Positions 1 through 39,800 of a stretch of DNA of 39,800 nt are shown piece by piece. A program made the translations under genes and the position numbers. Below the pieces are notes generated by a model. The model saw only the letters and a program-made list of their open reading frames with translations, made no database searches and was not told the origin of the DNA. Every line of letters begins with the position of its first letter. Positions within the stretch are counted from its first letter, which is position 1. The stretch spans positions 1-39,800 of the forward strand of contig JAUZOY010000004.1 of NCBI GenBank assembly GCA_030706235.1, written 5' to 3'. Source of the DNA: Bacteroidota bacterium (lineage in GTDB: Bacteria; Bacteroidota; Bacteroidia; Bacteroidales; GWE2-29-8).

Positions 1-234
1 ATTTCTTTTATTAACTCATTAATATAAATTTTAGCTTATAGTTAGTTTAGTGTTACTAACAAAATATATTAAAAGCATAATCGTTGCATAACAAAACTCT
101 ATTATTATAAATGAGAGAGGGTGTAGTTAAAAGATTTATATCGTTTTTTTAATTGTTCATTATCAATTATCAATATATCGAATTTTTAAAGCTTATTAAA
201 ATGATATTTTTTGCAATAATTACAGCTTTTTTTA

Positions 235-242
235 TACCTTTG
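235..242 (+). promoter_or_regulatory. Bacteroidota-type promoter of clpC
   Basis: The -7 element TACCTTTG matches TAnnTTTG exactly. A TTTG at 210-213 lies 21 bases upstream and fits the -33 element of the primary sigma factor of Bacteroidota. The predicted transcript starts near 249 and gives a leader of about 20 nt before the clpC ATG at 271. This is the only promoter in the window where both elements match fully. Confidence 0.7.
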
Positions 243-270
243 CTAAAATTTAACTAAACCATTGTGATGT

Positions 271-2871
271 ATGGAAGCAAAATTTTCAGAAAGCGTTAAA
301 GACGTAATGCAATACAGTAAACAGGAGGCAATAAGGTTAGGTAATGAATATGTAGGAGTTGAACATATATTCCTCGGTATACTTAGGGAAGGGAAGAGTA
401 GGGCAGTGCAGGTTCTTTCTTTACTTGGGGTTGATTTGGATGAAATTAAAAGAAAAATAGAAAATGCAATAAGAAATGACGTATCATCCTCAACAAATCA
501 GGAAAATATTCCTCTTGTAAGACAAGCAGAAAAAACTCTTAAAATTACTTATCTGGAAGCTCGTCAATTCAAAAGTCCTGAAGTCGGAACAGAGCATCTG
601 TTATTGTCGATACTTAAAGATGATGAAAACATAGTTACAAAGTCATTGATACTTTATGGAGTAGATTATCAATCAGTAAAGGATGAAATTATAGATGTTT
701 CTTCTACAAATGATTTTAATCCAAAATCGCAGTATCCGGGAGGAGCAGATGATGAAACTGATGAAGAAAGAGGTGGATTTGGACCTGCAGGCGGAAAGAA
801 AATTTCTGAAACCAAGTCTAAAACCCCTGTTCTTGACAATTTTGGGAGAGACCTCACTAAATTAGCTGAAGAAAACAAACTTGATCCCGTTGTAGGAAGA
901 GAAAAAGAATTGGAAAGAATAGCACAGATATTATGCAGAAGGAAGAAAAATAATCCTATTCTTATAGGTGAACCTGGTGTAGGAAAGTCAGCTATTGCAG
1001 AAGGTTTAGCATTAAGAATAATGCAAAGAAGGGTCTCAAGAGCGATGTTTGATAAAAGAATTATTACCCTGGATCTTGCTTCTTTAGTTGCAGGTACAAA
1101 ATACAGAGGACAGTTTGAAGAAAGGATGAAGGCAGTGATTAATGAGCTTGAAAAAAATCCCGATATAATTCTGTTTATTGATGAAATCCATACTATCGTA
1201 GGAGCCGGTGGTGCTTCCGGTTCACTGGATGCTTCAAATATGTTTAAACCTGCTTTGGCAAGAGGAGATGTGCAATGCATAGGCGCAACTACACTTGATG
1301 AATACAGACAGTATATAGAAAAAGATGGTGCTCTTGAAAGAAGGTTTCAAAAAGTTTTGATTGATCCTACTTCTGTAGATGAAACTGTTGAAATCCTGAA
1401 TAATATTAAGGAAAAATATGAAGATCATCATCTTGTTAAGTATTCTGATGAAGCTATAAAAGCTTGTGTTTCTCTTACAGCAAGGTATATAAGTGATAGA
1501 TGTTTGCCTGATAAAGCAATAGATGCAATGGATGAAGCAGGATCAAGAGTTCATATTACTAATATTCATGTACCTGCTGAAATAATCGAAGTAGAGAAAA
1601 AAATTGAAGAAGCTAAAAAAGATAAAACAAAAGCTATTCAGAGTCAGAAATATGAAGAAGCTGCAAGGTTAAGAGATATTGAAAAGAAATTTACCGACGA
1701 ACTTGAAAAAGCTAAGCGTAACTGGGAAGAATCAGCAAGAATTAACAGGGAAATTGTTTCAGAAGAAAATGTAGCTCAGGTTGTTGCAATGATGACAGGT
1801 GTTCCTGTTCAAAGAATTGCCCAGAATGAAGGTGATCGTTTGTCAAAAATGGATGAAGAACTAGAAGATTCAGTAATAGGCCAGAATGATGCTATAAAAA
1901 AAGTTGTTAAAGCAATTCAAAGAAACAGGGCAGGACTGAAGGACCCGGGTAAGCCAATAGGTTCTTTTATTTTCCTGGGACCTACCGGTGTCGGGAAAAC
2001 ACATCTTGCTAAAGTATTATCAAAATATCTGTTTGATTCTGATGATGCTCTGATAAGAATTGATATGAGTGAATATATGGAAAAATTTGCTGTTTCCAGA
2101 CTTGTAGGTGCACCTCCGGGATATGTCGGTTATGAAGAAGGAGGTCAGCTTACAGAAAAAGTAAGACGCAAACCATACTCTGTAATTTTACTTGATGAAA
2201 TTGAAAAAGCTCATCCTGACGTTTTCCATATCTTACTACAGGTACTTGATGATGGTATTTTAACTGATAGCCTTGGAAGAAAGGTTGATTTTAAAAATAC
2301 AATTATTATTATGACTTCTAACATTGGTACCCGACAATTGAAAGAATACGGACAGGGCATTGGATTCAGTACTTCTTCTAAACAACAAAATAAAGCAGGC
2401 ATAGCTCAGAGTATAATTGAAAATGCATTGAAAAAGGCTTTTGCTCCTGAATTTCTCAATAGAATTGATGATGTAGTAATTTTCAATAGCCTTGAAAGAG
2501 CCGATATTCATAAAATTATTGATATTGAATTAAGACAATTATATAAGAGACTTGAAAATCTCGGCTATGGTGTAAAGCTTACTGAAGCAGTAAAAGATTT
2601 TATTGTAGAAAAGGGTTGGGACGCTCAGTTTGGCGCAAGACCATTGAAAAGAGCTATTCAGAAATACCTTGAAGATGCGCTTGCAGAAGAAATAATAAAA
2701 TCCAAACTTCACGAAGGTGATGTTATTACAATTGATTATGATGACAATCAAAAGGAAATAAAAGTAAATATTTCCGGACCTAATGATGATGTCGCACCTA
2801 AACACGAAAGAACAGAAAAAATTAAAGCAGAAAAAAATAAAACAAATGATACGGAATCAGATATAGATTAA
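271..2871 (+). CDS. clpC: ATP-dependent Clp protease ATP-binding subunit ClpC
   Basis: This is an AAA+ unfoldase that feeds substrates into the ClpP peptidase in the cytoplasm. The 866-residue protein has the normal ClpC layout. Two Clp N repeats lie at about 5-140. The first AAA domain has Walker A GEPGVGKS (233-240) and Walker B LFIDE (301-305). The middle domain carries a UVR-like coiled coil (about 455-490). The second AAA domain has Walker A GPTGVGKT (570-577) and Walker B ILLDE (639-643). GIGF (696-699) fits the ClpP-docking loop. The UVR/middle region separates it from ClpB and ClpA. The ATG at 271 sits just behind a good promoter and begins the conserved N domain. It is followed after 27 nt by a permease gene and then smpB on the same strand. 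No clpP or mcsAB is in the window. Confidence 0.96.
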   Translation: MEAKFSESVKDVMQYSKQEAIRLGNEYVGVEHIFLGILREGKSRAVQVLSLLGVDLDEIKRKIENAIRNDVSSSTNQENIPLVRQAEKTLKITYLEARQFKSPEVGTEHLLLSILKDDENIVTKSLILYGVDYQSVKDEIIDVSSTNDFNPKSQYPGGADDETDEERGGFGPAGGKKISETKSKTPVLDNFGRDLTKLAEENKLDPVVGREKELERIAQILCRRKKNNPILIGEPGVGKSAIAEGLALRIMQRRVSRAMFDKRIITLDLASLVAGTKYRGQFEERMKAVINELEKNPDIILFIDEIHTIVGAGGASGSLDASNMFKPALARGDVQCIGATTLDEYRQYIEKDGALERRFQKVLIDPTSVDETVEILNNIKEKYEDHHLVKYSDEAIKACVSLTARYISDRCLPDKAIDAMDEAGSRVHITNIHVPAEIIEVEKKIEEAKKDKTKAIQSQKYEEAARLRDIEKKFTDELEKAKRNWEESARINREIVSEENVAQVVAMMTGVPVQRIAQNEGDRLSKMDEELEDSVIGQNDAIKKVVKAIQRNRAGLKDPGKPIGSFIFLGPTGVGKTHLAKVLSKYLFDSDDALIRIDMSEYMEKFAVSRLVGAPPGYVGYEEGGQLTEKVRRKPYSVILLDEIEKAHPDVFHILLQVLDDGILTDSLGRKVDFKNTIIIMTSNIGTRQLKEYGQGIGFSTSSKQQNKAGIAQSIIENALKKAFAPEFLNRIDDVVIFNSLERADIHKIIDIELRQLYKRLENLGYGVKLTEAVKDFIVEKGWDAQFGARPLKRAIQKYLEDALAEEIIKSKLHEGDVITIDYDDNQKEIKVNISGPNDDVAPKHERTEKIKAEKNKTNDTESDID

Positions 2872-2898
2872 TAACTGACATTTACAACTACAACTATT

Positions 2899-4341
2899 AT
2901 GTTAAAAGATATGTTTGCAAAGAAGTCTCTTACTAAACTTATGGACGAGACTACAGAATCTCAAAATGGTTTAAAAAGAACTTTGTCTGCAACAAATCTT
3001 ATAGCTTTAGGTGTTGGTGCTATAATCGGGACTGGTATTTTTGTTCTTACCGGAACAGCTGCTGCAAATCATGCAGGTCCGGCTCTTGCAATATCTTTTA
3101 TTATTTCAGGTTTGGGTTGTGCGTTTGCAGGTTTATGTTATGCTGAGTTTGCTTCGATGATACCAATAGCAGGGAGTGCCTATACATATTCATATGCAAC
3201 TCTCGGTGAATTTATAGCCTGGATTATTGGTTGGGATCTGATTCTAGAATATTTGTTTGGCGCTGCAACAGTTGCTGTTGGTTGGTCGGGTTACATCGTG
3301 AGTTTTTTAGCTGATTGTAAAATAAAAATCCCCGAAAATTTATGTCATGCACCCCTAGAACATACACCTGCAGGGTGGCATTTTACCGGGGCAATAATGA
3401 ATTTTCCTGCAATTTTTATTATTGCATTAATGACAACTTTACTTGTAATTGGAATAAAAGAATCTGCAAAATTCAATAATATAATTGTTTTTATTAAAGT
3501 TGTTGTAATTCTTTTGTTTATAGCATTTGGTGTATCATATATATTGCCTTCCAACTGGACTCCATTCATTCCTGAAAATACAGGTACGTTTGGTGTTTAT
3601 GGATTAAGTGGAATATTCGCAGGGGCAGGAGTTATCTTTTTTGCATATATCGGATTTGATGCAGTTTCAACTGCAGCGCAGGAAGCCAGGAATCCTCAAA
3701 AGGATATGCCTAAAGGTATATTGGTATCTCTTATAGTTTGTACTATACTATATATTCTTGTAGCGCTGGTTCTTACCGGTATAGTGAATTATAAGGAACT
3801 AAATGTACCAGCTCCGATAGCATTGGCAATTGACAGATCAGGAAATGCATTAAACTGGTTAAGACCACTGATAAAAATTGGTGCAATAGCAGGACTTAGT
3901 TCTGTGGTTCTTGTAATGCTTATGGGACAACCAAGAATATTCTTTTCGATGGCCAAAGATGGATTATTACCACAGAGTTTTTCTAAAGTTCATCCTAAAT
4001 TCAAAACCCCTTATATTACTACTATATTAACCGGGGGAGTAGCAGCACTTGTTGCCGGCTCTTTACCAATAGGTATTCTTGGTGAACTTGTTTCCATAGG
4101 GACTTTGCTTGCTTTTGTTATTGTCTGTGTTGGAATTATTGTCTTAAGAAGAAAAAATCCGGATATAAAACGTCCATTTAAAACTCCATTAGTACCTGTA
4201 GTACCTGTACTTGGTGCATTAATTTGTTTTGCTCAAATGTATTCACTTCCGTCTGATACGTGGTGGCGATTGATAATCTGGATGGCAATAGGGTTTGTAA
4301 TATATTTTACTTATAGTATTAAACGAAGTAACCTTAGGTAG
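2899..4341 (+). CDS. APC-family amino acid permease (cationic amino acid transporter type)
   Basis: A 480-residue polytopic inner-membrane protein of the amino acid-polyamine-organocation superfamily. The substrate-binding loop of helix 1 is recognisable as GVGAIIGTGIFVLTG at about residues 38-52, with the GxG break typical of this fold. It is followed by eleven or so further hydrophobic segments, giving a 12-helix pattern. Conserved AEFASMIPIAGSAYTYSY at about 81-98 marks helix 3. Length and sequence resemble the CAT/YfnA group, but the substrate cannot be told from sequence. The gene starts 27 nt after clpC with no terminator between, and smpB follows after 39 nt, so the three genes are probably cotranscribed. 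The first 25 residues are a soluble cytoplasmic extension. Confidence 0.9.
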   Translation: MLKDMFAKKSLTKLMDETTESQNGLKRTLSATNLIALGVGAIIGTGIFVLTGTAAANHAGPALAISFIISGLGCAFAGLCYAEFASMIPIAGSAYTYSYATLGEFIAWIIGWDLILEYLFGAATVAVGWSGYIVSFLADCKIKIPENLCHAPLEHTPAGWHFTGAIMNFPAIFIIALMTTLLVIGIKESAKFNNIIVFIKVVVILLFIAFGVSYILPSNWTPFIPENTGTFGVYGLSGIFAGAGVIFFAYIGFDAVSTAAQEARNPQKDMPKGILVSLIVCTILYILVALVLTGIVNYKELNVPAPIALAIDRSGNALNWLRPLIKIGAIAGLSSVVLVMLMGQPRIFFSMAKDGLLPQSFSKVHPKFKTPYITTILTGGVAALVAGSLPIGILGELVSIGTLLAFVIVCVGIIVLRRKNPDIKRPFKTPLVPVVPVLGALICFAQMYSLPSDTWWRLIIWMAIGFVIYFTYSIKRSNLR

Positions 4342-4344
4342 ATT

Positions 4345-4360
4345 CAGGATTTTTATCCTG
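4345..4360 (+). other. Small hairpin before smpB
   Basis: CAGGAT at 4345-4350 and ATCCTG at 4355-4360 form a perfect 6-bp stem around a TTTT loop, in the 39-nt gap between the permease and smpB. No T-run follows, so it is not a normal intrinsic terminator. It could be an RNA-processing or pausing structure, or chance. Confidence 0.3.
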
Positions 4361-4380
4361 TAAGAAAATGTTGAGCTTGT

Positions 4381-4830
4381 ATGCAATCAGTAATAAATAT
4401 AAAAAATAAAAAAGCAGAATTCGAATATTATCTCATTAACAAATTTACTGCAGGTATTCAGCTGACAGGGACAGAGATAAAATCAATCAGAATGGGTCAT
4501 GCAAATCTTACTGACTCATATTGTTTATTTATTAAAGGAGAATTATGGGTAAAGAATATGCATATCTCTCAATATTCTGAAGGAACGTATAATAATCATG
4601 AACCCAAAAGAGACAGGAAATTACTTCTTACTAAAAGAGAATTGAGAAAACTTGAACTGAAACTAAAGGATCAGGGTGTTACTATTATTCCTACATTGCT
4701 CTTTATTAATGAAAAAGGTCTTGCTAAATTGGAAATTGCTCTGGCTAAGGGTAAAAAACTTTATGATAAAAGAGAGACAATGAAAAGCAAAGATGCAAAA
4801 CGGGAGATGGAAAAAAGGATGAAAGAATGA
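4381..4830 (+). CDS. smpB: SsrA-binding protein SmpB
   Basis: SmpB binds tmRNA (ssrA) and brings it to stalled ribosomes for trans-translation. The 149-residue protein is the usual length. It shows the conserved core around [20 protein letters not shown] (about 24-43), the stretch [20 protein letters not shown] (about 58-77), and a very basic C-terminal tail that places SmpB in the decoding channel. It is the last gene of the clpC-permease-smpB run and ends just before a strong terminator. The ssrA RNA gene is not in the window. Confidence 0.96.
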
Positions 4831-4846
4831 TATAAATGTAATAAAT

Positions 4847-4894
4847 CTAAATAAAAAGCCCCTGCATTCTGAAATACCGGGGCTTTTTATTTAG
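4847..4894. terminator. Bidirectional terminator between smpB and the T9SS protein
   Basis: A perfect 16-bp inverted repeat has arms at 4847-4862 and 4879-4894. The core is AAAAAGCCCC ... GGGGCTTTTT around a 16-nt loop. An A-run on one side and a T-run on the other allow it to stop transcription from both strands. It lies between the convergent stops of smpB (4830) and the secreted protein gene (4909). Confidence 0.9.
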
Positions 4895-4908
4895 TTATTT
4901 ATTATTCC

Positions 4909-7900
4909 TTAATTTTTAATTATATTTCTGATAATTCTATTATTACCATCATATGCTTCAAACATATAAACACCTTCAGGTAAATTACTGATATCTATTT
5001 GAGAAATTATTATTTTATTTTCAGCATTATATTTTTTTTCGAATACTACAATACCTAAAATATTCATGACTTTTACGTCAAACATTTTTTCAGTTGGGGA
5101 TGAAATTACCATATTATAGATTCCTGTTCCAGGATTTGGATAGATGTTTAAATCAATATTACTATTTTGTGTACCTGTAAATGTTATTTGATTATTATTG
5201 TCATTGCTATCAAAATCCTTACAATATATTGGCGTAACTACAACACTACTTGTTGAACTGCAGCCATAAAGATTTGTGGCTGTTACCGTATATGTTGTAA
5301 TCAGTTGTGGTGACACAATTATAAGTGGTGCAGTAGAACCATTGCTCCATTTGTAATAATTGCCTCCGCTGGCTATTAGAAATGTATATTTCCCTTTGCA
5401 TACTGATCTGTTTGCTCCAGCTCTAGCTATTGGCTGATTGCTTACTGATACAACGGTAAGGTCTGTAGCACTACAACTACCAGCATAAGCTGTTAATATA
5501 TATATTTTGGTGATTGTAGGGGTTAGTGTTATTGAGGCAGTTTTAGTTCCCGTACTCCAGCTATATGTTGTTCCTCCTGTTCCTGTCAGAGTTACAGAGT
5601 TTCCTTTACAAACTGTCCGGTCAGGACCTGCATTTGCTGTTATTGCATTATCAACTTTTATAGCTATTTGTGTTGTTTCGCTGCATAATGATGTTACATT
5701 AACAGTTACTTTATATGTAGTAGTTGCTGTTGGTGCAACTGAAATAGATTGAAGTAATGATCCTGTACTCCACTTATATGTTACACCACCTGTTGCTTTT
5801 AAATTAACAGTGCTTCCTTTACAGATTGTTTGTGATGGAGTTGCTGAAATCGTTGGTAATGTATTTACAGATACTACAATAGTATCTCTGTTGCCACAAC
5901 CATTTAAAGTTCCTGTTACAATATAAGTTGAAGTGACTGTTGGATTAACTGCGACTGTATCTTTTATACCTAACCCGTTGCTCCATGTATATGTAGATGC
6001 ACCTGTTGCAGTTAATTTTATAGAACTTCCATTACATAATGATACATCGGAACCAGCATTTACAACAGGAATCTGATTTACAGTTAATGCTTTAGACGTT
6101 GATGTAGCATTTGGTTGACATATACCTGATACAATACATCTGTATTTATAACCTGTCATTGAAAATTTACATCCTTTAATTGAAAGCAATGCAGTTTGTG
6201 AACCACTATAATTTCCGGTGTCAACTACATCTTTGAATCCTGAACCTCTATCTTCCTGCCATTTAAAACCAGAACCTGAGTTTGATGCCGTAATTGAAAA
6301 ATTTGCTGTACTACCATTACATACTGTTATATCGGAACCTGCATCTGTTATTACAGGTGCTTGATTTACATTTACAATAATTCTGTTTGTATTATAACAT
6401 GCCGGTTGAGAATTGCATTTTACAGTTAAAGTATATGTGGTTGTTAAAGAAGGTGCAAGACTATTTACGTTTTCAGTTGTGTCACCTGATGACCATAAAT
6501 ATTTCCAAGTACCTGTACAACCTGAACCGTTACCTGAATGGTTACCCGTTAGATTAACAATATCACCTTTACATATTGTTATTGAATTTACTGCTCCATT
6601 TGCCTGAGCTGAAATTGATGGTGTTGTGCAAGTAGTAACGCTTATGTAATCATAAGTAGCACCTGTGCATGTAACAGGACCTTTTACTCTGTAATAATAA
6701 GTAATGCCTGAAGAAATTCCTCTGACAATATAACTTGTTACATTGCCTACATTAAGATTGTTAAATCCTGTAACTATATTAGTGAAGTTAGAATCTGTTG
6801 CTACATCTAAATAATAAGAAGTAACTCCCGGAACAGCATTCCAGTTAGCAGTAAATTGTAAATCAGATATTCCTGTCGCTGAATTAGGTATAATTCTTGG
6901 AGCTGCGCATGATGTTGTAAAATAACCTATTTCTGAATAGCATTCATTCCCATTTGATGTGTTTGGGTTTGCATCATAAGGTAATACATAAACTCTGTAT
7001 GTTCCTGCATTTGCAAAACGTATTGTTACATTCCTTGTACCCTGACCTGATGTGATATAACTGGTATCGCTATAAATAATATCACCAGTTGTATTAACTT
7101 TTCTTACCATCCATTTATAATAATTTGCATAAGTTACCGCTGAACAGCTGAAATTATATTTCTTATTAGTATCCCATGGACCATTAATACCTGTGATTGT
7201 TGGTTTTGCTTGTTTACTTATTCTGCAATCACGATCTATTATTTTAATTTCATCTATTCCTTCAGTCATTGATGAACAGAATCCTCCATTTTCAATTTTT
7301 ATTCTTACATTTTTATTTAGTGTTTTGTATGCTGAAAGATCATAACATATTGTGTTATATGAATTATCTTCTTTTTTCCAGCTATTATTTGGAAAATATG
7401 ATTTAACAGGTAAACTTTTCCATGAGTTATTTGTGCTGTACATACCTATCATAATTGAGGCTTTGGGTGCGTAGAATGAATAATCTTCATCTGATACATA
7501 GCTATTTGGGCCTCCACATGGATATTGTGAAAGAAAATTGTATCTAAGTTCCGGATATGTAAGACTGTAGATATTTAATTCTTTTGTTACAATACCTGAA
7601 GTATTTGTAAGATTTGTACAAATTTCATTGCCATTGTTTAATGAAACATAATAATCTGAAGTTCCGTTTACTCCACCTGTTAATAGCCTTGAATTACAAT
7701 TTGTTGTTTGATTGTTTGAATGATAAACTATATATTTATTAGTATCAGTTGGCCACCAGTTTGAAGTGAATGAATATGACATGGTATTTGAAATTTTTCC
7801 TGCACCTGATGCATAGATATTAATATCGTCTATCACTACTGTATTTGCTGGGGTAGAACCTCCATTTGGAAAAAATATGCAAAATGAAATAAGATTTCCC

Positions 7901-8370
7901 CCGGCAATTTCTCTTGGAATGTTAAATGTTCCTGCACTTCCACATGATGACCCTGTAATTCCTACCGGTAAATTTGCTGTGCCAAGTTTAGTCCATTCAT
8001 TATCTGTTAAGTTTGAAGTGCTAAAGGTACAATGTCCACCTATTCTGAAATATATCACAGGTTGTGAAATTGTTGTTGCTCCTCTTTTGCCATTAAATGT
8101 AATTGAAACACCTGTACCCTGTGGAACTAAAATATCTGAAGTATACATGTATGCACTATTGGTCGTAGCTTGTATTAAAGGATTCCCAATTGCTCCGCCG
8201 CATGTGTAATTTGTACCTTGTGTTCTGGTGATACCAGATGATGTCCATCTGGTGGCAGAAGGCGTTGCTGTTGCTGTGAAATCTTCAGTGAATGGTAAAT
8301 TGTATGATTGAGCTAAAATATTGCTCAAAATTGTTACAATAAAAGAAAATGTAAATAATAATTTTTTCAT
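4909..8370 (-). CDS. Large T9SS-secreted surface protein with Fn3 and Ig-like repeats
   Basis: A 1153-residue protein with a signal peptide (MKKLLFTFSFIVTILSNILA, cleavage near 20/21). The N-terminal part looks like a beta-sandwich domain (about 25-190) that begins with an FTEDF motif. A PKD-like region (about 389-486) and a fibronectin III-like domain (about 487-580) follow. Then come six Ig-like repeats (about 586-668, 670-766, 768-837, 838-907, 910-978, 980-1048), most with a pattern AG.D.TVCKG..V.L.A.GG..Y.WS.G. Residues 1075-1153 form a type A T9SS sorting domain (NIYPNPGTG ... LPEGVYMFEA). Signal peptide and tail indicate export by Sec and then T9SS to the cell surface or medium. No enzymatic domain is recognised, so an adhesin or structural role is inferred only. 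Confidence 0.88.
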   Translation of the reverse strand: MKKLLFTFSFIVTILSNILAQSYNLPFTEDFTATATPSATRWTSSGITRTQGTNYTCGGAIGNPLIQATTNSAYMYTSDILVPQGTGVSITFNGKRGATTISQPVIYFRIGGHCTFSTSNLTDNEWTKLGTANLPVGITGSSCGSAGTFNIPREIAGGNLISFCIFFPNGGSTPANTVVIDDINIYASGAGKISNTMSYSFTSNWWPTDTNKYIVYHSNNQTTNCNSRLLTGGVNGTSDYYVSLNNGNEICTNLTNTSGIVTKELNIYSLTYPELRYNFLSQYPCGGPNSYVSDEDYSFYAPKASIMIGMYSTNNSWKSLPVKSYFPNNSWKKEDNSYNTICYDLSAYKTLNKNVRIKIENGGFCSSMTEGIDEIKIIDRDCRISKQAKPTITGINGPWDTNKKYNFSCSAVTYANYYKWMVRKVNTTGDIIYSDTSYITSGQGTRNVTIRFANAGTYRVYVLPYDANPNTSNGNECYSEIGYFTTSCAAPRIIPNSATGISDLQFTANWNAVPGVTSYYLDVATDSNFTNIVTGFNNLNVGNVTSYIVRGISSGITYYYRVKGPVTCTGATYDYISVTTCTTPSISAQANGAVNSITICKGDIVNLTGNHSGNGSGCTGTWKYLWSSGDTTENVNSLAPSLTTTYTLTVKCNSQPACYNTNRIIVNVNQAPVITDAGSDITVCNGSTANFSITASNSGSGFKWQEDRGSGFKDVVDTGNYSGSQTALLSIKGCKFSMTGYKYRCIVSGICQPNATSTSKALTVNQIPVVNAGSDVSLCNGSSIKLTATGASTYTWSNGLGIKDTVAVNPTVTSTYIVTGTLNGCGNRDTIVVSVNTLPTISATPSQTICKGSTVNLKATGGVTYKWSTGSLLQSISVAPTATTTYKVTVNVTSLCSETTQIAIKVDNAITANAGPDRTVCKGNSVTLTGTGGTTYSWSTGTKTASITLTPTITKIYILTAYAGSCSATDLTVVSVSNQPIARAGANRSVCKGKYTFLIASGGNYYKWSNGSTAPLIIVSPQLITTYTVTATNLYGCSSTSSVVVTPIYCKDFDSNDNNNQITFTGTQNSNIDLNIYPNPGTGIYNMVISSPTEKMFDVKVMNILGIVVFEKKYNAENKIIISQIDISNLPEGVYMFEAYDGNNRIIRNIIKN

Positions 8371-8422
8371 AAAAACTTAAAAAGATGATTGTGAACCTAT
8401 TAGATGTTTTGCTGTACGGGTA

Positions 8423-8430
8423 CAAAAGTA
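8423..8430 (-). promoter_or_regulatory. -7 promoter element of the 1153-residue T9SS protein gene
   Basis: TACTTTTG on the minus strand matches TAnnTTTG, 52 nt before the ATG at 8370. No exact TTTG -33 box is present at the usual distance. Confidence 0.5.
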
Positions 8431-8605
8431 ATAGTTTTTCACTATTAAAAAAACATAATTATTTAATAATTACTGTGTTTGTGATTGATTAATGTTTTAA
8501 TAATTATACTATAGCTTTTTTTTATTATAATTTGACTTAATATTTGTGTTTTTTTTGTTTTAAATGATTGGCGCTAAAAATTATTTTCTATTAATCGGAA
8601 AATAG

Positions 8606-8613
8606 TACTTTTG
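8606..8613 (+). promoter_or_regulatory. -7 promoter element of pckA
   Basis: TACTTTTG matches TAnnTTTG, 44 nt before the pckA ATG at 8658. The -33 position is only T-rich. The 8371-8657 interval therefore appears to hold divergent promoters for the T9SS protein gene and pckA, and nothing else that I recognise. Confidence 0.5.
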
Positions 8614-8657
8614 TAAAATGTATCAACATTTTTTAAAACTTTTTAAAAATATTATAT

Positions 8658-10307
8658 ATGAATAGCAACTTAATTTTATCTTCAAACAGAGATACATATT
8701 TAAATATTGGAAAATATGGAATCACTAATGCAAAAGAATTATTTCATAACCCATCATATGAGGAACTCTTTGTTCATGAAACAGACTCCAACCTTACTGG
8801 ACTTGAAAAAGTTGTTGTAACAGATACTGGAGCAGTTGCAGTTGATACCGGTATATATACAGGTCGTTCTCCAAAAGATAAGTATATCGTTGAAGAAGAA
8901 GTTTCCAGAAACAATGTTTGGTGGGCAAGTCCCACAAGAAAAGGCTCTGATAATAAACCTGTTTCAGAAAAAGTCTGGGGTGAAATGCTTGAACTTGCGC
9001 AGAAACAATTGACAGGTAAAAAATTATATGTATTAGATGCTTATTGTGGAGCAAATGAAAGTTCAAGACTTAAGATAAGGGTAATAACTGAAGTTGCCTG
9101 GATGGCTCATTTTGCTAAAAACATGTTTATTCGTCCGGCAGAAGATGAATTAGCAGATTTTCAACCAGACTTTGTTCTTTTACATGCATGTAAAGCTACA
9201 AACCCTAAATGGAAAGAACAGGGATTGAACAGTGAAGTATTTGCTACATTCAATATAAAAGAAAAAATGGCTCTTATTGCAGGTACATGGTATGGCGGCG
9301 AAATTAAAAAAGGAATGTTTTCAATAATGAACTATTTCTTACCTTTGAAAGGTATGCCTTCAATGCATTGTTCTGCAAACATGGCTAAAAATGGTGAAAC
9401 TGCAATATTCTTCGGACTTTCAGGAACAGGTAAAACAACTTTATCAACAGACCCGGAACGTGCTTTAATCGGTGATGATGAACATGGTTGGGATGATGAA
9501 GGCATTTTTAATTATGAAGGAGGTTGCTATGCTAAAACAATAAACCTAAGCAAAGAAAACGAACCTGATATTTATAATGCAATTAAGAGAGATGCACTTC
9601 TTGAAAACGTTGTAGTAAATAAAAATGGAGAAATAGATTATAAAGATGGTTCAAAAACTGAAAATACCAGAGTTTCTTACCCAATATATCATATTAAAAA
9701 TATTGTTGCTCCGGTATCAAAAGGAACACATCCTAAACATATCATTTTTCTTGCTGCTGATGCATTTGGAATTTTGCCTCCAGTTGCAAAACTATCAAAA
9801 GACCAGACAATGTATCATTTCCTAAGCGGATATACTGCTAAACTTGCCGGAACTGAAAGAGGAATTGTAGAACCAACGCCAACATTCTCTTCTTGTTTTG
9901 GCGCTGCATTCCTACTTTTACATCCAACAGTATATGCACAGGAATTAAGCAAAAAGATGGAAGAATATGGCTCAAAAGCTTATCTTGTTAACACAGGTTG
10001 GGTAGGTGGCGCATATGGAACAGGTAAAAGAATAAATCTGCCAACCACAAGAGCAATCATTACTGCTATACTTAATGACACATTAGTTGATGGCGAATTC
10101 GAAGAACTTCCTGTTTTTGGACTTATGATTCCTAAACAAGTTAAGAATGTAGATTCAAGTATACTTAATCCAAGAAATTCATGGAGTAATAAAGAAGCTT
10201 ATGATAAGGCAGCTGTTGAGCTTGCGAAAAAATTCATTGCAAACTTCAAAAACTTCACTGATAATGATGAAGGGTTACGTCTTGAAAAAGCCGGACCCAA
10301 AATCTAA
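8658..10307 (+). CDS. pckA: Phosphoenolpyruvate carboxykinase (ATP)
   Basis: Converts oxaloacetate and ATP to phosphoenolpyruvate, CO2 and ADP. It acts in gluconeogenesis or, in many anaerobic Bacteroidota, in the reverse direction for CO2 fixation on the way to succinate. The 549-residue protein has the oxaloacetate-binding [12 protein letters not shown] (about 65-76), the phosphate loop GLSGTGKTT (253-261) and the metal-binding [10 protein letters not shown] (271-280). All key residues are present and the length is in the normal range of the ATP-dependent family, not the GTP type. The ATG at 8658 agrees with the promoter and the conserved N-terminus. It is a single-gene unit closed by a strong terminator. 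Confidence 0.97.
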
Positions 10308-10332
10308 ATCAATCTTATAAATATTTCTAAAG

Positions 10333-10368
10333 GTCCTGTCAATTATTAAAAACTTGACAGGACTTTTT
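10333..10368 (+). terminator. Intrinsic terminator of pckA
   Basis: GTCCTGTCAA (10333-10342) pairs with TTGACAGGAC (10354-10363) around an 11-nt loop. TTTTT follows directly. It lies 25 nt after the pckA stop. Confidence 0.92.
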
Positions 10369-10534
10369 AATATACAGAAGATATCACCTGAATCAATTAT
10401 TTTTACGTTAATAAAATTATTGATATTTTCTGAAATTTTACTTCGTGTGTATTTATTCATTTGTTTTATGTATTAAAAAAAGTGTCAATAATCTAAATGT
10501 AAATGATCATTTTAATATATTAGTTGAAAATGTA

Positions 10535-10542
10535 TAAATTTG
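10535..10542 (+). promoter_or_regulatory. Promoter of ccmB
   Basis: TAAATTTG matches TAnnTTTG exactly. TTTA at 10511-10514, 20 bases upstream, matches the -33 TTTG at three of four positions. The predicted leader is about 22 nt. Confidence 0.55.
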
Positions 10543-10571
10543 CATATGAATAATTATAATAAAGCAAATGA

Positions 10572-11228
10572 ATGTTTAAAGAAATATTCCACTTAATATT
10601 GAAGGATTATAAAATTGAATTAAGACAGAAAAATGTGTTAATGGGTATTGTTCTGTATGTTTTTTCATCTGTTTTTATGATTTATATCACTTTCAAAGAA
10701 GGTATATGTGACAATAAAACATGGATAGGTCTGCTTTGGATAATAATATTATTTTCGGTAGTCAGTACCATTGGTACCGGTTTTGCAAAGGAAAGAAAGG
10801 AACTAAGGTTCTATTTGTGCACACTTGTAAACATAGAGGCTATTGTTTTTGGTAAAATGATTTACAATATTATTCTTATGCTTATAGTTGGCATTGTTTG
10901 CTATACTTTCTATATAGTTCTTACAGGTAATATTGTAAACAACATAATTATATTCGGAATTACTTTTTTACTTGGTATCACAGGTCTTGCTTCTATTTTT
11001 ACTTTGGTAAATGCAATTGCAATAAATGCAGACAATAATTTTACACTTTCAGCTATTTTAGGTATTCCATTGATTATTCCAATGTTGATTTTAATAATAA
11101 AATTGAGTGAGTATTCTTTGTTAGCAGAATATAATACGGAAATATTTAAATATTTCCTATTACTTTTTGCATTAAATCTTATAATTGCAGGGCTTACTTA
11201 TCTACTCGCTAAATTTATAAAAGGTTAA
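10572..11228 (+). CDS. ccmB: Heme exporter protein CcmB
   Basis: Membrane subunit of the CcmABC(D) ABC-type complex used in system I cytochrome c maturation. The 218-residue protein is the usual length. It has six hydrophobic segments and a short amphipathic N-terminus (LILKDYKIELRQKN) typical of CcmB, followed by a conserved FAKERKELRFYL-type loop after the second membrane segment. The assignment rests on family likeness. No ccmA, ccmC, ccmE or ccmF is in the window, so the ABC partner must be elsewhere. Its stop codon is only 3 nt from the stop of the convergent GT2 gene, with no terminator between them. Confidence 0.82.
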   Translation: MFKEIFHLILKDYKIELRQKNVLMGIVLYVFSSVFMIYITFKEGICDNKTWIGLLWIIILFSVVSTIGTGFAKERKELRFYLCTLVNIEAIVFGKMIYNIILMLIVGIVCYTFYIVLTGNIVNNIIIFGITFLLGITGLASIFTLVNAIAINADNNFTLSAILGIPLIIPMLILIIKLSEYSLLAEYNTEIFKYFLLLFALNLIIAGLTYLLAKFIKG

Positions 11229-11231
11229 ACT

Positions 11232-12191
11232 TCAACTATTAATATTTGTAGTTTGACTAATAAGATATTTATTTCTGTCATGAGAGCTACGTGAGATCAT
11301 TTCTGCAAGAAATCCTGTAAGGAATAACTGGGTTCCTATAATCATTGCAACAAGAGCAAGATAAAAAGCAGGTTTTTCTGTTATATCTCTTTTAATTGTA
11401 CCATAAGATAATTGGTATAGTTTTTCACAAATTATCCATACTGAAACAAAACCTCCGATACCAAATGATAATGTTCCCAAAGTACCAAATAAATGCATTG
11501 GCTTTTTACCAAACTTTGTTACAAATACTATTGAAAGCAAATCGAGGAATCCGTTGATAAATCTTTCAAGACCGAATTTAGTAACACCATATTTTCTTTC
11601 CCTGTGCTGTACTACCTTTTCTCCAATTTTAGTGAACCCGGCCCATTTTGCAATAACAGGTATATATCTGTGCATTTCTCCATAAACTTCAATACTTTTA
11701 ATAACATCAAGTTTATATGCTTTCAATCCACAGTTAAAGTCATGAAGATAAATTCCCGACATTTTCCTGGTAGCCCAGTTAAAGAGTTTTGTAGGAATTG
11801 TTTTTGACAACGGGTCAAATCTTTTCTTTTTCCATCCTGAAACGATATCAAAATTTTCTTCCTTTATCATCCTTACAAGATCGGGAATTTCATCAGGACT
11901 ATCCTGTAAATCTGCATCCATAGTTATTACAACTTCTCCCTGTGCTTTTTCAAATCCCACATTCAGTGCAGCAGATTTTCCGTAATTTCTTCTGAATTTT
12001 ATCCCTTTGATATTATTGTTTTCAAAAGAGAGCTTCTCAATTAAATTCCATGACTTGTCTTTACTTCCGTCATCTACGAAAATTATCTCATAGCTGTAAT
12101 TATATCGATACATTACATCAACTATCCATGCTGATAACTCACCTATAGATTCGTACTCGTTTAAAAGAGGAATTACTACGGATATATCCAT
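11232..12191 (-). CDS. Family 2 glycosyltransferase, polyprenyl-phosphate sugar transferase type
   Basis: A 319-residue GT-A protein of the DPM1/ArnC-like group, which moves a sugar from a nucleotide donor to polyprenyl phosphate on the inner face of the membrane. It shows VVIPLLNEYESI at 5-16, IIFVDDGSKDKS (36-47) and the metal-binding DAD (92-94) within MDADLQDSPDE. The acceptor region has HRYIPVIAKWAGF. Two C-terminal membrane helices lie at about 232-258 and 268-292. Its ATG overlaps the stop of the upstream DUF4199 gene by one base (TAATG), so the two are translationally coupled. The sugar cannot be told from sequence. Confidence 0.9.
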   Translation of the reverse strand: MDISVVIPLLNEYESIGELSAWIVDVMYRYNYSYEIIFVDDGSKDKSWNLIEKLSFENNNIKGIKFRRNYGKSAALNVGFEKAQGEVVITMDADLQDSPDEIPDLVRMIKEENFDIVSGWKKKRFDPLSKTIPTKLFNWATRKMSGIYLHDFNCGLKAYKLDVIKSIEVYGEMHRYIPVIAKWAGFTKIGEKVVQHRERKYGVTKFGLERFINGFLDLLSIVFVTKFGKKPMHLFGTLGTLSFGIGGFVSVWIICEKLYQLSYGTIKRDITEKPAFYLALVAMIIGTQLFLTGFLAEMISRSSHDRNKYLISQTTNINS

Positions 12192-12769
12192 TACATTACA
12201 TCTTTAAAATTTGAATCATAAGATTTATCTCTTTTTTTTAGAAATGCTGAAGTTATCAGTGATATTATAAATGCCCCGATAGTGCTACTTATCAATCCTT
12301 TAATGTAATACAAATTTGAGTGCATTGAATCACGGCTTTGATCAATTATATTATCAATTTCTTCGTCTGATAATTTGTTAAAACTTTCCATTAATTCACG
12401 ACTTTTATCTAAAAGTCTTTCTATTAAATTAGGATCTATTTTATATAATGTAAATAAGACAAATATTGAAATTATTGAATTGAAAAAACCTATCAATGTT
12501 CCATTAACCAGGGCTTTGCCATAGGAAATATAGCCTCCGAGAATTTTATTTCTGTAATTCATTGTTCCTATGATAATACAAACAATTAAAATGATATTGG
12601 TAACTATATTGACTATGATCTGATGATTAACTAAAAAATTAGATATGTATGATATCAGAATTACAAAAGTAGTAATACCTCCTGCTATCCCTCCATAAAT
12701 AGATGAATTTTTAGCTAAAGATGTATTCTGAATTTGTTGATTTGTCTGATTGTTATTAAAATTTTCCAT
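12191..12769 (-). CDS. DUF4199-like membrane protein
   Basis: A 192-residue protein with a polar, Asn/Gln-rich N-terminus (about 1-20), two hydrophobic segments in the first 75 residues, one near 90-112 and a last one near 158-178. A charged region (about 113-150) separates the third and fourth. This four-helix layout and its position directly upstream of a DPM1-like GT2 fit the DUF4199 family of Bacteroidota. The function is unknown. Overlapping stop and start with the GT2 gene suggest a shared role in lipid-linked sugar metabolism, which is inference. Confidence 0.75.
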   Translation of the reverse strand: MENFNNNQTNQQIQNTSLAKNSSIYGGIAGGITTFVILISYISNFLVNHQIIVNIVTNIILIVCIIIGTMNYRNKILGGYISYGKALVNGTLIGFFNSIISIFVLFTLYKIDPNLIERLLDKSRELMESFNKLSDEEIDNIIDQSRDSMHSNLYYIKGLISSTIGAFIISLITSAFLKKRDKSYDSNFKDVM

Positions 12770-12795
12770 TAAACAAAAAGTTTAAATTTAATTGA

Positions 12796-12803
12796 CAAAA
12801 GTA
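12796..12803 (-). promoter_or_regulatory. Promoter of the DUF4199-GT2 operon
   Basis: TACTTTTG on the minus strand matches TAnnTTTG, 26 nt before the ATG at 12769. ATTG at 12825-12828 (minus strand), 21 bases upstream, matches the -33 box at three of four positions. Confidence 0.55.
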
Positions 12804-12846
12804 TTATATTTTTTTCTATTTGATCAATAAATATAATTCTGAAATA

Positions 12847-13407
12847 TTAATTATAAGATGGGTTTTCTGGATAATTGGCATATTGTGCAAATTCTTTACC
12901 CATATTAATCAGAGTTTTACGCCAAAGCATTCTTGGTTCTGTATTCATAATAAAATCAGTATCGAATTTTCCCATAAACCATGCATTTTCTTTTAGTTCT
13001 TCTTCAAGTTGACCTTCTGACCATCCGGAATGTCCGACAAAAAATTTAATATTATCTTCATTTATCAGACCGCTTTTTATACTTTCTTTAACAACTTCTG
13101 TTTTTCCGCCCCAGAATAATCCCTTTATAATAGGAATACTATCTTCAATTTGTTCTCCAAGAGTATGGACAAAAAAAAGAAGATCGTTTCTTACAGGTCC
13201 TCCATAAAATAAATTTCCTGAAAAAGGAGGGAAATCTTTAGCTACATTGGTGATCTTGATATCAAGAGGTTTATTCATAATAAAACCAAGAGAACCGCTT
13301 TCATTATGTTCAGCAAGAAGAATTACAGATCTTTTGAAATAGACTTCCTGTAAAAATGGTTCCGCTATTAATAAATTACCTGTTTCCGGCTTATTTTTCT
13401 GAAACAT
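12847..13407 (-). CDS. YqgE/AlgH family protein (UPF0301)
   Basis: A 186-residue cytoplasmic protein of the YqgE/AlgH family. The N-terminus reads GNLLIAEPFLQEVYFKRSVI, followed by LAEHNESGSLGFIMNKPL. The middle has LFYGGPVRNDLLFFVHTLG, and the C-terminal half has FVGHSGWSEGQLEEEL; all are family hallmarks. The biochemical role is not established, although AlgH is linked to alginate regulation in pseudomonads. The ATG at 13407 is preferred to a TTG one codon upstream. It is encoded alone between the DUF4199 operon and rnr. Confidence 0.92.
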   Translation of the reverse strand: MFQKNKPETGNLLIAEPFLQEVYFKRSVILLAEHNESGSLGFIMNKPLDIKITNVAKDFPPFSGNLFYGGPVRNDLLFFVHTLGEQIEDSIPIIKGLFWGGKTEVVKESIKSGLINEDNIKFFVGHSGWSEGQLEEELKENAWFMGKFDTDFIMNTEPRMLWRKTLINMGKEFAQYANYPENPSYN

Positions 13408-13455
13408 CAAATAATAAAATTATTATGGCAGCAATATTACTAAATTTTTATTACA

Positions 13456-15603
13456 TCAGGATTCTGAAAATAAAAAATCTAATTGTCTTTTCTCAATATT
13501 AGCATTTTTTACAATTATTCTGACTTTATCTCCAAGCTTATATTTGTTCCCGTATTTTTGTCCAATAACACAATAATTTTCATCATCAAGGTAATATAAG
13601 TCTTCTTTTATATCATTAAGTCTAACCATTCCTTCGCATTTGTTTTCTTCAATTTCCACAAATATACCCCATTTAGAAACCCCTGAAATATGACCGTCGA
13701 ATTCCTGTCCAACTCTTTCTTTCATAAACTCAACCTGTTTAAATTTTATGGAAGTTCTTTCTGCTTCAGCAGCTTTCTTTTCCATCTCTGATGAATATTT
13801 ACATTGTAATTCAACTTTTTGTGTAGTAGGGAAGGTCTCATTATTCAGGTATAGATAAAGTAATCTGTGTACAATCAGATCAGGGTATCTTCTGATTGGT
13901 GATGTGAAATGAGTATAAAAATCAAAAGCAAGTCCATAATGTCCTTTGTTTTTGACAGTGTAATATGCTTTCTCCATTGTTCTGATAGAAAGCGTCTGGA
14001 TCATATTTTCTTCACCTTTTCCTTCTATTTGTTCAAACAGATCATTAAATGATTTGGCAATATTTTGTCGGGAATTGATTTTCATCTTATATCCAAATTT
14101 TGCAACAAAGCGGGAAAATTCCAGAAGTTTTTCTTTGGTTGGTTCATCATGAACTCTGTAAACCATTGCTTCATGTTTTCTTGGAGTTTTACTTCTCCCT
14201 ATAAGTTCTGCAACTTTTCTGTTTGCCAATAGCATGAAGTCTTCAATAAGCTTGTTTGAATCTTTCATTTCCTTAAAAAAAACATCAATCGGTTTACCGC
14301 TTTTATCAAGTTTAAATTTAACTTCTCCACGTTCAAATGCAATAGAACCTTTTTTAAATCTTTCATCTCTCAGTATTTTTGCTAATTTGTTCAGGGTATT
14401 TATTTCTTCCAGGAATTCACCATCCTGTTGCTCTATTATTTTCTGAACTTCCTGATAGGTGAACCGTCTGTCGGAATGTATTACTGTTTTACCAAACCAT
14501 TCGCTGATAATATTTGCTTTATTATCCATTTCAAATACAGCAGAAAAACATAGCCTGTCCACATTAGGCTTTAATGAGCAGATATCATTGGAGATGTTTT
14601 CCGGTAACATCGGTATAACTCTGTCTACGAGGTATATTGATGTAGCCCTGTTGAATGCATTTTTATCAAGAACACTGCCTTCTTTAACATAATGGGATAC
14701 ATCTGCTATATGTACACCAATTTCCCATTTATTATCATCAATTTTCTTTACGGATAGTGCATCATCAAAGTCTTTGGCATCTTCCGGATCTATTGTAAAA
14801 GTTGTTATATCCCTGTAATCTCTTCTGTTTTTAATCTCTGACTTATTAATTGTTTTTTTTATTTTTTTTGCTTCATCATTAACTTCTTCGGGAAATTCTA
14901 CCGGAAGCTCAAATTCTGCCAATATAGAAGATATTTCAACATCATTATTGCCTGGATATCCTAATACACGAATAATTTCTCCTATAGGATTTTTTGTTCT
15001 TTCAGGCCATTCAATAATTCGGGCAATCGCCTTTTGTCCTTCTTTTGCTCCATTAAGGCATTCAAGAGGAATGTATATATCAACAGGCATAGTTGAACTT
15101 CCTGGATTCAAAAAAGCAAAATGTTTACTTAATCTTACTATCCCTGTGAACTGAGTTTTTGATTGTTTAATTACTTCAACTATTTGTCCTTCCTGTTTTC
15201 TGTTTTTCCTTACCGGGAATAAAAGTACTTTTACTATATCCCCATGAAGTGCATGCTTTGTATTGTTTGGAGCAATATAAATATCTTCATCAAGAGTGTC
15301 TGATATAATATATGCTTTCCCTGTAGATTTCATATCCACCTTACCTGTAATATATGAATTCTGTGCAGTTACTTTTTCAATAAATTCTATATTCTTTTTG
15401 TATTTTCCATGGGATATTTCCTTCAATATTTTTTTTGCAGCAAGATCCTTTAGTAAATTATTGATTTCCTGTCTTTCCTGTCTACTTTTAATACATAGAA
15501 TTTCAGATATTTGTTTATAATTATAACTTTTTTTTCCATTTTTACTAAGTATATCAGTTATTCCTTTAATTAAACTATCTGTTTTTGATTTTTCTTTTGT
15601 CAT
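13456..15603 (-). CDS. rnr: Ribonuclease R
   Basis: A processive 3'-5' exoribonuclease of the RNB family that degrades structured RNA. From the chosen ATG the protein is 715 residues. It has an N-terminal winged-helix region (about 10-70), cold-shock-like OB domains (about 80-230), the RNB domain with the catalytic acidic cluster DPEDAKDFDDALS (about 272-284), FTSPIRRYPDLIVHR near the end of RNB, and a C-terminal S1 domain (about 629-712). The reading frame is open for 16 codons further to a TTG at 15651, but that start lies inside the terminator stem downstream of frr. The ATG at 15603 is therefore the real start. No good TAnnTTTG box lies between that hairpin and the ATG. Confidence 0.95.
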   Translation of the reverse strand: MTKEKSKTDSLIKGITDILSKNGKKSYNYKQISEILCIKSRQERQEINNLLKDLAAKKILKEISHGKYKKNIEFIEKVTAQNSYITGKVDMKSTGKAYIISDTLDEDIYIAPNNTKHALHGDIVKVLLFPVRKNRKQEGQIVEVIKQSKTQFTGIVRLSKHFAFLNPGSSTMPVDIYIPLECLNGAKEGQKAIARIIEWPERTKNPIGEIIRVLGYPGNNDVEISSILAEFELPVEFPEEVNDEAKKIKKTINKSEIKNRRDYRDITTFTIDPEDAKDFDDALSVKKIDDNKWEIGVHIADVSHYVKEGSVLDKNAFNRATSIYLVDRVIPMLPENISNDICSLKPNVDRLCFSAVFEMDNKANIISEWFGKTVIHSDRRFTYQEVQKIIEQQDGEFLEEINTLNKLAKILRDERFKKGSIAFERGEVKFKLDKSGKPIDVFFKEMKDSNKLIEDFMLLANRKVAELIGRSKTPRKHEAMVYRVHDEPTKEKLLEFSRFVAKFGYKMKINSRQNIAKSFNDLFEQIEGKGEENMIQTLSIRTMEKAYYTVKNKGHYGLAFDFYTHFTSPIRRYPDLIVHRLLYLYLNNETFPTTQKVELQCKYSSEMEKKAAEAERTSIKFKQVEFMKERVGQEFDGHISGVSKWGIFVEIEENKCEGMVRLNDIKEDLYYLDDENYCVIGQKYGNKYKLGDKVRIIVKNANIEKRQLDFLFSES

Positions 15604-15630
15604 TAGTAAATTTGTTTGTTTATGAATATT

Positions 15631-15656
15631 AAAAAAGCCTTGATTTTTCAAGGCTT
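15631..15656 (-). terminator. Terminator between frr and rnr
   Basis: AAGCCTTGA (15635-15643) pairs with TCAAGGCTT (15648-15656) around a TTTT loop. On the minus strand the stem is followed by a run of six T. It starts 9 nt after the frr stop and ends 28 nt before the rnr ATG, so it is placed to stop or attenuate frr transcription before rnr. Confidence 0.85.
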
Positions 15657-15664
15657 CAGTTTTT

Positions 15665-16228
15665 TTATACAGTCATTATATCTGCTTCCTTCGTTCCAAG
15701 GATCTTATCAATCTTTGTAATATATTGGTTAGTCAATTCCTGAACATCATTTTCCAGCTTTTTTATTACATCTTCCGGAATACTTCCTTTGGAAAGTTTT
15801 TTTGCTGTTTCATTTGCATCACGTCTAATATTTCGAATAGATACCTTTGACGCTTCTGCTTCAGCCTTTGCTTTTTTTACAAGGTCTTTTCTTCTGTCTT
15901 CAGTAAGAGGAGGTACCGGAATACGTACAACAGACCCATCATTAATAGGATTAAATCCAAGGTTTGCATCTCTTATTGCTTTATCAATTGCATTCAGAAA
16001 GTTTTTTTCCCATGGTTGAACTACTATTGTCCTGGGATCAGGAGTATTTATACTTGCTATCTGACTAAGTGCTGTGTTAGTTCCATAATAGTCAATATAA
16101 ACACTTTCAAGCATTTGTGGACTTGCCTTCCCAGCTCTTATTTTAATCAGTTCATGTTCAAGATGAATTATTGCGCTGTTCATTTGCTCTTTGGCATGTT
16201 CAAAACAAAAGTTTACTTCTTCGTTCAT
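15665..16228 (-). CDS. frr: Ribosome recycling factor
   Basis: Splits post-termination ribosomes together with EF-G. The 187-residue protein is the normal length. It shows the conserved domain 1/2 junction HELIKIRAGKASPQML (about 25-40), the YYGTNTALSQIASINTPDPR stretch (about 47-66) and RIPVPPLTEDRRKDLVKKAK (about 102-121). It is mostly the long three-helix bundle seen in the family. pyrH, its common neighbour, is not adjacent. A -7 element lies 45 nt upstream and a terminator lies immediately downstream, so it may be largely monocistronic. Confidence 0.97.
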   Translation of the reverse strand: MNEEVNFCFEHAKEQMNSAIIHLEHELIKIRAGKASPQMLESVYIDYYGTNTALSQIASINTPDPRTIVVQPWEKNFLNAIDKAIRDANLGFNPINDGSVVRIPVPPLTEDRRKDLVKKAKAEAEASKVSIRNIRRDANETAKKLSKGSIPEDVIKKLENDVQELTNQYITKIDKILGTKEADIMTV

Positions 16229-16273
16229 AAACTATAATTTGTATTCAATTAAATTTACATTATTTCATGACTG

Positions 16274-16281
16274 CAAACTTA
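16274..16281 (-). promoter_or_regulatory. -7 promoter element of frr
   Basis: TAAGTTTG on the minus strand matches TAnnTTTG, 45 nt before the frr ATG at 16228. No clear -33 box is seen. Confidence 0.5.
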
Positions 16282-16375
16282 CAATTTTTTTTTAAATTGT
16301 AAAGCTTTAATCATATAAATTCATATAACTTTAACTTTTAATGTCAATTTTTATTGCTTTCACTTCTTTTGTATA

Positions 16376-16413
16376 TAAAAAAGATTCCATTCTTTTTTAA
16401 GAATAGAATCTTT
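16376..16413 (-). terminator. Terminator of the DUF177-rpmF-plsX-fabH operon
   Basis: Arms at 16380-16392 and 16401-16413 form a 13-bp stem with one mismatch around an 8-nt loop. On the minus strand the stem runs into TTTTTT. It lies 27 nt after the fabH stop. The plus-strand side is also T-rich, but no plus-strand gene ends here. Confidence 0.88.
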
Positions 16414-16439
16414 GATTTTTTTTAATTAAGCATTAATAA

Positions 16440-17435
16440 TTAACTATTGTATGCCCATTTCAGATAGATCGAGCCCCAAGTAAATCCGCCTCCGAATGCT
16501 GCAAGTATAAGGTTATCTCCTTTTTTAAGTTTATTTTCCCATTGTGCAAGGCATGAGGGAATTGTTGCTGAAGTTGTATTACCGTATTTATGTATATTTA
16601 GCATAACTTTTTCAGCCGGAAGCCCCATTCTTCTGCTTGTTGCTTCAATTATTCGAATATTTGCCTGGTGAGGAACTAACCATGCAATATCTTCTGATTT
16701 TAAATTGTTTTTTTCCATTATTTCTGCTGATACGTCTGCCATTAAAGTAACAGCAAATTTAAAAACAGGTTGCCCTTCCTGATAAATGAAATGTAATCTT
16801 TGATCAACAGTTTCATGAGATGGAGGCAAAATTGAACCACCTGCTTTCATATGTAAATGAACACGACCTGAACCGTCCGTTTTCAAAATAGAGTCCATTA
16901 TACCGTCACCTTCATCTGAAGGCTCCAGTAATACCGCTGCTGCTCCATCTCCAAAAAGTATACATGTCGCACGGTCAGTATAATCTGTTATTGATGACAT
17001 TTTATCTGAACCTACAACAATAACTTTTTTATGAGTACCTGATTCAACAAACTTTGAGCCAGTAATTAATGCATATATAAACCCGGAGCATGAAGCATTT
17101 ACATCATAACTAAATGCGTTTTTAATCCCCACTTTGTCGCAAATAATATTTGCAGTAGCAGGAAACAACATATCTGGTGTAACTGTACTACATATAAGCA
17201 AATCAATTTCATCCGGAGAAATATTTCTCTTTCGGAGTAATTCTTTTACTGCGTTAGCTCCCATATCAGATGTACCTACTCCTTCTCCTTTAAGAATTCT
17301 TCTTTCCGAAATTCCACAGCGTGTCATGATCCATTCATTATTTGTATCTACCATCCTGCTAAGTTCTTCATTAGTCAGAATATAGTCCGGAAACCAAGCG
17401 CTTACAGCTGTTATAGCTGCTCTAACTTTATTCAT
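16440..17435 (-). CDS. fabH: 3-oxoacyl-[acyl-carrier-protein] synthase III (FabH)
   Basis: Condenses acetyl-CoA (or a branched primer) with malonyl-ACP to begin fatty acid synthesis. The 331-residue protein has the complete Cys-His-Asn triad: C116 in [14 protein letters not shown]256 in [10 protein letters not shown] and N286 in [20 protein letters not shown] (38-46) fits the CoA-binding Trp/Arg region. The gene lies 12 nt after plsX and is the last gene of the lipid operon, ahead of a strong terminator. Primer preference cannot be read from the sequence. Confidence 0.96.
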
Positions 17436-17447
17436 TTTTTATTAATT

Positions 17448-18413
17448 TTAAGACTGTACAGTATTTTGAGTGAATTTTCTCAATGCTTTTTTTATTTTTC
17501 CAGATAGTTTAGCTTTTGAAATATCTCTGGATTGTAGAATCATATTTTTAATTGCAAGTGGACTTGATATTCCATGACCAATAAGAACAGTAGAATTAAT
17601 TCCCAGAATTGGAGTTCCTCCAATATTCTCATAATTAAATTTCTCTAAATAATCGTCGTGGAAATTTCTTTTCTTAAAGATTCTATAGAATGATTCCATC
17701 TGTTTGAGTACTATATTTCCCGTAAATCCATCACAAACAATTACATCAGCTTTGTCTTTTATTAAATCCCTGCTTTCAATATTTCCAATGAAATTGAAAT
17801 CTTTATTATCTTTCATTAGTTTAAAAGTAGACTGGGTAAGTATGTTACCTTTTTCTTCTTCAGTACCAATGTTTAATAATCCAACTTTAGGATTTTTAAT
17901 ATTTAATACATATTCTGCGTAAATTGAACCGAGTATTCCAAATTGATACATTACATCGGGACGGGCATCCGGATTAGTTCCTACATCTAGCATTACACCG
18001 ACTGAACCGTTTTCTTTAGGTAAAGAAACTGATGTACATGGGCGAATTATACCTTCGATAGCATTAATACAATATATTGACCCTACTAACATTGCGCCTG
18101 TATTTCCTGCACTTGCAAATGAATCAATCTGTTTTTTTTTAAGCATATCAAATCCAATAACTATGCTGGAATCAGGTTTTTGAGTAAATGCCTTTGTCGG
18201 GTGTTCATTCATTTCAATAGTTTCTGATGTATGAACTATTTTAAATTTTTCAGGACTGACATTCTCTTCTTCAAGTATAGACAATATCTCATTTTTATTG
18301 CCTATCAGAAATATTTGTTCATCGGCAGATAATTCATTGATAGCGAGTATTGCTCCCATAACTGTAGCTTTAGGAGCATAGTCGCCACCCATTACATCTA
18401 AACCAATTCTCAT
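17448..18413 (-). CDS. plsX: Phosphate acyltransferase PlsX
   Basis: Makes acyl-phosphate from acyl-ACP for the PlsX/PlsY route to phosphatidic acid. The 321-residue protein starts with the family signature IGLDVMGGDYAPKA (3-16). It also has SAGNTGAMLVGS (about 101-112), MLDVGTNPDARPDV (about 141-154) and a conserved VCDGFTGNIVLKQ motif near 223-235. It lies between rpmF and fabH. The acceptor enzyme plsY is encoded 1.3 kb further on, in another transcription unit of the same strand. Confidence 0.96.
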   Translation of the reverse strand: MRIGLDVMGGDYAPKATVMGAILAINELSADEQIFLIGNKNEILSILEEENVSPEKFKIVHTSETIEMNEHPTKAFTQKPDSSIVIGFDMLKKKQIDSFASAGNTGAMLVGSIYCINAIEGIIRPCTSVSLPKENGSVGVMLDVGTNPDARPDVMYQFGILGSIYAEYVLNIKNPKVGLLNIGTEEEKGNILTQSTFKLMKDNKDFNFIGNIESRDLIKDKADVIVCDGFTGNIVLKQMESFYRIFKKRNFHDDYLEKFNYENIGGTPILGINSTVLIGHGISSPLAIKNMILQSRDISKAKLSGKIKKALRKFTQNTVQS

Positions 18414-18440
18414 GCTTGTATTAGTTTAAAAGATAGAATA

Positions 18441-18626
18441 CTAAACTGCTACTGATTTTTCAATAGCTAATTGTCCTTTATAATAACCGCACTGATTACA
18501 AACTCTATGATATAATACAGGAGAACCGCAATTTGAGCAAACAATTATTGTACTTGCAGTTGCCTTGTAATGTGTTCTTCTTTTATGTTTTCTTTCCTTC
18601 GAAATTCTACGTTTGGGATGTGCCAT
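18441..18626 (-). CDS. rpmF: 50S ribosomal protein L32
   Basis: A 61-residue basic protein starting MAHPKRRISKERKHKRR, the L32 signature. Four cysteines (C30, C33, C43, C46, as CSNCG and CNQCG) make a zinc ribbon, so this is the zinc-binding form. It sits between DUF177 and plsX with gaps of 19 and 27 nt, the classic arrangement that ties ribosome assembly to membrane lipid synthesis. Confidence 0.97.
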   Translation of the reverse strand: MAHPKRRISKERKHKRRTHYKATASTIIVCSNCGSPVLYHRVCNQCGYYKGQLAIEKSVAV

Positions 18627-18645
18627 TTTATGTATTTATATTTAT

Positions 18646-19188
18646 TTAGTTATTATTCAAATTCTTTAATATGTTCCAACGGGGATCAAAATCATCCTCT
18701 ATGTCTTCTTTTGTTAAATGTTCATTTAATTTTGAAATAATTTCAGGATTACAAGACGGGGTCCCGTTATTATTTTCAGGATGAACCAATTTATATGGCA
18801 GTGACAATACAATATACTCATATATATAATGAGCAATATTTATCTGATTATCAGATTCATTAATAACAATAACCTCGTCTGATTCTTCAAATATTTTTGT
18901 TCCGAATTTTGCTATAAGTCTGTTTTCTGCACTTATATTGAAATCGAAATTATCCAAACACCTGTCACATGGGACATTTACTGTTCCATTAATCTTAAAA
19001 TCAAGAATCAACATATTGACCTTTTTTTCAAGTTTTAATTCAACTTTAAGTTTTCCTGTCTTTATCTCTGAATATTCAAAATTTTCAAAGAACGAATTGT
19101 CTATCGAATATTCAAAGTGATGTTTTCCAACGTTTAATCCTCCAAAGGATATCGTAAACTCTCTAATCTGTTTCAATTTGATAAACAT
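18646..19188 (-). CDS. DUF177 (YceD-like) family protein
   Basis: A 180-residue protein of the DUF177/YceD family that is almost always encoded just before rpmF. The conserved core VPCDRCLD (C74, C77) lies mid-protein and is followed by an acidic region with ESDEVIVI and a second conserved segment, ESDNQINIAHYIYEYIVLSLP. The C-terminus has DDFDPRWNILKNL, close to the usual DPRLAPLKKL-type ending. The molecular role in Bacteroidota is unknown; plant relatives act in 23S rRNA accumulation. It is the first gene of the operon, with a promoter element only 11 nt before its ATG. Confidence 0.9.
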   Translation of the reverse strand: MFIKLKQIREFTISFGGLNVGKHHFEYSIDNSFFENFEYSEIKTGKLKVELKLEKKVNMLILDFKINGTVNVPCDRCLDNFDFNISAENRLIAKFGTKIFEESDEVIVINESDNQINIAHYIYEYIVLSLPYKLVHPENNNGTPSCNPEIISKLNEHLTKEDIEDDFDPRWNILKNLNNN

Positions 19189-19199
19189 TTAACAACGTG

Positions 19200-19207
19200 C
19201 AAAAGTA
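19200..19207 (-). promoter_or_regulatory. -7 promoter element of the DUF177-rpmF-plsX-fabH operon
   Basis: TACTTTTG on the minus strand matches TAnnTTTG and lies only 11 nt before the ATG at 19188. If it is used, the transcript would have a leader of about 5 nt, close to leaderless. Confidence 0.45.
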
Positions 19208-19695
19208 AAAAGAATTTTTAAATACATACCTAATTTTTTATTAAGGTATAGCTAAAGTTATATTTAATTATAAGTATCTATCGAATTTCCTTAGTTATGT
19301 TTTTAATCAAAAGCACTATCAATCTATACAATAAAACCTTTCTTTATGTTGAATATCTCTATTATATTCCCTTTCTAAAATATACTATAAAAGTTTTTTT
19401 AATTTTATAAATTAGTTATAAAATACTATTCATTTTTTTATATTGACAGAAATATTTAATGAAAATATGCTGCTATTTTGTTATCACTTAAAGTTATTTC
19501 ACCTTATTTCTTCTCTTGTGTTAGGATTGATTTTTTTTTATTTGGTATTTGAATTTCTTTATTAAGCCAGAATATAGAACGCAGAATTTTTTACCAAATA
19601 AAACCTACCTGATCTGCATTTATTGTTTATATCGTTATCTCTTCAGTGAATTGATATGATGTAGTTATGTGTAATATTTGGAAAATACACATTAC
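19208..19695. other. Gene-free interval with one inverted repeat
   Basis: No open frame, tRNA or known RNA is seen here. The sequence is very AT-rich and has stops in all frames. The one structure noted is a perfect 12-bp inverted repeat, arms at 19536-19547 and 19592-19603, with core TTTATTTGGTA and TACCAAATAAA and a 44-nt spacer. A small RNA or decayed gene cannot be excluded. Confidence 0.4.
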
Positions 19696-20349
19696 TTATC
19701 TTTTATCTATAGGAATCTTTTTCTTAGCAAAGATATCTATTTTGGATTCTTCCCCTTTAAAAAGTCTTATTATGTTTTTGGTATGAGTAATTGGAACAAG
19801 TATTGCAACTGATACTGAAAAAATTACCTGTGAAGGATAGCCCATATTAAATAAAAATATTGATATAGCAGGGAAACTTATTGCTGTTATTATAGAACCA
19901 AGTGAAACGTATCTTGTTAATATAAATATTACCATAAATATACCAAGACCTATTAGAGCAGGAAATGTGAAAATTGTAAGCCCAATACCTAAAAGTGTTG
20001 AAATACCTTTGCCTCCTTTAAACCCTATATAAATTGGCAAAACATGACCTATAATTGCAGCAAAACCTAGAATTATTTCAAGATTAATATACGATTCACC
20101 TGTAAGAATACCCCTAAGGTAAAATATATATGCAATTTTTACTGCAAGAAACCCTTTTAATGCATCAAGGATTAGTACAGGAAGTCCTGCATTTAATCCA
20201 AGTACTCTTATTGTATTAGTTGCTCCGGCATTACCGCTACCATGTTTTCTGACATCAATGCCATAAAAGGTTTTTCCAATGATGATTGCAAAAGGAATTG
20301 CACCTATTAAATAAGCAATTATAAAAGCAATTATAAATTCCAATATCAT
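19696..20349 (-). CDS. plsY: Glycerol-3-phosphate acyltransferase PlsY
   Basis: Moves the acyl group from acyl-phosphate (made by PlsX) to glycerol-3-phosphate in the inner membrane. The 217-residue protein has five to six membrane segments. The family motifs are present: motif 1 GSGNAGATNT (37-46) and the GFKGGKGISTLLG glycine-rich motif (about 109-121). The end is a short basic cytoplasmic tail, as in other PlsY. It begins 15 nt after the TPR gene and was probably transcribed with it. Confidence 0.96.
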   Translation of the reverse strand: MILEFIIAFIIAYLIGAIPFAIIIGKTFYGIDVRKHGSGNAGATNTIRVLGLNAGLPVLILDALKGFLAVKIAYIFYLRGILTGESYINLEIILGFAAIIGHVLPIYIGFKGGKGISTLLGIGLTIFTFPALIGLGIFMVIFILTRYVSLGSIITAISFPAISIFLFNMGYPSQVIFSVSVAILVPITHTKNIIRLFKGEESKIDIFAKKKIPIDKR

Positions 20350-20364
20350 ATATTTTTATGTTAA

Positions 20365-20886
20365 TTATTTACAATATTTCTTAATCCAGGTTTTTGCATC
20401 ATCATACCCCAACTCAAGGGCTTTTTGCCAGTCTATACAACATCCTGTCATATCTTTTAAATAATATTTTGAATTACCTCTGTTGAAATATGCCATTGCA
20501 TTGTCTGGTTTCAATTTTATAGCTAGTGAATAATCCGCAATACCTCCTTCAAAATCATTCATCCCGGTTTTGATGCGACCACGGTTAAAATATGCTTCAT
20601 AGTTATCGGGAAGTAATTCAATTACTTTATTAAAATCAGCCAGAGCATCATCAAGTAAATTTAGTTCAAAACGACATTTTCCTCTGATATAGTATGCAAC
20701 TCCATTTTCAGGAACAATCTGAATTAGTTTATTGAATGAAATTATTGCTCCATTATAATTTTTCTGTTCGAATTTTTCGTAGCCATCTTTTAGATACTTT
20801 TCTATTTCCTTATTATTTTGACAGAGCCCTCTTTCACATCTAAGAAATGCAATAAATAAAATAAATATTACAACCTTACTTTTCAT
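20365..20886 (-). CDS. Secreted or periplasmic TPR-repeat protein
   Basis: A 173-residue protein with an N-terminal hydrophobic signal (MKSKVVIFILFIAFLRCERG) followed by about three to four tetratricopeptide repeats (about 28-160), for example YNGAIISFNKLIQIVPENG and AYFNRGRIKTGMNDFEGGIA. The FLRC cysteine does not match a good lipobox, so export as a soluble periplasmic protein is more likely than a lipoprotein. TPRs bind protein partners, and the partner is unknown. It is upstream of plsY by 15 nt. No link to lipid synthesis is shown beyond this. Confidence 0.82.
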   Translation of the reverse strand: MKSKVVIFILFIAFLRCERGLCQNNKEIEKYLKDGYEKFEQKNYNGAIISFNKLIQIVPENGVAYYIRGKCRFELNLLDDALADFNKVIELLPDNYEAYFNRGRIKTGMNDFEGGIADYSLAIKLKPDNAMAYFNRGNSKYYLKDMTGCCIDWQKALELGYDDAKTWIKKYCK

Positions 20887-20970
20887 CTATTTAAATTTGA
20901 TAATGTAGTTGTATATTCTTATATACAGGATGTACATTTTAAAATTGGAAAATTTACGGATTAATTATAT

Positions 20971-22083
20971 TTATTCGTGGAAAATTCTGATTTTATGTCC
21001 TCCATCCTTAAGGTATTTTTGACGTTTGAAATAATTCAAATCTGCTTCCATCATTTCTTTTACTAAACCATGCAGATTATATTTTGGAGTCCATCCAAGT
21101 TTACTTTTTGCTTTTGATGCATCTCCAATCAGCAAGTCAACTTCTGTAGGACGAAAATAATTTTTGTCAATGAGAACAACTTCTTTACCTATTTCAAGCT
21201 GATATTCAGAATTATTACATTTCCTGACTATTCCTTTTTCATCTATTCCACTGCCAATAAATTCAAGTTCGATTCCTACTTCTGCAAATGACATTTTAAT
21301 AAAATCTCTAACTGATGTAGTAATTCCTGTTGCTATAACGAAATCATCAGGTTTGTCTTGTTGAAGAACAAGCCACATTGCTTCAACATAATCTTTTGCA
21401 TGACCCCAGTCTCTTTTAGCATCAATATTTCCCATGTACAATTCGTTTTGTAAGCCTAAAACAATCCTGGATATTCCTCTGGTGATTTTTCTGGTAACAA
21501 AAGTTTCTCCTCTTTGTGCTGATTCATGATTAAATAAAATGCCATTGGCAGCAAACATATTGTAAGCTTCTCTGTAGTTTACTACTATCCAGTAACTGTA
21601 AAGTTTTGCAACAGCATATGGAGATCTTGGATAAAACGGAGTCTTTTCGTTTTGGGGTACTTCCTGAACAAGACCATAAAGTTCTGATGTAGATGCCTGA
21701 TATATCTTTGTCTTTTCTGTAAGATTTAACAACCGTACTGCTTCAAGTATTCTCAAAGTTCCAAGTCCATCTGCATTAGCAGTATACTCAGGAACTTCGA
21801 AACTGACTTTAACATGTGACATAGCCCCAAGATTATAGATCTCATCTGGTTGTACTTCCTGAATGATTCTTATCAGGTTGGATGAGTCAGTAAGGTCACC
21901 ATAATGCATTCTGAATTTTACATCTTTTTCATGTGAATCTTTATATAGATGATCTACTCTGTCTGTATTGATTAGTGAACTTCGACGTTTAATCCCATGA
22001 ACTATATATCCTTTTTTTAATAGAAATTCTGCAAGATATGAACCGTCCTGACCAGTAATTCCCGTTATTAGAGCTACTTTCAT
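20971..22083 (-). CDS. gmd: GDP-mannose 4,6-dehydratase
   Basis: Converts GDP-D-mannose to GDP-4-keto-6-deoxy-D-mannose, the precursor of GDP-fucose, GDP-rhamnose and GDP-perosamine. The 370-residue SDR protein has the NADP-binding [15 protein letters not shown] (8-22). The catalytic T132 and E134 lie in STSELYG, and Y156/K160 lie in YAVAK. RRSS (33-36) and the [15 protein letters not shown] segment are typical of Gmd. It is the last gene of the polysaccharide locus, but a promoter element of its own lies 22 nt upstream. The enzymes that would use its product (fcl, rmd, per) are not in the window. Confidence 0.96.
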
Positions 22084-22105
22084 TTTTTAAGAATATAATT
22101 TTTTA

Positions 22106-22113
22106 CAAAAATA
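22106..22113 (-). promoter_or_regulatory. -7 promoter element of gmd
   Basis: TATTTTTG on the minus strand matches TAnnTTTG, 22 nt before the gmd ATG. The 135-nt gap to the upstream gene also supports a separate start for gmd. Confidence 0.45.
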
Positions 22114-22218
22114 ATATAAAAATTTTAAAAGATTATAAAATTTGAAAACTTATGTAAGTGTATAATTAACTTGTCGGATCAAATCAGACGATATATTACT
22201 TGTGTATTTATCGGGAAA

Positions 22219-23808
22219 TTAGATGGAAGAAACTGATTCCTGAAAATTTATTAAATATTTTGTGAAACTCGGATAATTTTCAATATAATTGATATTATCA
22301 AAATTACAGTGTGACCAATAGTCCAGATCCTGTAAAACCAGAACTTTTTTTCCTAGTTCTGTAGCTTCCTGTATGATGGTTGAATAATAAGAAATTACAA
22401 GACTTGAATTTAAAATAGATTCTCTGCTACTTGAAAAAGTATCATAAAAATATGTTTCTTTTTCAGAATCAATGAAATCACTTAGTTCGTGAGGTAGAAA
22501 AAAAGTTCCGGGATGTTTTCTGATTCTGAAAATGAGCGAATTATCGCTTTTTTTGTGATAATATTTAAGATACTCCAAAATTTTGATGTTATCTTCATGT
22601 ACATCAGATAAACATACCAAAACCTGGGATTTTAAAATATTTTTCGGCTTGATTTTTTCGTTTTTAAATAATTCTATCTTATATATGTTTTTTACTCCCC
22701 ATTCTTTGAAAATTTTATAAGAATTTTCATCATATACAAGAAGATTATCAACCGGAAGATATCCTGTTTTCTGAAGTGGGTATCCATGTTGAAGTATTCT
22801 ATAATTCAGAGATAGCTCACGGCTTAAGTTTATAAATAGTGATGTTCTTGAATGTACTGCTGAATTACTTAATATTAGTTTAGCATTTTTAAAATTTTTT
22901 TTAAAGAATTTTATGTAACAATCTTGTTCGGCAGCAGCCATTGATAAACTACGAAGTAATCTTTTGCGTGGTATATCTTTGTTTATATCGAAACCATAAT
23001 ATTGCCCTAAATCAATTTTTTTAAAGATTATTAAATTAGTGAAATAATTTTTATAAAAATTTCTAAAAAGTGAGAAAGGATTTAGTAATTGTGTAAAATA
23101 TATACATTTTGAGGAATTTACGAGTTTTTTTATTCTTTTGTCAGCAACAAGGTATAAATAATCTTCATTTTTATTGGAAATATATAAATTTAACCTTTTT
23201 ATCATTGACTGATTATATGTGTCATATACAACAAAATTTTCGTATTGTTTATAATGCTTAATATTTACGGGGATGGAAAATAGATTTTTAATATGTATGA
23301 TCATCCATTCTAACCAAAAGAATCTCAATGTATAATGTATTCTTGAAAATAAAGTTTTTTTTTCAATTTTCTCCGGATCAGCGAAGAAAACATTAATATT
23401 TCCTGAATATTTTAGTTTTTTATAAAGTGTTTTATCATCGACAATAGCTATGAAATCATTTTGTTTTTCATATTTTTTAAGTATGTCTGTAATAATGTAA
23501 ATAGCATAAAATAGTAATTGAAAATGTTCCTGAAGCTTAAGCATAATGGAAACTCCAGGTGAAAGATGTTTCTCTTTTGTTTTAAAATTATGATTAATAG
23601 TGTTTACGGTCTTTTGTATAAAACTATAGATAGAATCTTCTACTTTACTTTTATCTGTTTTATAATATTTAATTTTATTAGGGTCAATTTTATAATTTTT
23701 TAGTAGATTGTTTTGGGTAATAAGGTGATATTCAGTAGAATTGTCAATAAGCCTCTGAAGTTTGTCATTATATTTAATCCTTTTTCTTGTTATAAAGATT
23801 AAATTCAT
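22219..23808 (-). CDS. GT-B-like surface carbohydrate protein, exact activity unknown
   Basis: A 529-residue cytoplasmic protein rich in Lys, Asn, Ile and Tyr. I do not recognise the N-terminal half. The C-terminal half resembles the GT-B fold of capsule synthesis and polyglycerol-phosphate-type transferases. It has ILQHGYP (338-344, with LPVDNLLVYDE shortly after), FRIRKHPG (427-434), and SYYSTIIQEATELGKKVLVL (473-492), the usual donor-site pattern of a Ser/Thr, a Glu and a GK turn. No signal peptide or clear membrane helix is seen. It lies between two GT4-type genes and gmd, so transfer of a sugar or alditol phosphate to a surface polymer is the best inference. It could instead make a repeat-unit side chain. 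Confidence 0.65.
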   Translation of the reverse strand: MNLIFITRKRIKYNDKLQRLIDNSTEYHLITQNNLLKNYKIDPNKIKYYKTDKSKVEDSIYSFIQKTVNTINHNFKTKEKHLSPGVSIMLKLQEHFQLLFYAIYIITDILKKYEKQNDFIAIVDDKTLYKKLKYSGNINVFFADPEKIEKKTLFSRIHYTLRFFWLEWMIIHIKNLFSIPVNIKHYKQYENFVVYDTYNQSMIKRLNLYISNKNEDYLYLVADKRIKKLVNSSKCIYFTQLLNPFSLFRNFYKNYFTNLIIFKKIDLGQYYGFDINKDIPRKRLLRSLSMAAAEQDCYIKFFKKNFKNAKLILSNSAVHSRTSLFINLSRELSLNYRILQHGYPLQKTGYLPVDNLLVYDENSYKIFKEWGVKNIYKIELFKNEKIKPKNILKSQVLVCLSDVHEDNIKILEYLKYYHKKSDNSLIFRIRKHPGTFFLPHELSDFIDSEKETYFYDTFSSSRESILNSSLVISYYSTIIQEATELGKKVLVLQDLDYWSHCNFDNINYIENYPSFTKYLINFQESVSSI

Positions 23809-23881
23809 ATTAGTTTGATTAGTTGTGTGATTTGATAATTTATTTTAAACATTTGCTTGGTTAAAGCCGTAATTTGGTATT

Positions 23882-25036
23882 TTATTGTTTATTATTAACA
23901 ATATTTTTATATACCTCCAGTGTTTGTCTGGCTATTGATTCAGGATGATATCTTTCAAAAGCCAATTCTTTAGCTTTTGAGCCCATCTCTTTAGCAATAT
24001 TTTTATTGTTAATTAAAAAACGTATTTTGTCTCTTAATGTTTTGGTATCATTATTCTTAATAATAAATCCTGTTTCACTGTCTTTGATCATATATGGTAT
24101 ACCTCCTACATTTGAAGCAATTACAGGGACTCCAACTGCATTTGCTTCTCCTATTATCATAGGTGCAGTCTCTGCTTTAGTGGGGAGAACAAGACAGATT
24201 GAATTTGCAATTTGTTCCGGTATTTTACTGTTTTCGATAAATTTGTAATATTTGATTTTAGAATCGAGGTTCTTACTTTTTATATATGGTAATATTACAT
24301 TTTTGTAATATCTCGTCTGATCTGTAGAAATTATTAACAAAAAAACATTTTCTATTGACTCAATTGCTTTAACAATTTCAAATAATCCTTTTCTTTCTAC
24401 GTCATTACCGATAAACATTATCTGATTTGATTCAAAATTAGCGTTTTTATGAAAAAAATCTTCTGCAACAGAGTTGCAGATATAATATTTATTGATTTCA
24501 GGATTAATATTTTTTATTGAATCTTCAACGTATTTTGAAATTAAGATTAAATTTTTAATTTTTTTCAGAACTTTTTTCTCTACTTTAATTCCGTAAAGCA
24601 ATCTTAATTTATTTTTAAATCCAATAGCAAGTTTATAAAAATCTTTTGTAAGTCCATGAAGTGTAATAACCGAAGGATAATCAAGATTTATAACTTCGTT
24701 AGCAGGAAATTCAGTAGATTGTCCATGAATAATATCAGGTTTTATATCGTCAATTAATTTATAAAGTTTTTGTTTCTCCCTTTTAAAGTTTGTTAGAAAT
24801 TTTGATACTGAATCTGATGGTTTCAGGTAATGAATTATTACATCATTAACTGTAATTTCCTGATCAAATGTAATTTCTTTATTAAATGTAATGATATGGA
24901 CTTCATTTTCTAATTTAACCAATCCTTTTGCCAGATTAAAAACCCATGGATATGGATGCTGAGGTGTTTGAGATATTAAAGATAATATATCTCTGTTAAT
25001 ATAAGAAGGATACCATGAAAGTATTACAATTTTCAT
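23882..25036 (-). CDS. Family 4 glycosyltransferase
   Basis: A 384-residue GT-B retaining glycosyltransferase. The N-domain starts MKIVILSWYPS and has PDIIHGQSTEFPANEV (about 109-124) and SVITLHGL. The C-domain begins near IMFIGNDVERKGLFEIVKAI and carries the nucleotide-sugar EX7E motif in ETAPMIIGEANAVGVPVIAS, followed by NVGGIPYMIKDSETGFII. These are textbook GT4 features. The start codon overlaps the stop of the upstream glycosyltransferase by one base, so the two are translationally coupled. Donor and acceptor are unknown. Confidence 0.9.
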   Translation of the reverse strand: MKIVILSWYPSYINRDILSLISQTPQHPYPWVFNLAKGLVKLENEVHIITFNKEITFDQEITVNDVIIHYLKPSDSVSKFLTNFKREKQKLYKLIDDIKPDIIHGQSTEFPANEVINLDYPSVITLHGLTKDFYKLAIGFKNKLRLLYGIKVEKKVLKKIKNLILISKYVEDSIKNINPEINKYYICNSVAEDFFHKNANFESNQIMFIGNDVERKGLFEIVKAIESIENVFLLIISTDQTRYYKNVILPYIKSKNLDSKIKYYKFIENSKIPEQIANSICLVLPTKAETAPMIIGEANAVGVPVIASNVGGIPYMIKDSETGFIIKNNDTKTLRDKIRFLINNKNIAKEMGSKAKELAFERYHPESIARQTLEVYKNIVNNKQ

Positions 25037-26097
25037 TAATTACCTTTTTTTAAAAGTTTTTTTATTATTTTATCTGTTTCATCAACAACGTCTTCCCAAC
25101 TTCTATAATGATTTTTAGAAGTATCCGGCATTTGATTTGCTACAAAATTATCAATAAAATTTATTATTTCATCAGGATTATTGCCGGGTATAAGATTATT
25201 GAAATTATCTTTTTTTATATGTCCTAACGGAGTTGCAACAACATATAACCCGTTTATCAGATAATCGAAATATTTAAGTGAACTCCCATAAAATCCATAT
25301 CTGGACCAACTGTAATCGCCATAGAGAGCAAGACCTATATTTGAATTAATAGTTAAATAACTAACCGAATCTCTCGATAAATCAGAAAATATAAAAACAT
25401 TTTGTATATTTTTATATTTTTCAATTAATGAGATATCATTGCATATTAATATAAAGGCCGTATTTTTATTGGTTTTAGTTATGATATTTTCAATTATATC
25501 AATCCCTTGCCACGAAGTATTTGTCCCAGACCAAATAACGGTTTTTATGAATGAAGACTTGATTTTATTAACAGCTTCAATTATTGAATCAGGAACATTT
25601 AGTTTACTTATATCAATCTTTTCCCCTCCATTTTCAACTATTACAACATTTTTACATTTTAATTCATTTATGCAATAATTTTTCATGTTTTCGCTGATTG
25701 CTATAACTGTATCTGCATAACTAATAAGCGATTTTAATTTTTTATCATTTTTAATTACCTCATTTTTATTTCTACCAAGCATAAGTAACTCATCTGAAGG
25801 ACTATTGAACTCCACTATGGTTTTTTTACGAAGTAATTTTGCTATCAGAGGTATATAATTTGTCTTTCCGAAATAAATAAAGCGAACATATACTAAATCT
25901 GAGATAAGTATTTTGTAAATCAGAGAGATGATGTTTTTTGATGCTTTAAATGTAAAATCATCTTTTTGATTTTGAAATGTAATGATCTCATATCCTTTAT
26001 TATGAAGACCTTTAGCTAAATAATACCCATGTACACTTGCTCCACCTGTAACCGGGAAAAACTTAGGATAAAAGAAAGCTATTTTAAAATTTTTCAT
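25036..26097 (-). CDS. GT4-like glycosyltransferase
   Basis: A 353-residue GT-B protein. The N-terminus has FFYPKFFPVTGGASVHGYYL, the donor/acceptor glycine loop of GT4 enzymes, and DTVIAISENMKNYC, which is the usual hinge before the C-domain. The C-domain has VIWSGTNTSWQGID and then SLKYFDYLINGLYVVATPLG, where an EX7E pair is not clear, so it is a divergent member. The ATG at 26097 is preferred over a TTG three codons upstream because the conserved N-terminal strand begins there. It overlaps the next GT4 gene by one base (TAATG). Confidence 0.8.
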   Translation of the reverse strand: MKNFKIAFFYPKFFPVTGGASVHGYYLAKGLHNKGYEIITFQNQKDDFTFKASKNIISLIYKILISDLVYVRFIYFGKTNYIPLIAKLLRKKTIVEFNSPSDELLMLGRNKNEVIKNDKKLKSLISYADTVIAISENMKNYCINELKCKNVVIVENGGEKIDISKLNVPDSIIEAVNKIKSSFIKTVIWSGTNTSWQGIDIIENIITKTNKNTAFILICNDISLIEKYKNIQNVFIFSDLSRDSVSYLTINSNIGLALYGDYSWSRYGFYGSSLKYFDYLINGLYVVATPLGHIKKDNFNNLIPGNNPDEIINFIDNFVANQMPDTSKNHYRSWEDVVDETDKIIKKLLKKGN

Positions 26098-26184
26098 TGT
26101 CCGCAAAAATACTATCTATTTCTGTAAACATACACCTTTTTTTATTATTTGTTTATAGTATAAACATAACCTACACAGGTTTCT

Positions 26185-27509
26185 TTAAATTAGAAATTTA
26201 TGTTTATAAATATTGTTGTTAACAGTTGCTATAATAAAATAGGTGCCTTTTTTAAACCTGGAAATGTCAAACTCCTTAATGTTATCATATTGGTTAATGT
26301 ATAAGTCCTTTTGGTATATTAGTTTATTATCAATATCATAAATCATAAAATTAATTTTATCCTCTTTATCAGTATAAACCTGGACATACAATTTGTCTTT
26401 ACCCGGATTTGGATATATTTTAAAAATCTGATCATCTGATTTATTAATTAATTCAGGTTTGATATGTATTTTACCGGTATTGGGAATAGAATTAAATTCA
26501 AGATATTTAGTTCCGTTATTGTTCTCTATTACAAAAGGTAGATTTTTATAGTTTTGGGTTAATGATAGTATGCTTGTCCAGTTAATAGGCATTTTTATTC
26601 TCAATGTAAGAGGAAAATTATAAATACTGTCCGGAAGTTCTTCTGTTAATTCAAAACTATACTCATCATTTGTTATTTTAATAGATTTTATTTCGGCGGA
26701 TTTTCGTTCTTTAATATATCTAATAGCATTCCCAAATGTAGTTACCCAAATTTTGGATTCGTTAGCTTTAATTTAATCAAGATGTTGTTTTAAAAAAGAA
26801 GATTTTATAGGAGAGTAACCATTTGAATCAAGACCATGAATTAGTTCAACAAGCCATCGATTTTGTTTAATGTCAGTGTCTATCAATGAGTCAGCGTACT
26901 CTATTTTAGTAGTTGTATCAAAACTAAAACAATATATTTTATAAAAATTTATATTGTTAACATCTGAGTACCATCGTTCAGTTGATCTTGATCCTATATA
27001 ATAGTTAGAAACTAAATTTATTACATCAGTATTATATTTACCCCGGGGTAACTTAATGACACACATTTTGGGCTTTTAACCTTAGAATTTATTACATCTC
27101 TGGAAACGGACAATTCATAATTACATTCTTCAGGTGAAATATCAGTAAGATTATAATGATTTACTGTATGGCTTCCAATTTCATGTCCTTGGTTTGCATT
27201 ATTAATAACATCTGTCCAGTTAGCAAAAGAATTATGACCGATCAGATTAGTAATTATAAAAAAAGTTGCTTTAAAATTATTGGAGTTTAGCATATCTGTC
27301 GCCTGTCGAAACGGACTGCTATAACCATCATCAAATGTAATTGACAATGCACTTTGTTTATTATTATACCATTGAGTAATATTATAGTCAAGTTGAGAAT
27401 GACTTTTTAAAAAACTTAACAAAAACAACAAAAATAGCATTGCTGTTTTTATTTTAATGTTAAAACTTTCTTTAGAGAAGAATTCTAAATATTTAATCCT
27501 CTGTACCAT
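26185..27509 (-). pseudogene. Broken T9SS-targeted polysaccharide deacetylase
   Basis: Three pieces add up to one NodB-type (CE4) deacetylase with a type A T9SS tail. Piece 1 (27509 down to about 27045) has a signal-like segment AMLFLLFLLSFLKSHSQ, the metal and catalytic motif TFDDG (58-62) and SHTVNH (113-118). At CCCCGGGG (27041-27048) one base appears to be missing: restoring it turns SLSYPG into SLSYPRGKYNTDV, the expected YPxG motif. Piece 2 runs from there to an in-frame TAA at 26773-26775. The same frame then stays open, KANESKIWVTTFGNAIRYIK follows, and it ends with KIYPNPGKDKLYVQV ... GTYFIIA, the sorting domain, at 26185. The start at 27509 overlaps the upstream GT2 gene by 25 nt; ATG 27440 is an alternative. 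Two lesions make a single sequencing error unlikely as the whole explanation. Confidence 0.85.
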
Positions 27510-28309
27510 ACCCGGATTAAGTTTCTTGGAAAATATCTAAATGGGCAAGCAAATATAAGGAAAATAGTTAAATAGTATGGATTCATAGGGTTTCTTTTAG
27601 AAAAAACATTGTTTTTTAACGAAAAAATGGTCCTTGAATATTTGTTTTGAATACCTGTAGGTTCATTTGTAATCCATAGTTTGAGATTTTCATCTGTAAT
27701 TAATTTATAACCTTTCCGATATGCTCTGATTGTATATTCATAATCTCCACCATAATGCGGTAGTAGTATGTTATGAAATTCTCCTATTTTAAGCATATCT
27801 GAAAATCTGAGAAAAAGCCCTCTTGTAGAAAAACAATTTGCAGGATTTTCCGGAGTCGCGTCATTTATCTTAAATCTCTTCCAGTCTATGCATTTTCCCT
27901 GATCAAATAAGATACCTGAATTCAAATCGTAGGCTTTTGCCAATAATATTGATTGTGAATTAATGTCCATTAATTTTACAGCAGTTTCAAGAAAATTTTC
28001 CTCAAAATATGTATCATTATTAATTAAAAGTACAATGCTATCAGATCCCTTTGCATTATTTATTAGCCATTTATAGCCCTTTTGAAAACAACCTCCGACC
28101 CATAAATTACCATTGCCTTTAATTAATGTTAAAGATTTTATCATTTTTTTTACAAAAATTTCTGTTCCGTCGGTTGAGCCATCGTCAATCAGTAATAAAT
28201 GATAATTTTTATATGTTTGTTTTAAAAGACAATTTATAAATATCTCAGTAATTTTAATACGATTATGTATAGGTACAATTATATAAACGCAAGTATTTTC
28301 CGGTGGCAT
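27485..28309 (-). CDS. Family 2 glycosyltransferase (RfbF/rhamnosyl-like group)
   Basis: A 274-residue GT-A protein. It has VYIIVPIHNRIKITEIFINC (8-27), LLLIDDGSTDGTE (about 38-50), GNGNLWVGGCFQKGY (about 65-79) and the metal site LLINNDTYFEENFL (about 93-106). The NND in place of DxD and the GNLWVGGC stretch are typical of the GT2 group that includes rhamnosyltransferases. Soluble or peripheral, without clear membrane helices apart from a hydrophobic stretch near residues 245-262. It comes 50 nt after the acyltransferase and overlaps the broken deacetylase gene. Confidence 0.87.
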   Translation of the reverse strand: MPPENTCVYIIVPIHNRIKITEIFINCLLKQTYKNYHLLLIDDGSTDGTEIFVKKMIKSLTLIKGNGNLWVGGCFQKGYKWLINNAKGSDSIVLLINNDTYFEENFLETAVKLMDINSQSILLAKAYDLNSGILFDQGKCIDWKRFKINDATPENPANCFSTRGLFLRFSDMLKIGEFHNILLPHYGGDYEYTIRAYRKGYKLITDENLKLWITNEPTGIQNKYSRTIFSLKNNVFSKRNPMNPYYLTIFLIFACPFRYFPRNLIRVWYRGLNI

Positions 28310-28359
28310 TCTTTCTTGTTTGATTATTTTAATTTAATATTTCAGAAAATGACTGTTGA

Positions 28360-29052
28360 TTATTCATTGAATTTCTTATAAAATTCATCAATACTTCTGA
28401 AATAATGTGCATTTTCCTGTATCCAGTTTTTGTCTTTATTCCACCACTTAAACTCATTTAAAAAAGATATTATTTTTTCATCAAATCTTGATTTAATTAG
28501 TTTTGCCGGAATTCCTCCAACAATAGTATATGGCGAGACATCTTTGGTTACAATAGCTCCTGCTGCTATTATTGCACCATCACCGATTTTTATTCCATCA
28601 AAAATAATTACATTATTTCCTATCCAAACATCATTCCCAATTTCTACAACATATTTCTTTTCTTTATCTATATATTTATGTTCTTCAAAAATTGTTTCAT
28701 TTGTATACGTAAAACCTGCCTGTCTGTTTGTAGAAAAAAAAGCTGGATGAATTGAAACAAATTCACTTGCAGGATGCATCCCTATACATGTCCTGACATA
28801 ATCTCCAATAGCACAATAACGACCTATTTTGGTTTTTCTGATTATAGAATTATTTGATATATAAGAACCATAACCTAAGTAACTGTCTAAAATTTCAGTA
28901 TTGTTATTAATAGAATTTCCGCCTTCGAAGAAAGAACTATTATTAATTTTCGATTCCTTGCCTGCAAGTATACCATATTTTTTAATTATCTTTTTTAAGC
29001 GATATTTATCCCTAAAGGATTCCGGTACCAATGAGCGAAAAATTTTTAACAT
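28360..29052 (-). CDS. Hexapeptide-repeat acyltransferase (CatB/XAT-like)
   Basis: A 230-residue left-handed beta-helix protein. Hexapeptide repeats are visible at SYLGYGSYISNNSIIRKTKI and IGNDVWIGNNVIIFDGIKIG, then GDGAIIAAGAIVTKDVSPYT and IVGGIPAKLIKSRF. The GMHPASEFVSIHP loop supplies a His expected to act as the catalytic base in the xenobiotic/O-acetyltransferase group. Within this locus an O-acetyl (or other acyl) transfer to a polysaccharide sugar is more likely than antibiotic resistance. It starts 4 nt after the methyltransferase stop, so it is coupled to that gene. Confidence 0.87.
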   Translation of the reverse strand: MLKIFRSLVPESFRDKYRLKKIIKKYGILAGKESKINNSSFFEGGNSINNNTEILDSYLGYGSYISNNSIIRKTKIGRYCAIGDYVRTCIGMHPASEFVSIHPAFFSTNRQAGFTYTNETIFEEHKYIDKEKKYVVEIGNDVWIGNNVIIFDGIKIGDGAIIAAGAIVTKDVSPYTIVGGIPAKLIKSRFDEKIISFLNEFKWWNKDKNWIQENAHYFRSIDEFYKKFNE

Positions 29053-29056
29053 AAAA

Positions 29057-29986
29057 TTATTGTTTTTTTCCTTCCCCTTTTGTTGCTATAAATGAAAATG
29101 AACCGGTAGAATATAATATCCTGTATTTTTCACTTGACCGGTATGAATTTGAAAAGTATGATCCTAACTTCCACCATATTCTATGAAGTAAATAAAGTGG
29201 AAGTACCAATAAATGAGCAAGTGATCGTGATAACCTTGGAAAAAGGCCCATTATAGCCTGTGCTTTCAGAACTGACCATGTTGCACTTGGTGCAACTTTC
29301 TCTATTTCGAATCCACTGGAAGATAGAGAATTGAAAACCCCTAAATGAGAATGGTGGTAAAAACTATTCCCATGAAAAGGTTCCATAAATGCAACAGTTC
29401 CAATTAATTTGCCTTCAGGTTTCAGTACCCTGTAAACTTCTTTCATCATTATAAATGGATTTTGAATATGTTCTAATACCGCAATTGAAAGTATAAAATC
29501 AAAACTGTTATCTTTGAAAGGAAGTGCATGTCCATCTCCCAATATATATGCATCGGATGAATTATCATAATCTAATCCTACATATTCAAAACCGGCGTGT
29601 TCACATACTCCCTTGTGTACAGTAGTCCCACATCCAAGATCCAGCATAATGCATTCCTGCCCTTTTGCTTTTGGAAAATAACTTAATAGTTCATTATTCA
29701 GATGACTTGGCACTTTGAAGTTCGTATAATCTACCTCAGGAAAAGGATTTTTATTCAAAACTTTGAAATCGAAACCTTTTTCCGGTAGAAGATTTGTCCC
29801 AACCTCAAATTGCAGTTGAACAGTTTTCCCCCTTCTAAGTCGAAAATCAATCTGACCTTTATTTGATGTAGTATATTTATCCTGACATACTGTGCATATA
29901 GCCTGATTGTCTGCTATTTTAAGTGGATTTCCGCAATAAGGGCATGCCAGAATATCAATTATTTTTTTTGAAAGTTTAATCTCCAT
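29057..29986 (-). CDS. SAM-dependent methyltransferase with N-terminal zinc ribbon
   Basis: A 309-residue protein. The first 40 residues form a Trm112-like zinc ribbon (C15, C18, C31, C34, as CPYC and CTVC). A class I methyltransferase core follows: motif I MLDLGCGTT, the acidic motif VGLDYDNSS, then LPFKDNSFDFILSIAVLEHI and EVYRVLKPEGKLIG. A C-terminal hydrophobic stretch near 255-275 may touch the membrane. It is the first gene of the polysaccharide locus on this strand. The target, perhaps a sugar or lipid carrier intermediate, is unknown. Confidence 0.87.
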   Translation of the reverse strand: MEIKLSKKIIDILACPYCGNPLKIADNQAICTVCQDKYTTSNKGQIDFRLRRGKTVQLQFEVGTNLLPEKGFDFKVLNKNPFPEVDYTNFKVPSHLNNELLSYFPKAKGQECIMLDLGCGTTVHKGVCEHAGFEYVGLDYDNSSDAYILGDGHALPFKDNSFDFILSIAVLEHIQNPFIMMKEVYRVLKPEGKLIGTVAFMEPFHGNSFYHHSHLGVFNSLSSSGFEIEKVAPSATWSVLKAQAIMGLFPRLSRSLAHLLVLPLYLLHRIWWKLGSYFSNSYRSSEKYRILYSTGSFSFIATKGEGKKQ

Positions 29987-30089
29987 CTTTCTGCAATTTA
30001 ATTTAATCCGCTGATACTATTTGAATATTATATAATCTTATACAATAATAGTTTTAGCGTTTACAGCTATTATTTAGCATATAATTTTG

Positions 30090-30097
30090 CAAAGTTA
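30090..30097 (-). promoter_or_regulatory. Possible promoter of the polysaccharide locus
   Basis: TAACTTTG on the minus strand matches TAnnTTTG, 103 nt before the methyltransferase ATG at 29986. The rest of the 328-bp gap 29987-30314 is AT-rich and holds further chance-level matches on the plus strand (30125-30132, 30196-30203). No gene or RNA is seen in it. Confidence 0.35.
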
Positions 30098-30271
30098 TTG
30101 TTTATTTCCATAATAAATAAAATGTAAATTTGTTCGCTTTTTTTTAATCAGAATTTTTTTTAATGTCTGAATGGGAAATAAAGTCTAAATTATTTTAAAT
30201 TTGTATAAAGCAATATGTGAATCATAGAAAATATTTTCAAAAATTTGTAATTTTATCCCGAATAAAAATCG

Positions 30272-30279
30272 GACCTTTG
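30272..30279 (+). promoter_or_regulatory. Probable promoter of the stomatin-like gene
   Basis: GACCTTTG differs from TAnnTTTG at one position. TTTG at 30244-30247 lies 24 bases upstream, a little more than usual. It is 35 nt before the ATG at 30315. Confidence 0.35.
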
Positions 30280-30314
30280 CAGTATAAAATAATTAAAAAT
30301 TAAAATTTAAAGAA

Positions 30315-31193
30315 ATGAATTCTATTATTACATTAGCTATTGTTATAGTTGTTATTTTTTTTATCGGTATTAAGATCATCAGACCAACTGAAAGAGGTTT
30401 GGTCGAAAGATTAGGAAAGTATCATCGTTTTGCTAACCCTGGTTTTCACTGGATAATGCCTGTAATTGAAAAAATGTACAGGGTAAATATAACCGAACAA
30501 ATGGTAAATGCAGAATCACAGGAGATAATAACAAATGATAATCTGAATGCAAGTGTAGATGCTCAGGTTTATTTTAAAGTTAAACCTGATGAAGAAAGCG
30601 TCAAATGTTCAATTTATAATGTCAATAACTATAAATGGCAGATTGTTAATCTTGCAAGAACTACTTTAAGAAATATAATCGGAACTCTTACTTTAAAGTC
30701 TGCAAATAGTGAAAGAGGTAAAATAAATGCTGAATTACACAAAACTCTTTTAATGGAGACACAAAACTGGGGTATTGAAATTGTACGCACTGAACTCAAG
30801 GAAATAGATCCGCCTAAAGATGTTCAGGAAACAATGAATAAGGTTGTAAAGGCCGAGAATGAAAAAATTGCTGCTATTGACTTTGCTTCTGCCCGCGAAA
30901 CAGTCGCTGATGGTGAAAAACGTGCAAAAATTAAAGAAGCTGAAGGTGTTAAACAAGCAACAATTCTTCATGCAGAAGGTGAAGCTGAAGCCATCAAGCT
31001 AGTAAATGAAGCAGCTGAAAAATACTTTATAGGTAATGCGCAAATATTGAGAAAATTAGAAGCTTTAGAAAAATCTCTTGCGAACAATTCTAAAGTTGTA
31101 ATTCCATCAGGATCTGAACTGGTTAATATTATTGGTGAGATGGCAGGTGCCGTTCCAATAAATGTTAAACCTAAAAACCAGGATAATAAATAA
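30315..31193 (+). CDS. SPFH domain / stomatin-like (slipin) membrane protein
   Basis: A 292-residue protein with one N-terminal membrane segment (about 3-20), then the band 7 domain: IIRPTERGLVERLGKYHR (about 24-41), PGFHWIMPVIEKMYRVN, NLNASVDAQVYFKVKP. The C-terminal half is a charged coiled coil rich in Ala/Glu/Lys (about 175-245), ending with VIPSGSELVNIIGEM. This is the QmcA/slipin type of SPFH protein, which forms cage-like oligomers in membrane microdomains. The usual partner, a NfeD-family protein, is not adjacent here. Single-gene unit with its own terminator. Confidence 0.92.
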   Translation: MNSIITLAIVIVVIFFIGIKIIRPTERGLVERLGKYHRFANPGFHWIMPVIEKMYRVNITEQMVNAESQEIITNDNLNASVDAQVYFKVKPDEESVKCSIYNVNNYKWQIVNLARTTLRNIIGTLTLKSANSERGKINAELHKTLLMETQNWGIEIVRTELKEIDPPKDVQETMNKVVKAENEKIAAIDFASARETVADGEKRAKIKEAEGVKQATILHAEGEAEAIKLVNEAAEKYFIGNAQILRKLEALEKSLANNSKVVIPSGSELVNIIGEMAGAVPINVKPKNQDNK

Positions 31194-31201
31194 AGTTTAA
31201 A

Positions 31202-31224
31202 GCCTCTCTTCGGAGAGGCGTTTT
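31202..31224. terminator. Terminator with UUCG tetraloop, stomatin gene
   Basis: GCCTCTC (31202-31208) pairs perfectly with GAGAGGC (31213-31219) around TTCG, giving a C(UUCG)G tetraloop. GTTTT follows on the plus strand. It sits between the convergent stops at 31193 and 31223, so it may serve both genes. Confidence 0.85.
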
Positions 31225-32647
31225 ACCTTATTAATTCCACAAACCCTTTTAAAATATACGTTCTGTTATTAAAGCCGGTATATTCTAATATCCAGAAATA
31301 AACGCCTTCCGGACAGTATGTTTCGTTATATTTTCCGTTCCAGCCATCTTTCAAAAAATCCGTTTTAAATATTAATTTTCCCCAGCGATTATATATTGAT
31401 AATTTGCTGTTTTTTGTTTCATTCATAATTATTGGAACAAAAATTTCATTCTTGTCATCATTCCCCGGAGTAAAAACATTGGGCATTTCTATTTCAGGAT
31501 CGCAAACTTTTAATAATACTTTTATACTGTCGGTTACGGAACACTTATTAAAATTCACAGTCACTTTATAGATACCTTCATTAGTGATTTTTTTTACAGG
31601 ATCAGTCGTTTTGTCATTCCAAATGCAGGTACTTCCGTCAAATATGGTATTTATTATTAAAGAATCTCCAATACATATACTTGTATCGTTGCCTATTTTG
31701 ACATCATATGATTTTACATTGACCTTGAACCATGTAGTGTCATTTTCTCCGAATGCAATATAAGTTTTAGATTCATATGGATTCGCTCTTATAGATTTGT
31801 CTTTTGATATAATTTTATCCGGTTGCAGGCTATCAGCCCATCCGATAAATTTATCATTACCGGTAACAAACAATGTGTCTTCTTCTCCTTTGCATATATC
31901 ATTTTTACCTGATATTTTTAAAAATGATTTTATCTGATATAATTCTATTTTGTCAATAAAATAATTGGCAGACATGTGACCCTTATTATTAGAACCGATA
32001 AAATCAGTGAGTAAATCATCCCGAAAATTTCCTATAGTTATATATTCATAATTATCAATTGGAATAAAATAAAATGTAAACTTCTTCCAATAATTCAGAT
32101 AATTGTCAATATGAAAATCTATCTGAGGGTTTAATATTATAGGCTCTGTTGTTAATTGTTTTAATGAATTCATGGAAAAGTTAATCCCAATGTTTGTGAT
32201 TCCGCTGTCATTCCCAATTTTTCTACCATTAGTAAGATAAAATGAAATCTGATATAAATTTCCTTTAGTTAATGATTTTGATAATTTTGTTGATAAATAT
32301 TCCCTGTAATTTGAATCATTTTTATATACTACCAAATATGTTGCAAATCTTGCCTGTCCTTCTCCGGAAAAAGGGGACAATGTACCAAATTCCGGAATGT
32401 TCATATATCCTTTTGTATTAAGGTAATCAGGTGATGCATATTTCCCTGAGCTCGAATAGTGACCGTTAACATTTGACCAACCAACTGCAAAATTCAATTC
32501 GCCTGCATCGTTCGGTAATTGTAAATATTCTTCGAAATCCCCGTTTGATACAAAATTCTGTGCTTCTGAATTGAATGTTGTAAATACAATAGAAATTACA
32601 GGTAGTAAAATTAAGCTTAAAACCTTAATGATAATGTTTTTTGCCAT
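31223..32647 (-). CDS. Secreted protein with type B T9SS (gliding-motility-type) C-terminal domain
   Basis: A 474-residue protein with a signal peptide (about 1-29, ending NSEA). A beta-sandwich N-domain begins NFVSNGDFEEY (31-41), the start often seen in Bacteroidota surface proteins with a carbohydrate-binding-like fold. Two short Ig-like modules follow (about 243-312 and 313-381), each with a DxxIC.G.. motif: NDICKGEEDTL and DTSICIGDSL. The C-terminus (about 387-474) is a type B sorting domain: MPNVFTPGNDDKNEIF, SKLSIYNRWGKLIF and CPEGVYFWILEY. It is exported by Sec, then by T9SS. The role is unknown. Confidence 0.88.
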   Translation of the reverse strand: MAKNIIIKVLSLILLPVISIVFTTFNSEAQNFVSNGDFEEYLQLPNDAGELNFAVGWSNVNGHYSSSGKYASPDYLNTKGYMNIPEFGTLSPFSGEGQARFATYLVVYKNDSNYREYLSTKLSKSLTKGNLYQISFYLTNGRKIGNDSGITNIGINFSMNSLKQLTTEPIILNPQIDFHIDNYLNYWKKFTFYFIPIDNYEYITIGNFRDDLLTDFIGSNNKGHMSANYFIDKIELYQIKSFLKISGKNDICKGEEDTLFVTGNDKFIGWADSLQPDKIISKDKSIRANPYESKTYIAFGENDTTWFKVNVKSYDVKIGNDTSICIGDSLIINTIFDGSTCIWNDKTTDPVKKITNEGIYKVTVNFNKCSVTDSIKVLLKVCDPEIEMPNVFTPGNDDKNEIFVPIIMNETKNSKLSIYNRWGKLIFKTDFLKDGWNGKYNETYCPEGVYFWILEYTGFNNRTYILKGFVELIR

Positions 32648-32690
32648 GTTTTTTTGACATTTAACATTAACTTTTTGAAAAAAAACTATG

Positions 32691-32698
32691 CAAATCTA
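32691..32698 (-). promoter_or_regulatory. -7 promoter element of the 474-residue T9SS protein gene
   Basis: TAGATTTG on the minus strand matches TAnnTTTG, 43 nt before the ATG at 32647. No exact -33 box is seen. Confidence 0.45.
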
Positions 32699-32763
32699 AA
32701 AAAAGTATTGCTAATTCATTTTAATTTTTATAAAAAATAGATGTATTTGTAGAAAAATTATTA

Positions 32764-32793
32764 AAAAAGCATTGCAAATTTGCAATGCTTTTT
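32764..32793. terminator. Perfect 30-nt palindromic terminator
   Basis: The stretch is fully self-complementary, built on AGCATTGC and GCAATGCT with A and T runs on the outside. It can act on both strands. It lies 54 nt downstream of the minus-strand 146-residue gene and upstream of the 474-residue gene's promoter. Confidence 0.85.
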
Positions 32794-32847
32794 GTAAAAT
32801 ATATTGAAGAATTAATTCTGTGATTAAAATAACGATAACTATAGCAA

Positions 32848-33288
32848 TTAAAAGATCAACTGTTTGACTTTATTTTCATATCCGTAATTGATTCTAAGTA
32901 TTCTTTTCCACATATTTATTAATTTTCTTCGGTTACGTGTGTCAACGAAGAAAACATATAATGCTTTAGATGCATCAGTAATGCTAAGGTTAAAATCTTT
33001 AATGGTAATTTGTTCAAATGGTTTATTTCTGCTTTCAATATCAAGGTCTGAATCAGTCAGGTGCAGAATCTTGGATTCGCTATTAATCCTTTCGTTATTT
33101 TTATTTTCCATCTTAGTATCTTTTAATAGTTTTTCCTTTTGGGTTTCATACATAAGACACACTTTTTCTAATTGGTTGCCGTTTTTTTTTAGGATTTTTT
33201 TTAGATTATTTCTTAAAAAATAAATCTTATTGATTATCAGATTTGAATAATAACGCATGTGTATTTTTTTTATTTTATACTTATTCAT
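32848..33288 (-). CDS. Unrecognised small basic protein
   Basis: I do not recognise this 146-residue protein. It is Lys/Asn-rich and strongly basic in the first 60 residues, has a polar middle, and ends with a more ordered segment (about 92-146) that contains ITIKDFNLSITDASKALYVF and RNRRKLINMWKRILRINYGY. The C-terminal helix with clustered Arg/Lys could bind nucleic acid, but no known motif is clear. There is no signal peptide or membrane segment. Internal ATGs at 33153 and 33111 would give shorter products that keep the conserved-looking end; the longest start is not certain. A strong terminator follows it, which supports a transcribed gene. It is divergent from the S46 peptidase gene with 56 nt between. 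Confidence 0.5.
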   Translation of the reverse strand: MNKYKIKKIHMRYYSNLIINKIYFLRNNLKKILKKNGNQLEKVCLMYETQKEKLLKDTKMENKNNERINSESKILHLTDSDLDIESRNKPFEQITIKDFNLSITDASKALYVFFVDTRNRRKLINMWKRILRINYGYENKVKQLIF

Positions 33289-33303
33289 TAAATAAAAATT
33301 CCG

Positions 33304-33311
33304 TAGGTTTG
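33304..33311 (+). promoter_or_regulatory. -7 promoter element of the S46 peptidase gene
   Basis: TAGGTTTG matches TAnnTTTG, 33 nt before the ATG at 33345. It lies downstream of an in-frame TTG at 33243, which argues against that longer start. Confidence 0.5.
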
Positions 33312-33344
33312 AACCCCAATATTTACAAATTTTTAATTAAAGTA

Positions 33345-35507
33345 ATGAAAAACAAAAAGTTATTAAGTTTATTATTTTTTATGATCATTTTTTCATGGTC
33401 TTTTATTCTCAAAGCAGATGAAGGGATGTGGTTGCCTATGTTTATCGATAGATTAAATTATGTCGATATGCAAAAGGAAGGGTTACATCTTACAGCTGAT
33501 GAAATATATAGTATCAATCATTCCAGTTTAAAAGATGCCATAATTTCTATGGGCGGTTGTACCGGTTCAATTATTTCTAAAGAGGGTTTAATGATAACCA
33601 ATCATCATTGTGGATATGGATATGTGCAATCTCATAGTAGTGTGGAACATGATTATCTTAAAAATGGCTTTTGGGCCAAAACCAAAGCAGACGAACTTCC
33701 CAATGAAGGAATGTATGTGAAATTTCTTGTAAGAATGGAGGATGTATCTAAAAGAATTCTTTCGTCTCTTAATGATAATATGACAGAAAAAGAAAGAAAT
33801 GCTAAAATAGAAGAAATTTCAAATGTTATTAAAAAAGAAGCAACTGATGGAACTGTATATGATGCTTCAGTAAAGAGTTTTTTTGATGGAAATGAATTTT
33901 ATCTGTTTGTATATGAAACTTATAATGATGTAAGGCTTGTTGGAGTTCCTCCTGAATCAATAGGGAAATATGGAGGAGATACTGACAACTGGATGTGGCC
34001 TCGTCATACAGGTGATTTTTGTGTTTTCAGAGTTTATGCTTCTCCTGACGGTAAACCTGCAAGTTATTCAAAAGATAATGTTCCTTTAAAACCCAAACGA
34101 TATCTTCCGATTTCAATTAAAGGAGTTAAGAAAGGTGATTATGCCATGATTTTTGGATATCCCGGAACTACTGACAGATTTTTAACTTCTTATGGCGTAA
34201 ATCTTGCTCTTGAACAAACTGATCCAGCAGTTGTTAAGGTCAGAACGAAGAAACTGGGAATAATGAAAGAATTTATGGATAAAGACACTAAAGTAAGAAT
34301 TCAGTATGCTTCAAAATACGCCGGATCATCTAATTATTGGAAATTCTTTATTGGACAGATTAAAGGATTAAAACGATTGAAAGTCTATGATAAAAAGATT
34401 GGTATAGAAAATGATTTTCAAAGTTGGTTTTCTTCTGATAATATAAGAAAAGAAAAATATGGTAATGTTATGAATGATATTAAAGATGCTTATTCTGTCA
34501 TCTCAAAATATAATCTGGCTAAATATTATTTCCTCGAATCCATTGCAAGAGGTGCTGAAATTATTTCATTTGCTAACAGATTTAAAACTCTTAATGATTG
34601 TCTTAAGGAAGCAAAACCAGACAATGAAAAAATTTCAAAAGAAATTCAGAAGTTAAAATCCGAATCGGAAAGGTATTTTAAGGATTATAATATGCCTACA
34701 GATAAAAAATTATTATCTGAATTGTTTAAAATGTATTCTGAAAATGTACCTGTTGAACAACAAGCATCTGTATTTGCAGATATAAAGAAAAAGTATGATC
34801 TTGATTTTGATAAGTTTGCAGATGATATATTCAAAAAATCAATATTTACATCAAGTGAAAAAGTAAATGAATTTCTTAAAAACCCTAAAGAAAAGACACT
34901 ATCAAAAGATCCTGCCTTTCAAACAATGAATTCTGTTTATGAGTCTTATCAGAAAACGAATGAATTGATGACTGATGCAAATGCAAAACTTGCTAAAGGA
35001 AACAGACTTTTTGTTGCCGGCATCAGAGAAATGAATAAGGATAAAAAATTTGCTCCTAATGCTAATTCAACTATGAGAGTAACATATGGTACTGTTAAAG
35101 ATTATACAGCTGCAGATGCAGTGCACTATGACTATTTTACTACTATGACAGGTGTTATGGAAAAAGAAGACTCAACAAATGAAGATTTTGTTTTACCTGC
35201 CAGATTAAGAGACTTATATCTTCAGAAAGATTATGGAAGATGGGGCCAAAATGGTGATTTGAGAGTCAATTTCCTTACCAACAATGATATTACAGGCGGA
35301 AATTCCGGTAGCCCTGTAATCAATGGCGATGGTCAACTCATTGGCCTCGCATTCGATGGTAACTGGGAAGCTATGAGCGGAAATATTGCATTTGAACCTG
35401 AATTACAAAGAACTATTAACTGTGATATACGTTACGTTCTTTTTATTGTTGATAAATATGCAGGTGCAACTAATATTATTAATGAACTTACACTTGTAGA
35501 TAAATAG
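33345..35507 (+). CDS. S46 family dipeptidyl-peptidase (DPP7-like)
   Basis: A periplasmic serine exopeptidase that removes dipeptides from peptide N-termini. The 720-residue protein has a signal peptide (MKNKKLLSLLFFMIIFSWSF, about 1-24). The catalytic triad is complete: H88 in TNHHCGYG, D224 in PRHTGDFCVF and S654 in TGGNSGSPV. GDTDNWMWPRH before the Asp is a family signature. The residue 18 after the catalytic Ser is Gly (G672, FDGNWE); DPP11 enzymes have Arg there (DRNWE) for Asp/Glu at P1, so DPP7-like hydrophobic preference is predicted. The frame is open upstream to a TTG at 33243, but the ATG at 33345 starts the signal peptide and follows a promoter. It has no T9SS tail. Confidence 0.95.
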   Translation: MKNKKLLSLLFFMIIFSWSFILKADEGMWLPMFIDRLNYVDMQKEGLHLTADEIYSINHSSLKDAIISMGGCTGSIISKEGLMITNHHCGYGYVQSHSSVEHDYLKNGFWAKTKADELPNEGMYVKFLVRMEDVSKRILSSLNDNMTEKERNAKIEEISNVIKKEATDGTVYDASVKSFFDGNEFYLFVYETYNDVRLVGVPPESIGKYGGDTDNWMWPRHTGDFCVFRVYASPDGKPASYSKDNVPLKPKRYLPISIKGVKKGDYAMIFGYPGTTDRFLTSYGVNLALEQTDPAVVKVRTKKLGIMKEFMDKDTKVRIQYASKYAGSSNYWKFFIGQIKGLKRLKVYDKKIGIENDFQSWFSSDNIRKEKYGNVMNDIKDAYSVISKYNLAKYYFLESIARGAEIISFANRFKTLNDCLKEAKPDNEKISKEIQKLKSESERYFKDYNMPTDKKLLSELFKMYSENVPVEQQASVFADIKKKYDLDFDKFADDIFKKSIFTSSEKVNEFLKNPKEKTLSKDPAFQTMNSVYESYQKTNELMTDANAKLAKGNRLFVAGIREMNKDKKFAPNANSTMRVTYGTVKDYTAADAVHYDYFTTMTGVMEKEDSTNEDFVLPARLRDLYLQKDYGRWGQNGDLRVNFLTNNDITGGNSGSPVINGDGQLIGLAFDGNWEAMSGNIAFEPELQRTINCDIRYVLFIVDKYAGATNIINELTLVDK

Positions 35508-35526
35508 TAATATAATTTATATCATG

Positions 35527-35564
35527 AAAAAAGGTTCCAATTTTTTTTAATTGGAACCTTTTTT
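35527..35564. terminator. Bidirectional terminator between the S46 peptidase gene and gltX
   Basis: Perfect 16-bp arms at 35527-35542 and 35549-35564 surround a TTTTTT loop, with core AAGGTTCCAATT and AATTGGAACCTT. T-runs occur on both sides. It sits between convergent stops at 35507 and 35581. Confidence 0.93.
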
Positions 35565-35580
35565 TATGAATGTTTGATTA

Positions 35581-37104
35581 TTAGCTGATAGTTATTGATT
35601 TATAGTTTCTCATTCTCGCAATAGTTTTATTTTTTCCAAGTACGCTCATTATTTCAAAAACAGAAGGTCCTTGTGCAAGTCCTGTGAGAACTAATCTTAA
35701 TGGTGCAAGTACATCGCTGTTCGAAAAATTATTCTTTTCAAGAAATTCTTTAAAACATTCCTCAACTGTAGTTAAATCAAATAAATTCAGCTTTTCAAAT
35801 TCAGAAGCAAGCATTTCCATAATTTCAGGCGATTTTTCTTTCCATCTTTTTTTCACTGCTGTTTTATCATATTCCTCTGGAGCTATGAAAAAGTATGGGC
35901 CTTGTTCCCAAAATTCTTTAGCAAAATTTACTCTGCTTTTTAGTGTATTACATACTTCAGCGATATAATTAATATCAGCATTAATTCCTTTTTCCTGCAA
36001 AAATGGTTTATATAATTCTGCCAGTGTCAGATTATCTTTAGCCACTAAATATTGGTGGTTAAACCATTTGGCTTTGTTTACGTCAAATTTTGAACCGGAC
36101 TTTCCAACTTTTTCCATTGAAAAGAGATTAATAAGTTCATCCATTGAAAATATTTCCTGTTCAGTTCCTGAATTCCATCCGAGGAATGCAAGTATATTTA
36201 CAACTGCTTCAGGAAAATATCCTGATTCTCTGTATCCTGAAGAAAGTTCACCTGTTGTGGGGTCGTTCCAGTTTAAAGGAAATACAGGAAATCCAAGCTT
36301 GTCACCATCCCTCTTACTTAATTTTCCTTTTCCATCTGGTTTAAGTAATAGTGGCAGATGAGCAAATTCAGGCATTTCTTTCTCCCAGCCAAGGAAACGA
36401 TAGAGAAGGACATGGAGTGGGGCAGAAGGTAACCATTCTTCTCCTCTTATTACATGAGTTATTTTCATCAGGTAGTCATCTACAACATTAGCAAGATGAT
36501 ATGTCGGCATGCCATCAGATTTGAATAGTACTTTATCATCCAGTATAGAAGTCTGAACTGTTACCAACCCTCTAATTTTATCATATACCTGTACTTCCGT
36601 ATTTTCAGGTATCTTAATCCTTATTACATAATGGACACCACTTTCAATTCTTTTTTTGACTTCATCTGCAGGTAAGGTAAGAGAGTTTTTCATGTTCCCT
36701 CTTGTCTGAGAATCATATTGTTGAGAAGAACTTCCTGCGTTTTTAAGCTTTTCACGCATAGCTTCCAGCTCTTCCGGAGTATCAAATGCATAATAAGCAT
36801 GGCCTTCTTTAACAAGCTTTTCAGCGTATTGTTTGTATATATGCTTTCTCTCAGATTGACGGTAAGGCCCATAAGAACCACCAATATGAACTCCCTCATC
36901 AAATTTAATATTCAGCCATTCCAGGCTTTCAATTATATATTTTTCTGCTCCGGGCACATACCGTGTCTGATCTGTATCTTCTATTCTGAGAATAAACTCA
37001 CCATTATTCTTTTTTGCAAAAAGATAATTATATAATGCTGTCCTTACTCCACCAATATGAAGCGGTCCTGTCGGACTTGGTGCAAACCTTACTCTTACTT
37101 TCAT
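35581..37104 (-). CDS. gltX: Glutamyl-tRNA synthetase
   Basis: Charges tRNA-Glu with glutamate. The 507-residue class I synthetase has the HIGH-type motif PSPTGPLHIGG (9-19) and the KMSKS-type motif KLSKRDG (261-267). RIEDTDQTRYV (40-50) and HVIRGEEWLPSAPLHVLLY (about 217-235) are glutamate/tRNA-binding signatures. The C-terminal anticodon domain is bacterial in type. After KLSKRDG there is a Bacteroidota-style GDKLGFPVFPLNW insertion. Whether it also misacylates tRNA-Gln cannot be decided here. Convergent with the S46 peptidase gene. Confidence 0.97.
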   Translation of the reverse strand: MKVRVRFAPSPTGPLHIGGVRTALYNYLFAKKNNGEFILRIEDTDQTRYVPGAEKYIIESLEWLNIKFDEGVHIGGSYGPYRQSERKHIYKQYAEKLVKEGHAYYAFDTPEELEAMREKLKNAGSSSQQYDSQTRGNMKNSLTLPADEVKKRIESGVHYVIRIKIPENTEVQVYDKIRGLVTVQTSILDDKVLFKSDGMPTYHLANVVDDYLMKITHVIRGEEWLPSAPLHVLLYRFLGWEKEMPEFAHLPLLLKPDGKGKLSKRDGDKLGFPVFPLNWNDPTTGELSSGYRESGYFPEAVVNILAFLGWNSGTEQEIFSMDELINLFSMEKVGKSGSKFDVNKAKWFNHQYLVAKDNLTLAELYKPFLQEKGINADINYIAEVCNTLKSRVNFAKEFWEQGPYFFIAPEEYDKTAVKKRWKEKSPEIMEMLASEFEKLNLFDLTTVEECFKEFLEKNNFSNSDVLAPLRLVLTGLAQGPSVFEIMSVLGKNKTIARMRNYKSITIS

Positions 37105-37243
37105 TTTAATTTATTTATTATAATGGGTAATTAAATTACAATTTGTAAATTTTATGCCTCATTTTTTAACTATGAAAAAGCATATAATCTATTCCAATTT
37201 ATGAACACCGTTAATTTTATTAGATTCATAAATTTTTCAGCTG

Positions 37244-37251
37244 CAAAATTA
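37244..37251 (-). promoter_or_regulatory. Possible -7 element of gltX
   Basis: TAATTTTG on the minus strand matches TAnnTTTG but lies 139 nt before the gltX ATG, so the leader would be long. Weak call. Confidence 0.25.
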
Positions 37252-37326
37252 CAATTTATCATTAAATTATCGTTCAGAATTTATTTTCAAATATTACCGG
37301 ATTATGTTCGTTATTAAAAAATTATA

Positions 37327-37334
37327 TACCTTTA
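37327..37334 (+). promoter_or_regulatory. Probable -7 element of the 647-residue T9SS protein gene
   Basis: TACCTTTA differs from TAnnTTTG only in the last base, 31 nt before the ATG at 37366. Confidence 0.35.
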
Positions 37335-37365
37335 CAAAATTGTAGTCTTTTTTTATTAATAATTA

Positions 37366-39309
37366 ATGCATAGAAAAAAAATATTTAGGATATTATTATC
37401 CTTTTTAGCAATCTTTTTGTTATATATTAATGGTTTATTTGCACAGGGTGATACCTGCGAATCTGCTTTAACTCTTCCAAATCTGGTAAATTATAAATCT
37501 GCTCCGGATGCATTTAATAACATAGGTGCAAATTTAACAAAGTATAGTAATCCTTCCTGCTGGAAATATAGTGGCAATGAAGTATGGTTTAAATTTACTG
37601 CTATTGGTACAGATGTTGACATTACTGTTACCGGGAAAACCGATAGTACCGTTACCGGAACTTTGTTAAATCCTGAAGTAACTTTATATAACCTGGTGAA
37701 TCCATGCGATTTTCTTACTCCTCATCAGTCTGTATGTGGTGTTCAAAAAGGGAAGTATAATGTAGTTTCAATATATAACGGAGGTCTAAAACCAGGGAAA
37801 GAATATTATATTCAGGTTAATGGAAGTAATCAGGGTACTTTTGGCCTGTTAATAGATAATTATAATCCTCCTCCTTCTCCAAGTAGCGATTGTATAACTG
37901 CCAATACCTTGACCACAAGTTTTGATCCGGTTAATATACCTACATTTGCAGGTGGGGCAGGAAAAGATAATATGGAAGCAGCCGGTACTTGTATAAATCC
38001 GGATAGCAAAGATATATTTGCCGAGAAAAATACTGTCTGGTATAAATGGATATGCAAATCATCAGGTAGTCTTACTTTTACATTAACCCCTGCAGATACG
38101 GCAGATGATATTGATTTTGTTCTGTTTTTGCTACCTGATGGACAATGTAGTCAAAAAGTAATGTTACGTTGTGATGCTTCAGGTTATACCGGACCAACAG
38201 GAATGAGTATGACTGCAAAAAATTATACCGAAGAGGGGGGGACCGGAAAAGGACAGAATAATTTTGTTAAAAATATTAATATGGTAGAAGGTGAAACATA
38301 TGCTCTTATGATTGAGAATTTTTCCTCAAAAGGAGCTATAAAAAATGTATTTGGAGGAACAGGTTCTTTTCTGGGAACTTTATCAAAGTTTGATTTGTCA
38401 GACAGCAATTCAGTTGTTTGTGACACGTCAACATATATTACTCTTGTAAACAAGTCTGAAAATGCAAATATTTATTCGTGGACTTTTGGAAAAGATGCTA
38501 ATATACAATCTTCAAATCTTAAAACTCCTCCACCTATAAAATATAACACTTTTGGTGAAAAAACTATATTCCTGCAAGCACAAAAAGGTAATGGTAAACC
38601 GGCTTATAGCACTAAAGTAATCTATGTGAGACCTAATCCTGCTTTTTATATAAAAGATTATGATTGCAGTGGCTATGCAACTCTTTCATCTTCATTTCAA
38701 GATTCTCTTAATAAATATAGCTGGTCAACAGGTGCAACTTCAGATTCAATTACAGTGAAAAAACCTGTGAGTTATTCACGTAATGATATTAAATCCGATA
38801 ACTATTCACTACAATTAGTTGATAGATATGGATGTAAAAGCGCTAATTCAATAGCTGTAAAAGGTATAGTTAATTTAATTGATACTACAGTAGCCGACGG
38901 AAATTCAATGACTCTTGACCCCGGTAGTTATGGAACAGGATACTCATATAAATGGAGCACAGGAGAAAAAACTCAAACCATTTCTGTGAAGGATCCAGGA
39001 GATTATACCGTTTCTGTAACTTATGATTCAACAGGGTGTTCTACAGAAAATAAATGGAATATATTTACGGTAACAAATGTTATTACTCCAAATGGTGATG
39101 GCAAAAATGATTATTTAGTGATTAAATCTCCGAATCCTGATGCTCATAGAAGATTAACTATTATTGATCGTTGGGGTAGAAAAATCTATTCTTCAGAAAA
39201 TTACCTGAATAATTGGAATGCGAAAGACAATACTGAAGGTACTTATTTTTATATTCTTGAACTTCCTGATGGAAGAAGTACTAAGGGTATAATTACAGTG
39301 GTAAAATAA
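37366..39309 (+). CDS. Secreted PKD-domain protein with type B T9SS C-terminal domain
   Basis: A 647-residue protein with a signal peptide (about 1-26, ending NGLFA before QGDTCESA). Two similar beta-sandwich modules (about 27-165 and 175-340), each beginning with a DTC.SA or DCITA motif and a NEVWFKF or NTVWYKW strand, resemble bacterial pre-peptidase C-terminal domains. A PKD-like domain (about 345-422, with NIYSWTFGKDA) follows. Two short Ig-like stretches contain WSTGATSDSI and WSTGEKTQTI. The type B sorting domain (about 567-647) has FTVTNVITPNGDGKNDYLVI, RRLTIIDRWGRKIY and EGTYFYILELPDG. No catalytic domain is seen. A surface or secreted structural role is inferred. Confidence 0.9.
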   Translation: MHRKKIFRILLSFLAIFLLYINGLFAQGDTCESALTLPNLVNYKSAPDAFNNIGANLTKYSNPSCWKYSGNEVWFKFTAIGTDVDITVTGKTDSTVTGTLLNPEVTLYNLVNPCDFLTPHQSVCGVQKGKYNVVSIYNGGLKPGKEYYIQVNGSNQGTFGLLIDNYNPPPSPSSDCITANTLTTSFDPVNIPTFAGGAGKDNMEAAGTCINPDSKDIFAEKNTVWYKWICKSSGSLTFTLTPADTADDIDFVLFLLPDGQCSQKVMLRCDASGYTGPTGMSMTAKNYTEEGGTGKGQNNFVKNINMVEGETYALMIENFSSKGAIKNVFGGTGSFLGTLSKFDLSDSNSVVCDTSTYITLVNKSENANIYSWTFGKDANIQSSNLKTPPPIKYNTFGEKTIFLQAQKGNGKPAYSTKVIYVRPNPAFYIKDYDCSGYATLSSSFQDSLNKYSWSTGATSDSITVKKPVSYSRNDIKSDNYSLQLVDRYGCKSANSIAVKGIVNLIDTTVADGNSMTLDPGSYGTGYSYKWSTGEKTQTISVKDPGDYTVSVTYDSTGCSTENKWNIFTVTNVITPNGDGKNDYLVIKSPNPDAHRRLTIIDRWGRKIYSSENYLNNWNAKDNTEGTYFYILELPDGRSTKGIITVVK

Positions 39310-39339
39310 ATATCAAATTCCTATTAATAATTCCTTTAA

Positions 39340-39800
39340 TTATTTTTTTGTAAAAACTTCTGAAACATTATCAAAGTTTGCATAATATTTTCCTTTAGGT
39401 AGTGATGAAACATCAACTTTATTATCATAACCTGATAAAATTAAGTTAAGATTCATGTCCATTATTTCATAAAGAGTAGATCCTGAGAATTTTAATTCAT
39501 TTTCGGCTTTTTGAGTTAGAAGTTGAATAAGTTTACTTGTAGATTTAAACTTTGTTTCAGCTTTCACTTCAATCTCTTTATTGTTATCGAATTCTCTTAT
39601 TCTTATGTTATTTACTCCAAAATGCGGGTGAATTTCTGTATAATATACATAATTTGAAGCTTTATTTGCCCTGCTTTTTACTTTTGCAACTTCCACCCAA
39701 CGTTTCCATCTGTATTGTTCAACAATATATACAGTATTCGGTGTTTCACCAATAGTTTCCCATGTAACCTTCCCGTTTTTATCTATATTAAATTTTTTTA
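39340..39800 (-). CDS. C-terminal end of a secreted protein with a T9SS-like tail (cut by window edge)
   Basis: The frame is open from the stop at 39340 through the right edge, 153 codons, so the start lies outside the window. A GTG at 39696 is internal, not a start, because coding sequence continues upstream (VTWETIGETPNTVYIVEQYR). The visible part holds an Fn3-like strand pattern (VEQYRWKRWVEVAKVKSR ... YYTEIHPHFGVNNIRIREFD), as seen before sorting domains in Bacteroidota. It ends with YEIMDMNLNLILSGYDNKVD followed by VSSLPKGKYYANF, which matches the last part of a type A T9SS domain. What the full protein does cannot be told from this piece. Confidence 0.75.
   Translation of the reverse strand, partial: KKFNIDKNGKVTWETIGETPNTVYIVEQYRWKRWVEVAKVKSRANKASNYVYYTEIHPHFGVNNIRIREFDNNKEIEVKAETKFKSTSKLIQLLTQKAENELKFSGSTLYEIMDMNLNLILSGYDNKVDVSSLPKGKYYANFDNVSEVFTKK

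Follow-up and report, generated by a model that had tools for sequence, protein, structure and literature searches.

Here, we report that P0001, a 529-residue protein encoded in the genome of a Bacteroidota bacterium, is probably (a probability of about 0.75) a metal-independent GT-B transferase of surface glycan synthesis and a remote outlier of the family described by the curated models BFO_1060 (NF046086) and TIGR04396. Its assignment to the GT-B transferases of surface glycan synthesis has good support; the relation of its C-terminal half to the family, the GT-B fold prediction, the conserved motifs and the nonulosonate context of the family were all obtained by computation. We regard P0001 as a distant outlier of a Bacteroidota family that is already recognised, and not as a new protein type.

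The window, i.e., the whole stretch of 39,800 nucleotides that was analysed, fills a complete contig in a 3.2-Mb assembly of 389 contigs. Type IX secretion (T9SS) features and the named source of the relatives point to Bacteroidota. The P0001 gene (Table 1) reads from an ATG start with no in-frame stop, and the opposite strand across the same positions is rich in stops. The first-pass annotation had delimited the open reading frame exactly, giving no strand, and the three C-terminal motifs that it quoted are present as written: QHGYP (residues 340-344), RKHPG (430-434) and SYYSTIIQEA (473-482). Its placing of the gene among surface-carbohydrate genes also holds, as P0001 lies in a co-directional glycan cluster (20971-29986) with a methyltransferase, a hexapeptide acyltransferase, a GT2 enzyme, a broken deacetylase, two GT4-like genes and gmd. 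Neither a flippase nor a polymerase was recognised in this cluster, no NeuB, CMP-sugar synthetase or Wzx was found in the window, and no second gene of P0001's family was found elsewhere in the source genome.

Table 1 Coordinates of P0001, its regions and its neighbouring genes in the window
Feature	Position	Strand	Domain match
P0001, divergent GT-B glycosyltransferase, 529 aa	22219..23808	-	
P0001 residues 1-185, accessory N-terminal region (suggested)	23254..23808	-	
P0001 residues 187-345, predicted N-terminal Rossmann-like domain of GT-B fold, ending with QHG (Q340 H341 G342)	22774..23250	-	
P0001 residues 352-529, predicted C-terminal (nucleotide-binding) Rossmann domain; R430-K-H432-P433, S476-T477-x3-E481	22222..22755	-	
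gmd, GDP-mannose 4,6-dehydratase; adjoins P0001 downstream	20971..22083	-	PF16363, E 9e-150
GT4-type glycosyltransferase	23882..25036	-	PF00534, E 2e-27
GT4-like glycosyltransferase	25036..26106	-	PF13439, E 2e-6
GT2 glycosyltransferase	27485..28309	-	PF00535, E 4e-16
Hexapeptide-repeat acyltransferase	28360..29052	-	PF00132, E 2e-10
SAM-dependent methyltransferase, upstream end of the cluster	29057..29986	-	PF08241, E 1e-17

Searches with P0001 itself gave little. Nothing meaningful was found in Pfam (PF07388, the GT38 model, included), NCBIfam or the PDB, no credible homologue among 99 relatives and 396 phylum genomes (about 500 genomes), no match in plasmids, phages and viral contigs, and no homologue when 85,000 genomes were scanned by pattern. 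PHROGs returned a weak match (phrog_32346, E 0.004), and single-sequence matches (the relative L085) are marginal at most. The top matches of the phylum search (inositol-phosphatase-like and fucosidase-like proteins, ABC transporters and a dehydrogenase) were judged to be chance after reading by eye; two proteins (L018 and L021) were the sole ones retained, as motif-consistent. The curated NCBIfam models NF046086 and TIGR04396 do not match P0001 up to E 10, so that the protein is not filed under either of them.

The relation to the family was reached through intermediates. Briefly, the entry point was a PF04464 search of relatives (E about 1e-8 to 1e-11), which gave three proteins of 611-664 amino acids (L036, L039 and L042) with a P0001-like order of motifs and with curated matches to PF04464, NF046086 (BFO_1060 family glycosyltransferase) and TIGR04396. 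Iterated profile searches extended the set to more than 50 proteins of about 345-664 amino acids. In a 53-row alignment that includes P0001, NF046086 matches 36 rows and TIGR04396 35, P0001 being matched by neither. When a 40-member Bacteroidota profile built without P0001 was compared with it by hhalign, residues 294-495 aligned (E 2.2e-5, score 44) with the QHG, HP and ST...E motifs in register; please note that some profile members were gathered with query alignments containing P0001, which makes this value mildly circular. The 25 null comparisons, i.e., the reversed sequence, 15 shuffled ones and nine other window proteins, scored 25 or less, and with HMMER a domain match was obtained at residues 375-523 (i-E 1.8e-7 for one sequence). 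Comparisons with tiny family sets were mostly insignificant, the 40-member profile alone being decisive. The C-terminal half of P0001 is thus related, in the broad sense, to the BFO_1060/TIGR04396-type GT-B family, at an identity of about 11-20% to any member. In a tree of the family P0001 sits on a very long branch, where support on long branches is weak (0.74-0.82), and we do not rely on its placement.

The structural prediction points in the same direction. AlphaFold2 gave a pLDDT of 35 and a pTM of 0.21 from the single sequence and a pLDDT of 77 and a pTM of 0.71 with the 53-row family alignment, which may itself have forced part of the fold on P0001. In this model the GT-B part (from about residue 187) is mostly confident and residues 1-180 are moderate. 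In the PDB its fold is best matched by 5wcn, a polysialyltransferase with CDP (E 9e-8), and the matches that come next are mainly UDP-GlcNAc 2-epimerases; TM-scores to PDB entries are modest (0.36 on the query and 0.47 on the target for 5wcn). The family profile, compared with the PDB by sequence, matches KpsC (CMP-Kdo) and Bcs3 (E 1e-7) and also UDP-GlcNAc 2-epimerases. We consider a GT-B fold to be the predicted fold of P0001, and the reading as a GT-B-like transferase made in the first-pass annotation is supported. The comparisons that it suggested, with CDP-glycerol transferases, KpsC and sialyltransferases, return all three as remote relatives by profile or fold.

The N-terminal half had been described as 270 residues that match nothing. 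At the level of direct comparison this is true, because the direct searches were empty; however, these residues do not form one unknown half. The GT-B fold begins near residue 187, so that the extra part amounts to only about 185 residues, and the "unknown" half would consist of an accessory piece and the first half of a standard two-domain fold, making P0001 a distant member of a kind already recognised. Within the family alignment, residues 1-185 form a weak but co-linear match to the corresponding half of a 611-aa Bacteroidota subfamily, and residues 98-185 alone score 28.7 against this subfamily (maximum of 60 shuffles, 24.8), the single-pair E being only 0.003. This is suggestive of an N-terminal region common to P0001 and the subfamily. 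The model of residues 1-185 has a short alpha/beta start and long helices at 43-74, 85-114 and 153-178, with a block-mean confidence of about 50-77. The helix before the first GT-B strand is hydrophobic in the 611-aa subfamily (Kyte-Doolittle up to 2.2), and the P0001 helix at the same position is amphipathic and aromatic (up to 0.9) in a basic protein (pI 9.4).

P0001 keeps nine family-conserved residues, found in 44 to 51 of 52 proteins: Q340 (46), H341 (46), G342 (50), D354 (44), H432 (47), P433 (51), S476 (44), T477 (44) and E481 (47). It lacks the DEN before QHG, the SQ at 400-401, the WG at 359-360, the HPxE and the usual C-terminal tail that are common in the family; the frames past its stop were checked for a frameshifted remainder of the C-terminus, and nothing family-like was found before gmd. 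In GT38 enzymes H291 of the HP motif has been connected with stabilisation of the leaving CMP group, and the base is E153 of the D/E-D/E-G motif (PMC5517516). Since QHG takes the position of D/E-D/E-G, H341 is proposed, by analogy, as the catalytic base of P0001.

From these data we infer the donor, the acceptor, the catalytic roles and a membrane association of P0001 as follows. The protein would be a metal-independent GT-B glycosyltransferase whose probable task, at the inner membrane face, is to extend a lipid-linked surface glycan by one residue. The donor nucleotide would sit in the C-terminal domain, gripped by H432-P433, S476-T477 and E481, and H341 of QHG would act as the catalytic base from the opposite side of the cleft, where the GT38 sialyltransferases use D/E-D/E-G. 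The basic and amphipathic N-terminal helices may aid membrane binding.

Among known proteins, P0001 resembles the BFO_1060 family glycosyltransferases and the TIGR04396 surface carbohydrate biosynthesis proteins in its C-terminal GT-B domain with QHG, HP and ST...E motifs, but it is longer by some 185 residues at the N-terminus and shorter at the C-terminus. The 611-aa subfamily (e.g., L042, L036, L039 and L118) resembles it in whole-length layout, apparently including the N-terminal accessory region; unlike these proteins, P0001 has no DENSP, SQ, WG, HPxE or C-terminal tail, and its gene does not adjoin NeuB or a flippase. The Mannheimia haemolytica GT38 polysialyltransferase 5wcn, its best fold match, has a GT-B fold, a nucleotide HP motif and likewise no C-terminal extension, whereas P0001 carries QHG where this enzyme has D/E-D/E-G, is only 14% identical to it when the folds are aligned and gives no sequence-level match. 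PF04464 Glyphos_transf (TagB/TagF), KpsC and the UDP-GlcNAc 2-epimerases belong to a common GT-B superfamily with P0001, although its own sequence gives no membership in any of them. By their published description, the Tannerella forsythia nonulosonate transferases GtfS/TFUB4_00887 are similar in being GT-B proteins with an HP motif from Bacteroidota surface glycan clusters (PMC6388019), but they are shorter (about 445 aa).

Genes of the family usually lie near those for nonulosonates, i.e., sialic-acid-like sugars. Genes of the 611-aa subfamily often adjoin a flippase, NeuB, a 170-aa HAD phosphatase and a cytidylyltransferase; on named Bacteroidota contigs NeuB was present in the fetched flank of 28/49 loci, the HAD phosphatase in 21/49 and a CMP synthetase in 17/49, several contigs ending short of where the neighbour would appear. 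NeuB was also near 12/20 loci of the remaining family members and near 0/14 loci of the controls, i.e., other PF04464/PF07388 transferases of the same order (Fisher p 6e-5 for 28/49 and 2e-4 for 12/20), in a comparison where control windows varied somewhat in size and common descent keeps the loci from being independent. The Kdn pathway set of Bacteroides thetaiotaomicron (PMC6200933) consists of NeuB, HAD phosphatase and CMP synthetase. The subfamily gene lies beside a flippase and this set at L136:3270-5504, L138, L142 and many of L151-L189, and the flippase, the NeuB set and the 611-aa transferase probably make up a Kdn-type module for export and transfer. When GtfS, a CMP-nonulosonate transferase with HP and D/E-D/E-G motifs, is knocked out in Tannerella forsythia, the terminal nonulosonate is lost (PMC6120980, PMC6388019), and the nonulosonate transferases of this species are said to contain a TagB domain (PMC7439481). 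We predict that the 611-aa subfamily consists of nonulosonate transferases.

Current family models overlook transferases that build Bacteroidota surface glycans. An apparent orphan is hereby tied, via intermediates, to a broad family that is NeuB-adjacent far more often than control transferases, which offers a donor hypothesis for many proteins labelled only "glycosyltransferase" or "surface carbohydrate biosynthesis protein". There is little experimental evidence on nonulosonate transferases outside the classic sialyltransferase families (PMC6388019). The earlier suggestion of a less studied family is supported. We consider the link of this broad family, above all of the uncharacterised 611-aa subfamily, to nonulosonate synthesis to be the more interesting product; P0001 is one remote example of the family.

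The donor of P0001 itself probably belongs to the cytidine-activated class. CMP-nonulosonate is our leading guess, held at somewhat less than even odds. It is favoured by the family context, by the cytidine-type relatives and by NeuB and an SpsF-like CMP-sugar synthetase encoded on other contigs of the source genome (C45 and C14); it is disfavoured by the gene that adjoins P0001, gmd and not NeuB, by the missing residues typical of NeuB-linked members, and by contig C45 having a PF07388-like transferase of its own. The nonulosonate cluster on this contig (L148) encodes a DegT-like aminotransferase, a NeuB/SpsE-like synthase, a Wzx-like flippase, the 348-aa transferase, which is weakly similar to PF07388, and a polymerase-like multi-pass membrane protein. 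Another cytidine donor seems rather doubtful.

With the same GT-B fold, P0001 may instead use a GDP-6-deoxyhexose (e.g., GDP-rhamnose, -fucose or -perosamine) made starting with the neighbouring gmd, an unlikely alternative. Not only does gmd lie directly downstream in a window with neither NeuB nor CMP-sugar synthetase, it is also near the relatives L084, L127, L065 and L060, and both P0001 and L085 lack several residues typical of the NeuB-adjacent members. Yet gmd can supply the two adjoining GT4-type enzymes, L127, L065 and L060 have a nearby NeuB besides gmd, and the solved relatives from the profile search include no GDP-sugar transferase. We also regard it as doubtful that P0001 and the long-branch relatives L085, L084, L114, L127, L128 and L130 make up an undescribed family (future CAZy) with a non-nonulosonate donor and an N-terminal accessory, possibly membrane-binding, domain.

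The phosphate-polymer function put forward in the first-pass annotation, which would make P0001 a CDP-glycerol or CDP-ribitol phosphotransferase of the TagB/TagF type, finds an echo in the PF04464 matches of the relatives and in the match of the family profile to the capsule polymerase Bcs3, and the HG...HP...ST arrangement is TagF-like too. However, PF04464 gives no match to P0001 at any E-value up to 10, TagD (TIGR01518), the CDP-glycerol synthetase, was not found in the about 88% complete genome, the window holds no teichoic-type genes, and the relatives adjoin nonulosonate genes, all of which makes this function very improbable. Hardly any likelihood is left for a KpsC/KrkA-like retaining Kdo-type transferase: the family profile does match KpsC, and a GT140-family Kdo transferase is likewise similar in fold to GT38 (PMC12887879), but the KpsC match spans only the GT-B core motif region and Kdo-polymer genes are absent from the window.

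A glycosyltransferase in use remains our preferred reading when set against a decaying or inactive copy drifting from the family, which we think improbable. The very long branch, the low G+C, the short C-terminus, the absence of several residues typical of the family and the presence of a broken gene in the vicinity would fit such decay, but 529 stop-free codons in DNA of 25% G+C, the retention of every core motif residue and an otherwise coherent, co-directional cluster argue against it. The G+C of P0001, 25%, lies below the 31% of the window and the roughly 30-37% of most housekeeping genes. The middle of the cluster has a G+C of 25-29%, lower than in the housekeeping genes on either side, which would fit horizontal exchange.

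Two further observations concern neighbouring genes. On the minus strand at 26185-27509, a polysaccharide deacetylase domain (PF01522, 27021-27509) and a C-terminal sorting domain of type IX secretion (PF18962, 26185-26604) appear to be pieces of one secreted enzyme that a frameshift has split; this would be a pseudogene or else an error of assembly. Immediately after the gene of the P0001 relative L085 comes one for an HMGL-like aldolase (L132:9419-10975), in a glycan cluster that has no NeuB, which possibly points to an unusual donor pathway.
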